Below are positions 1 through 64,000 of a stretch of DNA of 64,000 bases, piece by piece (positions within the stretch are counted from its first letter, which is position 1; each line of letters starts with the position of its first letter). A model generated the notes under the pieces. That model had not been told where the DNA came from. It searched no databases and saw only the letters and a program-made list of their open reading frames with translations. The position numbers were made by a program, and so were the translations under genes. The stretch lies in the NCBI RefSeq assembly GCF_037892605.1, contig NZ_JBBKTU010000001.1, forward strand, positions 3,720,001-3,784,000, read 5' to 3'. This DNA is from Lacibacter sp. H407 (GTDB taxonomy: Bacteria; Bacteroidota; Bacteroidia; Chitinophagales; Chitinophagaceae).

Positions 1-2
1 GT

Positions 3-437
3 CGTGGTGTGGCTGCTTATTTCTGTCACAATTCTTATGCGGCACATGTGGTTGATATTGTAAAGAAAGACGGACAACCATTTGTAGAACGGGTGACAAG
101 TGCAGTTGACTGTGGCATTGTAATTAATCCTGATGCAGCTGCTAATATGGTGCAAGGCTGTGTTGTAGATGGAATAGGTAATGCATTGTATGGTGAACTC
201 ACCTTTAAAGAAGGCGTTCCTGAGAAGAATAATTTCACCCGTTACAGAATGATTCGTCATCGGGAAGCACCGAAAAAGATCGATGTGCATTTTGTACAGA
301 ACGATATCAATCCAACTGGGTTAGGTGAACCGCCTTTCCCGCCAATATTTGCAGCAGTTGCCAATGCATTGTATAAAAGTGAAAAGAAGCGTTTTTACAA
401 TCAGCCTTTTTCAAATGATCTTCAAAAAAAATCATAA
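3..437 (+). CDS. molybdopterin-dependent oxidoreductase, large subunit (3' fragment)
   Basis: The reading frame is open at the left edge and stops at 435-437, so only about the last 144 residues of the protein are present. The visible part matches the C-terminal molybdopterin-binding end of the xanthine dehydrogenase / isoquinoline 1-oxidoreductase family: a VDCGIVINPD segment, then QGCVVDGIGNALYGE, and near the end PTGLGEPPFPPIFAAVANA. In this family the Glu of the GLGEPP segment is the catalytic base at the molybdenum centre. The neighbours (cytochrome c, XdhC-type factor, MocA-type enzyme) fit a membrane-linked or periplasmic aldehyde/purine/heteroaromatic hydroxylase. The substrate cannot be told from this fragment. 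Confidence 0.9.
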   Translation, partial: RGVAAYFCHNSYAAHVVDIVKKDGQPFVERVTSAVDCGIVINPDAAANMVQGCVVDGIGNALYGELTFKEGVPEKNNFTRYRMIRHREAPKKIDVHFVQNDINPTGLGEPPFPPIFAAVANALYKSEKKRFYNQPFSNDLQKKS

Positions 438-504
438 CATTTTAAATCAGCAAACGGGCATTAGATTTGCAAGAATCATAAACGCAATTAAACAGACACA
501 TCAT

Positions 505-930
505 ATGAAAATGATACTCGTAACTTTTTTCATCTCTACATTCGCTTTCACACTCTTTTCTTTCAATCAGACGTTTGATTTGAAAGCGAGTATTGCCCGT
601 GGAGAAAAAGTTTATACAACACAATGTGCATCCTGCCATATGGTAGAAGGGGAGGGAATTGCAGAAGTGTTTCCGCCATTAGCAAAGTCGGATTACTTGA
701 AAGATAAAAACAGATTGATCAAGGTGGTGTTGTTGGGTGTACGTGGACCAATGAAAGTAAACGGTGTACAATATAACAGCGAAATGCCAGGCGTTGCTTT
801 ATCGAATCAACAAGCGTCGGATGTATTAAATTTCATTCGTAATTCATGGGGGAATAAAGCTGCTCCAATACTTCCAACAGAGATCAAAGCAGGTTTAAAA
901 GCACCATCAAAAGATTATACAAAGTATTAA
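505..930 (+). CDS. small secreted c-type cytochrome
   Basis: This is a 141-residue protein with an N-terminal hydrophobic export signal (about residues 1-20), one haem-binding CASCH motif at 41-45, and a likely distal Met ligand in the NSEMP segment near residue 94. This is the usual layout of a mono-haem class I cytochrome c. ATG 505 was chosen because it begins directly with the signal peptide; an in-frame extension upstream would overlap the hydroxylase gene and has no signal character. It follows the molybdenum hydroxylase large subunit by about 70 bp and probably takes electrons from it in the periplasm. The pairing of hydroxylase and cytochrome is inferred from context. Confidence 0.88.
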   Translation: MKMILVTFFISTFAFTLFSFNQTFDLKASIARGEKVYTTQCASCHMVEGEGIAEVFPPLAKSDYLKDKNRLIKVVLLGVRGPMKVNGVQYNSEMPGVALSNQQASDVLNFIRNSWGNKAAPILPTEIKAGLKAPSKDYTKY

Positions 931-972
931 GCCAGAAAATTATTTCGGCTTAAAATTCTTTTTGAACACAGG

Positions 973-2130
973 ATGCTGAAAGAGATCAACGAAATTATCA
1001 ATGCCTTTCAACTGGCGCAACAAAAGGGACATAAAACAGCTCTTGCAACTGTTGTGTATGTGGAAGGTTCGTCGTACCGGAGACCGGGTGCACGTATGTT
1101 GGTGGAAGAAGATGGAAGAATGACGGGTGCTATCAGCGGCGGCTGCCTGGAAGGAGATGCACTTCGCAAAGCATTGCTGGCTATTCATCAGCAACAAAAC
1201 AAATTAGTTACTTACAATACATTGGATGAAGACGATGTTGCGTTTGGAGTTCAGTTAGGTTGCAATGGCATTGTGCATATTTTGTTTGAGCCCATTGATG
1301 CAAACGATGAAAACAACCCGATCGCATTGCTGGAACGGGCGCAGTTATACAGAAGAGAAACCGTTTTGGCTACCTTATTTTCATTACACAATTTTCATGG
1401 CCCTCAACCCGGTACTTGTTTTTTTCTGGATGCAGAAAGCTCTTACAGCAAGATTGAAAATGCAGTACTGCAAACCATCGTTCAAGACGATGCAGCATCT
1501 GTACTCGAAGCCGGAACATCAGCTATAAAAGAATACACAGATTTTGAATTAACTGCCTTTATCGAATTATTGCAACCACCCATTTCATTGATCATTGTAG
1601 GTGCAGGAAACGACGCTTTTCCCTTGGTAGAAATGACGAAGGTGCTGGGCTGGCAGATAACCGTTGCCGACGGGCGAGCCACCCATGCAAATACGCAACG
1701 CTTTCCCAACGTGCATCAATTGATCACCGGAAAACCTGCCGATGTGTTCCAACAACTTGTACCGGATGAATGGACAGTATTTTTGTTAATGACGCACAAC
1801 TACAAGTATGATCTGGCAATGATGAAATTATTATTGCCCATCAATTGCAGATACATTGGTACACTCGGGCCAAAGAAACGTTTGGAGCGCATGTTCGATG
1901 AGTTAAAAGAAGAAGGTATTACGGTAACCGGTGAACAACAAAACAAGATCTTTGGACCAATTGGTCTTGATATAGGAGCAGAAGCAGCCGAAGAAATTGC
2001 ATTGTCCGTATTGGCAGAAATCAAAGCGGTGTTTGCTGATCGCAACGGAAGTTTTCTGCGTAACCGATCTGCGGGTATTCATAGCCGTAATGAATTGAAC
2101 ATACAGAACAGTGTCATTAATGGCAGTTGA
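973..2130 (+). CDS. XdhC/CoxI family molybdenum-enzyme maturation factor
   Basis: This 385-residue cytoplasmic protein has the two-domain XdhC/CoxI layout. The N-terminal domain shows the family signature around residues 31-62 (GSSYRRPGARM, then SGGCLEGD) and a GCNGI segment near 96-100. The C-terminal domain is Rossmann-like, starting at GAGNDA (210-215), with the conserved LGPKKR segment near residue 290. XdhC proteins bind the molybdenum cofactor and help sulfurate and insert it into xanthine-dehydrogenase-family enzymes. It lies in the same operon as the hydroxylase fragment upstream and overlaps the start of the MocA-like gene by about 11 bp, which suggests translational coupling. Family membership is confident; the client enzyme is inferred from the neighbours. 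Confidence 0.9.
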   Translation: MLKEINEIINAFQLAQQKGHKTALATVVYVEGSSYRRPGARMLVEEDGRMTGAISGGCLEGDALRKALLAIHQQQNKLVTYNTLDEDDVAFGVQLGCNGIVHILFEPIDANDENNPIALLERAQLYRRETVLATLFSLHNFHGPQPGTCFFLDAESSYSKIENAVLQTIVQDDAASVLEAGTSAIKEYTDFELTAFIELLQPPISLIIVGAGNDAFPLVEMTKVLGWQITVADGRATHANTQRFPNVHQLITGKPADVFQQLVPDEWTVFLLMTHNYKYDLAMMKLLLPINCRYIGTLGPKKRLERMFDELKEEGITVTGEQQNKIFGPIGLDIGAEAAEEIALSVLAEIKAVFADRNGSFLRNRSAGIHSRNELNIQNSVINGS

Positions 2131-2728
2131 TAACCATCCCATAAATAGTAGTATCATTATTTTAGCTGCAGGCGAATCATCACGCCTTGGTTCTCCCAAA
2201 CAATTATTGCCCTATGCCGGCAAAAATTTGCTGCAACACAGCATTGATGTAGCACGGGCATCTGCGGTTGAAACAATCACGGTTATGCTGGGAGCTAATG
2301 CTGATCTGATTCAATCCTCAATCAGCGATACAGCGATCAAAATCATTGTCCATAACGAATGGAAAGAAGGCATGGCATCAACCATTCGTTTCGGATTAAA
2401 TACGCTCACTTCTATATATCCACAAACAGAAGCTGTTATTTTTATGGTCGCCGATCAACCATTTACAACAGCAGAGTTGCTGGATCAATTGCTTGATGCA
2501 CATCGTACAAATGGAAGTAAAATTGTTGCTGCTAAATACCTGGATACATTTGGTACGCCGGTATTGTTTCATAAAACGTTTTTCCGGGAGCTCTTACAAC
2601 TAAAAGGTGATGTTGGTGCAAAGAGCCTGGTGCGGAAATACTTGCACGAAACAGCATTTGTTCCCTTTCCCAAGGGACATATTGATATTGACACGATTGA
2701 TGATTACAACAATCTTTCGCTCCAATAA
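2120..2728 (+). CDS. MocA-like nucleotidyltransferase (molybdenum cofactor cytidylyltransferase family)
   Basis: A 202-residue member of the MobA-like NTP transferase family. The nucleotide-binding signature LAAGESSRLGSPKQLLP is near the N-terminus and a metal-binding VADQPF segment is around residue 115. MocA converts molybdopterin cofactor to its CMP or CTP-derived dinucleotide form used by the xanthine dehydrogenase family. ATG 2120 overlaps the end of the XdhC gene; a GTG nine bases upstream in the same frame is the alternative. The order hydroxylase, cytochrome, XdhC, MocA makes one cofactor-maturation operon. CTP rather than GTP specificity is inferred from the partner enzyme family. 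Confidence 0.85.
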   Translation: MAVDNHPINSSIIILAAGESSRLGSPKQLLPYAGKNLLQHSIDVARASAVETITVMLGANADLIQSSISDTAIKIIVHNEWKEGMASTIRFGLNTLTSIYPQTEAVIFMVADQPFTTAELLDQLLDAHRTNGSKIVAAKYLDTFGTPVLFHKTFFRELLQLKGDVGAKSLVRKYLHETAFVPFPKGHIDIDTIDDYNNLSLQ

Positions 2729-2758
2729 TCGTAAGGATCGAATTTCCACAACGTAAAT

Positions 2759-2819
2759 GCCTGCCATATCAGATGGATTGAAATTTAGTGAATAGCCGAT
2801 GACAGGCTTTTGTTATTTT
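2759..2819 (+). terminator. possible intrinsic terminator after the molybdenum-enzyme operon
   Basis: Imperfect arms GCCTGCCAT (2759-2767) and ATGACAGGC (2799-2807) are followed by TTTTGTTATTTTT. The loop is long and there is an internal mismatch, so the call is weak. It sits between the MocA-like gene and the antiporter start at 2840. Confidence 0.35.
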
Positions 2820-2839
2820 TATCTGTAAAAAACTGCTGC

Positions 2840-4450
2840 ATGCATAGCCTGTTTATCGATTATGTATATCTGGTCCTGATCATTATAGCGCTGGTGATGC
2901 TGGCGAACAAATTGCGTATCGCTTACCCGATCGTTTTGGTTCTGGGTGGATTGGCGCTGAGCTTTGTAACAGCTTTTTCGCATATTACCATCGACCCCGA
3001 ATTGATCTTTTTCATCTTCCTTCCACCACTTCTATACGAAGCAGCCTGGCAAACATCATGGAAAGAATTCTGGAAATGGCGACGCATCATCATGAGCTTT
3101 GCTTTTCCCATTGTTATCATTACTTCCTGTGTAGTTGCATTTGCATCCAACGCCATTATTCCCGGTTTTACATTGGCGCTTGGTTTTTTGTTAGGCGGAA
3201 TTATTTCGCCACCTGATGCAGTTTCTGCAACAACCATTCTCCGACAGGTAAAAGCACCAAAGCTGTTGGTAAGTATAGCAGAAGGCGAAAGTTTATTGAA
3301 CGATGCTTCATCACTCATTGTATTTCGGTTTGCGTTGGCGGCCGTCATTACCGGTCAGTTTCATTTGCAGGAAGCAGCCACAAGTTTCGTACTTGTAATT
3401 ATCATGGGAGCTGTTATTGGTATTGGTATCGGACTTATTTTTTATGCTATTCACCGTTGGTTACCAACCACACCGAGCATCGATATTCTTTTAACATTGG
3501 TTACTCCTTACTGCATGTATTATGCAGCAGAATCGTTTCATTTTTCAGGTGTATTGGCGGTGGTATGCGGCGGACTTTTGCTATCAAGCAAACGACAGCA
3601 AATGCTCAGCTATCGCAGCAGAATTGAAGGTGTAAATGTTTGGACAAGCATTGTGTTTGTATTGAATGGCTTGATCTTTTTTCTCATTGGCCTTCAACTT
3701 CCAACTGTTACAGAACAGCTGGGCGATGTAAGTCTTGGCGCAGCAATTGGATACGGCCTTGCAGTGTCAGCTGTATTGATCGTTGTACGACTTGCTTCCA
3801 CGTTTGGTGCATCGTTATTTACCCGTTTCATCAGTCGTTTTATCACCGTTGCTGATGCAAATCCCGGATGGAAGGGGCCGCTTATTTTTGGATGGTCGGG
3901 CATGCGTGGTGTGGTATCGTTGGCCGCTGCACTTTCAATCCCGTTGTACATCAATCAAGTGCAGCCATTTCCACATCGTAACCTCATCCTCTTTATTACG
4001 TTTATCGTTATTCTTGTAACATTGGTTCTGCAAGGACTCACATTGCCCTGGGTAATTCGTAAAGTGAATGTAGGTGAGCGGGAAGGTGAATTGTCGGAAG
4101 AAGATCAGGAGAAGATCATTCAAAAGAAAATGGCACATTATTCGTTGTTATACTTAGAAGAAAAACAAGAAGCACACTTGCTGGATAATGAACATTTCAA
4201 TAATCTGAAAGCAAAATTAAAAACCGAGCTGGATTATTTCAGCCGGGCACTTGATGAAACATATAACGGAAACGATCCCTCGTTAAAAAACTTTCAGGTA
4301 GTTTATCTTGATTTGCTGGATGAACAACGAAAGCTGCTGCACAAAATGAATCACAAAGCTGAGTTTGATGAAGACCTGATCAGAAAATATCAATCGTTGA
4401 TTGACATTGAAGAATTAAAAATGCGTGAAAAACAAATTCCGGAATCGTAA
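2840..4450 (+). CDS. CPA1 family Na+/H+ antiporter
   Basis: A 536-residue protein of the Na_H_Exchanger (CPA1/NhaP-YjcE) family, with about twelve hydrophobic segments up to residue ~410 and a hydrophilic, charged C-terminal tail of ~120 residues rich in Glu and Lys. Family motifs are visible: LPPLLYEAAW near 61-70, PPDAVSATT near 124-132, and EGESLLNDAS at 148-157, which carries the Asp needed for transport, and GWSGMRGVVSLAAAL near 350. It would exchange cytoplasmic Na+ or K+ for protons at the inner membrane. ATG 2840 was preferred over an upstream TTG-type start because the first transmembrane helix begins right after it. It appears monocistronic. Confidence 0.92.
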   Translation: MHSLFIDYVYLVLIIIALVMLANKLRIAYPIVLVLGGLALSFVTAFSHITIDPELIFFIFLPPLLYEAAWQTSWKEFWKWRRIIMSFAFPIVIITSCVVAFASNAIIPGFTLALGFLLGGIISPPDAVSATTILRQVKAPKLLVSIAEGESLLNDASSLIVFRFALAAVITGQFHLQEAATSFVLVIIMGAVIGIGIGLIFYAIHRWLPTTPSIDILLTLVTPYCMYYAAESFHFSGVLAVVCGGLLLSSKRQQMLSYRSRIEGVNVWTSIVFVLNGLIFFLIGLQLPTVTEQLGDVSLGAAIGYGLAVSAVLIVVRLASTFGASLFTRFISRFITVADANPGWKGPLIFGWSGMRGVVSLAAALSIPLYINQVQPFPHRNLILFITFIVILVTLVLQGLTLPWVIRKVNVGEREGELSEEDQEKIIQKKMAHYSLLYLEEKQEAHLLDNEHFNNLKAKLKTELDYFSRALDETYNGNDPSLKNFQVVYLDLLDEQRKLLHKMNHKAEFDEDLIRKYQSLIDIEELKMREKQIPES

Positions 4451-4471
4451 GGATGGGATAAAGCGAAAATA

Positions 4472-4514
4472 AAAATGGACAAACCGAAACTAATTTCGAT
4501 CTATCCATTTTATT
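4472..4514 (+). terminator. probable intrinsic terminator of the antiporter gene
   Basis: Arms AAAATGGA (4472-4479) and TCCATTTT (4504-4511) pair exactly. An inner stem CGAAA/TTTCG lies between them, and the region starts 21 bp after the antiporter stop. The U-tract is formed by the right arm itself (ATTTTATT). Confidence 0.5.
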
Positions 4515-4739
4515 CGTGCCCAAGACTAGTCCAAGTTCGAACGTTTTGATAGACGACTTGAAACATTTAATCGATTTTGCTGTTAAGCTTCGATAAGACA
4601 TCTGCATCAGTGGGAAATGGTTCAGCAGTGGTGTTACTTGCTGGGGTTGTAAACAAGCCACTACAAAACCTAAACCAAGCAGTCCGAGCATCAGCCAGCC
4701 CTCGACTTACTCCAGCTCTCTATCATCGAACAAAATCAC

Positions 4740-5011
4740 ATGCGACTATTTCATTTTATTTTGGTTCCGATAACGGTTTATTCAGCTTCGGCTCAATTAA
4801 AAATACCCGAGGTAAGTCCGGCTGCCAGTGTTATTCAGAAAATTGGGTTTACCACTATCGAAGTATACTATGAACGCCTTGCGGCACGGGGCGACCAGAG
4901 CAGCAGATTTTTGAAACCCTTGTGCCCTTTGGAAAAGTATGGCGAAAGGGAGCCGGCAATTGCGACTTCGAAGGATATATTATACAGTTAGACAAGCTGA
5001 TCAAAAAATGA
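4740..5011 (+). pseudogene. DUF2911 family protein, frameshifted remnant
   Basis: From ATG 4740 one frame encodes a signal-peptide-like start, then AQLKIPEVSPAASVIQKIGF and a VYYERLAARG segment, which is the start of the DUF2911 family. Near 4895 the match moves to another frame, which reads QQIFETLVPFGKVWRKGAG and continues to the stop at 5009-5011. DUF2911 proteins are usually around 170-300 residues and continue past this point, so the gene is both frameshifted and truncated. The upstream stretch 4515-4739 shows no convincing gene. DUF2911 has no assigned enzymatic function that I know of. Family recognition is from the conserved KIP..SP.....IGFT..EV.Y.R...RG...F..LVPFGKVWR.GA pattern. Confidence 0.75.
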
Positions 5012-5144
5012 AAAAGGATTCTGCCCTGCTCACAATATTTGCCTTAGTAGGATGACAATTTTGTATATGATAAATGCCTCACTTTTGTCGGCTCGGTGTA
5101 TTGCCTCCACCGACCCCCGGAGTTAGAAAGCCATGAAACTACAC

Positions 5145-5341
5145 GAATTGACACTTATTCTCAGGTGAATCTCTGTAATGGCTTTCGTGCGCTGGCTGAG
5201 GGACTCGCCGTTTTACCCTGCTGCAAATATTTTAATTACCTTTGAAAAAAATTGCTATAAAAAATATTGGATTCGGCAAGTCCTAGGGATATGACAAAAG
5301 CTTGGAAGAGACTCACCTGAGAAAAAAATAAATTTCAATTC
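5145..5341. repeat. MITE-like element with imperfect terminal inverted repeats
   Basis: The left end (5145-5176) and the right end (5307-5341) are inverted copies. TTCTCAGGTGAATCTCT pairs with AGAGACTCACCTGAGAA (one mismatch), and GAATTGA occurs again at the outer edge of both arms, with a few extra A/T bases in the right arm. The interior, about 130 bp, has no ORF. A target-site duplication could not be recognised. It may be a small non-autonomous transposable element or a large folded RNA/DNA structure; it lies in a debris region beside a broken gene, which favours the mobile-element reading. Confidence 0.45.
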
Positions 5342-5396
5342 AAAATGGATTTTTACTCTTGCTTTCCCAACAAGCCGGTTTTTACTAAATTTAATC

Positions 5397-5729
5397 ATGC
5401 ACACTACATTTCCCCTTTCCTCCCTCTATGACACAGATATTCCTGTGCTGCCACCCGTTGCTTACGAAGAGGGTGAATCAAATGGCACAGAGTTGACAGC
5501 TTTATATATGTTTCATCATCCGGGCGAGGTTCATGTTTCCTGCACGTACTCAGCTTGCAGAAACAGGTGCGTGTTCTCTGCCTCAGAATTTGGAGAAGCC
5601 ATGTTCGACAGACGGAGTAAACAATTTCTTTCTTCAACACGACCTATTGCTCAAGACTACATGGAATTTTTGAAACGCACGTTGCACCAATGGGAAAAGC
5701 AATTCAACAACTTTGATCTAAAACGTTAG
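5397..5729 (+). CDS. small hypothetical protein, 110 aa
   Basis: An ATG-started frame of 110 residues. It has no signal peptide or membrane segment. It contains three Cys (in VSCTYSACRNRC) in the middle and an amphipathic charged C-terminus (EFLKRTLHQWEKQ). I do not recognise the family. It is isolated between the inverted-repeat element and a long AT-rich non-coding stretch, with no obvious ribosome binding site. Amino-acid composition looks protein-like but the case for expression is modest. Confidence 0.45.
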   Translation: MHTTFPLSSLYDTDIPVLPPVAYEEGESNGTELTALYMFHHPGEVHVSCTYSACRNRCVFSASEFGEAMFDRRSKQFLSSTRPIAQDYMEFLKRTLHQWEKQFNNFDLKR

Positions 5730-6254
5730 GTGTTTATTCCCCCGGGAAAGGCATTAGCTGAGCCGAACAACAAAATAATTACACCATAATGTAAATCAGC
5801 AAAATCCCTAAAAAATTACACTATAGTATAATTCAATAAGGAATTAGAGCTGCAAGAAGGCTTTTAAATCACATAATCAGCAATTCGCCATGTTTATCCA
5901 TTTGCTGATTGAAATGCCATTTCCAAAATAGATATGCAGCAATACTGAATAAATACCTGCTGTTTCCAAATACAGTATCAGTAACTATACAGATTATAGT
6001 ATAGCCCCTTAATCAGCGATTAAAAATGCGCATGTAATAAAAGAGGTATGATAACAGCATAAACGCAAGTAAATAGTATGCAAATAATACTCTATGCTTA
6101 GATACTAATACCATAGCAGCCGGAGACTATATCAATTTACCAGCCCTTGATTTATTTACCAGATGCCACTCATCAGGTAATCGTAAACAATGGAAGCTTA
6201 TTTATATACTTGTAAGCATCATTACTACATACAATAAGTATCAGTAAGATCGTT
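5730..6254. other. AT-rich non-coding stretch before the restriction locus
   Basis: No gene is seen on either strand. The sequence TATAGTATA occurs twice (5822-5830 and 5995-6003). The stretch marks the left boundary of the defence locus and could hold its promoter region, but no attachment site or tRNA remnant was found. Confidence 0.5.
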
Positions 6255-6305
6255 CCTGAAATAATGTGTTTTGTTATAATTAATGAGGGGCATTATTATT
6301 TCAGG
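6255..6305. promoter_or_regulatory. inverted repeat upstream of hsdR
   Basis: CCTGAAATAATG (6255-6266) and CATTATTATTTCAGG (6291-6305) are inverted copies except for a three-base insertion in the right arm. The 24-bp centre contains a TTTTGTTATAAT stretch. Its position about 50 bp before the first start codon of the operon suits an operator or mRNA leader hairpin. Function is inference. Confidence 0.35.
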
Positions 6306-6357
6306 TATATGATCCACACTATGTAAATACTCCCGGGTATTTCATTAATTCAGCTTT

Positions 6358-9189
6358 ATGAATTATATTGAGCCCTGTCGCCAATCCTGTTCTTCACCTA
6401 TGTCGTTACATAGTTTATTAAATGAATCAGAAACCCGGTATAATATAATCGACCCCCTTATTGAAAAGGCTGGGTGGAACCTTGCCGACCGACGTTCTGT
6501 AGGTTTCGAAATTCCTGTAGATGGCTATGATGCTGCTCCCATAAATGGTATTACTGATTATTGTTTATTTCGTGATAATGGCGAAGTGCTGGCAGTAATA
6601 GAAGCAAAACGTACCAAACGTGATGCAAGGGTAGGGAAAGAACAGTTATTACAATACATTACAAAAATTGAAGCCAAGCAGTCTTTTCGTCCGTATGGTT
6701 TTTTATGTAATGGCGATGATATCTGGTTTTGGGACTCTGTACATTACCCTGATCGTCCTGTAGCAGGATTTTTCCATAAAGAAGACCTCGAACGTTTATT
6801 ATTTCTGCAGCAAAACCGTCAGGAGCTTTCCAGTATAAAAATCAAGGACACAATTGTTAATCGTTCGTATCAAATAGAAGCCATACGACGTATAGGCGAA
6901 CACATCGAATTACGTAAGAAACGCAAGGCATTATTAGTAATGGCTACGGGTACTGGAAAAACACGTACTGTAATGGCTTTGATTGATGTGTTTCTGAAGG
7001 CCCGTCATGCACAGAAAGTATTATTTCTTGCAGATCGTGATAGTCTGGTTGATCAGGCACTCACAAAAGGCTTTAAAGAACATATACCTGCTGAAAGCAG
7101 GGAACGTATACGAACCTATTTATTAGACGATCCGAAAGAAGCTACTAAAATACGTGGCGCAAGAGTACTAGTATCCACTTTACAAACACTTGAATTATGT
7201 TATGAGCAGTTTTCACCTGCTGCATTTGATTTAATAATAACAGATGAGTGTCACAGGTCGATTTATAATAAATTCAGTGATATACTCGCTTATTTCGATG
7301 CAGTACAAATAGGCCTTACTGCAACACCTGCCCATTTCATTGATCGCAATACATTTAAATTCTTTGAAACAGATGGTGCAGCGCCTACGTTTTTATATAA
7401 ATACGACGATGCTGTAAAAGAAGGGTACCTGGCCGATTATAATGTATATGCAGCACAAACACGATTTCAGCGAAATGGTATAAAGGGTCTTGATTTATCG
7501 GAAGAAGATCAGCAGACGTTACGTGAACGAGGCATCGATCCTGAAAACATCGATTATGAAGGGACCGACCTTGAAAAGAAAGTAACGAATAAGGATACAC
7601 TGAAACGGCAATGGGCCGAATATATGGACATGTGCTATAAGGATGCAGGAGGGCAATTACCTGCAAAAACCATTGTATTTGCCATTACCCATAAACATGC
7701 ATTGAGGCTTGAAGAAGCCTTTAATGAAATGTATCCTGAACATAAGGGTCTGCTGGCACGTGTCATCACTTCTCAAACAGAACGTAATAAAGACTTATTA
7801 AAGCAATTTGAAACAGAATCAGTACCACGTATTGCTATATCGGTAGACATGCTTGATACAGGTATTGATGTACCGGAAGTAATGAATCTTGCTTTTATGA
7901 AACCGATAGGCAGCCAGATAAAGTTCTGGCAAATGATAGGCCGGGGTACTCGTAGTGATGAAGCATGTAAAAACAAACAATGGATACCCGGTTATAAGAA
8001 AGAGAATTTTCTGATTATTGATTACTGGCAAAACTTCGAGCATTTCAATATGATGCCGAAAGATGAACAGGAGGGTGCACAACAAATACCTATACTGGTA
8101 ACCATCTTTAATACACGATTATCGAAACTGGAATTAGTAATCGGTAATCAGCAAAGTGTAGATGCAAAACGTGTAATTGCTGATTTACGTGCTGATATTG
8201 CCAAACTGCCATTAGATTCTTTTACAGTAAAACAGCAACTCAAAGACATACGGGATGTATTTGAAGAAGAGTGGTGGCAATACCTGAATATTCCGAAAAT
8301 CGAATTTCTGCGTATGAAGGTGGGGCCATTATTACGTTTTGCAAGTGCAGGTAATTTGGCAGAGGCTTTCTTTATTTCCAAGATGGAACGCATCAGTTAT
8401 TCATTACTTCAACAGAAAGACGTGGAAGCTGCTGCAGCCAACATAAAGGCGGAAGTAGATCTGTTACCACGTAACCTGCCACAAATAGCACCACATGCCG
8501 GTTTAATTAACGATATGCTTGGTGTTACATGGTGGGAACATATAACGACTGCACAAATTGACGAAGCCCGTAAAACCTTAGCTCCTTTAATGAAATACAA
8601 ACGGGAGCAACCACCCATGGTTATTGAACTGGGGCTGGATGATGTAATTGAAAGCCGTAAATGGGTGATTGTAAACAAGGGCGGACAAAAGCTGATGGTG
8701 GAAGAGTACAAGAAGAAAATTGAAGAACGCATCCAGCAACTGTCGGCAGAACACCCTACCATCCAAAAACTGTTACGCAACGAAGCCGTTACCATTAACG
8801 ATTTACTGGAACTTGAACATACACTTGAAACCGAACTACGGAGTGATGAACTGACGTTGACCGAAGACAATATGCTGAAAGCATTTGGTGTGCGGGTAGG
8901 TGCCTTAACCGATTTTCTCAAATACATATTGAAGCTGGAGCATTTGCCGGAGTTTGCCGATGTAGTACGTAAAGCTTTTGATGCCTTTATACTGGAACAC
9001 CGGTACAATGCAGACCAAACCCGTTTCCTGCGTACCGTGCAAACCGTGTATGTACAGAAGCGCCGTATTGAAGTAGGCGATTTGTATGAAGCACCGTTTA
9101 CCAATTTTGGATTAAATGCGGTGGAGAAACTATTTAGTGAGGATGAAGTGGAAGAGATATTGGAACTAACGAAAAGATTAATTGCATAA
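6358..9189 (+). CDS. hsdR: type I restriction enzyme, R (motor/nuclease) subunit
   Basis: A 943-residue HsdR of the EcoEI/EcoR124-like group. The N-terminal nuclease domain has a PD-(D/E)xK site, with Asp67 in ITDY and EAK at 82-84. The SF2 translocase follows, with Walker A MATGTGKT at 195-202, DECH at 296-299, TATP at 321-324 and a helicase C-terminal motif set (SVDMLDTGIDVPEVMN; IGRGTRSD). The remaining third is the EcoEI-type C-terminal domain that contacts the methylase core. It cuts unmodified DNA after ATP-driven translocation. ATG 6358 is the first start; ATG 6400 (MSLHSLL) is a credible alternative, since homologous proteins begin near ESETRYN. It is the first gene of the defence operon, nine bp before the TIR-like gene. 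Confidence 0.95.
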   Translation: MNYIEPCRQSCSSPMSLHSLLNESETRYNIIDPLIEKAGWNLADRRSVGFEIPVDGYDAAPINGITDYCLFRDNGEVLAVIEAKRTKRDARVGKEQLLQYITKIEAKQSFRPYGFLCNGDDIWFWDSVHYPDRPVAGFFHKEDLERLLFLQQNRQELSSIKIKDTIVNRSYQIEAIRRIGEHIELRKKRKALLVMATGTGKTRTVMALIDVFLKARHAQKVLFLADRDSLVDQALTKGFKEHIPAESRERIRTYLLDDPKEATKIRGARVLVSTLQTLELCYEQFSPAAFDLIITDECHRSIYNKFSDILAYFDAVQIGLTATPAHFIDRNTFKFFETDGAAPTFLYKYDDAVKEGYLADYNVYAAQTRFQRNGIKGLDLSEEDQQTLRERGIDPENIDYEGTDLEKKVTNKDTLKRQWAEYMDMCYKDAGGQLPAKTIVFAITHKHALRLEEAFNEMYPEHKGLLARVITSQTERNKDLLKQFETESVPRIAISVDMLDTGIDVPEVMNLAFMKPIGSQIKFWQMIGRGTRSDEACKNKQWIPGYKKENFLIIDYWQNFEHFNMMPKDEQEGAQQIPILVTIFNTRLSKLELVIGNQQSVDAKRVIADLRADIAKLPLDSFTVKQQLKDIRDVFEEEWWQYLNIPKIEFLRMKVGPLLRFASAGNLAEAFFISKMERISYSLLQQKDVEAAAANIKAEVDLLPRNLPQIAPHAGLINDMLGVTWWEHITTAQIDEARKTLAPLMKYKREQPPMVIELGLDDVIESRKWVIVNKGGQKLMVEEYKKKIEERIQQLSAEHPTIQKLLRNEAVTINDLLELEHTLETELRSDELTLTEDNMLKAFGVRVGALTDFLKYILKLEHLPEFADVVRKAFDAFILEHRYNADQTRFLRTVQTVYVQKRRIEVGDLYEAPFTNFGLNAVEKLFSEDEVEEILELTKRLIA

Positions 9190-9198
9190 ATATATTTT

Positions 9199-12100
9199 AT
9201 GGCGTTCAAAATTTTTTATTCTTGGCAAAGTAAAACCCAAGTAAAGTATAATAAGTATTTTATCGAAGAGTGTCTCAAGGAAGCTATTAAACAATTAAAA
9301 AGGGAAATGAAGGACGATAGTCCAGACTTTTATATTGATCGTGATACAAAAGATGTGCCTGGGCTTCCGAATATTCCTACTACAATTGAAGAGAAGCTGC
9401 TTTTTTGTGACATTTTTGTAGGAGATATTTCGTACGTCGCATACATTGATACAGATGAGGAAAATGCAAAAAGAACTTTAAAAGAGAAGCTCTTGGGTAA
9501 AAACAAATGGGTCCAAGAGGGGGTTTATTCAACAAATGTTGCGGAGGAACTAGGAATTGCAAAGGGAGCTGTAAAAGGGTCAGAGCGAGTAGTAACAATA
9601 ATGAATACATTTTATGGATCACCTAACCAATTAAATTTCGATATAAAACAAAGTAGATTCCCAATTGAGTATGAGTATAGTGACTCTACTTCGAACGAAC
9701 AACGTCTTCTCGAACGAAAAAAATTAGTAACAGGTTTAAAAGAACGTATTAAGTTGATTCTTCAAACAGAACTCGAACGTCAAAAACCTCAGTTCGAACC
9801 TTTCTATAATTGGATAATATGGGAAAAGGTATTGAAACGTGATTTTCCTTTTGAAATTACCGACTATATAAAAGATGTTTTTTCGCAAATAAGAACCTTA
9901 AACATCGCCAAAACTGTTTATAGAATTTGTGGGCTGTCTGGAATAGGTAAGACTAGGTTGCTATTTGAATGCTTTAAACATAATGGCGAAAATATTCCTG
10001 AAGAAATAACTAATAAAATTTTATATGTTGACTTAAAAGAAGATGATGATAAAAATATATTAAAGGCCGTCAAAAAATTGGTTCAAAATAACGAGAATAG
10101 GATATTAATTATTGATAATTGTCCAAAGCAATTACATTCAGATCTTGTTCCAATAATTACAAACGTAAATAGCAAATTAAGTCTAATTACAGTTAGTATT
10201 AACCCAGATGAAAGAGTTGAAGAAGTTGATACTGACGGTATAACCAAAATGCTAATTATCGATAATCAGCAATGTAAAGAAACTGTTACAAAAATTCTAG
10301 CAAATAATTTCTCAGAGCTTGATGATGCCGAAAAAGATTTATTGGTTGATTTTTCAAGTGGCATTTCTTTTTTTGCGACATTAATGGCTAATAATCCGAA
10401 TAGAGGAAAATCTCAGCCTGGCTCTTTAGGCAGGCGAGACATGGTTGAAAGAATTCTTGGAGAACTCATATTAGATAACGACAGTAAAGCAGTGATTTAT
10501 ACATGTTGTCTTTTCTCAAAAATTGGATTTAATGATGAGTTATCTTATCAAGCTGATAATCTAGCCGAATTTGAGGATTTATGTGCCTTTAAAGTTCAAG
10601 CAACTGATCCGGCAGAATCGTCAGAGCTAAAACGAAACAAATTTAGAGAGATTTGTAAAATCCTTATTGAGAAGCAGCTGCTAGAACGAAAAGGCAGGAC
10701 TTATGCTTTTCGGCCATCACCTTTAGCTATTCGAATGGCAGAAGAATGGTGGAAACAATGTACCCTCACCAAGTTTCAAAGAATTATCGGGTTTTTAAAA
10801 GCTAATAATCTCGTTGAAAGCTTTTGTGAGCAATTTCAATACTTAAGACATGTAGAAAATGCTCAAATTATAGTAAAAGATTTGTGCGATGGGGTTTTCA
10901 GTTCAGCGGAAGTTTTAAATAGTAATGTGGGTTCACGCCTCTTCCGCTCATTCGTATATGTGAACCCAACTGCTTGTTCAAAAGCTTTGGTTAAAGCTTT
11001 TTTAAACCTTTCAAAATTACAAATCGAGGAGCTTCGAGAAGGCCGACGAAATTTAGTATGGGCACTTGAAAAGCTTTGTTTTAGAGAAGAAACATTTGAT
11101 GAAGCTGTTAAAGTAATGGCTGCTTTCTCGGTGGGGGAGAACGAAAATATTGGTAACAATGCAACAAATCAGTTCCTTCAACTATTTCACATTTTTCTTC
11201 CTGGCACCACCACAAACCTAGAAAGACGTTGGAGGATTGTGGAATATTGTTTGGCTAAAGATGAAAATTATGTCATGCTGGGAATTCGAATTCTAAACAG
11301 CAGCTTGGCTGTCGGTAACTTCCAAAGAATGGGCGGAGCGGAAGATCAAGGAGATCCTATACCATTGGTCGACTATAATCCAAGTGGAACAGAAATTTTC
11401 GAGTACTGGAAAAAGGCAATTGATAAACTAAGCGAATTTGCATTCAATAAGGGTCAATATTCAGAAAAGGCAATTGACATTTTATTGGAAAATTTTTACG
11501 GACTTAGTTCTCAAGGAGCTGGTCAAATAATAGTACCTGTAATAGAAAGGATCATAAATGAAGATCTTATCGATAAAATGGAAGCACGTAAAAAAGTCCA
11601 ATTTGTTTTGAATTCTAAAAGGATATTCGATACTTCCATTCTTGCCGAGTTACAGCGAATTTTTGAATCGTTAACTCCAATATCATTCTTCGAAAAATTT
11701 AGTATTTATGTACAAAGTCCATCTTCAGATGAATATTTCCCGGAGGATAGTGAAGGTGGGCATGAATCTCTCCTTAAAAAAATTGATAACGTAGCAAATG
11801 ATTTCTATAAAGAGAAAGAATACTGGAATGAACTTTCAGACAATTTGGTAGCTGGGAATATTTATGAGGGATTTAATTTTGGCAAGGCACTATCAAAAAT
11901 TATTTCCTCAGACTCTGAAAAATTAGATCTTCTAAAACTATTGATATCTAAACTACTTGACATACCAAAGGAATCGAGAAATATTTCTGTAATTATAGGG
12001 TTACTGTCAGGAGTTGATGACAAGCAAATACATGTTGAAATATTTAACGAATTTCTTTCAAGTACACAGATAAGAGATCTCTCTTTTGCAATTGCAAGAA

Positions 12101-13089
12101 GTATTGAACTTCCTTTTGAAGAAATTAATAAGCTTTTAATACAAACAAAAGAGGGAATTTTCCCAACATCACAATTTTCAAGCTTCGAATATGGTTGGGG
12201 AATTAAGCATTTGGATTTTCCCAAAGTAGTTTTAATAATTGACACATTAAGGTCAATCGATAACATGGGAAAGGCAGTCTCATTTTTCACTCTTATGAAA
12301 TGGTCTCATGCCAATCCTGATATATGGGATATCTACAAATTAAAAATAAGGGAGTTAGTACTAGAAGATAGTAAAGATATTTTTGAAACGATGCAGGGCA
12401 CGATGGATTACTACTATTGGTCAGATCCTATCATTAAACTATTAGATGAAATTGACGATTCTGAATTTGCAGATTTTATTCTGACATTAATAATTGACCA
12501 ATGCAAAGACTTTGAAGGATTCTATAGTAAAGAGAATAGTTTTTATAGAGTACTCGAAAAGATTCAAGAAAAGTATTTTGATTCATTTTGGCAGCATGTT
12601 TCAGATTTATACAATAATGTTAGCGAGTTTGGACTAGCCGCTTTCCATTTCAAATCCTTATTAGGATCAAGACAAGATGCCTATGCTAACTCGGAAGGCT
12701 TGCTTTTCAAAGGTGATAAGCAAAAATTTGAAATCGTCTTTGAATGGTGTAAAGGAAAAAATCTATCAGTAGTGTCAAGAATTGCTGAATTGTTACCAAT
12801 ATACCTTGCTAACGGCGATGGAAGTTTTGATTGGCATCCTTATGCAAGAAAATTTATTGATCAATTTGGTGAAAGCAAAGAGGTACTTGGATACATAAGT
12901 GCTAAAATTGGTACTTACTCTTGGATTGGAAGTATAGTTCCCAAACTTGAAAGAGACCTTATGTTATTCAAAAGACTTGTTGATCATCCTTTGGAAAACG
13001 TTCGAATCTGGGCTGATCTTCATGTACAAGATCTTGAAAAGAAAATTAAAGCTGAAAGCGATCGTGATGCAGACGAAATTTGGATATAG
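9199..13089 (+). CDS. TIR/deoxyribosyltransferase-like domain fused to STAND-type NTPase (candidate anti-phage effector)
   Basis: A 1296-residue protein. Residues 1-~140 form a TIR-like / nucleoside-deoxyribosyltransferase-like domain: IFYSWQS at 5-11, DRDT at 47-50, VPGLPNI at 53-59, CDIFVGDIS at 70-78, and NVAEELGIA at 113-121 with a candidate catalytic Glu. A P-loop NTPase follows, with Walker A GLSGIGKT at 245-252 and Walker B RILIIDNC at 301-308, then a winged-helix-like stretch near 460-530 (KNGRTYAF-like RKGRTYAFRPSPLA). The last ~750 residues are mostly helical, without a repeat I can name, and could be the sensor. This N-effector, central NTPase, C-sensor order is that of STAND/NLR-like bacterial immune proteins. 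The gene sits 9 bp after hsdR and before hsdM, is more AT-rich than hsdM, and looks inserted into the operon. Function is inferred; NAD+ or nucleotide cleavage on phage sensing is the leading idea. Confidence 0.85.
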   Translation: MAFKIFYSWQSKTQVKYNKYFIEECLKEAIKQLKREMKDDSPDFYIDRDTKDVPGLPNIPTTIEEKLLFCDIFVGDISYVAYIDTDEENAKRTLKEKLLGKNKWVQEGVYSTNVAEELGIAKGAVKGSERVVTIMNTFYGSPNQLNFDIKQSRFPIEYEYSDSTSNEQRLLERKKLVTGLKERIKLILQTELERQKPQFEPFYNWIIWEKVLKRDFPFEITDYIKDVFSQIRTLNIAKTVYRICGLSGIGKTRLLFECFKHNGENIPEEITNKILYVDLKEDDDKNILKAVKKLVQNNENRILIIDNCPKQLHSDLVPIITNVNSKLSLITVSINPDERVEEVDTDGITKMLIIDNQQCKETVTKILANNFSELDDAEKDLLVDFSSGISFFATLMANNPNRGKSQPGSLGRRDMVERILGELILDNDSKAVIYTCCLFSKIGFNDELSYQADNLAEFEDLCAFKVQATDPAESSELKRNKFREICKILIEKQLLERKGRTYAFRPSPLAIRMAEEWWKQCTLTKFQRIIGFLKANNLVESFCEQFQYLRHVENAQIIVKDLCDGVFSSAEVLNSNVGSRLFRSFVYVNPTACSKALVKAFLNLSKLQIEELREGRRNLVWALEKLCFREETFDEAVKVMAAFSVGENENIGNNATNQFLQLFHIFLPGTTTNLERRWRIVEYCLAKDENYVMLGIRILNSSLAVGNFQRMGGAEDQGDPIPLVDYNPSGTEIFEYWKKAIDKLSEFAFNKGQYSEKAIDILLENFYGLSSQGAGQIIVPVIERIINEDLIDKMEARKKVQFVLNSKRIFDTSILAELQRIFESLTPISFFEKFSIYVQSPSSDEYFPEDSEGGHESLLKKIDNVANDFYKEKEYWNELSDNLVAGNIYEGFNFGKALSKIISSDSEKLDLLKLLISKLLDIPKESRNISVIIGLLSGVDDKQIHVEIFNEFLSSTQIRDLSFAIARSIELPFEEINKLLIQTKEGIFPTSQFSSFEYGWGIKHLDFPKVVLIIDTLRSIDNMGKAVSFFTLMKWSHANPDIWDIYKLKIRELVLEDSKDIFETMQGTMDYYYWSDPIIKLLDEIDDSEFADFILTLIIDQCKDFEGFYSKENSFYRVLEKIQEKYFDSFWQHVSDLYNNVSEFGLAAFHFKSLLGSRQDAYANSEGLLFKGDKQKFEIVFEWCKGKNLSVVSRIAELLPIYLANGDGSFDWHPYARKFIDQFGESKEVLGYISAKIGTYSWIGSIVPKLERDLMLFKRLVDHPLENVRIWADLHVQDLEKKIKAESDRDADEIWI

Positions 13090-13182
13090 TTTGCTAAAGG
13101 AATTTTCTGCTGCACAAGTGTGCGACGCAACAAACGCCCATAAGAATTACATTTGCTCGCTACCAAAATCAACCAACAGTCC

Positions 13183-14772
13183 ATGCTCACCGATAACAAA
13201 CTCAAATCACAAATAGATGCCCTCTGGAATCGTTTCTGGAGCGGGGGGATCACCAATCCGTTAACAGCCATTGAGCAAATGAGCTATCTCATTTTTCTAA
13301 AGCGGCTCGAAGACCTGGAGAATGCACGCTCACGTAAAGCAGCACGCAAAAAAGAAGACTATACCAGTGTATACGAACGCTACATGCAGTGGCGGCGTAA
13401 AGAAGAAGGCGTTGGCAACCTGCCCACCGAATTAAAAAACGATAAGCAAGGCGACAAACTCAAATGGAGTTACTGGAGCCAGCTGCCCGGCGAAGAAATG
13501 CTGGGCTTTGTTCGGGATCATGTATTTCATTTTCTGCGCAACATGGGCAACGATGGCAGCAGCTTTACCCAATACATGAAAGATGCCGTATGTATTATAC
13601 CCAAAGCATCGCTGTTGCAGGAAGCGGTAAAAATTATTGAAGACCTTCACATCAGCGAACAGAATGCCGATGTACAGGGCGATATGTATGAGTACCTGCT
13701 CAACCAGCTCAGCAGCAGTGGTAAAAACGGACAGTTCCGCACACCACGCCACATCATCCGTATGATTACACGTATGGTTGATCCAAAAATCGGTCAACGC
13801 ATTTGCGATCCTGCAGCAGGTAGTGCCGGTTTCCTGGTAAGTGCATACGAACATATACTGGAACAAAACACCAGCAAGGATATTCTTACCTACGATGAGG
13901 AAGACAAAGCACATAATCTTATTGGCGATCAGATAACCGATGCCAAAGCACACAAGTTTTTAAAAAGTAAAGCCATTACCGGTTTTGATAACGATAGTAC
14001 CATGGTGCGTATTGGTGCCATGAACCTGATGCTGCACGGTATTGATGATCCGCATTTTATTTACAGCGATGCACTCAGCAAAAGTTTTGAAGAACGGAAT
14101 TTGTACGATGTAGTGCTGGCCAATCCACCGTTTAAAGGAAGCATTGATGAAAGCGATATCAATGCACGTTTTAAAACCAAGACCAAGAAAACGGAGTTGC
14201 TGTTTATGGAACTCATTTACGATTTGCTGGTGATGGGTGGCCGTGCCGGTGTAATTGTGCCCGATGGTGTATTGTTTGGAACCAGCAATGCACATGTAGC
14301 GGTGCGTCAGTTGTTGGTTGATCATTGCCAGTTGCAGGGCATTGTAAGTATGCCCAGCGGTGTGTTTAAACCCTATGCCGGAGTAAGCACTGCCATCTTG
14401 CTGTTTACCAAAGGCGGTGTTACCAATAAGGTTTGGTTTTACGATATGCAGGCCGATGGTTTTAGTCTTGATGATAAACGACAGAAGATTGCTGCTGATG
14501 ATACCAAAGAAATTATTGCAGAGTATCACAAATGGCAAAGCAAACCTGCTGCCTACAAACCAACCAGTAAGAAAGTGATATTGGTTGATGTGGAAGATAT
14601 TAAAAAGAACAAATACGATCTCAGCATCAGCCGTTACAAACCGGTGGAGTACACGGCTGTGCAGTACGAACAACCCGATGTAATATTAGACAAGCTGATG
14701 ATGATGGAAGAAGAGATCGGGTATATTGTTAAGTCGTTGAAAAACAGCGTAAATCAAAAAAATATTAGGTGA
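13183..14772 (+). CDS. hsdM: type I restriction-modification N6-adenine methyltransferase subunit
   Basis: A 529-residue HsdM. The helical N-terminal domain (about 1-150, with FWSGGITNPLTAIEQMSYLI) is typical of the family. The catalytic domain begins at QFRTPRHIIRMI near 184-195, has SAM-binding motif I DPAAGSAGF at 209-217 and catalytic motif IV NPPF at 314-317, which marks an N6-adenine methylase. With HsdS it forms the sequence-specific methylase and with HsdR the restriction complex. ATG 13183 was chosen over an in-frame TTG 30 bp upstream because the family starts near this Met. It follows the TIR-like gene by 93 bp and is more GC-rich than that neighbour. Confidence 0.95.
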   Translation: MLTDNKLKSQIDALWNRFWSGGITNPLTAIEQMSYLIFLKRLEDLENARSRKAARKKEDYTSVYERYMQWRRKEEGVGNLPTELKNDKQGDKLKWSYWSQLPGEEMLGFVRDHVFHFLRNMGNDGSSFTQYMKDAVCIIPKASLLQEAVKIIEDLHISEQNADVQGDMYEYLLNQLSSSGKNGQFRTPRHIIRMITRMVDPKIGQRICDPAAGSAGFLVSAYEHILEQNTSKDILTYDEEDKAHNLIGDQITDAKAHKFLKSKAITGFDNDSTMVRIGAMNLMLHGIDDPHFIYSDALSKSFEERNLYDVVLANPPFKGSIDESDINARFKTKTKKTELLFMELIYDLLVMGGRAGVIVPDGVLFGTSNAHVAVRQLLVDHCQLQGIVSMPSGVFKPYAGVSTAILLFTKGGVTNKVWFYDMQADGFSLDDKRQKIAADDTKEIIAEYHKWQSKPAAYKPTSKKVILVDVEDIKKNKYDLSISRYKPVEYTAVQYEQPDVILDKLMMMEEEIGYIVKSLKNSVNQKNIR

Positions 14773-14801
14773 AAACTATCATTTTTTGATAAAACTATCT
14801 A

Positions 14802-14815
14802 AAATGTATACATTT
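14802..14815. promoter_or_regulatory. perfect 14-bp palindrome, candidate operator of the toxin-antitoxin-chaperone module
   Basis: AAATGTATACATTT reads the same on both strands. It ends 22 bp before the GTG start of the toxin, in the 65-bp gap between hsdM and the toxin gene. HigA-type HTH antitoxins repress their own operon by binding such palindromes, so this is a plausible autoregulatory site. A smaller TATCA/TGATA inverted repeat lies just upstream, near 14778-14792. Confidence 0.5.
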
Positions 14816-14837
14816 AATTAACCTATAGCTTAATTTC

Positions 14838-15254
14838 GTGCCAAGACTAGCCTATATATTACAATCATCTGAAAACCAGAAACGTCATGTTTGCATTGAT
14901 GCCACTAATGAATCAACCATACTCCAATTCTTACAAGAAGACCCTGCACGGCTTAAAAAATTCCAGCAGATTGTTACAATTATCCTCGAAAACATTCGTA
15001 ATACAGAGCTTTACGATAAAGAAGAAATAGATCGTGCTACAAAGGGAGTTACGGCGATGAAACTTTTTAAAGGGGGACAAAACATCCGTCTTTATTGTAA
15101 AGAACAGTCGAACGAATCAGGAACCTTTTACGTAATTGTTGCAGAATTATTGCGAAAGAAGAAAGATCAGAAAGTAAAAGGGAAAACAAAAACATTAATT
15201 CAAAAAGTTGCCGGTTATGAATACCAAATTAAAGAGCGACCAACCAATGGCTAA
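14838..15254 (+). CDS. HigB/RelE-like toxin of a toxin-antitoxin-chaperone module
   Basis: A 138-residue basic protein. The central part has the fold signature of RelE/HigB (Gp49-like) toxins: ATKGVTAMKLFKGGQNIRLY followed by a beta-strand pair ending FYVIVAELLRKK and a Lys-rich tail. These toxins are ribosome-dependent or free mRNA endonucleases. The start codon is GTG; no ATG fits before the conserved region. The 3' end overlaps the antitoxin gene, as is common for the toxin-first HigBA order. The family call is from pattern only, so a different toxin of the same fold is possible. Confidence 0.75.
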   Translation: MPRLAYILQSSENQKRHVCIDATNESTILQFLQEDPARLKKFQQIVTIILENIRNTELYDKEEIDRATKGVTAMKLFKGGQNIRLYCKEQSNESGTFYVIVAELLRKKKDQKVKGKTKTLIQKVAGYEYQIKERPTNG

Positions 15255-15711
15255 TGCATGGAAGGATTTGTTTTCTTTTAAATCGGAGAAAGAAAAATAT
15301 GAACATGATGCTCAAATTCTCATGTTTAAATTTTTAAGTGAAGTTGAACAATACCAAGAGGCACAGGGTATAAACCGTAAAAGCCTAGCGCAGAAAATTA
15401 AAACTTCGGCAAGCTATCTTACTCAATTGTGGCGGGGAAATAAGCCCCTCAACTTTGTAACTCTTGTTAAAATGCAGGATGCTTTAAAATTAAAATTTAT
15501 AATAAAAGCTGTTCCTGTAAATGAAGAGGTGCGTATAGAGGATGAAGAATTCTTTCGTGATCGAATTAAAAAATATCATTCAGAAAAAGGCTATTGGACT
15601 TTTTGTAACCCAGCAATACATGTTGATCGGGATATTTATAAAGATAAATTTGACTTTGATATAGCAAAAGCACAAAATATTAACTATGAAAGTGAAGCCA
15701 TCCCCGCTTGA
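15247..15711 (+). CDS. HTH antitoxin with C-terminal extension (HigA-like, TAC type)
   Basis: From ATG 15247 the protein has 154 residues. A helix-turn-helix of the Xre/HigA type is seen in GINRKSLAQKIKTSASYLTQ and the following NFVTLVKMQDAL. After it comes a tail of about 70 residues containing KKYHSEKGYWTFCNPAIH, longer than in simple HigA antitoxins. In TAC systems such a tail acts as a chaperone-addiction segment. ATG 15247 overlaps the toxin stop by 8 bp (ATGGCTAA); ATG 15217 in the same frame is the alternative start. The protein overlaps the SecB-like gene by 26 bp. The role of the tail is inferred from the neighbours. Confidence 0.75.
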   Translation: MANAWKDLFSFKSEKEKYEHDAQILMFKFLSEVEQYQEAQGINRKSLAQKIKTSASYLTQLWRGNKPLNFVTLVKMQDALKLKFIIKAVPVNEEVRIEDEEFFRDRIKKYHSEKGYWTFCNPAIHVDRDIYKDKFDFDIAKAQNINYESEAIPA

Positions 15712-16123
15712 GTTGGTTGATTTCTTTGTTGTAAATTATCAATTTGAATTTGTTCATCCAAAAGAAGACGTCGAAATAAGGACTGTATTTGATGCCTATC
15801 CTGTGGAGATAGATTTTGGTATGCGTTTGCTGGAAGATGGTTTGCACCAGGTTGCAATGAAAACAGTAATTAACCGAAATGAAGAACAAATGGCTGGTTA
15901 TGCAATTTCATGCGAGGCTGTTGGTATTTTTAAAATTCAGAATGTTGAAAGTGAAGAAGAAAAGCAAAATCTTCTGGTTCGTTCGGCTTTGGCCATGCTT
16001 CTGAATTTTGTACGCACATATATCTCAACCGTTACTTCACATTATCCAATGGGTAAATATTGGTTGCCAAGTATTGACGTTGTAGATTTAATTAAACAAC
16101 GTAATGAACAAGCAAAGAAGTAA
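15686..16123 (+). CDS. SecB-like chaperone of the toxin-antitoxin-chaperone module
   Basis: A 145-residue acidic-to-neutral protein without signal peptide. The C-terminal third resembles SecB: RSALAMLLNFVRTYISTVTS, then a YPMGKYWLPSIDVVDLI segment, matching the SecB pattern of a long helix followed by a proline-containing final segment. The N-terminal part is strand-rich as in SecB. In TAC systems (for example Rv1957 with HigB1-HigA1 of Mycobacterium tuberculosis) a solitary SecB-like protein protects the aggregation-prone antitoxin. Its overlap with the antitoxin gene and absence of other Sec genes here support this role. Identity is from pattern and context, not a full alignment. Confidence 0.72.
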   Translation: MKVKPSPLELVDFFVVNYQFEFVHPKEDVEIRTVFDAYPVEIDFGMRLLEDGLHQVAMKTVINRNEEQMAGYAISCEAVGIFKIQNVESEEEKQNLLVRSALAMLLNFVRTYISTVTSHYPMGKYWLPSIDVVDLIKQRNEQAKK

Positions 16124-16140
16124 TCAACTTTTTTCCCGAA

Positions 16141-17334
16141 ATGTTTAGACAAAAAAAGAAGTATCGTGTATCGGAATTGTTTGATGTTGTATCCGGATCA
16201 ACACCTTCAACTTCCAAAGCGGAATACTGGAGCTCTGATGATTTGGGAATTAAGTGGATCACTCCAAAAGATTTAAGTCGATTAGGAACTGCGTACATCA
16301 ACAAAACAGAACGGAAAATTTCTGTGAAAGGATTGCAAAGTTGTTCTGCTCATAAAATTCCTGCTCAAAGTATAATCATCTCAAGCCGAGCACCTATTGG
16401 ATATGTTGCAATATTGAATGATGAAATGGCTTGTAACCAAGGATGCAAGGCTTTAATTCCCAAAAATGCAAAAGAAATTGATCCGCTTTATTTTTATTAT
16501 CTACTGTTAACAAGCGAAAAAGAGTTGAATAATTTAGGTAGTGGTTCAACATTTAAAGAATTGTCTAAAACGAAGCTTGAGGAATTTGTAATAGCAGTTC
16601 ATGATATTAAAGATCAGAAGGACATAAGCCAAATATTAGAACAAGCCGACAAAGCCCGTCAGCAACGCAAAGAAGCCAATGCACTTACCGATCAATTTTT
16701 GCAAAGCAGTTTTCTTTCGCTCTTTGGTGATCCGGTGAAGAATGAGAAGGGGTGGGGAGTGAAAAGATTAGATGACGTTTGCGATTTTGAGAATGGTGAC
16801 AGGTCTTCAAATTACCCCAGTGGAAACGAAGTGGTAAGAAGTGGAGTTCTCTTTATTAATTCTGCGAATATAAATGACTTCAGATTTGTTCCCGAGAATC
16901 CAAATTTTATTACGGAAGAAAAGTATGCTTCCTTGAGAAGCGGTAGGTGCCAAAGGGGGGATATAATTTTTACACTACGAGGAAACGGCCTTGGCAAGTG
17001 TTGTGTTTTTGATGGGATTTATGATGAAGGATTTATAAATGCTCAATTAGTGATTTTAAAATCGTTTAGAAATATTAATAGCTATTTTTTGATTGGACAA
17101 TTAAAAGAGCCTAGAATGTTCGAGCAAATTTGGAAACTAGGATCTGGTTCTGCGCAACCACAACTATCAGCATCACAATTAAAAAGTTTAAACATAATAG
17201 TTCCACCTCTTTCCCTTCAGCAACAATTTGCCGCTATTGTAGCGCAGGCAGAAACCTTGCGTAAAAAGCAGCAGGAAAATGAACAGGAGTTGGAGCAGTT
17301 GTTTCAGGCATTATTGCAGAAGTATTTCGGGTAG
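16141..17334 (+). CDS. hsdS: type I restriction-modification specificity subunit
   Basis: A 397-residue HsdS with two target recognition domains and two conserved helical spacers. TRD1 covers about residues 8-150 (YRVSELFDVVSGSTPST..., with KWITPKDLS). The central helix follows (QILEQADKARQQRKEANAL, ending FLSLFGDP near 191-198). TRD2 starts at WGVKRLDDVCDFENGDRSS and ends near 355. The closing helix is AAIVAQAETLRKKQQENEQ. HsdS fixes the bipartite target sequence, which cannot be read from sequence alone. It starts 17 bp after the SecB-like gene, so the TAC genes are cotranscribed with or at least embedded in the hsd operon. Confidence 0.93.
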   Translation: MFRQKKKYRVSELFDVVSGSTPSTSKAEYWSSDDLGIKWITPKDLSRLGTAYINKTERKISVKGLQSCSAHKIPAQSIIISSRAPIGYVAILNDEMACNQGCKALIPKNAKEIDPLYFYYLLLTSEKELNNLGSGSTFKELSKTKLEEFVIAVHDIKDQKDISQILEQADKARQQRKEANALTDQFLQSSFLSLFGDPVKNEKGWGVKRLDDVCDFENGDRSSNYPSGNEVVRSGVLFINSANINDFRFVPENPNFITEEKYASLRSGRCQRGDIIFTLRGNGLGKCCVFDGIYDEGFINAQLVILKSFRNINSYFLIGQLKEPRMFEQIWKLGSGSAQPQLSASQLKSLNIIVPPLSLQQQFAAIVAQAETLRKKQQENEQELEQLFQALLQKYFG

Positions 17335-17512
17335 TTTTGATTATTCTTTCAACAGCAATTACTCGTTTTCCATTTTCCTGACTTTTTATTTTACGTTTAG
17401 ATCGCAGTTATTGAATTGATTGAAAGGAAGCATCAATATGATTTTTCTAACTGGTTGTCTACTACTGTTAGAGATAAAAACAGGAGCGACTATTCCACTG
17501 TTATGCAAAAAA

Positions 17513-18268
17513 CTATAAACGTACTGCATTTACTGAAGCACCGCTATCAATGGTGAATTCGGCACCCGAAATAAATGAAGCATCATCTGATGACAGATAA
17601 GATATAAGCTTTGCAATTTCTTCAGGTTTAGCAAAGCGATTAAAAGGCATAAATTTCTCTTTCAGAAAATTATGCACTTCTTCAGTCCCCAGTTCACCCC
17701 GGTAAATCATAGCTGTTTCTGTCATCGCCGGAGCAACTGTATTTACTCTTATTTTTCTACCAGCCAACTCAACCGATGCCGATTTGCTATAGGCAGTTAA
17801 CGCTGCTTTGCTTGCTGCGTAAATGCTGGTTCCAGCAGCGTAGGTAAAAGCACTCACGGAGGTTACATGAATGATAGAGGCTCCGTCATTTAAAATGGGT
17901 ATAAATTTTTCGGTTGTAAAAACCGCACCTTTAAAATTTATATCTGAAAGCTGATCGAATACCTCTTCGGTAAGATGTCCTACGGGTTCCTGAAATGAAA
18001 CACCGGCATTCACCAACAATACGTCAACCTTTCCGTACAGGGATTTTACCTGTGCTACCAAATTTTCTGTGTCGTTGAGATTTACAACATCGGCACGAAT
18101 ACCAATTGCGTTACTACCCAATTTTACTACAGCTTCATCAATAGCTGTCTGACTGCGACCTGTAATTACTACTTTGGCGCCTTGGGCAATAAATTCTTTT
18201 GCAGCAGCAAAGCCGATTCCTGCGCTTCCACCAGTAACTACTGCTATTTTTTCTTTTAATTGATTCAT
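17513..18268 (-). CDS. short-chain dehydrogenase/reductase
   Basis: A 251-residue classical SDR. The cofactor motif TGGSAGIG is at 12-19, NAG at 87-89, and the catalytic set Asn111, Ser137, Tyr150 and Lys154 (YAASK) is intact. The C-terminal SGAEFTIDSGASV segment is typical. It reduces or oxidises a small carbonyl/alcohol with NAD(P)(H); Arg38 after the second strand (ITGRSQ) favours NADPH. The substrate is unknown. It is the last gene of a minus-strand run of detoxification-type genes, 76 bp after the dehalogenase-like hydrolase gene. Confidence 0.9.
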   Translation of the reverse strand: MNQLKEKIAVVTGGSAGIGFAAAKEFIAQGAKVVITGRSQTAIDEAVVKLGSNAIGIRADVVNLNDTENLVAQVKSLYGKVDVLLVNAGVSFQEPVGHLTEEVFDQLSDINFKGAVFTTEKFIPILNDGASIIHVTSVSAFTYAAGTSIYAASKAALTAYSKSASVELAGRKIRVNTVAPAMTETAMIYRGELGTEEVHNFLKEKFMPFNRFAKPEEIAKLISYLSSDDASFISGAEFTIDSGASVNAVRL

Positions 18269-18344
18269 TTCTTAATTTTTATTTTACGAATACATTAATG
18301 TTTTTGAATTGTTTTTTTATGAAAACCGTTAAATATGATTCATG

Positions 18345-19211
18345 TTATTCACGTACAACATCTATCATAAAAGCTCTGATTTTTTCAATGATTTGATCCC
18401 CTTCTTCTTCCAAAGCAAAATGCCCTGTATCGTAAATGTTATAGTCAACATTCTTTACATCTTTTTTAAATGCTTCAGCGCCACTTTCGGGAAAGTATTC
18501 ATCATTTTTCCCCCAAACAACCAGCAATGGTGGCTGATTATCTCTAAGGTATTGTTGCCATTCCGGATATAGTTTTAAATTGCTTTGGTAGTCGTACCAC
18601 AAGTCCAAATTCACCTTATGAGCGTTCGGACGGCTCATTCTCAGGTAATCTAAATGCCAGGTATCAGGATTTACGTTTTCAGGATCTCTGGTTCCGTGGG
18701 TATACTGCCATTTTAAACCTTCCAATGTAAAAGCAGGCAATAAAGCCTTTTCGGTATGCTCATTTCTGTCAGCCCAAAAATCCTTTATCCCTTGCCAAGC
18801 CTCACCGATACCTTCCTCATAAGCATTACCGTTTTGGGTTATTATTGCAGTTACTCTTTCCGGATTTGCAGTTGCTATTCTAAATCCAACAGGGGCACCA
18901 TAATCCTGCATCATGATAGCATAAGAATGAATGCCTTTTAGTTCTAAAAATGTATTCATCGTTAACGCAATACTCTCAAATGTGTATTCGTAAGCTTCGG
19001 GTGATGGAAAGTCACTGTTTCCGAATCCAGGGTAATCGGGTGCTATTAAATGGAATTCATCTGAAAGTTGACTCAATACTTTTCTGTATTGGTGGGAAGA
19101 AGAAGGATAACCGTGCAATAATACTATTGTTGGTTGTTTTGTGTTACCAGCTTCACGATATGCAATGCTTACTCCATTTACATCTAATGTTTTGTATTTG
19201 ATTTGTTGCAT
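18345..19211 (-). CDS. alpha/beta hydrolase, haloalkane dehalogenase / epoxide hydrolase-like
   Basis: A 288-residue alpha/beta hydrolase. The oxyanion segment LLHGYP is at 31-36. The nucleophile elbow MQDYGAPVG (101-109) has Asp103 as nucleophile rather than Ser, as in haloalkane dehalogenases and epoxide hydrolases. Asp237 (GKNDEYF) and His264 (TGHFALEEE) complete the triad. It has no signal peptide, so acts in the cytoplasm. A frameshifted fragment of a close relative lies at about 20866-21070. The halide-stabilising residues cannot be assigned with confidence, so the substrate class remains open. Confidence 0.88.
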   Translation of the reverse strand: MQQIKYKTLDVNGVSIAYREAGNTKQPTIVLLHGYPSSSHQYRKVLSQLSDEFHLIAPDYPGFGNSDFPSPEAYEYTFESIALTMNTFLELKGIHSYAIMMQDYGAPVGFRIATANPERVTAIITQNGNAYEEGIGEAWQGIKDFWADRNEHTEKALLPAFTLEGLKWQYTHGTRDPENVNPDTWHLDYLRMSRPNAHKVNLDLWYDYQSNLKLYPEWQQYLRDNQPPLLVVWGKNDEYFPESGAEAFKKDVKNVDYNIYDTGHFALEEEGDQIIEKIRAFMIDVVRE

Positions 19212-19238
19212 GTTACTTTCTTTTTCAATTACTGTTTG

Positions 19239-19697
19239 CTATTCTGTATTTGAATTTTCTTGATTCATCGTATTTTCTACTCGCTTCTTCAAGCTTTCGT
19301 TCATTAATTCAAAGCCTTTCTTCGTATTGTTTTCAAGTTGTTTTTTGAATAGGCCTACCAGTATTCCTTTAAACGTTTCGCTATGATGAAAGATAGTTTT
19401 ACCCTTTCCGTTATCAATGAGTTCAAACTTATGTTCTCCGTCAAATACACCCTTCAATAATAATCTTCCTATCCAACGAAATTCGATGTTGTGTTTAAAC
19501 GCTAATACGGTTGGTTTGAATGTCATTTTCTTGCCTTGTGGCGGTACAATGCTTACGGTGATTTGACTACCAACCTTCGGTTCGCCTATGATGCTTTTAA
19601 TAAAAGGATTCCAATTGGAATAGTTTTCAAAGTCGGTTAACACTGCCCAAACTTTATCAGGTGTGGCATTGATTGTGATTTGTGTTTTTATTTCCAT
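19239..19697 (-). CDS. SRPBCC (START-like) domain protein
   Basis: A 152-residue protein of the SRPBCC/polyketide-cyclase-like superfamily. It starts ITINATPDKVWAVLTDFENY with NWNPFI, a classic opening, followed by alternating strands and a long C-terminal helix (GFELMNESLKKRVENT). Such proteins bind hydrophobic ligands in a deep cavity; most of this subgroup have no assigned ligand. It has no signal peptide. It lies 27 bp before the hydrolase in the same transcript direction. Confidence 0.88.
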   Translation of the reverse strand: MEIKTQITINATPDKVWAVLTDFENYSNWNPFIKSIIGEPKVGSQITVSIVPPQGKKMTFKPTVLAFKHNIEFRWIGRLLLKGVFDGEHKFELIDNGKGKTIFHHSETFKGILVGLFKKQLENNTKKGFELMNESLKKRVENTMNQENSNTE

Positions 19698-19907
19698 AAC
19701 AACTCGTTTTTTCTTTCATTAGTTATTAATACTAAAGGTGTGACCATCGGACTATATGGCTCCTTCGTTTTTAGGATAGGTGATGTGGCGGTTTCTTAGT
19801 ATTTGGGTTCATAGTATTCCAGACTTTGAACCTTGCACAAATTGCTCATAGCAGCACTTCAGCCTTCATATTGCCAAACCGATGATATGTGCAGAATTTA
19901 TAACTAT

Positions 19908-20810
19908 TTAGAAATTTTCTTCAATCAATTCTGTGTTTACCATTCCTCCTGCTATTCCTCCCATCGCTACTGCATAAGACACAGCCCGTAACATGCTTGT
20001 ATTGTCCCCACAAGCATATATTCCGGGAATCGTTGTTTTTTGGAAAGGGTCAATTTTAATATAGTGCTGTTCAGTGATTTCACAATTTAATTGTTGTGGA
20101 ATATTGCAATGTTGTTCAAAAGAAGGTCTGGAATACAAAGCTTTCAGATTTTGAGTTTTCCCATTTTTGAAAACAATACTTTCTAAATATCCTTTGTAAT
20201 GGTTGAAGTAGTCAATTTCAGTTTCGTTTATTTTAATATTGTGCTTTGTAAGTTTTTCAATTTGTTCATCTTTCAATGTTGATTTTCCGTTTGTAAAAAT
20301 TGTCAAATCGTTTGTCCAATTATTGATCAATTTACCTAATTCAAAAGCTAGATCTCCATTTGCAAGTATGCCTGTTTTGTTGTGACTATATTCATAACCG
20401 TGACAATAAGGACAGTGTATAACAGAAATTCCCCAACATTCAGAAAATCCATTAATATTTGGCATAATGTCTTTCACACCTGTTGCAAATACTAATTTTT
20501 TAGCTTTAAAAATATTGCCATTTTCTGTTTCTATTTCAAATCCATTTTCTGTTTTTCTTCCACTTATTGCAAGTCCGTTGAAGAACTTGATTGTTTTATA
20601 TTGTACAACTTCTTGTTTGGCAATAGTTGAAATTTCCTTCGGTGTTTTTCCGTCTTGTGTTAAAAAGTTATGCGAATGAGGTGTTTGTATGTTGCAAGGT
20701 TTTCCGCTGTCTATTATTAAGGTTTTTCTTAAAGATCTACCCAAAGCCATTCCTGCTGAAAGTCCTGCGTAGCTTCCGCCTATTATAATTACATCAAAAT
20801 CGTTTGCCAT
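19908..20810 (-). CDS. thioredoxin-reductase-like NAD(P)/FAD-dependent oxidoreductase
   Basis: A 300-residue flavoprotein related to thioredoxin reductase. The FAD-binding motif is GGSYAGLSAG at 11-20, and CPYC at 133-136 is the redox CxxC in the place used by TrxR-like enzymes. The C-terminal GIYACGDN...AVSYAVAMGGIAG is the second FAD contact. The NADPH domain is shorter and less conserved than in true TrxB, so the partner may not be thioredoxin. ATG 20810 (MANDFDVIII) was chosen over an in-frame start 33 bp upstream, because the Rossmann strand begins right after it. Confidence 0.87.
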   Translation of the reverse strand: MANDFDVIIIGGSYAGLSAGMALGRSLRKTLIIDSGKPCNIQTPHSHNFLTQDGKTPKEISTIAKQEVVQYKTIKFFNGLAISGRKTENGFEIETENGNIFKAKKLVFATGVKDIMPNINGFSECWGISVIHCPYCHGYEYSHNKTGILANGDLAFELGKLINNWTNDLTIFTNGKSTLKDEQIEKLTKHNIKINETEIDYFNHYKGYLESIVFKNGKTQNLKALYSRPSFEQHCNIPQQLNCEITEQHYIKIDPFQKTTIPGIYACGDNTSMLRAVSYAVAMGGIAGGMVNTELIEENF

Positions 20811-20865
20811 TGTATTAGATTTTCCAAATGCTTTTAAGCACATATTCTATACTGTAAGGGCTAGT

Positions 20866-21070
20866 CCGCCTTGCTTCATGATTTTTTCTGCTAACAATCG
20901 TTGCCCATTCTTTTCCAATCCAATTCTTAAAAAGCATTCCCATTGTGATTGATTATTGCGGTTATCATTTCCGGATGCTTCGTTGCGATTCTGAATCCAA
21001 TAGGGGCTCCAAAATCTTGCATCATAATTGCATAAGAAGTAATATTTTTTGGTTCTAAAAATTCGTTCAT
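20866..21070 (-). pseudogene. alpha/beta hydrolase fragment, truncated and frameshifted
   Basis: Read on the minus strand from 21070, the frame encodes MNEFLEPKNITSYAIMMQDF and then GAPIGFRIATKHPEMITAII and NHNGNA before a stop. After a shift of frame it continues IGKEWATI. This matches residues ~85-145 of the intact hydrolase at 18345-19211 (MNTFLELKGIHSYAIMMQDY...). Both ends of the gene are missing. The relatedness of a complete and a broken copy within 2 kb suggests a past duplication, or loss following acquisition of the cluster. Confidence 0.8.
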
Positions 21071-21075
21071 AGCAT

Positions 21076-22044
21076 TTAATGTTCTACTTCTATTGCTATT
21101 TTACCATAGAAATTATCATCACCGGCTTTTGTTTCCAAAAGGTTATGCGCTTTACCAATATCTGATAAAGGAAAAATTTTGGTAACAACAGGTTTTAGTT
21201 TTTTGCTTTCTACGAGTTTCGTCAGTTCATCCAGTTTATTTCTACTTTGTCTGGTAAAAACAAAATGATAGGTTGCATTTTTCCCCCAGGCTGCAACAAG
21301 ATTTTGTGGCTTCTCAATATCAACTAACGTTACTACTTGTCCTAACTGACTAAGTATTCTTCCGCTATCAGAAAGCGTGTTACCACCGATAGTATCAATG
21401 ATCACATCTACTCCTTTATTACTGGTTAAGTGATTGATCGCCTGGAAGTAGTCTTCATTTTCGTAGTCAATGACATAATCAGCCCCCAGTTCAAGAAGAA
21501 ACGGGTGATGCACTTTTCTCGCTGTTGTAAATACTGTTGCTCCCATAGCTTTAGCAATTTGAATCGTGGGTATTCCCACTCCACCTGCACCTCCGTGAAT
21601 CAATATTGTCTGGTTAATTTTAAGTTGTGCTCTTGTAACAAGCATTTCCCACGCAGTACCTGCAGCTAATGGAAGTGTTGCAGCTTCTAAGTGGGTAATA
21701 TTTTCAGGCTTTCGGCCGATGATAGATTCGTTGGCACAGTGATATTGTGCATAGCTTCCTTGTCCTTTAAAAATTTCGGGTGAATAGTAAACCTCATCAC
21801 CGACTTTAAAATTTTTAACTCCGGGGCCGGTTTCTACAATTACACCTGAGATATCATGTCCTGTAATAACAGGTAGAGTTAATTCATTTTTATAATCACC
21901 ACGACGGACCTGATAATCCAAAGGATTGACGGAAGATGCAAGAACCTTTACAAGAACTTCCTGAAATTTTGGAGTTGGAGTGCCTGTTTCTTCAATTTTG
22001 AAACTGTCAAACGACCCGAATTCATATAATACTGCAGCCTTCAT
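21076..22044 (-). CDS. zinc-independent quinone oxidoreductase-like MDR protein
   Basis: A 322-residue medium-chain dehydrogenase/reductase. The N-terminal GroES-like domain carries SSVNPLDYQVRRGDY (about 37-51) and TGHDISGVI near 61-69. The cofactor domain has GGAGGVG at 151-157, typical of NADPH-dependent quinone oxidoreductase/enoyl reductase-like members. The Cys cluster of zinc alcohol dehydrogenases is absent. It probably reduces quinones or activated alkenes in the cytoplasm. It begins 10 bp after the esterase stop on the minus strand. Confidence 0.9.
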   Translation of the reverse strand: MKAAVLYEFGSFDSFKIEETGTPTPKFQEVLVKVLASSVNPLDYQVRRGDYKNELTLPVITGHDISGVIVETGPGVKNFKVGDEVYYSPEIFKGQGSYAQYHCANESIIGRKPENITHLEAATLPLAAGTAWEMLVTRAQLKINQTILIHGGAGGVGIPTIQIAKAMGATVFTTARKVHHPFLLELGADYVIDYENEDYFQAINHLTSNKGVDVIIDTIGGNTLSDSGRILSQLGQVVTLVDIEKPQNLVAAWGKNATYHFVFTRQSRNKLDELTKLVESKKLKPVVTKIFPLSDIGKAHNLLETKAGDDNFYGKIAIEVEH

Positions 22045-22054
22045 AAAAATATAT

Positions 22055-23104
22055 TTAAGGGTTCCGGAACAAAGCTTCCCGCAATAAAGCTGAAGCCTGA
22101 CTCAACGCTTCCTGAACACCCGGAATATGTGACAAAGGATTCAACATTCCATAGTCGTGAATCATTCCTTTATATACCGTAACAGTGGTTGGTACACCTG
22201 CTTCATCCAGTTTGCGGCCATACGCAATTCCTTCATCATACAAGATGTCATTTTCGGCAACCTGAATTAATGCAGGTGGCAATCCTGTTAATTCTTCCAG
22301 CGTAGCATTAATTGGGGAAACGTATTTTTGTTTGCGGTCCTCAGGATTAGGGATATACATATCCCACATCCATTTCATTGTTGGCGTAGTGAGGAATCTG
22401 CCCTGCGCAAATTTTGTATAAGATGGGCGGCTCATGTTCGCATCAATAAGCGGCCATAACAAGAGTTGAAAAGCCAGCTTAGGTCCTTTTTTTTCTTTTG
22501 CCATTAAGGCCACTACAGTGGACATATTACCACCCACGCTGTTACCTGCAACCGCCAATCGAGAGCCATCAACTCCTATAACCTTTCCATTTTCGGCTAC
22601 CCATTTAGTAGCAGCATAAGCTTGGTTAACAGCCACAGGAAATTGAGCATCGGGAGTAGGGGTGTAATCTGGAAAGACGGCAACCGCACCGCTTTTCACT
22701 ACCAAATCCCTTACTAAACGTTTATGCGTTGGATAATCACCGAGTACCCAACCGCCACCATGGAAAAACATAAATACCGGGAGGTTGTCTTTTGCTCCTT
22801 TTGGTTTCACGATATGAATGGTTATTGTATGACCATCCTGGGTAATGGTTCTTTCTGATTCTTCAATATCACTGTAGTCGTAGGACACTGAATTTTGTGC
22901 ATTGATAAGAACCTGGCGGGCATCTTTTGGCGATAATTTTTCCAAGGGCGGACCATCTCCACTGTTTAGTGCTTTTAAAAATGCACGGGTATCTTTTGAA
23001 ATGTTCGGATCTTTTTCTCCGGGGATTGTTTGTGCCATGATCGTTGAATTTAAATTGATTAAAACGAATAGAATTGTTGTTACTGATACGCTGATCTGTT
23101 TCAT
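22055..23104 (-). CDS. secreted HSL-type alpha/beta hydrolase (esterase)
   Basis: A 349-residue esterase of the hormone-sensitive-lipase family. A signal peptide occupies about residues 1-25 (MKQISVSVTTILFVLIN..., cleavage near AQT). The oxyanion HGGG is at 115-118 and the nucleophile motif GNSVGG at 187-192 with Ser189. The catalytic Asp and His lie in the C-terminal third (AENDILYDEG and MIHDYG). ATG 23104 was chosen because the signal peptide starts there; an in-frame start further upstream would add an unlikely leader. It would hydrolyse short acyl esters in the periplasm. It is followed by the quinone oxidoreductase gene. Confidence 0.88.
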   Translation of the reverse strand: MKQISVSVTTILFVLINLNSTIMAQTIPGEKDPNISKDTRAFLKALNSGDGPPLEKLSPKDARQVLINAQNSVSYDYSDIEESERTITQDGHTITIHIVKPKGAKDNLPVFMFFHGGGWVLGDYPTHKRLVRDLVVKSGAVAVFPDYTPTPDAQFPVAVNQAYAATKWVAENGKVIGVDGSRLAVAGNSVGGNMSTVVALMAKEKKGPKLAFQLLLWPLIDANMSRPSYTKFAQGRFLTTPTMKWMWDMYIPNPEDRKQKYVSPINATLEELTGLPPALIQVAENDILYDEGIAYGRKLDEAGVPTTVTVYKGMIHDYGMLNPLSHIPGVQEALSQASALLREALFRNP

Positions 23105-23187
23105 ACTATTTTGATAATTGGTTGACAAAAAAGTTATTACTTGGTTATATTCATTTACAGGTCTCTTGTCTTCATCTTTACAGCACA

Positions 23188-23787
23188 TTATTCATTTTTA
23201 ATTTCAACAACTACTGAATGGTTTTTTTTCAGATTTCTATCCGGAATAAACCAGCATACAGAAACCAAAATGTAAATACAAACGGCTATTATTGGATTTA
23301 AAAAACTTAATCCGGTTGCTAACGCATAAAGTATAATTGAGGAAAACACTTTTAATTTGCCAGTATAGCCTGCGTATACGGAAGTAGTTATAGAGCGATT
23401 TTTCTGTAAAGCGTACACTAATATTTGCCACGCAATACTTGACATCAAAAGAACGAACCCATACAGAGCTGTTGGTAGTTTTTCAAAATGATTTTCTCCC
23501 ATATAACCTGTTGCAAATGGCAACAACGACAACCAAAACAAGAGGTGTAAATTGCACCACAAAATCTTTCCATTTACTGAGGTAGAAGCCTGTATTAAAT
23601 GGTGGTGATTGCTCCAGTATATACCAAGGTATATGAAGCTTAAAATGTATGTTGTAAAAGTTGGTGCCAGCGGTCTTAAACTCTGTAGGTCATTTCCTTC
23701 CGGCACCTTAAGTTCCAGCACCATAATTGTAATAATTATGGCAAGTACAGCATCACTAAAAGCTTCTAATCTGTTAGTTGTCATCAT
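23188..23787 (-). CDS. TMEM175 family (DUF1211) potassium channel-like protein
   Basis: A 199-residue inner-membrane protein with about six hydrophobic segments. The N-terminal RLEAFSDAVLAIIITIMVLEL region is the hallmark of the bacterial TMEM175 family (the FSD motif at 10-12). Bacterial members form tetrameric potassium-selective channels. The helix pair HHHLIQAS and the W..LHLLFWLSLLPF segment are also typical. Its 5' end overlaps the 3' end of the YjdI-like gene by about 14 bp. Confidence 0.9.
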   Translation of the reverse strand: MMTTNRLEAFSDAVLAIIITIMVLELKVPEGNDLQSLRPLAPTFTTYILSFIYLGIYWSNHHHLIQASTSVNGKILWCNLHLLFWLSLLPFATGYMGENHFEKLPTALYGFVLLMSSIAWQILVYALQKNRSITTSVYAGYTGKLKVFSSIILYALATGLSFLNPIIAVCIYILVSVCWFIPDRNLKKNHSVVVEIKNE

Positions 23788-23998
23788 TTGTTTCTGTATA
23801 ACTTAATGCCCCGGATGGGCAAGCATCAATCTGACTCTTTAAAGCTTCTACTGAAGCATTTTCTGATTTAATCCACGGTGTGGATTTTGGATCGTAAACC
23901 CTCGGTAACGTTTTTACACATACGCCTGAATGGATGCATTTTTGTGGCTTCCATATTACCGTTAAATTTTCTTTTTGATATTTTTTGATCGTTTCCAT
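23774..23998 (-). CDS. YjdI-like divergent 4Fe-4S mono-cluster protein
   Basis: A 74-residue protein with the conserved pattern Cys21-x5-Cys27 (KCIHSGVCVKTLPRVYDP) and CPSGAL at 60-65, plus the invariant PWI. This matches E. coli YjdI, a predicted single 4Fe-4S-binding protein. The electron-transfer partner is unknown. It sits directly beside a YjdJ-like acetyltransferase gene, the same pairing seen in enterobacteria, which strengthens both calls. Confidence 0.85.
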   Translation of the reverse strand: METIKKYQKENLTVIWKPQKCIHSGVCVKTLPRVYDPKSTPWIKSENASVEALKSQIDACPSGALSYTETNDDN

Positions 23999-24006
23999 TG
24001 CGATGT

Positions 24007-24291
24007 TTAATTTTTCAGGACGTCTTTAATATCTACTTCCTTCTTGAACACAGATGCCGCAAACGGACACAAGGGAATAATTTTTATATTTTTTTCCCTT
24101 GCCATTTCAACGATTTTATAGAGCATCTGTTTACCCACACCTTTCCCGTTATATGCCGGCTCAACTTCTGTGTGGTCTATGATAATCAATGCTGCTCGTG
24201 CAATAGAATAAGTCATCATCCCCGCACGCTCATTATTTTTCCTTGCCATCGCAAAGCCTTTGGAGCTTTCTTCTTTTAATAGTATTTCCAT
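24007..24291 (-). CDS. YjdJ-like GCN5-related N-acetyltransferase
   Basis: A 94-residue mini-GNAT. It shows the strand ARAALIIIDHTEVEPAYNGK followed by the acetyl-CoA-binding turn GKGVGKQML, and then IIPLCPFAASVFKK near the end, which is the family signature of YjdJ/YidJ-like proteins. The natural acceptor is not known. It lies 8 bp upstream of the YjdI-like gene in the minus-strand operon. Confidence 0.88.
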   Translation of the reverse strand: MEILLKEESSKGFAMARKNNERAGMMTYSIARAALIIIDHTEVEPAYNGKGVGKQMLYKIVEMAREKNIKIIPLCPFAASVFKKEVDIKDVLKN

Positions 24292-24303
24292 AATTATCTT
24301 TCT

Positions 24304-24579
24304 TTAAAAATTCAACAGAAAAATTACATTCCGTTCAAAGAAAACAAACAGGGGATAACATCTTCTGAAATAATCGAAATAATCTTTTCTATTTAATGGC
24401 GCCGATGTCGGCTCTTTGCCCTTGTGTTGAGAAACTAATATTCTTTTTAATAGATTTTTTTGACTTTCAAACTGTTTTCGTGTTGTGTTCACTCTAAACT
24501 TGGTTTGTGCTGTTGCAAAAATAGAATAGTAAAGTAGGGCCGATGTTGCTTGCATCAAAGCATTTACAGCGTGAATCAA
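24304..24579 (-). CDS. doubtful ORF, possibly a gene remnant
   Basis: A 91-residue frame just upstream of the YjdJ-like gene. It has no recognisable domain and its first 25 codons coincide with the 74-bp repeat also found at 30085-30158. In that second copy the equivalent frame stops after 'YYSTFVK'. I think this is a remnant or a non-coding leader rather than a functional gene. Confidence 0.2.
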   Translation of the reverse strand: MIHAVNALMQATSALLYYSIFATAQTKFRVNTTRKQFESQKNLLKRILVSQHKGKEPTSAPLNRKDYFDYFRRCYPLFVFFERNVIFLLNF

Positions 24580-24585
24580 AGATTC
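24512..24585 (-). repeat. 74-bp dispersed repeat, copy A
   Basis: On the minus strand this stretch begins GAATCTTTGAT and contains GTAAATGCTTTGATGCAAGC, shared with copy B at 30085-30158 (roughly three quarters of positions identical by eye). It lies upstream of the minus-strand YjdJ-side operon. The core TGCTTTGATGCAAGCA has TGCTT/AAGCA inverted arms around 6 bp. It may be a regulatory site or a shared gene remnant. Confidence 0.6.
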
Positions 24586-25041
24586 TTAAATAGAGTGGTT
24601 ACCCAACGGCAAGTAGTAATCAGTTGGTAACTGGTTTTAGAAATTAAATACAAAGTGAATCGAGACGAAGCAGTCTTTATGCAAAAATTAGGTGTTACCC
24701 AAGATGGCAAATGGAGACCTCTTATTACTATTTCATTGGCCTTAAAGCTCCGTATCTATGGGATATTGATGGCGGCTTTGTAGTATTGCTGGTACTATTT
24801 GCAAAACTCTATATTCACCCGCCGAATATTTTTCTATTCATAATTACTGGTAAATTCACCTATTGCTTGCTCATATCGGCATAGAAATATAAACTTCCTG
24901 CAACGCTATTTCGTTGTTGCTTTTTTTAAAATAACTTCATGTCGCTGCCATGTGAAAAATATGAGGTGCATGTATCTGATAATCATGCCTTTTGTTTGTG
25001 GCATACAAATAGCCTTATCGTCGCTTGTAAAAAGAAATTAT
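24586..25041. other. divergent intergenic stretch before the AraC regulator
   Basis: No convincing gene is present. A short frame near 24720-24880 on the plus strand encodes a hydrophobic stretch (FVVLLVLFAKLYIH) and could be a decayed membrane-protein fragment, but I cannot place it. The stretch separates the minus-strand stress cluster from the plus-strand regulator. Confidence 0.4.
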
Positions 25042-25953
25042 ATGGGAGCTCAAGCAGGTGATGTGCCGGAAGCAAAAAAAATGAAATATTCTGATACCTC
25101 TTTTCGTATCATTTCATTTCAAAGACAGTCTTTTCAGCAAATTTCACCTTTTCATCACTCCGGTGATCAGCATTTTGCAATTCTGTTTTACACCTATGAT
25201 GAAAAGGGGAACAATAACAAGACGGAAAACAATGGTCATTTGATATTTAAGTCTCCGGGACAAATTGATGCAATGATACAACAGCGAAATATTGTTAACG
25301 GCTTTTGTATTCAGTTTACAGAGATCTTTCTATTAAATAACAGGCAATTACTATCAATCATAACCGGGTTCCCTTTTTTTGAAATAAGCTTGCTTAAAAA
25401 TAGACCGCTGGTGTTAAGTGACAGAGAATCTGAAGCGGTTGAAGACCTGTATAAGAAAGTATATGAAGAGTATAATCATCAAAACAGTAATAGCATAGAA
25501 ATGGCAACTGTTTATCTTCAGGCACTTTTTTTGACAATAAAACGAGTTTATGAATCTTATTCAGATACAATAGAAGAAAATACTACAAGTAAAAGACAAC
25601 CTGGAGAAATTGTAAGAAAGTTCAAATCGTTAGTATTGCTAGACACAGTTATTGCCACTGATAAAAGCGTTGCCCGTAAGACGGTAAACGCTTATGCTTC
25701 GTTACTTTTTATTCACCCTAATTATCTAAATGCACTGGTTAAAAAAGAAACTGGTAAAACTGCAAGGGAATATATTGATGAGCAATTGTTCAACTGTGCG
25801 AAAAGACTTTTGCTGAATGAAGAATTGTTAGTGAAAGAAATTGCCTGGCAATTATCCTTCAACGAAACTGCGCACTTTACTAATTTTTTTAAGCGCCATG
25901 CCGGAATTTCACCGGGGGTATTCAGGAAACAGTATTTTGCTGCAGCGGCTTAG
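25042..25953 (+). CDS. AraC family transcriptional regulator
   Basis: About 303 residues. The N-terminal half is a cupin-like ligand/sensor domain (SFRIISFQRQSFQQISPFHH, then GHLIFKSPGQ). The C-terminal ~100 residues carry the two AraC helix-turn-helix motifs, with HPNYLNALVKKETGKTAREY and the second HTH in KEIAWQLSFNETAHFTNFFK followed by the usual GISPGVFRKQ ending. The start is uncertain: ATG 25042 and ATG 25081 are credible; an upstream in-frame ATG at 24952 would add a hydrophobic leader unlike the family. It is divergent from the minus-strand detox cluster, which is a likely target. Confidence 0.85.
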   Translation: MGAQAGDVPEAKKMKYSDTSFRIISFQRQSFQQISPFHHSGDQHFAILFYTYDEKGNNNKTENNGHLIFKSPGQIDAMIQQRNIVNGFCIQFTEIFLLNNRQLLSIITGFPFFEISLLKNRPLVLSDRESEAVEDLYKKVYEEYNHQNSNSIEMATVYLQALFLTIKRVYESYSDTIEENTTSKRQPGEIVRKFKSLVLLDTVIATDKSVARKTVNAYASLLFIHPNYLNALVKKETGKTAREYIDEQLFNCAKRLLLNEELLVKEIAWQLSFNETAHFTNFFKRHAGISPGVFRKQYFAAAA

Positions 25954-25981
25954 AATAATGTAATTTTATACAGACCTAACT

Positions 25982-28288
25982 ATGAACAGAGCGATAGCTA
26001 TTTGTAAATCAACGATGTTGCACATTACCGGCATATTTCTTCTGGTAATCTTCCCGTGCGCTGAAACAAATGCAGAGCCTATAGAGCCTATCCCCACAAA
26101 AGATATTGTAAATAAGTTAATTGGCCGGATTAACAGGGAGAAACAGGATACCAATTTGGTTAAGTCACTTTTGTCAATAGCCAGATACTATTTATATGCC
26201 AAAGATAAAGCCAGTGAACCCTATATCGACAGGGCATTGACATTAAGTGAAAAATTACTTTACAAAAATGGAGTAATAAGGAGTTTATGCTATCAGGCTG
26301 CTTTCCTATCTTTTACATTACAAGATACCATCCCGCCCTTTAACGCAATTGAAAAAGCAATTGCGCTGAGCAAAAAGGATAACAATATTGAAATGGAAGC
26401 CTATGCGTGGTATATAAGGGGCTTATGGCTCAGTAATGACAATACAAATACTTCTAAGCAGTATTATTTTACAGCCAGAATGTTATATAACAAAGTCGGG
26501 AATAGGGTTAAGGAAGCATATGTTCTTAAGTGCATAGCGGATATTTATCGCTCTGAGAATAAATTGGAACTTTCGTTAAATGTATTATTCGAAGCTTTGA
26601 AAATTTATCAGGACGCAGGTTATACAAATCTTCATTACACCTATGATTTGATTGGAACTGTTTATCGGCATATGGGGAATTATGGCGAAGCATTGAAATA
26701 TGGTTTTCTAACTTTAAAATTGGCTGAGGAAAGAAAAGACACTGTTGATATTGCGTTGTTCTATCTCAGAATTGCTGAAATTTACAAAGGGCTTAATCAA
26801 TATGATGAGGCAATTCAATTCGCCCAAATTTCACTGCAGAAAGTGTCAGCTGCCGAAAACAATTATGCATTTTTAAGATCAGCGGCCTCAAATATTGCGG
26901 GTCTTCTCACCATATCGGGTAAGCCGAATGAAGCACTTAGATTTTACGAAAATACTATTTCAACACGCCCTGCTAAATTTGGCAGTATTGAGTATTACAT
27001 TGACGGACGTACTTTGGGCGATATTTATTTTTCACTAAAAAAATATGAAAAAGCGGAGAATCATTATCTGCATATGCTGGCGTTGAAGGAAAAAATGTAC
27101 AATAATGAGTACAACGATTACTTCAAGCTTGCCTCATACATCAAAATGGCTGATTTTTACATTAGTCAGTCGAGGTTTAAAGAAGCCAATAAATATGTTT
27201 CAAAGGCTAGCCAGCAGAAGACATTAAAATCCATGGCGAATAGGTCTGCAATTCACTTGCAACAATATAAAATTGATTCCGCCAGTGCTAATTATTTGGC
27301 GGCTATAAATCATTACCAGTTATATAAAACATTAAATGATTCAATCTTTAATGAGAAAAAAATCAACCAGGTTGCCAGCCTCCAAATTCAGTACGAAACA
27401 GAAAAGAAGGAAAAAGATATTATTCATCTGATCGATAAAAACAAGCAGCAACAAATTAAGTTGAGGGAACGACTCTTTGAACGAAATATGTTGATAGCTG
27501 GTGCAATTATGTTGGCTCTTTTGCTATGGTTAAGTATTAACAGGTATCTCATAAAACAAAAGTCAAACAGGCAGCTTCTGTCACAACAGGAAATAATTAA
27601 ATCTAAGAATGAAATATTAAACAGCCTGATTAGGGAAAAAGAAGATTTGTTACAACTTAAAGATAAACTTATTGCAGAGAAAGAGTGGCTGATAAAAGAG
27701 GTACATCATCGGGTTAAAAATAATCTTCAGATGGTTTGCACGCTGCTCTATACACAGGCGAATTACCTTACAGATGAAAAGGCTTTAGCAGCAATTAATG
27801 AAGGGCAGCAAAGGATCCAGGCAATTTCGCTCATCCATCAGAAGCTGTATCAATCAGATAATTTGCAGTTGGTGAACATGAAAAGTTACGTTCACGAATT
27901 GGTCGATTATCTAAAAGATAGTTTTACTATTTCCAAAGACATAGAATTTAATCTACTGATTGATTCAATTGAATTAGATATTTCCCGGTCTATACCTGTT
28001 GGTCTTATTTTGAATGAAGCAATAACGAATTCTCTTAAATATGCATTCCAAAATGGAAAGCGAAAAATAATTTCCATACAATTACAAAGGAAACATGGAC
28101 ACAAAATAACATTATTGATTAAAGATAATGGCAAAGGTCTGCCCGATAATTACAATCCGCTTTATTCAAACACACTTGGCATAAATATGATGCAGGGGTT
28201 AAGCAAACAAATCAATGCTGATTTTTCGATGAGCAGTGAAAACGGAACAGTGATTATAATGGAGTTTGAAGAAGCAAGTGACTTGTAA
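25982..28288 (+). CDS. TPR-containing sensor histidine kinase (HisKA_2 type)
   Basis: A 768-residue membrane kinase. After an N-terminal signal/anchor (about 10-30) comes a periplasmic region of repeated TPR-like helices up to about residue 440, then a coiled segment, a transmembrane helix near 505-522 (MLIAGAIMLALLLWLSIN), another coil, and a HisKA_2 dimerisation domain with the H-box EVHHRVKNNLQMV (His575/His576). The HATPase domain shows NEAITNSLKYAF and DNGKGLPD. This layout is common in Bacteroidota and senses unknown signals. Its stop is 37 bp before the preferred start of the sigma-54-type regulator, its likely partner. Confidence 0.9.
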   Translation: MNRAIAICKSTMLHITGIFLLVIFPCAETNAEPIEPIPTKDIVNKLIGRINREKQDTNLVKSLLSIARYYLYAKDKASEPYIDRALTLSEKLLYKNGVIRSLCYQAAFLSFTLQDTIPPFNAIEKAIALSKKDNNIEMEAYAWYIRGLWLSNDNTNTSKQYYFTARMLYNKVGNRVKEAYVLKCIADIYRSENKLELSLNVLFEALKIYQDAGYTNLHYTYDLIGTVYRHMGNYGEALKYGFLTLKLAEERKDTVDIALFYLRIAEIYKGLNQYDEAIQFAQISLQKVSAAENNYAFLRSAASNIAGLLTISGKPNEALRFYENTISTRPAKFGSIEYYIDGRTLGDIYFSLKKYEKAENHYLHMLALKEKMYNNEYNDYFKLASYIKMADFYISQSRFKEANKYVSKASQQKTLKSMANRSAIHLQQYKIDSASANYLAAINHYQLYKTLNDSIFNEKKINQVASLQIQYETEKKEKDIIHLIDKNKQQQIKLRERLFERNMLIAGAIMLALLLWLSINRYLIKQKSNRQLLSQQEIIKSKNEILNSLIREKEDLLQLKDKLIAEKEWLIKEVHHRVKNNLQMVCTLLYTQANYLTDEKALAAINEGQQRIQAISLIHQKLYQSDNLQLVNMKSYVHELVDYLKDSFTISKDIEFNLLIDSIELDISRSIPVGLILNEAITNSLKYAFQNGKRKIISIQLQRKHGHKITLLIKDNGKGLPDNYNPLYSNTLGINMMQGLSKQINADFSMSSENGTVIIMEFEEASDL

Positions 28289-28325
28289 AAAACTACTAAT
28301 TTATATATTCCAAAAAAATCAAGAC

Positions 28326-29702
28326 TTGAAAGAAAAAATATTAATAGTAGAAGACGAATTTATACTTGCTAATGGTTTGCGCTTAATGCTGAAAGAGGCA
28401 GGGTTTGATGTTTGTGAAATTGCCGGTTCAGTTCCAAAAGCAAGGGAAATTATCTTATTAGAGAAACCAACTTTAGTAATATTGGACATCCATCTTGACG
28501 GGAAACTGTCAGGGATAGATCTTGCAAAAGAATTGAACGCATCAGCAATTGGGTTTATTTACTTATCTGCCAATTCAAACCAGGTTATTCTTGAAGCAGC
28601 AAAAATTACAGAGCCTTATGGCTTTTTGGTAAAACCTTATCGGAAGAAAGATTTACTGATTGCCATTGAAATTGCGCAGTACAGGCAACGGCAAAAAATG
28701 GAGTTGCTGAATGCAGAGCCTGCCCGAAGTAACAATCAGCAAAAGGCGACCACAGACCATCCGGCATTTGAAAATATTATTGGTAAAAGCCCTGCTCTGT
28801 TGCAGGTATTTGACCAGTTAACGAGGGTGGCACACATGGATACTTCAGTTTTAATTTTGGGTGAGTCCGGTACCGGTAAAGAAAAATTGGCATATGCAGT
28901 ACATGAGTTATCACCCCGCAGATATAATCCCTTCGTAATTGTAAACTGTGCTGTTTTACCGCCAAATCTTGTTGAGTCAGAGTTATTCGGTCATGAGAAA
29001 GGTGCGTTTACCGGAGCAGTGGCACAACGAAAAGGTAAATTTGAAATGGCGCATGAAGGAACTATTTTTTTAGATGAAATTGGTGAACTGCCAATCGATA
29101 TGCAGGCAAAATTATTAAGGGTGTTGCAGGAAAAACAAATTGAACGAGTAGGAGGTAACAAAAGTATTAGTGTGAATGTTCGTATTGTGGCTGCAACGAA
29201 CAGAAATTTGGAAAAAGAAGTGGCTGAAGGTCGCTTCAGGATAGATTTATATTACCGGTTGAATGTATTCCCTTTAATTGTTCCGCCACTACGGGAAAGG
29301 ATGGATGATATTCCTTTACTGGTAAATTACTTTATTGAAGAGTTTTGTAGAAAATCCGGCCAGGATATGAAAATAACCAATGACGCACTACTTCAATTAA
29401 TGCAATATGACTGGCCGGGCAATATCCGTGAGTTACAGCATGTGGTGGAAAGAAGTGCATTGATGGCATCCGGAAGAACGATTGAGCAGTTTTTACTGCC
29501 TCAACATCTTAACAATACAAACAGTTTATCATCACCTTCACAATCACTTGAAGATGCAGAGAGAACCCATATCATCAATGCACTAAAAAAAAGTAACAAT
29601 AAAATATATGGCGCTGATGGTGCTGCGGCCTTGTTGAAATTACCCCCTACTACTTTAACCTCAAAAATGAAAAAGTTAGGCATTGATAAAAGTAGTTTAT
29701 AG
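28326..29702 (+). CDS. sigma-54-dependent response regulator (NtrC-like)
   Basis: A 458-residue regulator with three domains: receiver (1-~120, Asp54 in LDIHLD as phosphoacceptor, Lys103 in VKPY), AAA+ sigma-54 activator (Walker A GESGTGKE 179-186, sigma-54 contact loop GAFTGA 226-231, Walker B IFLDEIGE 247-254), and a Fis-type DNA-binding C-terminus. No ATG lies near the domain start: TTG 28326 is preferred because the receiver domain begins there, and TTG 28266 is the alternative, which would overlap the kinase gene by 23 bp. It is probably phosphorylated by that kinase and activates RpoN-dependent promoters. Confidence 0.9.
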   Translation: MKEKILIVEDEFILANGLRLMLKEAGFDVCEIAGSVPKAREIILLEKPTLVILDIHLDGKLSGIDLAKELNASAIGFIYLSANSNQVILEAAKITEPYGFLVKPYRKKDLLIAIEIAQYRQRQKMELLNAEPARSNNQQKATTDHPAFENIIGKSPALLQVFDQLTRVAHMDTSVLILGESGTGKEKLAYAVHELSPRRYNPFVIVNCAVLPPNLVESELFGHEKGAFTGAVAQRKGKFEMAHEGTIFLDEIGELPIDMQAKLLRVLQEKQIERVGGNKSISVNVRIVAATNRNLEKEVAEGRFRIDLYYRLNVFPLIVPPLRERMDDIPLLVNYFIEEFCRKSGQDMKITNDALLQLMQYDWPGNIRELQHVVERSALMASGRTIEQFLLPQHLNNTNSLSSPSQSLEDAERTHIINALKKSNNKIYGADGAAALLKLPPTTLTSKMKKLGIDKSSL

Positions 29703-30084
29703 CCGTGAAAAGCTATATAATTACTAAAAGCTGCCCGATTTTTCTGCACTCATTAAATTGCCTTTTTCAAATTGATCATTTCCTCTATTTCTAAAAGCTG
29801 TCTACAATCTTTTTTTGTTTGCCAGTATTTGTTTTTTGTGGTGCGATAGAGGCGACGCTCCGTTCAAATTATTTTTTCATATCAGCTTTATGCTTATAGC
29901 ACAATTGTACTAATGAAATTCAAACAGCTTCTAGGGCATAACTAAATGAATTTATTTTTTACATGCATAAGTTATAGCAGTAAGCAATCCGCTGAACATT
30001 CACCTCAGCTGCATCATAAAATTCATTCGCATGTAACAATCATGTGTCATTTTATGGTTATGTTCTGTGGTCTTATTTGATAAC
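29703..30084. other. intergenic stretch after the response regulator
   Basis: No gene is seen on either strand, and no -24/-12 sigma-54 promoter (GG-N10-GC) could be recognised here or in the 80 bp before the isochorismatase-like gene. Sequence continues into the 74-bp repeat copy B. Confidence 0.5.
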
Positions 30085-30158
30085 GAATCTTTGATGGAAG
30101 CAGTAAATGCTTTGATGCAAGCAACACTATCCATCTCTTACTATTCTACTTTCGTTAA
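30085..30158 (+). repeat. 74-bp dispersed repeat, copy B
   Basis: Direct counterpart of copy A (24512-24585, opposite strand). It ends 78 bp before the start of the isochorismatase-like gene, so both copies point toward the gene they precede. The core TGCTTTGATGCAAGCA is identical in both. In frame, both copies read as similar peptides (NALMQAT...YYS), which also allows a shared gene remnant. Confidence 0.6.
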
Positions 30159-30236
30159 ATAAATTAAATCAGCAAATTACTTCTGTAAAATAGAGGGTAA
30201 TCAACATAAATATTTTATAAAACAAAAAAATAAAAA

Positions 30237-30926
30237 ATGAAAAAGGTAATCTTTACAGCATTTGTTGCAGCAGTATCATTCTACGGGTTTGCTCAAAAAC
30301 CTTCACCTGAATTATTAAATTCAACCAACCATGCACTGGTTTTGATAGACCATGAAGGCCAAATGGCATTTGCTACTAAAAATATTACCACCGATGAGCT
30401 GAGAAACAATGTGGGTATTGTGGCCGGCGCATCTAAAATATTCAAAGTGCCAACTGTAGTTACAACTGTTGCTGAAAAATCTTTCAGTGGTCCCGTATTT
30501 CCTGAAATTCAAGAGTTTTATCCTGAAGCAACTAGTGGTTATATTGACAGAACAACTATGAACACCTGGGAAGACCTGAATGCCTACAAAGCAATTACGG
30601 GTAAAAACAAAAAACGTCTGGTTATTGCCGGTTTATGGACCAGTGTTTGTATCGTTGGCCCAACTTTATCTGCTATTAATGAAGGCTATGATGTATATGT
30701 AATTACTGATGCCTGCGGCGATGTATCTAAAGAAGCACACGACCAGGCCGTAACCCGTATGGTGCAGGCTGGTGCAACACCCATCACTTCTATTCAGTAT
30801 CTATTAGAGTTACAAAGAGATTGGGCTCGTCAGGAAACTTACAAACCTGTAACTGATTTAGTAAAAAAATATGGCGGATCTTATGGTTTAGGGATTTTGT
30901 ATGCACATGATATGCTGAAGCATTAA
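30237..30926 (+). CDS. secreted isochorismatase-family hydrolase (YcaC-like)
   Basis: A 229-residue cysteine hydrolase of the isochorismatase superfamily with a signal peptide (about 1-19, ending GFAQ). The family catalytic Asp is Asp38 (LIDHEGQM) and the nucleophile is Cys138 in GLWTSVCIV. The TTMNTW segment around 106-111 is typical of the YcaC group. Members hydrolyse amides or related bonds, but YcaC's substrate is unknown. Export to the periplasm is unusual for the family and distinctive here. A terminator follows it directly. Confidence 0.9.
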   Translation: MKKVIFTAFVAAVSFYGFAQKPSPELLNSTNHALVLIDHEGQMAFATKNITTDELRNNVGIVAGASKIFKVPTVVTTVAEKSFSGPVFPEIQEFYPEATSGYIDRTTMNTWEDLNAYKAITGKNKKRLVIAGLWTSVCIVGPTLSAINEGYDVYVITDACGDVSKEAHDQAVTRMVQAGATPITSIQYLLELQRDWARQETYKPVTDLVKKYGGSYGLGILYAHDMLKH

Positions 30927-30963
30927 TTGCCTCCAAGACTTTATTAATTCAATTACTGTAATA

Positions 30964-30991
30964 AAAAGGCAGGTAGCAATGCTTGCCTTTT
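30964..30991 (+). terminator. intrinsic terminator after the isochorismatase-like gene
   Basis: AAAAGGCA (30964-30971) pairs with TGCCTTTT (30984-30991) around a 12-base loop. The run of T in the right arm gives the U-tract. It lies 38 bp after the stop and 14 bp before the next start. Confidence 0.6.
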
Positions 30992-31004
30992 AAAATCGCC
31001 TTTT

Positions 31005-32780
31005 ATGAAATACCTGTTTAGTATTCTGTTTTTTACTCTTTGTACAACGCCATGTTTTTCACAAAAGAAAAAGGCAGATATTATTATCATCAACGGAAGA
31101 ATAACCACCATGGATGATAGTAATTCGGAAACGGAAGCTGTAGCTATTGCGGCAAACAAAATTATATTGACGGGCAATAATAAAACGGTGATGAAACTCG
31201 CAACCACATCAACAAAAATTATTGATGCCAAAGGCAGAAGAATTATTCCCGGCTTATTTGATAGCCATTTGCATGTAATACGTGGCGGCAGATTTTATAA
31301 TGCAGAACTAAGATGGGATGGAGTGAGTACATTAAAACGGGCATTGGAAATGCTGAAAGAACAGGCACAACGAACACCGGAAGGGCAATGGGTAAGAGTA
31401 GTAGGCGGGTGGAATGAATATCAGTTTGACGAAAAACGTTTACCAACATTGGAAGAAATTAATGAAGCAACAGGTGATGTGCCCGTTTTTATTTTGTATC
31501 TGTATGGTAAGGCATGGGTGAATAAGGCTGGATTGCAAAAGCTCAACATCAATTCAGAAACATCTAATCCAGCCGGTGGGTTAATCGAAAAGGATAATGA
31601 TGGAAATCCAACAGGGTTATTAGTAGCAGAGCCGAATGCTTTTATCCTTTATTCCACATTGGCAAAGCTGCCTGAGCTAAGTAACGAAGAAAAAATAAAT
31701 TCCACGCTGCAATACATGACCGAGCTAAACCGGCTTGGTATTACAGCCGTAATGGATGCCGGGGGTGGCTTTCAGAATTTTCCGGATGATTATGTCATTA
31801 CAGATTCTCTGCACAAAGCGGGCAAAATAACCATTCGTCTTCCTTACTATTTGTTTGCACAAAAGAAAGGAGCGGAACTTACCGACTATAAAAAATGGAT
31901 CGTTATGGTTGATATTGATCAGCAAAGCAGCAATGGGATAAATGAAGTGGATTATCATGTTAAAGGCGGTGGAGAAAACTTAGTGGCAGATGCAGCAGAC
32001 TTTGAAAACTTTTTATTTGTACGGCCTGAATTACCGTCTACTATGGAAAGTAATTTGAAACCGGTTATACAAATACTTGTAAGAAACCGCTGGCCCTTTC
32101 GTATTCATGCCACCTATAATGAAAGTATTACAAGAGACCTGAATGTAATTGAAGAAGTAAATAAAGAGACCCCTTTGAATGGATTGGTTTGGTTTATTGA
32201 CCATGCAGAGACAATCAGTGAAGAAAATATGCAACGCATAAAAGCATTGGGCGGCGGTATTGCCATTCAGCACCGGATGGCTTATCAGGGAGAAAGTTTT
32301 ATCCATCGCTATGGAAAAAAAGCGGCATTGGCTGCACCACCGGTAAAACGAATGCTGGAAATAGGATTACCTGTTGGATTAGGCACAGATGGAACCAGAG
32401 TGGCAAGTTATAATCCCTGGATTGCCCTGTATTGGATTACTACCGGAAAAACAATTGGCCGTACGCAAACAATGTCGAGCGAAAATGTATTGGACAGAGT
32501 AACTGCATTGAAATTAATGACAGTAGGTGGGTACTCGCTCATCAGAGAAAATAATAAAGGCAAAATTCAAAAGGGTTTTTTTGCTGATTTGGTAATGCTG
32601 GATAAAGATTTTTTCACTGTTGCTGATGAAGAGATACCGACTATTAATTCATTGCTGACCATTGTGGATGGAAAAATTGTGTATGGCGCAAATGAATATA
32701 AACGAGTTGCACCTGCTGCACTTCCTGTAATTCCTGCATGGAGTCCGGTGAAATATTATGGCGGTTATCAGTATAAATGA
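31005..32780 (+). CDS. secreted amidohydrolase (YtcJ-like, Amidohydro_3)
   Basis: A 591-residue metal-dependent amidohydrolase with a signal peptide (about 1-19, ending CFSQ). The metal-binding HxH is at His88 and His90 (GLFDSHLHV), further metal ligands are expected around FRIHATYNE and FIDHAETI, and GTDGTRVASYNPW near residue 460 holds the catalytic Asp. The long insertion and overall size match the YtcJ/NfdA branch, whose members act on N-formyl or aryl amide substrates. The natural substrate is unknown. It follows an exported isochorismatase-like gene, so the two may treat a common amide. Confidence 0.88.
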   Translation: MKYLFSILFFTLCTTPCFSQKKKADIIIINGRITTMDDSNSETEAVAIAANKIILTGNNKTVMKLATTSTKIIDAKGRRIIPGLFDSHLHVIRGGRFYNAELRWDGVSTLKRALEMLKEQAQRTPEGQWVRVVGGWNEYQFDEKRLPTLEEINEATGDVPVFILYLYGKAWVNKAGLQKLNINSETSNPAGGLIEKDNDGNPTGLLVAEPNAFILYSTLAKLPELSNEEKINSTLQYMTELNRLGITAVMDAGGGFQNFPDDYVITDSLHKAGKITIRLPYYLFAQKKGAELTDYKKWIVMVDIDQQSSNGINEVDYHVKGGGENLVADAADFENFLFVRPELPSTMESNLKPVIQILVRNRWPFRIHATYNESITRDLNVIEEVNKETPLNGLVWFIDHAETISEENMQRIKALGGGIAIQHRMAYQGESFIHRYGKKAALAAPPVKRMLEIGLPVGLGTDGTRVASYNPWIALYWITTGKTIGRTQTMSSENVLDRVTALKLMTVGGYSLIRENNKGKIQKGFFADLVMLDKDFFTVADEEIPTINSLLTIVDGKIVYGANEYKRVAPAALPVIPAWSPVKYYGGYQYK

Positions 32781-32845
32781 AGTGAATTGGAATATCAGTA
32801 ATGATGAAAACCGTTTATTAATTATTTACGCATAAAGATTTAATC

Positions 32846-33286
32846 ATGAAAGTTGCGTGGCTTTTTATCGCACTATTAGGCGGAGCATTACTTCCAATTC
32901 AAGCAGGCTTAAATGCAAAGTTGGGTAAATCTATTGCAAGCCCTGTACATGCTTCCATGGTATCCTTTATTACCGGTACATTGGCTGTAGCATTATTCAT
33001 ACTACTAAAAAAACAATCTGTTTCCTGGGCAGGTATAAAATCTGCACCCGGTTATGTATGGATAGCCGGGGCTTTAGGTGCATTTTATGTAACGGCTGTT
33101 ATACTTGCATTTCCACGTATCGGCCCTGCTCTTACGTTTGGACTCGTAGTACTTGGGCAAATGCTTATCTCCATATTGCTTGATCATTTTAATATTTTGG
33201 TGCATCAGCAACACAGTCTCAACATCTGTCGTATTGTAGGTATTTTTCTTATTGTATCGGGAGTAATCATCATCCGCAAGTTTTAA
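32846..33286 (+). CDS. YdcZ/DUF606-like membrane transporter
   Basis: A 146-residue inner-membrane protein with about five hydrophobic segments. The start LGGALLPIQAGLNAKLGKSI is the signature of the DUF606 (YdcZ) branch of the drug/metabolite transporter superfamily, in which half-size proteins pair to form the full transporter. The substrate is not known. It begins 65 bp after the amidohydrolase gene and ends 2 bp before the porin-like gene, so an operon is likely. Confidence 0.85.
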   Translation: MKVAWLFIALLGGALLPIQAGLNAKLGKSIASPVHASMVSFITGTLAVALFILLKKQSVSWAGIKSAPGYVWIAGALGAFYVTAVILAFPRIGPALTFGLVVLGQMLISILLDHFNILVHQQHSLNICRIVGIFLIVSGVIIIRKF

Positions 33287-33287
33287 G

Positions 33288-34652
33288 ATGAAGTATTTAT
33301 TGCTCATATTAGCTTGTGCAACGATTAAGCCGGTTTACTGTCAGCAAGTGCCTTTATTAAATCTTCGTTTTAATGAAGAATATTCAGTATGGAAAAAGGA
33401 TACATCAAAAAAATGGTACAAGGCAATTAAATATATTCCGCTTAAAAAATCAACATCTTCTTACGTTTCTGTTGGCGGTGAGTACAGGTATCAATTACAA
33501 TACTTAAAAAATGAAGATTGGGGCGATGCCGCAAATAAAGAATACACAGCTATTTATAACCGCTTATTGCTGCATAGCGACTTTCACATGGGGAAACGTT
33601 TCCGATTCTTTGGGCAATTAGTAAGCACTACCGTCGCAGGCAAAGAACCACCCTTTCGTTCAATTGATGAAAACAGGCTGGATATACAACAGATTTTTGC
33701 TGACTTCAGTTTGCTCAAGAACTCAGAAAGTAAATTAATACTTCGTGCAGGACGCCAGGAATTGTTATATGGCTCTCAACGTTTAATAGCGGTAAGAGAA
33801 GGCCCTAATAACCGTCTTAGTTTTGATGCCGTAAAAGCTTTCTATGAGAAAGAGCATTTACAGCTTGATTTGTTTTACAGTCGGCCTGTTCGTAACCGTA
33901 CCGGTGTGTTTGATGACCCAATCAATCGTAATGAAAAACTATGGAGTGTCTATGTGGTTGTTAATAAGCTGCCGATTTTTCATAATGGGGATTTTTATTA
34001 CATCGGTTATCAAAATAAAATTAACTCGTTCTATAATATTTCAGCAACTGAGAACAGGCATTCAATTGGAGCAAGGCTTTGGAAAAGCGAAAATTCATTT
34101 CAATATGACGTAGAAGCGTTGTACCAGTTTGGTAAAATTGGTGGGAGAATTATTGATGCTTATACCGCTTCGGCAAATATCACTTACCATTTTAATCAGC
34201 GAAAGTATACTCCAAGCATTGGGCTTAAAACAGAGGTAATCAGTGGTGATAAATCAGCTACGGATAAAAAAGTAAATACTTTTAATCCACTTTTTCCAAG
34301 AGGTGATTACTTCGGGCTGGCTGCATTAATAGGCCCGGTGAATTTAATAGACTTTCATCCTTCGGTTGAAATAAAATTACATACCAAAATATCGTTTGTT
34401 GCAGACTACGATATGTTTTGGCGATACAGTGTTGCTGATGGGATATATGGCGCAAATGTGGCAATGCTTTACCCGGCGGCTTTTAGTAAGCACATCGGCA
34501 ACCAGTTAGGAATAAGTTTTGAGTACACTCCAATACAATATCTTGTAATTACACCAGAGCTTACTTTTTTTAAAGCAGGCAGCTATCTTAAAGAAGTAAG
34601 TGCCGGAAAAGAAATTGTATTTGCAGCCATCACTATTCAATCTAAATTTTAG
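33288..34652 (+). CDS. outer-membrane alginate-export family porin
   Basis: A 454-residue protein with a short signal peptide (about 1-18) followed by many alternating amphipathic strands with aromatic residues at their ends and a C-terminal Phe, as in beta-barrel outer-membrane proteins. Blocks such as GGEYRYQLQYLKNEDWG, FADFSLLKN and RAGRQELLYGSQRLIA match the Alginate_exp family. Members form porin-like barrels for small or acidic solutes; alginate itself need not be the substrate. It likely serves the neighbouring transporter and hydrolases. Confidence 0.85.
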   Translation: MKYLLLILACATIKPVYCQQVPLLNLRFNEEYSVWKKDTSKKWYKAIKYIPLKKSTSSYVSVGGEYRYQLQYLKNEDWGDAANKEYTAIYNRLLLHSDFHMGKRFRFFGQLVSTTVAGKEPPFRSIDENRLDIQQIFADFSLLKNSESKLILRAGRQELLYGSQRLIAVREGPNNRLSFDAVKAFYEKEHLQLDLFYSRPVRNRTGVFDDPINRNEKLWSVYVVVNKLPIFHNGDFYYIGYQNKINSFYNISATENRHSIGARLWKSENSFQYDVEALYQFGKIGGRIIDAYTASANITYHFNQRKYTPSIGLKTEVISGDKSATDKKVNTFNPLFPRGDYFGLAALIGPVNLIDFHPSVEIKLHTKISFVADYDMFWRYSVADGIYGANVAMLYPAAFSKHIGNQLGISFEYTPIQYLVITPELTFFKAGSYLKEVSAGKEIVFAAITIQSKF

Positions 34653-34656
34653 AAAT

Positions 34657-35130
34657 ATGACAACAGGAATTGGTATTAAGGAAGGAAATGCAGCTGCAGT
34701 GGCAGCCGATTTATCGAAAATGCTGGCTGATGAATTTGTATTGTATACAAAAACCCGTAATGCCCATTGGAACGTAGAAGGGCCAGATTTTTATACCATG
34801 CACAAATTTTTTGAAAATCAATATGAACAACTTGATGAAGTGATAGATGATGTTGCAGAACGTATACGTTCCATTGATCACCATGCACCGGCTACATTAA
34901 AAAACTATTTGCAACTAACCCATCTTTCTGAACTATCAAGAGAAAAAAATGATCGCCACGGATTCATCAAAGAGTTATTGGCAGACCATGAAATTATTAT
35001 TACAAATATCAGGGGCAAAATCAATTTGTTTGCGAACGAATACCATGATGCAGGCAGCAGTGATTTTATTACCGGCTTGATGGAAGTGCATGAAAAAATG
35101 GCCTGGATGTTAAGGGCTCATTTAAAATAA
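34657..35130 (+). CDS. dps: Dps-family ferritin-like protein
   Basis: A 157-residue four-helix-bundle protein of the Dps family. The signature NAHWNVEGPDFYTMHKFFE (35-53) and DEVIDDVAERIR (60-71) hold the inter-subunit ferroxidase ligands (His37, His49, and the acidic residues of the second block). Dps stores iron and protects DNA from peroxide. ATG 34657, 4 bp after the porin stop, was chosen over a start inside the porin gene because the family begins at this Met. Confidence 0.93.
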   Translation: MTTGIGIKEGNAAAVAADLSKMLADEFVLYTKTRNAHWNVEGPDFYTMHKFFENQYEQLDEVIDDVAERIRSIDHHAPATLKNYLQLTHLSELSREKNDRHGFIKELLADHEIIITNIRGKINLFANEYHDAGSSDFITGLMEVHEKMAWMLRAHLK

Positions 35131-35262
35131 CTGAACTATGGAATTTATTATTCTTTAAACCAAACATCAGTTCACTTTTTATCCGCTGCACAGGATATTA
35201 TCATAATACGGACAATCAGCTTAAAAAATTAATCGATTTATTCAAAAATAAAAATTTGAAGA

Positions 35263-35652
35263 ATGAAAAAACGTGTAATTAACCCCTGGAACTGGCAAAA
35301 TGAACGTAGTTATAACCAGGCAGTAGAGGTAACGAATAGTACGGGAACACTTTATGTTTCCGGTCAAACGGCCATCAATGATGAAGGTGAATCAAGTACC
35401 GCTGACATGAAAACCCAGTTGGAGTTGGCGATCAAGAATTTGGAACAAGTAATTAACGAAGCAGGTTACGATTGCAAGAATATTGTACGCCTTAATATTT
35501 ACACAACATCTACCAAAGATCTTTGGCCATATTTCAACATACTGCAAAATTGGGTGGAAAAACATGGTATGCAACAAGCTTTGACCTTATTGGAGGTGGT
35601 AAGTCTTTTTGAAACATTAACAGTGGAACTCGAAGCAACCGTTGTGAAATAA
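35263..35652 (+). CDS. RidA/YjgF family protein
   Basis: A 129-residue RidA-like trimeric protein. GTLYVSGQTAINDEGE (about 26-41), NLEQVINEAGYDCKNIVRLNIY and TLLEVVSLFETLTVELEATV are the family blocks. Classic RidA deaminates reactive enamine/imine intermediates using a conserved Arg near residue 105; here that position appears to be Glu/Ser, so it may belong to a non-archetypal Rid subgroup. This last point needs an alignment. Confidence 0.85.
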   Translation: MKKRVINPWNWQNERSYNQAVEVTNSTGTLYVSGQTAINDEGESSTADMKTQLELAIKNLEQVINEAGYDCKNIVRLNIYTTSTKDLWPYFNILQNWVEKHGMQQALTLLEVVSLFETLTVELEATVVK

Positions 35653-35784
35653 CTATGCACAATTTTCACCGATTGAATCAACCGGACTATGATTGATTGG
35701 AATTGATCAAAAATCCATTTTTGGTTAAAAAATTATTCCAGCCACAGTTGATCAGAAGTTACTGACTCCTTAATATTCTGATAT

Positions 35785-36741
35785 ATGAACATAAAAAAAA
35801 TTTTTAAAGGTTTATTTTGTATTGTAGTTGCTATTGTTGCTGTGGGATTTATTTTAGCCTACTACCCGGTTGTGGAAAAGACAAACCATGTCGGGATTTC
35901 CGAAAAAAAGGCCAAGGAACTGAGAAACGAATTTACTGGTTCACATCATTTGATCACTACGTCTGATAATGCAATACTTTTTCTCCGGAGATGGAACCCT
36001 GATAGTGTTCATCATAAAAAAATCGCCATCCTTATTCTGCATGGAATTACAGCATATAGCGGTCCGTATGAAATGGCGGGTATTCCGTTTGCTGAGAATG
36101 GCTACACAACATTTGGTCTGGATTACAGAGGACATGGCTTGTCATCGGGTAACAGGGGAGATACCCCGGGCAAGGAGCGGTGGATTAAGGATATGGCTGA
36201 GACGGTGTCATATATCAAAAAGCTGGGGTTTTCAGAAGTGGTTGTCCTTGGGCACAGTCTTGGTGTTGCGGCTGCCTTTTCTGTGGCAAATACAATTCCT
36301 GACGAAATAGCGGGGTTAGTATTGCTGTCTGGCGCCTATGAGGGCAGGGAAGGCTTATCCAAGCCACCTTCATTTGTGGAAACAGTACGGTTTTTTGCAA
36401 GTGGATTGCTGCGTCCTTCCTATCAGTCCTATCAGTATTACCGGGAAGGGATGACTGTAAGCAAGGATAGTCTGTTTAATTTTCGTTATACGCCCAGATT
36501 CCTGCTGATGCTCGACACTAAAAAGCTAAGGTTGCCAATAAACATAACAATTCCTGTTTTGGTCGGTATCGGCGATGAGGATGAATTGTTCTCCGTGGAA
36601 AAAGTCAGAGAGTTGTATAACGTGATTCCCGGTGATAAAAAGGAGTTTCTAGTTATGAAAAGCGCTACTCATGCGAAGATTCCACGTGAAAGCTGGATGC
36701 ATGTTGTGGACTGGTTGGATCGTACTTACACAGTCAAATAA
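35785..36741 (+). CDS. membrane-anchored lysophospholipase-like alpha/beta hydrolase
   Basis: A 318-residue Hydrolase_4 (monoacylglycerol lipase-like) protein. An N-terminal hydrophobic segment (about 9-25) looks like a signal anchor or signal peptide. LHGITAYSG (85-93) forms the oxyanion site and GHSLG (156-160) has Ser158. GDEDELF and SATHAKIPRE near the C-terminus give Asp and His. It would hydrolyse lipid or acyl esters at the membrane. It lies between the RidA-like gene and the operator region of the polysaccharide locus and appears independent of both. Confidence 0.87.
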   Translation: MNIKKIFKGLFCIVVAIVAVGFILAYYPVVEKTNHVGISEKKAKELRNEFTGSHHLITTSDNAILFLRRWNPDSVHHKKIAILILHGITAYSGPYEMAGIPFAENGYTTFGLDYRGHGLSSGNRGDTPGKERWIKDMAETVSYIKKLGFSEVVVLGHSLGVAAAFSVANTIPDEIAGLVLLSGAYEGREGLSKPPSFVETVRFFASGLLRPSYQSYQYYREGMTVSKDSLFNFRYTPRFLLMLDTKKLRLPINITIPVLVGIGDEDELFSVEKVRELYNVIPGDKKEFLVMKSATHAKIPRESWMHVVDWLDRTYTVK

Positions 36742-36950
36742 AATATTGACGTCATGAAGTTTAATCTTATATCGATTCACTCGCTCAATTATCAAAGACT
36801 TTCATCCAATAGCACAGAAATAAGCAACCGCAGGTGCATCCATTTTTCCTTTAAACATCCACAAGCCATTAGCATATTAATTTTGAAAAACTCCTTTTTG
36901 CAAATAGTAGCTCTGCATACTCAGGCTTCGATTGCCCGTTAAAAAAAGTA
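36742..36950. other. intergenic stretch before the polysaccharide locus
   Basis: No gene is seen on either strand; a 62-codon frame here has no family features and poor composition. It leads into the direct-repeat region. Confidence 0.5.
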
Positions 36951-37075
36951 ATGTTACAATAGAGCGAAGAAATGTTACAATTGGGTTTTGTAATTTAATC
37001 ATTTGAAATTCAACTACTTGGCCTATTTTTAATGCATTAATCAGAGAATGTTACATCTGCACAAAACCATGTTAC
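36951..37075 (+). promoter_or_regulatory. two pairs of ATGTTAC direct repeats, 21 bp apart: candidate operator of the polysaccharide locus
   Basis: ATGTTAC starts at 36951, 36972, 37048 and 37069. Within each pair the spacing is exactly 21 bp, two DNA turns, the spacing known for AraC-family half-sites such as araI1/araI2. All four copies are in the same orientation and lie 64-190 bp upstream of the first gene of the locus. The locus regulator at 57990-61970 ends in an AraC-type DNA-binding domain, so it is the leading candidate to bind here. Confidence 0.6.
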
Positions 37076-37138
37076 GATAGCGGAAGTCGCTTTGCTTTGC
37101 TCTTGTTTAGTTTGTGTAACAATTGCAAATGCCATATT

Positions 37139-39049
37139 ATGTCGAAACAAGTTTTCCTTTTGTTCTTGCTTTTTTTCGTTTTGTTGACTGACAGTAATGC
37201 CCAGCAAAAAACACATCAAAATTCCTCAAAAGAAAAGATCCTGGTACTCAAGGAACTTGGAACCATTGCAGCAAATGATGCTACACCGATCGTGGTTGCG
37301 GCATTAAAAACCTGCAAAAAGGAAGGAATCAGCAAGCTCGAATTCCCCAAAGGGATCTATCATTTTTACCCAACTTTTGCCCCCGACTTTTATTGTGCTA
37401 TTACCAACAACGACAATGGTCTGAAAAGAACTCCATTTCCGCTGATTGATTTTGATGGACTTGAAATTGATGGTAATGGCTCAGAATTTATTTTTCACGG
37501 GAAAATGCTGCCATTCATTATTCAGAACAGCTCGAATCTAACGCTTAAAAACTTCAGTATCGACTGGCAGGTAGCCTTTACATTGGAAGGGAAAGTGGTG
37601 GCAAATAATCCGGAAAAGAAATCATTTGATATAGAAGTATCAACACCACATAAAGTACAATACGGGCATTTGTACCTAACCCTGGAACGTGAAAAATCGC
37701 CTTATGAGAATAAATATGGGTTTCGGTTTGCTGTGCCTGAAGGGTACGATTTACAGGCTGGCCAGAATATTTTGTGGGATCCTGAAACAATGGCTCCTTA
37801 TTACAACACGGTTAAATACGATATCGACCAGCACAGCATTGCTGCGGAAGAATTGAAAAAAGGCTTAATTCGCTTATCGGGACCTGTAAAGCAAGTGCCG
37901 CCTGTAGGATCGGTGTTTGTTACAAAAGGAGCCTATCTGTATAATCGAACCAGCCCCGCATTTTGGTCATTCAAAAGCAAAAATCTATTATTCAACAACA
38001 TCAATGTGCATCATGCCGGCGCTATGGGTTTAATTGCAGAGCGTAGCGAAAACATCACCCTTGATGGATTTAATGTGGTACTCAAAAAAGGCTCCGGTAG
38101 AATGGTGACTACCACTGCAGACGCCACTCATTTTTGTAATGTTCGTGGTGAGATTATTATCCGGAACTGTGTTTTTGAGAATATGCTGGATGATGCAACC
38201 AATATACACGGCACCTATGTTCGGGTAAACCGGGTGCTGGATGATCGCCGGGTTGCGGTTGAAACGTATCATCCGCATCAAAATGGGTATTTGTTTGGTG
38301 AAGCCGGCGACAGCGTACGAATTATTGAAAGCAATACATTGCAACCAACAGCCACAGGTTTAGTTCTTACAAATGTGGAACGGGTTAATGAAAAAATAAG
38401 CATTCTTACATTCAATAAATCTATAAAGGGTAAAGTAGATCAATACTACGGGATTGAAAATATATCCTGGTATCCTACCGCTATCATCGAAAATAATATT
38501 GTACGTAATAACCGGGCCAGAGGGTTTCTTGTTTCTGTACCAAGAAAAGTTATTGTAAGAAATAATCATATTTCCTCTCAAATGGCAGCAATACTAGTGT
38601 CGGGTGATTTGGCTTTGTGGAATGAATCCGGACCTACGGATAGTTTAATTATTGAAAATAATACCTTCGAAAATTGTGCATATGGAGGAAATCGTGTGCA
38701 TGCGATTTTTTCCATCGAACCTGATTATGTTGACAAGAACAATATCAATGAATCCTACAGCCGGAATATTTTTATCCGGAATAATCAGATAAAAACATTT
38801 GATTCCCCGATTCTCCTGGCTACTTCTGTTGACGGAATTGTATTTGAAGGAAACACGATTGAACAAACGAATGCTTATGAACCGCTTTTTCCAAACACAC
38901 CTAACCTGAAAATTGTTAATTGTAACAGGGTTGTTATAGGCAACAATACCTACAAGTCTCTATCGGGTAAAGAAGGAACATTATCAATTGATGAAAAAAC
39001 AACGAACGTAGATCTGAAGAAAAACAAATCATTTGCCAAATTAAACTAG
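37139..39049 (+). CDS. GH110-like alpha-galactosidase, right-handed beta-helix
   Basis: A 636-residue secreted protein (signal peptide about 1-21, ending NAQ). The repeated short strands with N-x-I/V patterns form a right-handed beta-helix. Blocks FHGKMLPFIIQNSSNL, then ADATHF with Asp328 and ENMLDDATNIHGTY with Asp351/Asp352 match the glycoside hydrolase family 110 active site, where an Asp and an Asp pair 23-24 residues later are catalytic in characterised members. GH110 enzymes remove alpha-1,3-linked galactose. ATG 37139 was chosen because the signal peptide begins there. It is the first gene downstream of the direct-repeat operator. A close paralogue lies at 50865-52676. Confidence 0.85.
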   Translation: MSKQVFLLFLLFFVLLTDSNAQQKTHQNSSKEKILVLKELGTIAANDATPIVVAALKTCKKEGISKLEFPKGIYHFYPTFAPDFYCAITNNDNGLKRTPFPLIDFDGLEIDGNGSEFIFHGKMLPFIIQNSSNLTLKNFSIDWQVAFTLEGKVVANNPEKKSFDIEVSTPHKVQYGHLYLTLEREKSPYENKYGFRFAVPEGYDLQAGQNILWDPETMAPYYNTVKYDIDQHSIAAEELKKGLIRLSGPVKQVPPVGSVFVTKGAYLYNRTSPAFWSFKSKNLLFNNINVHHAGAMGLIAERSENITLDGFNVVLKKGSGRMVTTTADATHFCNVRGEIIIRNCVFENMLDDATNIHGTYVRVNRVLDDRRVAVETYHPHQNGYLFGEAGDSVRIIESNTLQPTATGLVLTNVERVNEKISILTFNKSIKGKVDQYYGIENISWYPTAIIENNIVRNNRARGFLVSVPRKVIVRNNHISSQMAAILVSGDLALWNESGPTDSLIIENNTFENCAYGGNRVHAIFSIEPDYVDKNNINESYSRNIFIRNNQIKTFDSPILLATSVDGIVFEGNTIEQTNAYEPLFPNTPNLKIVNCNRVVIGNNTYKSLSGKEGTLSIDEKTTNVDLKKNKSFAKLN

Positions 39050-39080
39050 CATAATTTCTATAACCAAACAATTGCCATTT

Positions 39081-42000
39081 ATGAGAAAAAGTATATCATT
39101 TCTGCTGCTGCTGATATGTATTACCGTTACTGGTTTTGCGCAACAATCTGTTACCGGTACTGTTACCGATGAAAGCAGAAATCCGATGGAGGGAGTAAGT
39201 GTTATTGTTAAGAATACCGCAATTGCAACAATGACAGGAAAAGATGGAAAGTATAAACTTGACGTTCCTGCAACCGCTAAAATAATTGTCTTTTCTTTTA
39301 TAGGAATGGCAGCACAGGAGATTGCAATCAAAGACAAATCGGTAATTAATGTTCAACTTGCCTCATCTTCTTCAGAGCTTGAAGATGTGGTTGTAATTGG
39401 ATACGGAACTGTACGGAAAAAAGATCTTACCGGTTCTGTGTCGGTTATCAAGGCAGGCGAACTTGAGCAATCGCAATCAGTTGAGTGGTTGCAGGCCTTA
39501 CAAGGGCGTACACCCGGGGTAAATATCATATCAGAATCCGGAGAGCCCGGCAGCGGTATTAATATTCAGATAAGAGGTGCAAATTCAATTATTGGTAATT
39601 CTTCTCCATTGTTTGTAATTGATGGTGTGCAAATGGATTTAAATAATGATGAGGTGGCTAAAACAAATTCATCACAGGCAACAATGAATCCATTGTCAAT
39701 GATCAATCCTTCAGATATTGAGTCGATTGAAGTATTAAAAGACGCTTCAGCCACGGCCATTTATGGTTCAAGGGGAGCAAATGGAGTTGTAATCATAACT
39801 ACAAAAGGAGGAAAGTCGGGAAAATCAGTTGTTGAATACAATGGGTCTGTTGGGTTTTCGCAGATACTGAACAAAGTAAATGTTCTGACTTCGCAGGATT
39901 ATCTGACTTATGCTGGCTTAAGAGGAGGTAATAATGAATTTCTCATGGTTGATTCAGATGGTAATGGAACACCCGATACACCGAGAGATTTTTCAAAGAT
40001 ACCATCTTTCAACTGGCAGGATGAAGCATTGAGAACTGCTCTTACAAATAACCACAATCTTACAGTTAGTGGTGGTAATGACAAAACAAATTTTTCAGCC
40101 GGTATGAGTTATCTCAATCAAGAGGGATTGATAAAATATAACAATTACGATCGCTATAATTTTCGCCTGCGCTTAGATCATAAAAGTTCTAATAAACTGA
40201 AATTCGGGTTCAATATGAACTCAGCTTTATCCAATGCAAATGGTGCTGCCAACAATGGAGGCCCCAACAGTTATAATGGACTTACACAAACATTGATCAG
40301 TGCAAGGCCATTTATTCTAAGTTCTGACAATACAGATATTTCATTGATTGATCCGACGTCAGATAATTTTATTACACCACTTGATCTGATAAAGAATTCT
40401 TTTAAGAACACCCGCATGATGCGGTTGACAGGAAGTGCCAAGGTGGACTACACAATTCTTAACGGCTTAACGTATGTTGGCCTGTTAGCTGGAAATTATT
40501 CCAGTTCAAAATTGCAGGAGTTTTACAGTAATGAAACCAGTTGGGGGACTTTTTACAATGGCCTGGCCGGAATTGCAGAGGTAGAAACGTTTTCTTATAA
40601 TCATTCTTCACAATTAAATTATGTTAAGACAATAAAGGGGCATCGATTTAATGCGTTGGGTGGATTTGAGATTTATAGTAATAATTGGGAAAGCTTCCGA
40701 AACAGAATTGCAAATTTTGCTGATCAATCTACCGGTGTTAATGATTTGAGTAAAGGATCCAGTTTACTGGAGTATAGTTCAAACAGATGGAGGAACAACC
40801 GTCTTTCTTATCTCAGCAGGTTGAATTATAGTTTTAAAGACAGATATCTTTTTACTGCAAGTTTTAGAGCAGATGGTTCAGATAAATTTGGCCCTGGTAA
40901 CCGTTGGGGTTATTTTCCTTCACTGGCATTCGCATGGAGAGTTTCGAAAGAACGTTTCATGGAACGTTTACCATTTGTAAGCGACATGAAATTACGTACG
41001 AGTTATGGAAAAACAGGAAATGAAGGTATTCCGGCCTATACCTACTTCGGCAGTTTACAGAATACGTATTATGCGAGTAACAATAGCATACTCTTCGGAA
41101 TGTCGCCGGGATCTTTAGCAAATCCGAATTTAAAATGGGAAACAACCTCACAATATAATGCAGGTATAGATCTTGGCCTTTTTGGCAATCGATTAAATCT
41201 AACGGTTGATTATTATCTGAAACAAACAAGAGATATGTTGCTGGATGCACCTGTTTCTGCTCAAAGCGGATTCTTCAGGCAGTGGCTTAATATCGGTGCC
41301 ATTGATAATTCGGGAGTTGAGTTAATGATATCATCAATCAATGTAGATAAAAAGAATTTCAAATGGGAGTCCAGTTTCAATATCAGTTTCAATAATAATA
41401 TCGTTCAGGAACTTGGTGGTGCTGATTTTATACCTGTTACAATAGGAGGTAGCTGGATCCAAAATGCCGCCCGTGTAATCTTAGGGCAACCAATCGGAAC
41501 AATGTATGGATATTCTTTTGCCGGAATTTATCAACTGGCAGATTTTGATTGGCAAAATGGAAGTGATCCAAACATCCCATCCGGAAGCAGGATCTATACA
41601 CTTAAAGCAGGTAATCCAACTTTCGTTAGTGGCACTGCTGTGCCAGGTGCACTGAAGTATGCAGATATTAGTGGCCCCGACGGTAAACCAGACGGACAAA
41701 TTGATGATAAATATGACAGAACTGTAATTGGAAATTCCAATCCAAAACATTTTGGTGGTTTAAACAACACGTTCAAATACAAAAATTTTGATTTAAATCT
41801 ATTTTTCCAATGGAGCTACGGAAATGATATTTTCAATGAATCAAAATTAAGAGAACATGGATACCAGCCTGCATTTAATGTAACAAAAGAATATTATAGT
41901 AATTATTGGTCCGAAACTAATCCATCCAACGTATATCCCGGACTTGGTATGATCAACATTTTACCTTCTTCTTACTTTGTTGAAGATGGTTCATTTCTCA

Positions 42001-42227
42001 GGTTAAAAACACTTGGTTTTGGTTATAATGTTTCTAATAAAATACTGAGGAAATCAGGGATGTCATCAGTAAGATTCAGTGTTACTGCAACCAATCTGCT
42101 TACATGGACAAAATATACAGGGCTTGATCCGGAAGTGAATTCCAGCAATCCGTTATTCAGAGGGTTAGACCGATTTGCTTACCCCCGTCCCCGAACCATT
42201 GCACTTGGTGTAAACGTTAGATTCTAA
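39081..42227 (+). CDS. SusC/RagA-type TonB-dependent outer-membrane transporter
   Basis: A 1048-residue SusC-type transporter. It has a signal peptide (about 1-21), an N-terminal carboxypeptidase-regulatory-like domain (VTGTVTDESRNPMEGVSVIV), a TonB-box region (DVVVIGYGTVRKKDLTGSV), a plug with ATAIYGSRGANGVVIITTKG, and a large C-terminal barrel ending GVNVRF. It imports oligosaccharides across the outer membrane with energy from TonB. ATG 39081 was chosen over a TTG 9 bp upstream. It is 31 bp after the GH110-like gene and 20 bp before the SusD-like gene. Confidence 0.95.
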   Translation: MRKSISFLLLLICITVTGFAQQSVTGTVTDESRNPMEGVSVIVKNTAIATMTGKDGKYKLDVPATAKIIVFSFIGMAAQEIAIKDKSVINVQLASSSSELEDVVVIGYGTVRKKDLTGSVSVIKAGELEQSQSVEWLQALQGRTPGVNIISESGEPGSGINIQIRGANSIIGNSSPLFVIDGVQMDLNNDEVAKTNSSQATMNPLSMINPSDIESIEVLKDASATAIYGSRGANGVVIITTKGGKSGKSVVEYNGSVGFSQILNKVNVLTSQDYLTYAGLRGGNNEFLMVDSDGNGTPDTPRDFSKIPSFNWQDEALRTALTNNHNLTVSGGNDKTNFSAGMSYLNQEGLIKYNNYDRYNFRLRLDHKSSNKLKFGFNMNSALSNANGAANNGGPNSYNGLTQTLISARPFILSSDNTDISLIDPTSDNFITPLDLIKNSFKNTRMMRLTGSAKVDYTILNGLTYVGLLAGNYSSSKLQEFYSNETSWGTFYNGLAGIAEVETFSYNHSSQLNYVKTIKGHRFNALGGFEIYSNNWESFRNRIANFADQSTGVNDLSKGSSLLEYSSNRWRNNRLSYLSRLNYSFKDRYLFTASFRADGSDKFGPGNRWGYFPSLAFAWRVSKERFMERLPFVSDMKLRTSYGKTGNEGIPAYTYFGSLQNTYYASNNSILFGMSPGSLANPNLKWETTSQYNAGIDLGLFGNRLNLTVDYYLKQTRDMLLDAPVSAQSGFFRQWLNIGAIDNSGVELMISSINVDKKNFKWESSFNISFNNNIVQELGGADFIPVTIGGSWIQNAARVILGQPIGTMYGYSFAGIYQLADFDWQNGSDPNIPSGSRIYTLKAGNPTFVSGTAVPGALKYADISGPDGKPDGQIDDKYDRTVIGNSNPKHFGGLNNTFKYKNFDLNLFFQWSYGNDIFNESKLREHGYQPAFNVTKEYYSNYWSETNPSNVYPGLGMINILPSSYFVEDGSFLRLKTLGFGYNVSNKILRKSGMSSVRFSVTATNLLTWTKYTGLDPEVNSSNPLFRGLDRFAYPRPRTIALGVNVRF

Positions 42228-42247
42228 AACAACAAAAACGATTAAAC

Positions 42248-43882
42248 ATGAAAAAGATATTTTTTGTTTGTCTGCTTGCCACTCTTATTGCCGGTACCGG
42301 TTGTAAGAAATTTTTGGATGCCACTCCATATTCTTTTACATCTCCTGAAAATTTTTATAAAACACCGGCTGATGCTGAGATGGCATTAAACGGAGTTTAT
42401 AATGCACTCAATGCCAGAAATGTACAGGAACAAGGAAACGTTTCCAGTTTTGGTCGTGATCTTACTTGTATTGTAAACGGTGCAACGGATGAGGTTGTAA
42501 TACGAAGTAATTACAATGATGTTGGCTTGGCTCCTTTTGGAAATGCTGGTTTTTCCAGTGACAATACAGCTCTTAATAATGCATGGTTCTTTTTATATGC
42601 AGGAATAAACCGTGCTAATTTTCTTATAGAAAAATTAGAGGGCATCAACAATTTTACGGGAAACAGAAAAATTCAAATTGAAGCAGAAGCAAAATTGCTG
42701 AGAGGATTTTATCATATGTACCTGGCAATGATGCATGGAGGTATACCTGTTTACACAACATCTGTTCAAGATCCTCAAAAAGCCCGTCAACCCATACAAG
42801 AAGTGTATGCACAGGTTTTAGAAGACTATGAATTTGCATTTAATAATTTGCCGAACAGAGCAACAATCACTGGCAGAGCCAATAAATGGACAGCAGCCGG
42901 ATTGCTTGCCAAAGTGTACACTTATTTAGCGAGTGCGAAAAATTCAGGTACTTCTGATTTTGGATTAGCGCTTAATAGTTTTGCGTGGGTAGATGCAAAT
43001 GATTCTTATCAAAAAGCATTAACCTATACTACTCAGGTTGTGCAAAACAGTGGGTATACATTAATACCACGTTACGATTATTTATTCAGAGAAACTACAA
43101 AGAGCGATCAGTATTCAGAGAGCTTATTAAGTATTGAGGCTGCTAACACTGCCGGCATGGAGTCTATTTCTATTGTAACGCACGGTTGGTGCCCGCAGGG
43201 AAATGTAAATACCGTTGGCGGGAGCTATGGATTTTTCAGACCTACAGGAGAAATCTACAGAAAATATAATGCTGCGGCAGACGGAAGATTTAATCACAAC
43301 CTTACCAGTAATTTTCCAGCTAGCCCTCAGGTTGAAGTAATTGGTGGGGTTCGGTATTATATACCGAATGCATTGCCCGCAGGTAATCCAAATGTAGGAG
43401 GATTTAGTATGGGTAAATACCGTGCAATGGATCCGGCTCTAAAGAATACAGCATTATGGGCAAGTAGTATTAATATACCACTCTTACGATATGCTGATAT
43501 TTTATTGTTACATGCAGAAGCACTGTTTTTTACCGGTAATGAAACAGGAGCCAGAACTATATTCACACAAATAAGACAGAGAGCATTAAAAACAGGCTCT
43601 AATATCAACACTCTCAATACAGCTTATTTCAAAGCCGATTTTGTTCAGGAGCTACTTGATGAAAGATCTCGTGAACTCTGTTTTGAACATTGGAGAAGAT
43701 TTGATTTAGCCCGTTTCAATAAGTATGATGATGCGATAGCCGGTATGGTTTCAAATTTCGGTTTCTATAATACGATTGTAACAACAATCAAACAAAACTG
43801 GAAACCTGAACGAATCTGGTTCCCCATTCCACTGGCGCAAAGAGATCTGAATCCGAACCTTGTCCAAAACCCGGGATTCTGA
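42248..43882 (+). CDS. SusD/RagB-type glycan-binding lipoprotein
   Basis: A 544-residue SusD family lipoprotein. The signal peptide ends in a lipobox (AGTGCKKFLD), so Cys19 is lipidated. The TPR-like helices, the central MYLAMMHGGIPVYTT segment and the ending IPLAQRDLNPNLVQNPGF are typical. It sits on the outer-membrane surface over the SusC barrel and captures the glycan. The gene is 20 bp after susC-like and 88 bp before the first sulfatase. Confidence 0.95.
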   Translation: MKKIFFVCLLATLIAGTGCKKFLDATPYSFTSPENFYKTPADAEMALNGVYNALNARNVQEQGNVSSFGRDLTCIVNGATDEVVIRSNYNDVGLAPFGNAGFSSDNTALNNAWFFLYAGINRANFLIEKLEGINNFTGNRKIQIEAEAKLLRGFYHMYLAMMHGGIPVYTTSVQDPQKARQPIQEVYAQVLEDYEFAFNNLPNRATITGRANKWTAAGLLAKVYTYLASAKNSGTSDFGLALNSFAWVDANDSYQKALTYTTQVVQNSGYTLIPRYDYLFRETTKSDQYSESLLSIEAANTAGMESISIVTHGWCPQGNVNTVGGSYGFFRPTGEIYRKYNAAADGRFNHNLTSNFPASPQVEVIGGVRYYIPNALPAGNPNVGGFSMGKYRAMDPALKNTALWASSINIPLLRYADILLLHAEALFFTGNETGARTIFTQIRQRALKTGSNINTLNTAYFKADFVQELLDERSRELCFEHWRRFDLARFNKYDDAIAGMVSNFGFYNTIVTTIKQNWKPERIWFPIPLAQRDLNPNLVQNPGF

Positions 43883-43970
43883 TTTGCCTTGTTTATTTGA
43901 AATGAAAGAATGAATCAGTATTTCCTTATGTAAATGATCATTCGGGAAACAATTAATGTAAACTAAAAAT

Positions 43971-45578
43971 ATGCAAGGCAAAATAATATTATCCTGTGTG
44001 TTTGTATTCATGGTTATGCTGGCATTCCGCCAACCAGAAAATGCAAACCCCATCCGCCCCAACATATTGTTTGTTATAGCCGACGATGCATCATGGGCAA
44101 GTTTTGGAGCCTATGGTTGCGAATGGATCAAGACACCTGCTTTCGACAGGGTGGCCAAGGAGGGCATATTGTTTTCGAATGCATATACACCTAATGCAAA
44201 ATGTGCTCCATCAAGAGCATGCGTATTAACCGGAAGAAACAGTTGGCAGTTAGAAGAAGCAGGGAATCATTCTGCATATTTTCCTGCTAAGTTTAAAACG
44301 TATGCAGAGGCACTTGGTGAGCAAGGTTATTTTACAGGAAGTGTGGCAAAAGGTTGGTTGCCCGGTAATGCAGGAAAAATTAATGGTAAGCCACGTGAAT
44401 TAACAGGCAAAAAATATAATGAAATAAGAACAACTGCGCCAACAACTGGTATTTCTGATGTTGATTATGCAGCAAATTTCGAAGTGTTTCTGAATGAGAA
44501 ACCAAAAGATCAACCTTTTTGTTTCTGGTTTGGAAGTCATGAACCACACCGCAGTTATGAATTTGGTTCCGGAAGAAATAAAGGTGGTTTACAACCGGGG
44601 AATATAAAATCGGTTCCTTCCTTTTGGCCCGATGTTGATACTGTAAGAACAGATATGCTTGACTATGGTTATGAAGTCGAGCATTTCGATCAGCATTTAC
44701 AAAAGATGCTGAACCTCCTGGAAGAAAAAGGAGAGCTGGATAACACTATCATAGTAGTTACATCGGATAATGGCATGCCGTTCCCACGTATCAAAGGAAA
44801 TCAATATGAATATGCAAGTCATATGCCATTAGCGATTATGTGGCCTAAAGGCATTAAACGTCCGGGTCGTGTAGTAAATGATTATGTAAGTTTTATTGAT
44901 CTTGCACCTACTTTTTTAGAATTGGCAGGCATCAGCGCTGCAAAAGCAGGCATGCAGCCAATTACAGGAAAAAGTTTGACAGATATATTATTCTCTGATA
45001 AATCAGGAACAGTAAATCCAAATCGTAATTATACACTTATTGGTCAGGAACGTCATGATGTAGGCCGACCTAATGATGAAGGTTATCCTATCAGAGGAAT
45101 TGTAAAAGATGGGTACATGTACCTCCGTAACTACAAGACCGATCGTTGGCCGATGGGCAATCCTGAAACGGGTTATTTAAATACCGATGGAAGTCCAACC
45201 AAAACTTTTATTTTAAATACAAGGCGCCAACACGGTAATTGGTACTTCTGGCAATTAAATTTCGGTAAACGATATGCAGAAGAGTTGTATGATATTCAAA
45301 ACGATCCTTATTGCATGAGTAATCTTGCTGCCGATAAAAAACATGCTCCTTTAAAAGAAAAACTAAACAGCTTTATGGTTCAGAAGCTGCTGGAACAGAA
45401 AGATCCCCGCATGTTGGGCAATGGAGATGTATTTGATAAATATGAGTATGCAGGCGATGTAAAGAATTTTTATAACAGGTTTATGAGTGGTGAAAAGGTG
45501 AATGCCGGATGGGTGAACAAAACAGACTTTGATGCTGACTTACAAGACAAAAAGACCGAACCTAATCAGCAAAAATAG
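43971..45578 (+). CDS. family S1 sulfatase, first of three
   Basis: A 535-residue alkaline-phosphatase-superfamily sulfatase with an N-terminal hydrophobic leader (about 5-20). The metal-binding Asp pair is in IADDASW (38-39). The formylglycine motif is CAPSR (78-82, in [13 protein letters not shown]), Cys-type, so it needs a formylglycine-generating enzyme, which is not in this window. FGSHEPHR and [10 protein letters not shown] are the remaining active-site blocks; they resemble the heparan N-sulfatase-like subgroup, but subfamily is uncertain. It probably removes a sulfate group from the glycan imported or degraded by this locus. Confidence 0.93.
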
Positions 45579-45579
45579 A

Positions 45580-46929
45580 ATGAGGGTTTTAAACATGATA
45601 CATAAAACAATAACGATATTTTTTGTCTTGCTGACTTTTTCATTGCACAGTAAAAGTCAAACAACGATAAAACCAAATATCATCATCATTTTTGTAGATG
45701 ATATGGGTTGGGCTGATTGGGGTGTACGTAATCCGGGTTTCAATACCCCCAATTTGAATCAGCTTAAAAAAGATGGTATGGAATTTACAAGAGCCTATGT
45801 AGCCACGCCAACCTGTAGTCCAAGCAGGGCTTCTTTGTTAACGGGAAGGGAGCCGGTACGATTTACAATGCCCCGGCATGTTTCTGACAGAGGTGCAAAG
45901 AATGCTGCTAATGAATACAACTATTGGCCAACAGATCCTGTGAATATGCCATCACGCAATTGGTTGCCTTTGAATGAAATTACTTATGCTGAGAAATTAA
46001 AAGAATACGATTATTACAATCAGTTTATTGGTAAATGGCATTTGGGCGAAGAAGCTTATTATCCTGCTAAGCAAGGATTTGATGCTGAAATTGGTGTTAC
46101 AGGGTTTGGACAACCAGGTAGTTATTATCCACCTTATTGGAAAAACGATAATCCTTTTCCTGATGCTACAAACGAATACTTAACAGATGTATTAACTGAT
46201 AGTGCTGTTCATTTCATCAAAACCTATAACAAGAATAAGCCGTTTGAACTTTCGTTTTACCACTACGGTGTACATGGTCCCATCATTGGGAAAAAAGAAT
46301 TCATTGCTCAATACAAAGCAAAGGGCTGGGAAGATAAGTATGCTGAGTACGGAGCAATGGTTACAGCAGTTGATGAGTCGTTGGGCAGATTACGTAAAGC
46401 ATTAAAAGAAAAAGGTATCGCCGATAACACAATTATTCTTTTTACTTCGGATCAGGGAGGCTATTTTTCCAATTACCCTCTTCGGGGAAAAAAATTAGGT
46501 GGACATACATTGGGTGAAGGCGGAGCAAGAGTTCCTTTTGTATTGTACTGGCCCGGTAAAACCAAAGCGGGTTCAGAATGTAATGTGCCCATTCAAACAT
46601 TAGATGTTTACCCAACCTTGGTAGAAATTGTTTCAGGAAAACCCTGCACCGATACACAAATTCAGGGAAAGAGCTTACTGCCATTGGTGAAAGGTGAAAA
46701 GTTTCCTGAAAGGAAATTGTATTTCTTTCGTTCTTACGAAGACCAGTATGCAGCCATAATTGATGGTGACTGGAAATTGATAAAGTATCACAAAGGAGAA
46801 ACAGAATTGTATAATATCAAAAAAGACAGTGGTGAAGTGAGTAATCTCATTTATAATCATCCCAGCATCGCTAAACGATTAATGGATGATTTAAATGCGT
46901 GGGAAAAACAAGCTGTACCGGCGTATTGA
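45580..46929 (+). CDS. family S1 sulfatase, second of three
   Basis: A 449-residue sulfatase with a signal peptide (about 1-27, ending SKSQ). Metal ligands are in IFVDDMGWADWG (38-48), the formylglycine motif is CSPSR (79-83), GKWHLGEEAY and FTSDQGGYF complete the active site. ATG 45580 begins one base after the first sulfatase stop; ATG 45595 is the alternative and places the signal peptide at the very start. It differs in motif detail from its neighbours, suggesting a different sulfate position. The frame extends upstream into the first sulfatase but that part is out of family. Confidence 0.93.
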   Translation: MRVLNMIHKTITIFFVLLTFSLHSKSQTTIKPNIIIIFVDDMGWADWGVRNPGFNTPNLNQLKKDGMEFTRAYVATPTCSPSRASLLTGREPVRFTMPRHVSDRGAKNAANEYNYWPTDPVNMPSRNWLPLNEITYAEKLKEYDYYNQFIGKWHLGEEAYYPAKQGFDAEIGVTGFGQPGSYYPPYWKNDNPFPDATNEYLTDVLTDSAVHFIKTYNKNKPFELSFYHYGVHGPIIGKKEFIAQYKAKGWEDKYAEYGAMVTAVDESLGRLRKALKEKGIADNTIILFTSDQGGYFSNYPLRGKKLGGHTLGEGGARVPFVLYWPGKTKAGSECNVPIQTLDVYPTLVEIVSGKPCTDTQIQGKSLLPLVKGEKFPERKLYFFRSYEDQYAAIIDGDWKLIKYHKGETELYNIKKDSGEVSNLIYNHPSIAKRLMDDLNAWEKQAVPAY

Positions 46930-46948
46930 AAATTTCATATTATTAGAT

Positions 46949-48475
46949 ATGTATAATAAACAAATTTCATCACTGCTCTTTTTCTTCTTCGTAGCGTGTT
47001 TTCTGACTGCTGAATCACAAACAACTGCAAAGAAGCCCAATATTATTCTCATTTATACCGATGATCTCGGTTATGGCGATGTAAGTTGTTATGGTGCAAC
47101 AGCAGTGCAAACACCCAATGTTGATAGGCTTGCGTCAGGCGGTGTACGTTTTACTGATGCACACTGTACGGCAGCCACCTGTACACCCTCACGTTACAGT
47201 TTACTAACGGGTGAATATGCATTCAGAAACAAAGCTGCTATTCTTCCGGGTGATGCCCCTTTGCTTTTTAAACCTGGCACATCAACCGTTGCTACAATGC
47301 TTCAACAAAATGGTTATGCAACAGGAGTTGTTGGGAAATGGCATTTGGGTTTGGGTAATGGTACCATCAATTGGAACGGAACAATAGCACCGGGACCTGA
47401 GGCAATTGGTTTTGCTTATTCGTTTTTAATTCCTGCAACAACAGATCGTGTACCCACAGTATATGTGGAGAATGGTAAAGTGCCCAACCTTGATGTAAAC
47501 GATCCCATTCGGGTAAGTTACAGCAATATGATCGGTGATGAACCCACTGGTTTATCGCATCCGCAACTGTTGAAACAAAAGGCCGATACACAACACAGCA
47601 ATACCATTGTGAATGGCATCAGTCGCATTGGTTATATGACCGGCGGAAAATCGGCAAGATGGGTAGATGAAGAAATTCCGATGGTATTAAATGAAAAAGC
47701 AAAGCAATTCATCATTCAACATACGAAGGAGCCTTTCTTTTTGTTTTATCCATTCCCCAATATTCATGTACCAAGAGTGCCCAATCAAAAATTTGTTGGC
47801 AGTACAAAGATGGGGCCACGTGGTGATGTGATTGTGGAAATGGATTGGATGGTTGGTGAAGTAATGAAACTGCTCGATTCGTTACGGCTTACAGAAAACA
47901 CGTTGGTGATTTTTACCAGTGATAATGGTCCGGTATTAGATGATGGGTATACAGATTTTGCAGAGCAGTTGGTCGGTAGTCATCAACCATCGGGTATCTA
48001 TCGGGGAGGGAAATACAGTGCATATGAAGCAGGCACAAGAGTTCCTACGATTATGTATTGGAAAGGAAAAATACAACCTGGCGTAAGTAAAGCACTGGTA
48101 TCGCAGGTTGATTTTTATAAAACAATGGCTAAGTTGGTTAATGCAAAAGTGCAAAGCAATGAAGCTGCTGATAGTGAAGATCAATTGAACACATGGCTGG
48201 GAAAAAACCAAAAAGGAAGAACATGGTTGTTTGAAGAATCTTACACATTCTCACTTCGTAAAAATAGCTGGAAGTTTATTACACCGGTTGAAGGAACAGT
48301 GCCTGCATGGTTTGCTAATAAAAAAGTTGAATCGGGTTTATCAAATGTTGTTCAGTTATACAATCTGGAACAGGATCCATCCGAACAAAAAAATGTTGCA
48401 GAACAATATCCTGCTCTTGTAAAAGAATTTCAACAGCAACTGAGAATTATCCGGCAACCACCTAATAAGAAATAG
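46949..48475 (+). CDS. family S1 sulfatase, third of three
   Basis: A 508-residue sulfatase with a signal peptide (about 1-24). Metal ligands are in IYTDDLGYGDVS (36-47), the formylglycine motif is CTPSR (78-82), and GKWHLGLGNG and FTSDNGPVLDDGY are the remaining active-site blocks. This pattern resembles the arylsulfatase/6-sulfatase-like S1 members more than the heparan N-sulfatase-like first gene. ATG 46949 is 19 bp after the second sulfatase stop. The three genes are separated by 1-19 bp, so cotranscription is nearly certain. Confidence 0.93.
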   Translation: MYNKQISSLLFFFFVACFLTAESQTTAKKPNIILIYTDDLGYGDVSCYGATAVQTPNVDRLASGGVRFTDAHCTAATCTPSRYSLLTGEYAFRNKAAILPGDAPLLFKPGTSTVATMLQQNGYATGVVGKWHLGLGNGTINWNGTIAPGPEAIGFAYSFLIPATTDRVPTVYVENGKVPNLDVNDPIRVSYSNMIGDEPTGLSHPQLLKQKADTQHSNTIVNGISRIGYMTGGKSARWVDEEIPMVLNEKAKQFIIQHTKEPFFLFYPFPNIHVPRVPNQKFVGSTKMGPRGDVIVEMDWMVGEVMKLLDSLRLTENTLVIFTSDNGPVLDDGYTDFAEQLVGSHQPSGIYRGGKYSAYEAGTRVPTIMYWKGKIQPGVSKALVSQVDFYKTMAKLVNAKVQSNEAADSEDQLNTWLGKNQKGRTWLFEESYTFSLRKNSWKFITPVEGTVPAWFANKKVESGLSNVVQLYNLEQDPSEQKNVAEQYPALVKEFQQQLRIIRQPPNKK

Positions 48476-48562
48476 CAGATAGCATGATAGCGCAGGAATG
48501 ATTGCAGATTTCATTGTATGATTCTGATTGTACAAAAGCAGAAAAATAAGAAAGAGTTTGAA

Positions 48563-50284
48563 ATGAATAAACTGGTTACAAATAAAATAATTGGGATACT
48601 ATGCTTACTGCTAATTGTAAGTATACACTCTTTGGCGCAAATTGATCCCGGAAAAGACTTCGATCTGCAGGGATTTATTGATCAGGAATTGGTAAAGGGT
48701 AAAAAAGAAATTCATATTCCAGCAGGCAGATACAGAGTAAAACCTAACGGAAACAAGCATCTGCTGCTTAAAAATTTGAAAGATGTAACCATACTGGCGA
48801 ATGGTGTAGAGTTAATATGTACTGAAACTGTGCAGGCCATCAATATCATTAATTGTAAGAATCTTACAATTAAAGGATTATCGGTTGATTATGATCCTTT
48901 GCCGTTTACACAGGGAAGAATTGTTGCTATGTCGAATGATAAAACAAAACTTACCGTTGATATTATTGATGGCTATTCTACGAAGTTGCGCAACGAGAAG
49001 CTTGAAATTTACGATCCTGAAACAGGTGAATTAGTTACACGTACATATTATGCTGTTACTTATAAAGTGGATGAAGCAAACAGACGGGTCGTTTTTTCCA
49101 AAAAGCCACAGGCAAATGAAACGTATTCGTTTGAAGAGATTGGCGATATTATTGTTTTTGATTCTTACAACACACGCCAGGCTCCTCATGCTATTGTAAT
49201 GGAAGATTGTGAAAAATTAACGCTCGAAAATGTTCAGGTTTTTGCCGGCCCTACATTTGCTTTCTTTGAAAAAAGATGTAATGCTTCCAGATATATTGGT
49301 TGCAAAGTAGATCGAAGGCCACTGGAAAACGAGATCGTTAAAAGAGGTGTGATGAGAATGAGGAGTAATAATGCAGATGGATTTCATTCCAAGTCGGCTC
49401 AAGTTGGTCCGTCTTACAGAAATTGTATCACAAGATATAACGGCGATGATGGTTTTGCTATTAGTGGCAATTACCATGTAATTACCGAAGCCAATGGCAA
49501 CCTGCTAACCGTTGTTGGAAAGGCTGGGTTTACACCTGATATTTTTGTTGGCGATGTGGTGGAGTTGGTGTCGTATGATGGCACACGGCTTCCGGATGCC
49601 ACTGTTCTTTCAATTAAAGCAGACAGGCCTTTAAATGTAACAGAAAAAAACTTTTTAGGTACGCAGAAGTTGCTTCGTGAATCAGCCAATACCAAAGATG
49701 CAGCCAATGTTTATATCATTGAAATCGATCAACGTGTAGAACTTCCAATGGGCAGTGTTATTGCTTCGGCCAATCGATTGGGGAATGGGTTTGAAGTAAT
49801 CAATTGTATTGCGGGTCCTAACCGTAGCAGAGGCATTATTGTAAAAGGAAGTAATGGAACAATAGCAAATAACCGATGCATCAGTAATTGGGGAATGGGT
49901 ATTAAATGTTCTCCCGAACACCAATGGCTGGAGGCCGGTAGCGGTAAAAATCTAACGATCATCAATAACATTATTGAAAACTGTGGTGATGCCGCTATTG
50001 CTGTTTATGCCATTGGTGGCAATGGGAAAACAGCATCTACCGGGGCTCATTCCAATATTACGATATCTGATAATAAAGTTTCCGGCTCACTTAGTCCTGC
50101 TTTTGTGGTTACTTCAACTGATGGCTTGATTTTTATGAATAACAAAGTTGAATCACCTACTATTAAAGCTTTAGATCCATCCCGTATACAGTTTGGACGA
50201 AAGGAAGATCCCCGCAGACATGTTTATCTGGAGAACGTGGAAAAAGTAAAGGAGAATTTCGGACTCACCAATTCCAATAAATAG
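48563..50284 (+). CDS. secreted right-handed beta-helix protein with GH110-like Asp arrangement
   Basis: A 573-residue protein with a signal peptide (about 1-25, ending LAQ). Repeated N-x-T/I-I patterns form a parallel beta-helix. Overall it is unlike the two GH110-like proteins of this locus, but NADGFHSK (Asp272) and NGDDGFAI (Asp295/Asp296) repeat the same Asp, +23, +24 spacing. I therefore treat it as a probable glycoside hydrolase or lyase of unknown family, perhaps related to GH110 or GH28. ATG 48563 was chosen because the signal peptide starts there. It follows the sulfatases by 87 bp. Confidence 0.75.
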   Translation: MNKLVTNKIIGILCLLLIVSIHSLAQIDPGKDFDLQGFIDQELVKGKKEIHIPAGRYRVKPNGNKHLLLKNLKDVTILANGVELICTETVQAINIINCKNLTIKGLSVDYDPLPFTQGRIVAMSNDKTKLTVDIIDGYSTKLRNEKLEIYDPETGELVTRTYYAVTYKVDEANRRVVFSKKPQANETYSFEEIGDIIVFDSYNTRQAPHAIVMEDCEKLTLENVQVFAGPTFAFFEKRCNASRYIGCKVDRRPLENEIVKRGVMRMRSNNADGFHSKSAQVGPSYRNCITRYNGDDGFAISGNYHVITEANGNLLTVVGKAGFTPDIFVGDVVELVSYDGTRLPDATVLSIKADRPLNVTEKNFLGTQKLLRESANTKDAANVYIIEIDQRVELPMGSVIASANRLGNGFEVINCIAGPNRSRGIIVKGSNGTIANNRCISNWGMGIKCSPEHQWLEAGSGKNLTIINNIIENCGDAAIAVYAIGGNGKTASTGAHSNITISDNKVSGSLSPAFVVTSTDGLIFMNNKVESPTIKALDPSRIQFGRKEDPRRHVYLENVEKVKENFGLTNSNK

Positions 50285-50359
50285 TTAGCGTGTATACATT
50301 CAAAAGAAACCATTCAAAAAATAATCAACGTTTTATCACACTATAAACCAAACTGGAGT

Positions 50360-50716
50360 ATGAAACTTTTATTCATTGTTACCGGATTGTTTTTTGCAGG
50401 AGTTGTTAATGCTCAAACAGAACTTCAAAAAAAGAAAGCTGAATTCTATGCTGCCGAGGCTATCACTTATTTTAAGCTGAATGAGTCAAAGAAAAAGGAT
50501 ATTGCCGAGTCTAAGCTTAATCTGATGATTGCTCAAAAAGAAATGGAACGAAAAAAGAAGGCGGGTGAATTGTCAGAAGCCGATACAGATGCCTATCGAA
50601 AAAAGAATGTATATCCAAATACACAAAAAATTCTGGACATCGTTGGCGTAAATTTTAAGGTACTAAATGAGTTCAATGAAATTGTTCATCCAAAAATGAA
50701 CCAGATAAAAGAATAG
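50360..50716 (+). CDS. small secreted helical protein
   Basis: A 118-residue protein with a clear signal peptide (about 1-18, ending VNAQ). The mature part is Lys- and Glu-rich and predicted almost fully helical (QKKKAEFYAAEAITYF, then MIAQKEMERKKKAGE). I do not recognise a family. Its place between two beta-helix enzymes suggests an accessory role, but nothing in the sequence shows what it does. Confidence 0.7.
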   Translation: MKLLFIVTGLFFAGVVNAQTELQKKKAEFYAAEAITYFKLNESKKKDIAESKLNLMIAQKEMERKKKAGELSEADTDAYRKKNVYPNTQKILDIVGVNFKVLNEFNEIVHPKMNQIKE

Positions 50717-50864
50717 GCAAATTCAACGTTTCGACTCTGTCAGGATTAAAGAAATTGTTTCTCTCGCAGCTTCGTTAAAACCAGTATCAAGTTAGTGCTG
50801 AATACTAAGAACTCCAAAACGGAGAACGGGATTTTATTGTCATAATAATAATTGTTTTCAAATC

Positions 50865-52676
50865 ATGATTCGATCATTCACTATCAAGTTGAAGCTCATT
50901 GTTGCTTTGCTTCTGCTCATATCAGCAAACCTGTTTGCTGGTGAACCGATTATGATAAAGTCAACAGCTGCTGATATGACTCCAATAATCCGTAGTATCA
51001 TTGATAAAAGCAGCGGCAGTGCTATCCATTTGATTTTTGAGAAAGGCGTATACAAGTTTTTACCTGATTATGCTACCGGAAAATATCTTGAAATAACCAA
51101 TCACGGAAATGGTTACAAAAAGATCATCTTCAATTTCGACAAGTTTCGTTCGGTAATTATTGAAGGCAACAATGCAGAATTTATTTTTCATGGACAGGCC
51201 ATGCCTTTTTTATTTGATGGATGCGAAAATGCAGTTGTAAAAAATCTTATTATCGACTGGGATATACCATTTAATTTTTTGGGTGAAGTTGTAGCAGTGA
51301 ATGAAAAGGAAGGATGGCGTGATATAAAACCCATGAAAGAAGGATTTTCATGGAGAGTAAGAAATGGAAGACTTGAATTCCCGAATGTTGATGGCTTTCA
51401 TTACACTGTGCCAGGAAGCACATTGGCTTTTGATGCCAACGGGAAAAGGCCGGTTCACGGGGCATGGGATATCGAAAGTGATCCAACACTTGTTGAGCAA
51501 TTGCCGGATGGTATTTTGCGCTTTCATGAGAAGTTGAAAAGGTATCCTCCTGTAGGTTCATTATTGGACTCAAAAGGGGACAGGGAACATGATCGTTATG
51601 CACCTGCATTTGATTTTCGAAATTCATCCAATATTGAACTGAATGGTATTGTGATCCATCATGCATTGGGAATGGGCTTTTTATTTGAACGATCGCAACA
51701 GATAAAAATAATCAATAGTGGAATCTATCTCCGGCAAGGCTCAAACCGGGTTGTATCAACAACGGCCGATGCTACTCATTTCTGTAACTGTAAAGGATCT
51801 ATTCTTATTGAAAACTGCAGATTTGAAAATATGCTGGATGATGGAACCAATGTTCATGGAACTTATGTTGAGGTAGATGAGGTGATTAATAAAAATACAC
51901 TGCGATATAAATTAAAACATTTCGAACAAATGGGGTTTTTATTTGCAGATGCCTCTGACGAAGTTTGGTTCATTATGCAGCCTTCACCACAAAGAGGAGT
52001 TGCTGCGGTTGTTGAAAAAGTGAAAAAGATAAATGAAGAATATGCTGAAATCGTTTTTAAATCAGCATTGCCTGACGGATTAAGGAAGGGCGATATCCTT
52101 GAAAACAAAACATGGAATCCTGAATTCACTATGCGGGGTTGCACTATCAAAAATCACAGGGCACGGAATATTGTTCTTAAAACTCCATTAAGAACAGTAA
52201 TTGAGAACAACTTCTTTTCATCAATGATGTCGTCGGTTTTCTTGCGAGGTGAATCTTTTTTCTGGTATGAATCAGGAGCTGTAAACGATGTGCTTATTCG
52301 TAATAATAAATTTGAATACTGTGCCTACAGTGGAGCAGAACATGCTGTACTCAACATAACCCCACGATTGGGAAAAACGTTTGACCAAGAAGCCATCTTC
52401 GATCGCAACATTCGGTTTGAGGATAATATCATTCGCACTTTTGACAACAGAATCGTTATGGCTGATCGTGTGGATGGGTTGATCATTAAAGGCAATACGA
52501 TTGTTAAAACAAACGAGGCCCAACAGCTTTATCCCAATGCTCCGCTTTTTGAATTTAAGAACTGCAGCAACATAGTATTAGAGAAAAACAGCTACATAGG
52601 AAATAAGATTACTTCGATTAAAGCCGATGAGAAAAGCTCCAAAACGCTTATTAACAAACAAAACAAAGGATTCTGA
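50865..52676 (+). CDS. GH110-like alpha-galactosidase, right-handed beta-helix (second copy)
   Basis: A 603-residue secreted protein with an N-terminal signal peptide (about 1-25, ending LFAG). It matches the enzyme at 37139-39049 along its length: FIFHGQAMPFLF near 106-117, ADATHF with Asp302, and ENMLDDGTNVHGTY with Asp325/Asp326. The Asp/+23/+24 spacing is identical. The two copies are diverged enough to suggest distinct linkage or substitution preferences rather than recent duplication. It is the third beta-helix gene of the locus. Confidence 0.85.
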   Translation: MIRSFTIKLKLIVALLLLISANLFAGEPIMIKSTAADMTPIIRSIIDKSSGSAIHLIFEKGVYKFLPDYATGKYLEITNHGNGYKKIIFNFDKFRSVIIEGNNAEFIFHGQAMPFLFDGCENAVVKNLIIDWDIPFNFLGEVVAVNEKEGWRDIKPMKEGFSWRVRNGRLEFPNVDGFHYTVPGSTLAFDANGKRPVHGAWDIESDPTLVEQLPDGILRFHEKLKRYPPVGSLLDSKGDREHDRYAPAFDFRNSSNIELNGIVIHHALGMGFLFERSQQIKIINSGIYLRQGSNRVVSTTADATHFCNCKGSILIENCRFENMLDDGTNVHGTYVEVDEVINKNTLRYKLKHFEQMGFLFADASDEVWFIMQPSPQRGVAAVVEKVKKINEEYAEIVFKSALPDGLRKGDILENKTWNPEFTMRGCTIKNHRARNIVLKTPLRTVIENNFFSSMMSSVFLRGESFFWYESGAVNDVLIRNNKFEYCAYSGAEHAVLNITPRLGKTFDQEAIFDRNIRFEDNIIRTFDNRIVMADRVDGLIIKGNTIVKTNEAQQLYPNAPLFEFKNCSNIVLEKNSYIGNKITSIKADEKSSKTLINKQNKGF

Positions 52677-52682
52677 TACTTG

Positions 52683-52720
52683 CCTGTTTCTATTGTATAA
52701 GCATATATAATAGAAACGGG
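52683..52720 (+). terminator. hairpin after the second GH110-like gene
   Basis: GTTTCTATT (52686-52694) pairs with AATAGAAAC (52709-52717) around a 14-base loop. No U-tract follows, so it may be a partial terminator or a transcript-processing element rather than a full stop. Confidence 0.35.
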
Positions 52721-52853
52721 GATTAAAAGGAGTTTATTTCAGCGTACCCATAAAAGCAATTTTGCGAAGTTGTAAATGCAACAGCGCCTGAATTCTTTTT
52801 TTCATTTTATAACGGAAGGTTTACCAAATTATTCATCAATAAAAATCAAGCAA

Positions 52854-55800
52854 ATGAAACATGTTATCGTTTCGATTTTATTACTTTTAGTAACCTGGTC
52901 AAAGGTAAAGGCCCATTTTGATGCGGATAATCCATCTGCTTATGGAACCATTATGGTAAGCACATACGGAGCTATTCCTGACGATGGGATTGACGATACT
53001 CAAGCTATACGAAACGCAATAAATGCTGCAATAGCAACAAATTCACCTCAAGTTGTACTATTTGAAGCAGGTAGATATGATTTAATATCCGCCGGTACTG
53101 CTAATTTTTATATCAGAATTCTTAATGGTAATAATATCACACTTAGAGGTGTTGCTATTAATAATGAGCCTGCCACTAAGTTGGTCAGATTTAATAATGG
53201 AGTTGAGAATGCGGTGTTACCCTTTTTATTTCAGATAAGGTTCTCAAAAAACATTACAGTTGAGAATTTAGTTTTCGACAATGATCCATACTATTATACA
53301 GCCGGTGTTGTAACAGAAAAAACCGGGACAACTGTAATGGTGGATATTTTACCGGGCCATCCCATGAATATTCTGAAACCTTATATCATGGGTGTTTACG
53401 ATATGGCAAACAATAAAAATAAAACATTGAGAACTACCTGGGATACAAACTTACCTACTTGGGCGCCTGTTACCGGTGGTTCCGGAAGATTACTGAGTTT
53501 AGATTATGGTGCTCTTGCAAGTGAAGTGAATGTTGGTGATGGCGTGTTTTGGTTTCAAGGCAATCATGGGGGCACTCAATGTGTTACGGGTAAATCAGAA
53601 AATATAACATTCAACAACATTGTTACCAATAACTCTACCGGGTTTGTCTATCATTTTGTAGATAATAAAGATATCACTTTGAATAGAGTTAAAATTGAAC
53701 CTGTTGGAAACCGAATTGCAGTATCGCCACGGGATGGGATACATTTTGCACATTGTACAGGATTAATTTCACTTGATAGTGTTGTGGTTAAAAATACGCC
53801 CGGTGATGATGGATTAAATGTACATGGCGAATATTTAAGTGTTGGTTCAATTTCATCAAGAACAGTCATGTTTGCTGAATCTGTTGTTTCCGACATGAAA
53901 GTAAACAGCCGTATCCAGTTCCTTAATGCAAATTTTCAACCTGTGTGGACGGGAACAGTTGAGAGTGCTACTCCGCAAACTGTAAACAGCAGCTCACAAG
54001 TTACTGTTGTATTAAAAGAAACACCACCAAGCTGGATTGTGCCAGGTACATTCGCCAGTCCATTAGATTGGTTACCCAAATCATTTATTGTAAAAAACTC
54101 AATTTTTGAAAACACAGGCAGATTTGGTATTACTGCAAAAACCACCAATGTTGTAATTGACTCGAGCACTTTCAGGTTCAATGCAAATGCAGGTATAGCG
54201 TTGGGGTCGTCTTACAATTCGTTTTTTAAAGAAGCGCAGCCGGCATGGAATATTGTTGTTAAAAACAGCCTTTTCGAAAACAATGTTCGGAGAATGGGCA
54301 CTTTGGGCCCCGGTGGTATTTTGATCGATCAATTATTTATAGACAACGCAAACGTAAATGGTAATATGTATCTCTTTAAAAACCGATTTATAGATGAGAC
54401 CCATGCTTATAATATACGGGACGCAATGAATATACACTTATGGAGTAACATTTACAATAATGTAACGACTCCAATTCTGAGAAACCTTCCGACAACATCG
54501 AACTTTACCCAAAATGTCGTTTATGATGATTATGTTACAAATGATTTATCGAAGGGTGCAATTCATTACAGTGAAACATGGCCTGTTTCAAATAACACGT
54601 CAGATAGTTTAGGCACTGTAACTTGGAACAATAAAGCCGGGTCTTATGCAGAATTTAATTTTGTTGGAAACTACATTGCATACTATGCAAGAAAAGGACA
54701 GTTCATGGGTAAAGTTGATGTTTACCTGGACGGAAGCCTGGTATTGGATGATTTTGATTTGTATTCCAGCCCGCCCCAAACGAAGTTCCTTGTGTACTCT
54801 AACAGTAATTTAGTGAACACTACGCATACTCTACGGATTGTTAATACCGGATTGCAAAACGCAAGTGCACTTGGTAGTTATGTGAATATTGACTTCTTAG
54901 TTCACAGGTTGGGAGACAAAATTGAACAGCCCACCAGTGATGTAACGTTTACAACAAGTGGTTTACCTGCTGGTGCAACTACTGTAAATGTTACGCATCA
55001 ATATTATACTAATTCTACTACGCTTAGTGCACAATTAAATCTGCCAACAGATTTTACTGCACCCGTAGCTAACACTAAAGAAATCTTTTTCTCTTATCCT
55101 GCCACAATAATTGATACAGCAGGAAATGTTTATTCTTTATCGGGAGTAAGTGCAAGCGGTGGAACTGTTACAGCATCTGCCCAACAGGGATACACTTATC
55201 AATTTGCAGCAACACAGCCAAGTACTATTACAGGTGCATATGAATTAACCTGCGCTGTGCCTTCTGTTATTACACAACCTGTTGACCGTGTAAAAATCTA
55301 TGGTGATACCGCACGGTTTTCGTTTGCTGCAACAGGTACGGCTATTACCTATCAATGGCAAATTAACACCGGTAGCGGTTTTGCAAACATCACTGCAACT
55401 GAAAACAATGCCGGAAATATTTATACAGGATTTAATGCTGCACAATTGGACATCGCTTCTCTTACAGTAGCGATGAGCGGTTATCAATACCAATGTTTGA
55501 TCACAAATAGTTGTGGAAACCTGATCACGAATGTGGTAAGTCTTACAGTGAATCCAGCAACAGCAACCATTGCTGCTAACAACAAAACGAAAACCTACGG
55601 TGAGGATAATCCAACATTAAATGCAACAGTCATTGGCACAATTAATGGAGATGTGTTGAATTACACATTCTCAACCACTGCTGAAAAATTTTCTACTGCC
55701 GGCATTTATGACATTACTGTATCCTTAGGTTCTAATCCTAACTACGATGTTACAGTTGCTAATGGCAGTTTGCAGATAGATAAACGACCTCTTACTGTAA

Positions 55801-57848
55801 CTGCTGTAAGTGGTGCCTCCAAAGTGTATGATGGCAATGCAGGGGCGAGTGTAACTGTTGACCCTGCAAATACAACAGCCAATGTGAAGCTATCTGATAA
55901 CAGAGTGAATAACGATGCCATCACCGTGAGCTATACAAGTTCCACATTTGATTCAAAAGTTGTAAGCACCACTCATGTTATTAATGTTGCAGGTCTGGAA
56001 ATAACAGGAGCTGCTGCAGATAATTATGTACTTTCAGAAACATCAGCAAGCACCAGTAATAATGCCGTTATTACTCCAAAAGATTTAACGGTGTCTGCAA
56101 CAGGTGTTGACAAAGTGTTTGATGGAAATACAACAGCTGATGTTGTACTTTCTACTGATAAAGTTGCAGGTGATGAGGTAACAGCAACTTTCGCTTCGGC
56201 CAACTTTGACGACTTTAACGCCGGAACATGGCCGGTTTCTGTAACAGGCATCAGTTTAACAGGAAATGATGCGGGCAACTATACACTGTTGAATTCAACA
56301 GCATCTGCAAATGCAGCTATTCAAAAGGCCGGAACTACAACTACATTGATCACAAGTGCTGGAACAGTTCGCTATATGGATCCATTAACCATGACGGCAA
56401 AAATAAAACCTGCAAACACTGCACAGGCTTTAACAGGAACTGTTCAATTCTCCATTGGAGGAGTTCCTTATGGCTCACCTGTTTCAGTAGTACCTGTTCC
56501 AGGCGATGCAGAAGGTACAGTTCAGGCAACGATGATGCCACAGGTATCAAATCTGCCTGCTGCAAATCCTTATTCAGTTACAGCAGTATTTTCAAGCAGT
56601 AATAACAATTACAGCGGAAGCAATCAATCAAAATCATTAACGGTGTTGCAGCGAACTGCAATTCCTTATAATGATAATGTTGGTTTCTATACCGGTACTT
56701 TGTTTGCATGGACATCAAACGCAACTTCAAACAGTGCATCTGTTACATTATCAACAACGATTAGAGATAACAGTGCGCCGAGAGGTGATATGAGAGGTGC
56801 AAGAGTTACTTTCTATCTGGTAAATGGTACTACATTAACGCCTATTAACGGTGCACAAAATCTGCCCGTGGGTTTAATTGATGTTGAAGATGGTTCTATT
56901 GGGACAGCCAGCGCCATTGTACAGTTTAATACCGGCTCGAATAATGCACAAAACTTCCTGATTGCTGTAGGCATTTCAGGAGCATACACGAATAATCCGA
57001 ACTTGTCTTCAGCCCAAACAATTGTTACAGTTTCTAAACCTGTTCCGGGCGGTTACATGGTAGGTGGCGGAAGAATAGAAAATAGAAGTTCTTCGGGTTA
57101 CATTAAAGGCCAGTCGGGATTAAATACAGATTTCCAGGCAGATATTGCTTATACCAAATCAGGCACCAATCCAAAAGGAAAAGCAAATGTTTTAATACGC
57201 AGCTATTATAAACCTGATGGAACACTGGATACTGAATTACATACGTACATCATTGCAACAAGTGCCATTTCGTCTTTACATGTGGGCATGCCAACAGCTA
57301 CTGCAACATTTAGTGCAAAAGCCAATCTATACGAGCAGATGCCTGACCTGGGTCTGGTACAAATTGAAGGTGGTTCTACGTTTGAGATGATTGTATATCA
57401 AAATGCATGCGATCAAAAAGTAGCCATCTCTCTTTACAGAAAAGCCGGCGGTATCTGGTATTCGAGCAATTGGAATGGCACTGCTACCATAAAACAAAAC
57501 TTAAACGGTGGTGAAGTAGCTGTAACTGGTGGCGGAAGTTGCTCCCCTGCTGTAAACAGAACGAACAGTTTTGCCGCCGAACTTGCACAGTCAGCTTCAG
57601 TTAATTTAGTTGCTAAAGTATATCCTAATCCAAGTAATTCTTATTTCAGAATTAAAATTGAGAGCTCAGATGTAACAGAATTAATTCAAGTAAGAGTACT
57701 GCATATTACGGGTAAGGAAATAGAATTAAGAAGTAATATAAGTGCAGGGCAAATAATTGAACTGGGCCAAGGATATTCTCCCGGCATGTACATTGTAGAA
57801 GTATTGCAGGGTGAAAAGAAAAAATTAATGAAGCTGGTGAAGCAATAA
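52854..57848 (+). CDS. giant GH110-like beta-helix protein with MBG repeats and type IX secretion sorting domain
   Basis: A 1664-residue secreted protein (signal peptide about 1-20). Residues ~25-560 form a beta-helix with DGIHFAHCTG (Asp294) and TPGDDGLNVHGEYL (Asp318/Asp319), a GH110-like active-site arrangement with one extra residue in the spacing. Residues ~575-680 look like a carbohydrate-binding domain (SYAEFNFVGNYIAYYARKG). An Ig-like segment follows near 800-900, then MBG/YDG-type repeats (KTKTYGEDNP; SKVYDGN; KVFDGNTTADV) to ~1190. The C-terminal ~75 residues are a T9SS sorting domain (VYPNPSNSYFRIKI, ending in a Lys-rich strand), so it should be exported and attached to the cell surface. 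ATG 52854 starts the signal peptide. Confidence 0.88.
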   Translation: MKHVIVSILLLLVTWSKVKAHFDADNPSAYGTIMVSTYGAIPDDGIDDTQAIRNAINAAIATNSPQVVLFEAGRYDLISAGTANFYIRILNGNNITLRGVAINNEPATKLVRFNNGVENAVLPFLFQIRFSKNITVENLVFDNDPYYYTAGVVTEKTGTTVMVDILPGHPMNILKPYIMGVYDMANNKNKTLRTTWDTNLPTWAPVTGGSGRLLSLDYGALASEVNVGDGVFWFQGNHGGTQCVTGKSENITFNNIVTNNSTGFVYHFVDNKDITLNRVKIEPVGNRIAVSPRDGIHFAHCTGLISLDSVVVKNTPGDDGLNVHGEYLSVGSISSRTVMFAESVVSDMKVNSRIQFLNANFQPVWTGTVESATPQTVNSSSQVTVVLKETPPSWIVPGTFASPLDWLPKSFIVKNSIFENTGRFGITAKTTNVVIDSSTFRFNANAGIALGSSYNSFFKEAQPAWNIVVKNSLFENNVRRMGTLGPGGILIDQLFIDNANVNGNMYLFKNRFIDETHAYNIRDAMNIHLWSNIYNNVTTPILRNLPTTSNFTQNVVYDDYVTNDLSKGAIHYSETWPVSNNTSDSLGTVTWNNKAGSYAEFNFVGNYIAYYARKGQFMGKVDVYLDGSLVLDDFDLYSSPPQTKFLVYSNSNLVNTTHTLRIVNTGLQNASALGSYVNIDFLVHRLGDKIEQPTSDVTFTTSGLPAGATTVNVTHQYYTNSTTLSAQLNLPTDFTAPVANTKEIFFSYPATIIDTAGNVYSLSGVSASGGTVTASAQQGYTYQFAATQPSTITGAYELTCAVPSVITQPVDRVKIYGDTARFSFAATGTAITYQWQINTGSGFANITATENNAGNIYTGFNAAQLDIASLTVAMSGYQYQCLITNSCGNLITNVVSLTVNPATATIAANNKTKTYGEDNPTLNATVIGTINGDVLNYTFSTTAEKFSTAGIYDITVSLGSNPNYDVTVANGSLQIDKRPLTVTAVSGASKVYDGNAGASVTVDPANTTANVKLSDNRVNNDAITVSYTSSTFDSKVVSTTHVINVAGLEITGAAADNYVLSETSASTSNNAVITPKDLTVSATGVDKVFDGNTTADVVLSTDKVAGDEVTATFASANFDDFNAGTWPVSVTGISLTGNDAGNYTLLNSTASANAAIQKAGTTTTLITSAGTVRYMDPLTMTAKIKPANTAQALTGTVQFSIGGVPYGSPVSVVPVPGDAEGTVQATMMPQVSNLPAANPYSVTAVFSSSNNNYSGSNQSKSLTVLQRTAIPYNDNVGFYTGTLFAWTSNATSNSASVTLSTTIRDNSAPRGDMRGARVTFYLVNGTTLTPINGAQNLPVGLIDVEDGSIGTASAIVQFNTGSNNAQNFLIAVGISGAYTNNPNLSSAQTIVTVSKPVPGGYMVGGGRIENRSSSGYIKGQSGLNTDFQADIAYTKSGTNPKGKANVLIRSYYKPDGTLDTELHTYIIATSAISSLHVGMPTATATFSAKANLYEQMPDLGLVQIEGGSTFEMIVYQNACDQKVAISLYRKAGGIWYSSNWNGTATIKQNLNGGEVAVTGGGSCSPAVNRTNSFAAELAQSASVNLVAKVYPNPSNSYFRIKIESSDVTELIQVRVLHITGKEIELRSNISAGQIIELGQGYSPGMYIVEVLQGEKKKLMKLVKQ

Positions 57849-57868
57849 AAAATGCCTCTTGTTCTAAG

Positions 57869-57912
57869 AAAAAAACTGAGTTCTCTTTACACAGGGAACT
57901 CAGTTTTTTTTA
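57869..57912. terminator. bidirectional intrinsic terminator at the end of the polysaccharide locus
   Basis: AACTGAGTTC (57874-57883) pairs perfectly with GAACTCAGTT (57896-57905), flanked by A-rich sequence on the left and a T-run on the right, so it can stop both the plus-strand operon and the convergent regulator gene. It starts 20 bp after the giant protein's stop. Confidence 0.8.
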
Positions 57913-57989
57913 ATAAGATCAGAAAACTGATTTCAAACATAGTTAATTACTTGATTATAAATAATTAGCAATTAATTAATGAGAACGCA

Positions 57990-60900
57990 TTACGTTTTTA
58001 TTTTAAGATATTCCGAGGCAGTTGTGCCGTTTACTTTTTTAAAGAGTTTATTAAAATGGGAATAACTGGTAATGCCCACAGCATCCATCGCTTCGTTGAC
58101 CCGGTCGCACCCTTCGTCAAACATTTTTGTGGCATAATTAATTTTAATAGTATTGATGAATTCAGTTGCTGAACAACCCGTCAGTGCTTTTAATTTACGG
58201 TGTAACTGCATTCGACTGAATCCAACCTGCTTTGCAAAATCTTCCACTGAAAAATACTCATCACTGATATTTTCTTCAATTATTTTAATTGCATTTGACA
58301 GTAGTTTTTGATCGAAAGGGGTATAGTGTTTTTTGAGATCAAAATTCAGATTTAAATTTGAGATAGCGTTTCTAAAACTTTTCCGGGACTCAATAATATT
58401 ATCTATTTTCTTCAATAGCGATTGTGTATTAAATGGTTTGGCTATATAATCAAACGCACCTGCATCCAATCCTTCTTTTTCCTGCTCCTGTGCTGTTTTA
58501 GCAGTGAGCACTAAGATCGGGATATGCGATGTTTCAGGATTTGCTTTAAGTATTTTACACATTTCAATCCCGTTCATTTCCGGCATCATCACATCGGTTA
58601 TGATTATGTCTGGGGATTTTTCCGTAGCTTTTTTCAAGCCATCACTTCCATTCTGCGCTTCGATTACTAAATAATTGGATTTCAGGCAATTTTTTAAATA
58701 GGCTCTCAAATCATGATCATCTTCAACAATCAGAATTCTTTCATGTTCTTCACTAAATTCTTTTTTTGATGCTTCCGATTCCAACAGAAAATCCTCTGCC
58801 CCCGGTTTATCCTCATATACTTTCGAAAATTCAAAATCCTGATAATCATTTTTTGAAACAGAAATAGTAACAATAAATTCAGTGCCACCATATGAACTGT
58901 CGGCAACAGTCAGTTTTCCCTTATGTGCATTTATCAAGCTGTAACTTAAATGAAGTCCAATGCCGGATGAAGATCTTTGATTTCCATGGAAATAACGTTC
59001 GAAAATTTTTCCCTTCTGTTCATCGGGTATTCCTTTGCCGCTGTCACGGACGATTATATTGGCGATTTGTTTTTCATTATTCCAAATCGGCTTCACTTCA
59101 ATTTCAACAATGCCGTTCGCCGGAGTATATTTAAATGCGTTTGACAGCAGGTTATAAACTACTTTTTCAATCAGATCTCTGTCGAAGAAACATTCAAATG
59201 TCTCTGGTGCAATAACATTAAAATTTATTTCTTCGTCTTTTGCCTGCCACTGAAATGCTTTTGTTATTTGAGTTGTAAACTCTGAAAGATCACTATTGGA
59301 TATTTTAAGAATATTTTTATTTGCATTCAGTTTGCTGAAATCCAACAACTGGCTGACCAGAAACATCATTCTTTTTGTATTTCTTGAGATGATTGTAAAA
59401 CAAAAGTTTCGATGTTCATCTGTTATGTTATTATTAGTTAAATCATTTAACGGGCCAACAATTAACGAAAGCGGGGTTTTAAATTCATGTGCAACATCAG
59501 TGAAAAACATCAGTTTGAGTTCATTTATTTCCTTCTCTTTATCGTACTGCATATTTTTCAGATCTATTTCATGTTTCAGTTTTTGTCGGTTGCTGCGTAG
59601 TACGATAAAGCCAAAAATTATACCTGCTCCAATTACAAAATAAGCTAAATAGGCCCACCATGAAAACCAGGGTGCCGGTAAAATAGTAATGAGAATTTTC
59701 TTTGGCGAATCGCTCCAAACTCCATCACTGTTAGCAGCATCAGCCCAGAACGTATATGTTCCGGGGTTAAGATTGGAATAATTTGCAAAACGATGAGCCC
59801 CGGTTTTATATATCCAGCCGGAATCGTATCCATCCAATTTATAGCGGAAATGGTTTTCATTGGTATTATCGTAGTTTGTTCCTGTAAATTCAAATAGAAA
59901 GTTATTCTGTTTATAATTCAACGAGAGCTCGTTGGTTAGGTTGATTGATTTTTCCAACACCTGTTTCCCAAAGTAACTTTTCGTTGGCGAAATACTAATG
60001 TTGTGGATTTTAAAATCAGAAATCGCTATAGCCGGTTTAAATGAATTAACAGCTATTTGCTGTGGATTAAAAAAGTCGATTCCGTGTATACTTCCAAAAT
60101 AGAGTGTGCCATCTTTTCCTTTTCCAACAGCTTCGGTAAATGTGCTTGATTGCAATCCATCGTTATATGAATATCGTCGCACAATATTCTTGGCAATATT
60201 GAAACGAATAAGCCCTTTTGAATTGGTTAACCATAAATTTCCATCGTCATCGCCCACGATACCCATAATTTTTTTATCAACGATTTCTTCAATATTTAAC
60301 TGAGATATTTGGTTTGAATTTTTTGGTTTTCGAAGTAGCCCTGCGTCAGTACCAATCCATAGGGTGCCATCTTTATCTTTATAAAAACACCAGATATTGT
60401 TATCTGCGATGTGGTAGTTCGTTTTCATGGATTGGCTGTACTGTTCAAGCGAAAGAAAATTTCCGTCTCTTGTAAGGTTTAATTTGTATAGTCCATTACT
60501 TAAAGTGCCAATCCATATACAGTTCTCGTCCTTATCGTAAAGCAGACTGAAAATTCGTTTCCCTCTCAGTATTTCAGCTTGCGGAAACAGGTTGTGTATC
60601 CAATCGGTTGTATTTCCTTTTGTTACAATGAGCCCGGAAAATGTGCCAAAATACCTTCCATTGGTATTATCCCCACATATGGATAATACTTGTGTTGGAA
60701 GAAGATTGTCCGGCTTGGGTACGATGTTAATGGGTGTAAAATTTATGCTGCTATTCGAATTGGTGTAGACGCCTTTATTTGTTCCCACATAAATGATCCC
60801 ATCAATTTTATTTATACACAGAGGAAAAGTGTACTCTTCTTTAATTAATTCCTCTGTTTTTTTGGTTGAGAATGAATAGCGGAACAGGCCTCTGTTTTGA

Positions 60901-61970
60901 ATTCCATAATAGAGATTCTCATCGTCAATGAATAAGGTACGGATATGCGGTCTCCGACTTACATTCGGCAACCCTTCAAACGAGATATGTTGAAAGCCTT
61001 TCTGTGAGAGATTCGTATAGCAAAGTCCCTGACGGTTACCAATCCACAAAATATTGTCTTTGTCGCAATAGAGACTTAAAATCGAGTTGCTAAGCAATCC
61101 CCGATTGTCCGATGCATTGTGTTTAATATTTTGAATTACGGAATGGTCCGTTGGATGAAGGCTGAACAGGCCAAAGTTGTCCGTTCCGATCCATATTGTG
61201 CCATCTTTTGCTTCGCACAAGGACAAAACAATTGTTTTAGGAAATGATTTGACCTCCTCAATTGTATATGATTGCTGATTTTTTTTCAGGATCGTAAGTT
61301 TACCATTCAGTATACTCCATATCTGGCCTTTTTGATCAGTAATAATTTTGGAACTGTAAACATTCTCGGTTCCAGGAATTTGCTCACAGGTATTATTTTT
61401 TAAGGTCCAAATTCCTTGATTTGTTGAGAAGAAAACATCGTCCCCATTTAGAATTGTAATATCAGTTATTCTTAATCCGGTAACGGGGAGTTGCAGAATA
61501 TCTACAGATGCGCCATCGGCATTTGACGTTTTAAGGATACCACCTGTTGTGGCAATAAATATTTCACCTTTACTGTTTTCTGCAATATCTGTTATCTTAT
61601 CAAAGTTTTTCGGCGTTTCTACCCGAACGAATTTCTCCGTAACAAGTGAATAATAATCCAAGCCTCCACCATCGGTGCCAATCCAGATTCTTTTTTTAGA
61701 ATCTTCAAAAAGACATAAAATGCGGTTACTGGAAAGACTTTCGTTGTCATTCGTTTTACGGGCGAAGTTTAATACATTAAATCCATCATATCTATTTAGT
61801 CCATCATATGTTCCAATCCAGGTAAACCCATAGCTGTCTTTGAGGACACAACTTACATCGTGCTGTGTTAATCCATCGTTTACAGTTAATGTTTTAAAAT
61901 ATAATTCTTGGCCATTAGATATAATTCCAAAAAGGGTTATGCAAGCGGAAAAAAATATTTTTTTGAACAT
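57990..61970 (-). CDS. hybrid two-component system (HTCS) regulator with AraC output domain
   Basis: A 1326-residue one-protein signal pathway. After a signal peptide come ~14 two-component-regulator propeller repeats (forms of DSYGFTWIGTYDGLNRYDG), a Y_Y_Y domain near 690-755, a transmembrane helix at ~760-783, a HisKA H-box with His near 828 (FFTDVAHEFKTPLSL), a HATPase (NLLSNAFKYTP), a receiver near 1078-1190 (RILIVEDDHDLR, phosphoacceptor Asp in IITDVMMPEMNG) and a C-terminal AraC domain (~1223-1326). HTCS proteins sense an oligosaccharide in the periplasm and activate their polysaccharide locus. It is convergent with that locus, and its AraC domain is the likely reader of the 21-bp repeats at 36951-37075. 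Confidence 0.95.
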   Translation of the reverse strand: MFKKIFFSACITLFGIISNGQELYFKTLTVNDGLTQHDVSCVLKDSYGFTWIGTYDGLNRYDGFNVLNFARKTNDNESLSSNRILCLFEDSKKRIWIGTDGGGLDYYSLVTEKFVRVETPKNFDKITDIAENSKGEIFIATTGGILKTSNADGASVDILQLPVTGLRITDITILNGDDVFFSTNQGIWTLKNNTCEQIPGTENVYSSKIITDQKGQIWSILNGKLTILKKNQQSYTIEEVKSFPKTIVLSLCEAKDGTIWIGTDNFGLFSLHPTDHSVIQNIKHNASDNRGLLSNSILSLYCDKDNILWIGNRQGLCYTNLSQKGFQHISFEGLPNVSRRPHIRTLFIDDENLYYGIQNRGLFRYSFSTKKTEELIKEEYTFPLCINKIDGIIYVGTNKGVYTNSNSSINFTPINIVPKPDNLLPTQVLSICGDNTNGRYFGTFSGLIVTKGNTTDWIHNLFPQAEILRGKRIFSLLYDKDENCIWIGTLSNGLYKLNLTRDGNFLSLEQYSQSMKTNYHIADNNIWCFYKDKDGTLWIGTDAGLLRKPKNSNQISQLNIEEIVDKKIMGIVGDDDGNLWLTNSKGLIRFNIAKNIVRRYSYNDGLQSSTFTEAVGKGKDGTLYFGSIHGIDFFNPQQIAVNSFKPAIAISDFKIHNISISPTKSYFGKQVLEKSINLTNELSLNYKQNNFLFEFTGTNYDNTNENHFRYKLDGYDSGWIYKTGAHRFANYSNLNPGTYTFWADAANSDGVWSDSPKKILITILPAPWFSWWAYLAYFVIGAGIIFGFIVLRSNRQKLKHEIDLKNMQYDKEKEINELKLMFFTDVAHEFKTPLSLIVGPLNDLTNNNITDEHRNFCFTIISRNTKRMMFLVSQLLDFSKLNANKNILKISNSDLSEFTTQITKAFQWQAKDEEINFNVIAPETFECFFDRDLIEKVVYNLLSNAFKYTPANGIVEIEVKPIWNNEKQIANIIVRDSGKGIPDEQKGKIFERYFHGNQRSSSGIGLHLSYSLINAHKGKLTVADSSYGGTEFIVTISVSKNDYQDFEFSKVYEDKPGAEDFLLESEASKKEFSEEHERILIVEDDHDLRAYLKNCLKSNYLVIEAQNGSDGLKKATEKSPDIIITDVMMPEMNGIEMCKILKANPETSHIPILVLTAKTAQEQEKEGLDAGAFDYIAKPFNTQSLLKKIDNIIESRKSFRNAISNLNLNFDLKKHYTPFDQKLLSNAIKIIEENISDEYFSVEDFAKQVGFSRMQLHRKLKALTGCSATEFINTIKINYATKMFDEGCDRVNEAMDAVGITSYSHFNKLFKKVNGTTASEYLKIKT

Positions 61971-62835
61971 TTCGTAAAAAAATTATGGCGAATTCCTAAT
62001 CTCAACTTTGAGCAATTAAGTTACTTATAAAAGCAATCTGTTCTTATTCGGCTAAAAGTAGAATATTTTTCATTTTAAATATGCTAACATTCATGCTTCT
62101 GGGTGTATAAGCCTTCTCAATGTTCAACAACTTAGGGGGAAATAGCCTTGTTAACTCTAGTAGCAGCTTGCAATTAAAAAATGTTGAGTTTTAATTTGAC
62201 GCAGATTGTGAATGTAGTCAAGGTACATGGGCTTAGAAATTGCAATTATTGTTATCTAAACTCTATTGTTAGTTCATATTACTAAACTTACATTTGGCGT
62301 TTACAATTTATTCTGTTTCGAAGGAATCGGCCCCAATTCCATGAAAAGTTGATCGCTTGTTCAGAAACAGTAACGGCGAATGTGGAGTAACATAAATCAC
62401 CGGGTTTAGTCTAAAGGTGGAAGCGGGGAGCTTGAAGTGTTAACAACAGAAGGGTTAGATTTTATTTGTTTTATGGCATTTTCAATCTTTTTCACAACGA
62501 AGCTTTCAGACTTTGTACTCGTTGTTTTTTTGATGAATACGAAAAGCGGGGTATGAATGGAAACAGCTTCGCTTCTGCACAGGTATACGAATATTGTCAA
62601 TTAAGATTACGGCAACCATGGTTCCGGAATTAATGTAGTAAGGCGCAGCATATAGATTGCTGAAATATTAGAAAGAGAAGTTTTGCCCGCTATGGGATAT
62701 CAAAGTTTGATAACTAATAAAGCCAAATCTTCCTTTGGTTGGTTCAAATTCAGTTCTCTTTTCTCCGGCAACAATGCCATGCGATGAAATATTTGGAGAA
62801 AGAGTTCAATGATTTTGATACTTGTTGATAAGGTA
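61971..62835. other. long intergenic stretch upstream of the HTCS gene
   Basis: No gene with family features is seen. A 64-codon minus-strand frame at 62406-62600 has no recognisable content. The promoter of the HTCS gene must lie at its left end. One isolated GTAACAT occurs at 62387-62393 (the repeat motif on the other strand), without a partner 21 bp away. Confidence 0.5.
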
Positions 62836-63015
62836 TCAATCTGTCAACAAATCTTTGTTTCGTTGTTTGTTTTGCATTGATTTCATGTACACGTATGATA
62901 AGGATGCGCCGACTAATAAGGCGAGTGCAATGACAATAACATACTTTCCTGTCGTGCCTGTCCCTTCATGTTTGTTGTGTGCTTGTGAAATTGGTCCATA
63001 GTCGTTTAGTTCCAT
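62836..63015 (-). CDS. small single-pass membrane protein, 59 aa
   Basis: Reading the minus strand from ATG 63015 to TGA 62836-62838 gives 59 residues: a polar N-terminus (MELNDYGPISQAHNKHEG), one hydrophobic helix (KYVIVIALALLVGASLSYVY, about 24-43) and a basic tail (MKSMQNKQRNK). The helix and positive-inside tail support a real membrane protein. It begins 3 bp after the stop of the upstream Cys-rich gene, so the two are probably one operon. The family is unknown. Confidence 0.6.
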   Translation of the reverse strand: MELNDYGPISQAHNKHEGTGTTGKYVIVIALALLVGASLSYVYMKSMQNKQRNKDLLTD

Positions 63016-63018
63016 GTA

Positions 63019-63381
63019 TTATTTTTTATAAATGATGATTTGATAGATACCATGTTCATGTAAAATGCTAAACAGGTAATTGCCAACGTAATGCCAAATG
63101 ATTTTCTTGTCATCTGTGACAGCCCTGTAAAAAGCATGGTCATCAAACCCCAGCTTTCGCATGTCAGTCAAAGGTTTTTTTACCATACCTGGTGATGGAA
63201 GTAGGGAAGTGAAAATCTTATAGTTCTGATAAATGCCTCTCCGAAACGATTTAAGGAGGTCGTCTACATCTTTCTGCCTGCTTCTTTTGGCAGCAGTATA
63301 ACAAATTTTGCCTGGGCAGTAACGGGAACTACCATTTCTTTTTTCAAACTCTTTTCCGCCATAGACACAGTTGGCATTCAT
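63019..63381 (-). CDS. hypothetical Cys-containing protein
   Basis: A 120-residue basic protein. The N-terminus has a possible zinc-ribbon (CVYGGKEFEKR..., then RYCPGKICYTAAKRSR), though the spacing is less regular than usual and only three Cys are in the block. The rest (DDLLKSFRRGIYQNYKIF; KKIIWHYVGNYL) is helical with aromatic residues. I do not recognise the family. It is transcribed divergently from the MerR-like gene, with a palindrome in between, and is followed by the small membrane protein gene. Confidence 0.7.
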   Translation of the reverse strand: MNANCVYGGKEFEKRNGSSRYCPGKICYTAAKRSRQKDVDDLLKSFRRGIYQNYKIFTSLLPSPGMVKKPLTDMRKLGFDDHAFYRAVTDDKKIIWHYVGNYLFSILHEHGIYQIIIYKK

Positions 63382-63426
63382 GATGTTGGATTTAAGAAAA
63401 GTAAAAGTAAGATTAATTTTTTAAAG

Positions 63427-63443
63427 TTAGATAATTTATCTAA
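63427..63443. promoter_or_regulatory. perfect palindrome in the divergent promoter region
   Basis: TTAGATAATTTATCTAA is two 8-bp arms around one central base. It lies 45 bp before the Cys-containing gene's start on one side and 9 bp before the MerR-like gene's start on the other, an ideal place for autoregulation by a dimeric regulator. Function is inferred. Confidence 0.45.
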
Positions 63444-63452
63444 TTTTATAAA

Positions 63453-64000
63453 ATGAGTGAAAACAATACTTCTTTGGATAGCAAACTTCTGTTGACAGAA
63501 TTCAAGGATATTCTATTTGAGCCTGTTATTGATCTGGCTGATATCATGGATTATACCGGCCGTCCAATGCTGATTACTTTGCCTTATTTGCGTAAGCATG
63601 CATTACTTCCTTTTTTCCCAAAGGGAAAATGGCAGTTGAAGATCAATTTTGTACAATTGATATGGCTTCGGCTTATTGATACGCTTCGTCAGTTTAATTA
63701 TACAGTAGCTGACATGCAAAAAATTTGCGACTACTTTTTTAAGGATTCCCATGATCATGAGTTGCCCAAGAGTAACTTTCTGTACAACATCGAACATCTT
63801 AAAAAAAAGGAGCTGGCCGGAACAATTTCAATGAAGGAAATAAAGATGCTGGACTTTCTGCAGAGTGGAATAGAAGATGAAAAGTTACTGTATGCACTCA
63901 AGCTTGAAATAAATTATCTTTCAAATCTGGTGTTACAGTGCATTGATGATCGGGCAGATACAGGCTTGTTGGTTTTTACAAACGGAAGGATAATGGAATT
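63453..64000 (+). CDS. MerR-like winged-helix regulator (5' part, runs off the window)
   Basis: The frame from ATG 63453 stays open to the end of the window (at least 182 residues). The N-terminal third holds a MerR-type winged-helix pattern: DLADIMDYTGRPMLITLPYL for the first helices, then FVQLIWLRLIDTLRQFNYTV for the wing and third helix. The DNA-binding recognition helix is not as typical as in classic MerR proteins, so family membership is tentative. The remainder is helical and may be a coiled-coil dimerisation part or ligand domain. It is divergent from the small operon to its left and may repress it through the palindrome at 63427-63443. Confidence 0.6.
   Translation, partial: MSENNTSLDSKLLLTEFKDILFEPVIDLADIMDYTGRPMLITLPYLRKHALLPFFPKGKWQLKINFVQLIWLRLIDTLRQFNYTVADMQKICDYFFKDSHDHELPKSNFLYNIEHLKKKELAGTISMKEIKMLDFLQSGIEDEKLLYALKLEINYLSNLVLQCIDDRADTGLLVFTNGRIME

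Follow-up and report, generated by a model that had tools for sequence, protein, structure and literature searches.

A 1296-residue protein encoded within a type I restriction-modification (RM) operon of Lacibacter sp. H407 is probably an NLR-like anti-phage receptor that combines the PD-Lambda-4_A chassis with a TIR N-glycosidase effector and serves as a second-line module nested in the operon. Its design resembles that of plant and animal immune receptors, and members of its family have come to lie in restriction operons several times. What the analysis shows is homology, a set of predicted folds, conservation of the active-site residues, exchange of effectors and recurrent nesting among RM genes. 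From the families concerned we infer the phage ligand, oligomerization, substrate and cell arrest; a shared transcript is likewise inferred.

Operon layout

In the window (the whole stretch of 64,000 nucleotides analyzed), hsdR, the receptor gene, hsdM, a three-gene module and hsdS all lie on the + strand. Pfam confirms the identities of HsdR, HsdM and HsdS.

6358..9189, +, hsdR, type I restriction subunit, 943 aa; Pfam ResIII, EcoEI_R_C and HSDR_N; PADLOC REase_I 6.1e-142
9199..9789, +, TIR-family N-terminal domain of the receptor, residues 1-197; Glu117 invariant
9790..13089, +, STAND-type NTPase (Lys251, Asp306), predicted winged helix and helical solenoid; core homologous to PD-Lambda-4_A
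13183..14772 (ORF listed from 13153), +, hsdM; Pfam
14838..15254, +, 138-aa ORF standing where a toxin-antitoxin-chaperone-like module would have its toxin; placed by gene order only, without convincing family match
15208..15711, +, HTH protein in the antitoxin position; Pfam HTH_3 0.0022 (below cut-off); PHROGs transcriptional regulator 2.6e-5
15686..16123, +, SecB-like chaperone, TAC type; Pfam SecB 3e-9; PADLOC PD-T4-9_C 6.4e-10
16141..17334, +, hsdS specificity subunit; Pfam Methylase_S 7.4e-41

The receptor ORF (9199-13089) starts with ATG, has no internal stop and begins 9 bp after hsdR, which ends at 9189. The hsdM ORF is listed from a TTG at 13153, but translation more likely begins at the ATG at 13183, which leaves a gap of 93 bp after the receptor gene. 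An earlier note on this DNA had described a 1296-residue product 9 bp from hsdR inside a type I RM operon, which the ORF list and Pfam confirm. The motifs it had picked out are all present: FYSWQS, DRDT, CDIFVGDIS, NVAEELG (Glu117), GLSGIGKT (Lys251) and RILIIDNC (Asp306).

Promoter-like sites were not above shuffles (40 versus 39.1), terminator-like sites likewise (9 versus 8.1), and a Bacteroidota-type promoter pattern had no match near the operon. Operon status therefore rests on spacing, by which the receptor gene is likely co-transcribed with hsdR. The three overlapping genes at 14838-16123, between hsdM and hsdS, follow the order of toxin-antitoxin-chaperone systems, and two modules, this one and the receptor gene, seem to be nested in the RM operon.

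Receptor core

All 29 core sequences share the P-loop Gly/Lys and the Walker-B Asp (Asp306). The GxP motif, typical of the STAND/NLR class, keeps its Pro in 26 of the 29 and reads Gly-Ile-Ser in the window copy and L040 and Gly-Asn-Leu in L114. The PADLOC model PD-Lambda-4_A matches all 29; its match to the receptor (1.4e-48; residues 225-1292, profile positions 220-1277 of 1283) excludes chance. The long C-terminal region, for which the earlier note had no named domain, thus has relatives: it falls within PD-Lambda-4_A, and its predicted structure is a helical solenoid. Foldseek hits for the core are headed by spliceosome, Apaf-1 and karyopherin-like chains, at low TM-scores. The models favor the NLR-like STAND NTPase first proposed, together with a predicted solenoid, and one further line of evidence lends weak support; the protein very likely works like an NLR-type receptor.

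Family survey and effector exchange

We scanned a genome collection in which 84,980 species are represented by a single genome apiece. The single receptor protein found no relative in this set; a core-alignment query found 221 relatives among 399 pattern matches, and the best 80 of the 221 were kept. A FastTree tree of the core has 87 rows, the window among them. Duplicates (L001, L032, L014, L013, L021, L020, L053, L046, L065, L078, L091) and short or truncated loci (L035, L038, L039, L055, L073, L079, L093, L106, L111) were left out, and the near copies L114, L115 and L117 were kept. Loci L138-L146 were added later and stand outside the tree; they include L140 (RM-nested) and L146 (no Hsd-like match).

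Regular expressions sorted the N-termini into classes, and 12 rows were labeled by eye. The tree holds 47 putative PD-(D/E)XK N-termini, 27 of TIR type, 12 alpha/beta-hydrolases (GHSxGG; Pfam PGAP1 1.8e-7 in L095) and one trypsin-like domain with a weak label (0.0075). The commonest class is defined only by an Asp/Gly/Asp...Gln-x-Lys pattern (D52, G54, D56, Q79 and K81 invariant in 22 of 22) that neither Pfam nor a PDB sequence profile confirmed, and its label stays putative.

The labels need at least 7 changes on the tree, where 3 is the least possible and shuffled labels average 34.6. Starred branches force at least five changes for the putative nuclease, two for TIR and three for the hydrolase; several long branches meet in the tree, so all these counts are minima on one tree. 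On this phylogenetic evidence, the chassis is inherited and the effector exchanged now and then, as in Avs-type receptors. A literature search that reached few subscription papers listed no title on such exchange or on this gene inside an RM operon. For the large protein of PD-lambda-4, the relatives suggest membership in a family of NLR-like receptors with interchangeable killing domains (TIR, putative nuclease, hydrolase or trypsin-like), a testable family for phage sensing by bacterial NLR-like proteins.

Some neighboring genes were also seen. A trypsin-like receptor gene adjoins a metallo-beta-lactamase-fold (MBL) gene identified by Pfam (L021:8383-13441), and ORFs of 1584 and 364 aa, by eye a protease/MBL-like pair, lie beside a TIR-type receptor (L040:13564-19424), an arrangement reminiscent of Avs1. 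Similar HTH and nucleotidyltransferase-like gene pairs follow receptor genes on the 3' side at L140:13201-14435 and L111:6858-8058 and by eye are possibly toxin-antitoxin systems.

Position among RM genes

RM genes in the flanks were recognized by phmmer with a few Hsd sequences. Flanks are often short (56 of 87 rows have at least 5 kb on both sides), so the RM counts are lower bounds. At least one Hsd-like match was found in 17 rows and none in 70; among the 56 rows with long flanks, 45 had none. RM genes were not seen around most relatives, so the receptor probably does not need RM in general.

We called a receptor gene nested if at least two different Hsd genes accompany it on its strand. 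This holds for seven of the 87 rows (the window, L022, L026/L141, L057, L072, L075 and L076); L140, outside the tree, also has its receptor gene among RM genes. Two weaker rows with only an HsdR-like sequence, L028/L142 (667-aa ORF, 100 bits) and L096 (in two pieces), bring the count to nine: 5 of 27 TIR, 4 of 47 putative-nuclease, none of 12 hydrolase and not the single trypsin-like row. Not counted were L047, whose full set of RM genes lies 191 bp off on the opposite strand, and L027, L040, L071, L074, L100 and L105, with single, weak or distant matches. Also uncounted is a 229-aa HsdM-like piece, perhaps an RM operon remnant, 288 bp 3' of a TIR-type receptor gene (L048:13483-14172).

Among the RM-nested TIR-type members other than the window copy, the gene follows hsdS and precedes hsdR. 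L022 has hsdS, 3 bp, the STAND gene, 2 bp and hsdR; L057 has hsdS-STAND-hsdR; an AbiE-like pair (L075) or a Schlafen/AlbA gene (L072) stands between the STAND gene and hsdR, with hsdS before the STAND gene in both. L140 reads hsdM, 622-aa ORF, hsdM, hsdS, STAND, two ORFs, hsdR. Putative-nuclease members lie among RM genes at L076 and L141, and possibly at L096 and L142. The placement among type I RM genes that had been noted in the window thus recurs in other genomes. The exact hsdR-receptor-hsdM order was found nowhere else in the loci examined, and the three nearest relatives of the window copy among the best 80 of 221 (L040-L042, 41-44% identity) lie outside RM operons: the flanks of L041 and L042 gave no Hsd-like match and that of L040 only a 479-aa HsdR-like ORF 4.9 kb upstream.

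One alternative concerns location only: the receptor gene may be an accidental neighbor, a horizontally acquired defence gene sitting in the operon without shared expression or selection for linkage. We regard this as possible but not likely. It would fit the base composition (33.9% GC in the receptor gene, 40.3% in hsdR, 44.3% in hsdM) and the scatter of RM linkage over the tree. Linkage changes 8 times for the nine-row label, 6 for the strict seven-row label and 5 for a six-row label; the shuffle control, which covers the nine-row label only, gave a mean of 8.8 with 45 of 200 shuffles as low, no more clustering than in shuffled labels. Effector type was also compared with RM linkage by independent pairs, of which there were two, and this test had no power. 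An accidental neighbor would also fit what fills the same site in related operons. An hsdR search matched 124 of 294 genomes of the same taxonomic family (own genome included), and we inspected the regions of four close relatives. In two (L134, L135) hsdR and hsdM are 1 bp apart with no cargo; the other two carry, between hsdR and hsdM, a PDDEXK_3 protein with a Bro-N protein (L136, 6756-8036) or a KilA-N protein (L137, 9064-9888). The junction is therefore a cargo slot.

Against mere accident, nesting among RM genes is repeated, and two genome pairs, L022/L140 and L057/L075, retain the gene after hsdS and before hsdR. Identity in L022/L140 is 81% for hsdR and 52% for the STAND protein; in L057/L075 it is 84% and 66%, and in both pairs the STAND protein is less conserved than hsdR and hsdM. 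The L057/L075 STAND proteins (L057:2147-7164, L075:8029-13102) share 33-46% in the first nine 60-column blocks and 63-100% thereafter, with a break at about 540 columns, and their hsdS genes share 97-100% in the first three blocks and 22-69% in the next four. The pattern suggests a replaced tract that extends from inside hsdS into the receptor's front half and leaves the sensor half in place; the layout would have survived despite it. In L022/L140 identity instead falls towards the C-terminal half (later blocks share 26-55%, the NTPase up to 80%), so the better-kept half differs between the pairs.

N-terminal effector domain

All 26 aligned TIR-type sequences have Glu117, which its motif predicts to be the catalytic Glu. 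A Foldseek search with the N-terminal domain ranked TIR-STING first. PF10137 matches 13 of the 26 sequences (best 4.9e-6; the window copy is not among them) and PADLOC TIR effector models match 9. The window copy itself matched no TIR family model, and PF13676 had no match in its genome. Predicted fold, Foldseek, the invariance of Glu117 and family matches in relatives together support the earlier proposal of a TIR/deoxyribosyltransferase-type fold with a conserved Glu. We predict a TIR-family N-glycosidase that would cleave NAD+. An alternative is the same receptor with an effector that consumes (deoxy)nucleotides, a nucleotide N-glycosidase like DNPH1 or MilB, in place of an NADase; this is unlikely, given that the relevant sequence-family matches and the first Foldseek hit are of TIR type. 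Both this alternative and the accidental neighbor are compatible with the receptor reading, and the readings overlap.

The FYSWQS domain also occurs in a second protein of the same genome, with another C-terminus (L003:1492-2643, contig C1 near 1.209 Mb), and was matched in open frames of 312-408 aa at L002, L005-L008 and L015-L018.

Proposed mechanism

At rest, the receptor would be a latent nucleotide-bound monomer. Binding of a phage product by the solenoid would lead to nucleotide exchange and oligomerization, bringing TIR domains together to hydrolyze NAD+ or a related nucleotide, the loss of which would stop the infected cell. Within a type I RM operon the receptor would then act as a nested second-line module.

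The earlier note had suggested that the receptor acts when restriction fails or a phage protein inhibits the RM complex. In the form of a PrrC-like guard, the receptor would be silenced by or watch the Hsd complex, and a phage anti-restriction protein or DNA mimic binding Hsd would fire it. This guard is compatible with the receptor anatomy and differs in the trigger. The 9-bp gap to hsdR, the nested rows and the two operon pairs would suit it, and the available parts of two papers offer a precedent for triggering on RM failure (PrrC/EcoprrI; PMC2610378) and a hypothesis of immunity-suicide coupling (PMC3506569). We nevertheless hold it improbable: most long-flank rows have no Hsd-like match, the RM operons are of different kinds with varying slots (hsdR/hsdM, hsdS/hsdR, hsdS/cargo/hsdR, after hsdR), the STAND protein is the less conserved in both pairs, and other cargo fills the hsdR/hsdM slot in two related operons. 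The nearest relatives lie outside RM operons and linkage is scattered; on the sequences compared, these two observations speak against RM as a general trigger, and RM failure is no more than a possible trigger. We give an equally low chance to a combined version, in which PD-Lambda-4_A is a general NLR-like scaffold with exchangeable effectors and the RM-nested copies guard Hsd, phage anti-restriction proteins that disable it triggering TIR-driven arrest. If true, a guard would be a bacterial receptor that monitors another immune system. Since the gene is nested among type I RM genes again and again, one cloned operon would be enough to test the published coupling hypothesis (PMC3506569) directly.

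Comparison with known systems

PrrC, in the EcoprrI hsd operon, is like the receptor an NTPase-containing growth-stopping protein at a type I RM locus, as described in the available parts of PMC2610378 and PMC3506569. PrrC, which Hsd physically holds, combines an anticodon nuclease with an ABC-type NTPase, whereas the receptor is of TIR and STAND-like type; no anticodon nuclease or ABC-type NTPase family of this kind matched it in Pfam or PADLOC.

The TIR domains of CAP12/Pycsar effectors, SfSTING and SPARTA have the fold and conserved Glu in common with the receptor N-terminus. Theirs are joined to STING, APAZ or a cyclic-nucleotide sensor, that of the receptor to an NLR-like chassis. Among Avs and other bacterial NLR-like STAND systems, Avs has a TPR-like sensor and is represented in PADLOC, where only PD-Lambda-4_A models match the receptor at E 0.1 or better.

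PD-Lambda-4, reportedly described by Vassallo et al. in 2022, is among the closest known systems. A review mentions PD-lambda-4 once in its available part, under 'P-loop NTPase' (PMC10952713), and the name was not found in the available part of PMC9519451. The receptor core is colinear with the PD-Lambda-4_A profile, but the single matched stretch begins at profile position 220; positions 1-219 are unmatched, and a TIR-type domain stands there instead. Profile-like relatives (e.g. L023) have a putative PD-(D/E)XK N-terminus at this place. PD-Lambda-4_B (PDLC03992) had no match in the whole H407 genome at E 0.001, with a control match in one of 14 genomes, E. coli. Since the B partner and the N-terminal region of A were both absent when tested, we do not class the locus as a PD-Lambda-4 system, and unlike PD-Lambda-4 as named in PADLOC it lies within an RM operon. 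The receptor is a TIR-effector variant of the PD-Lambda-4_A chassis, nested in an RM operon.
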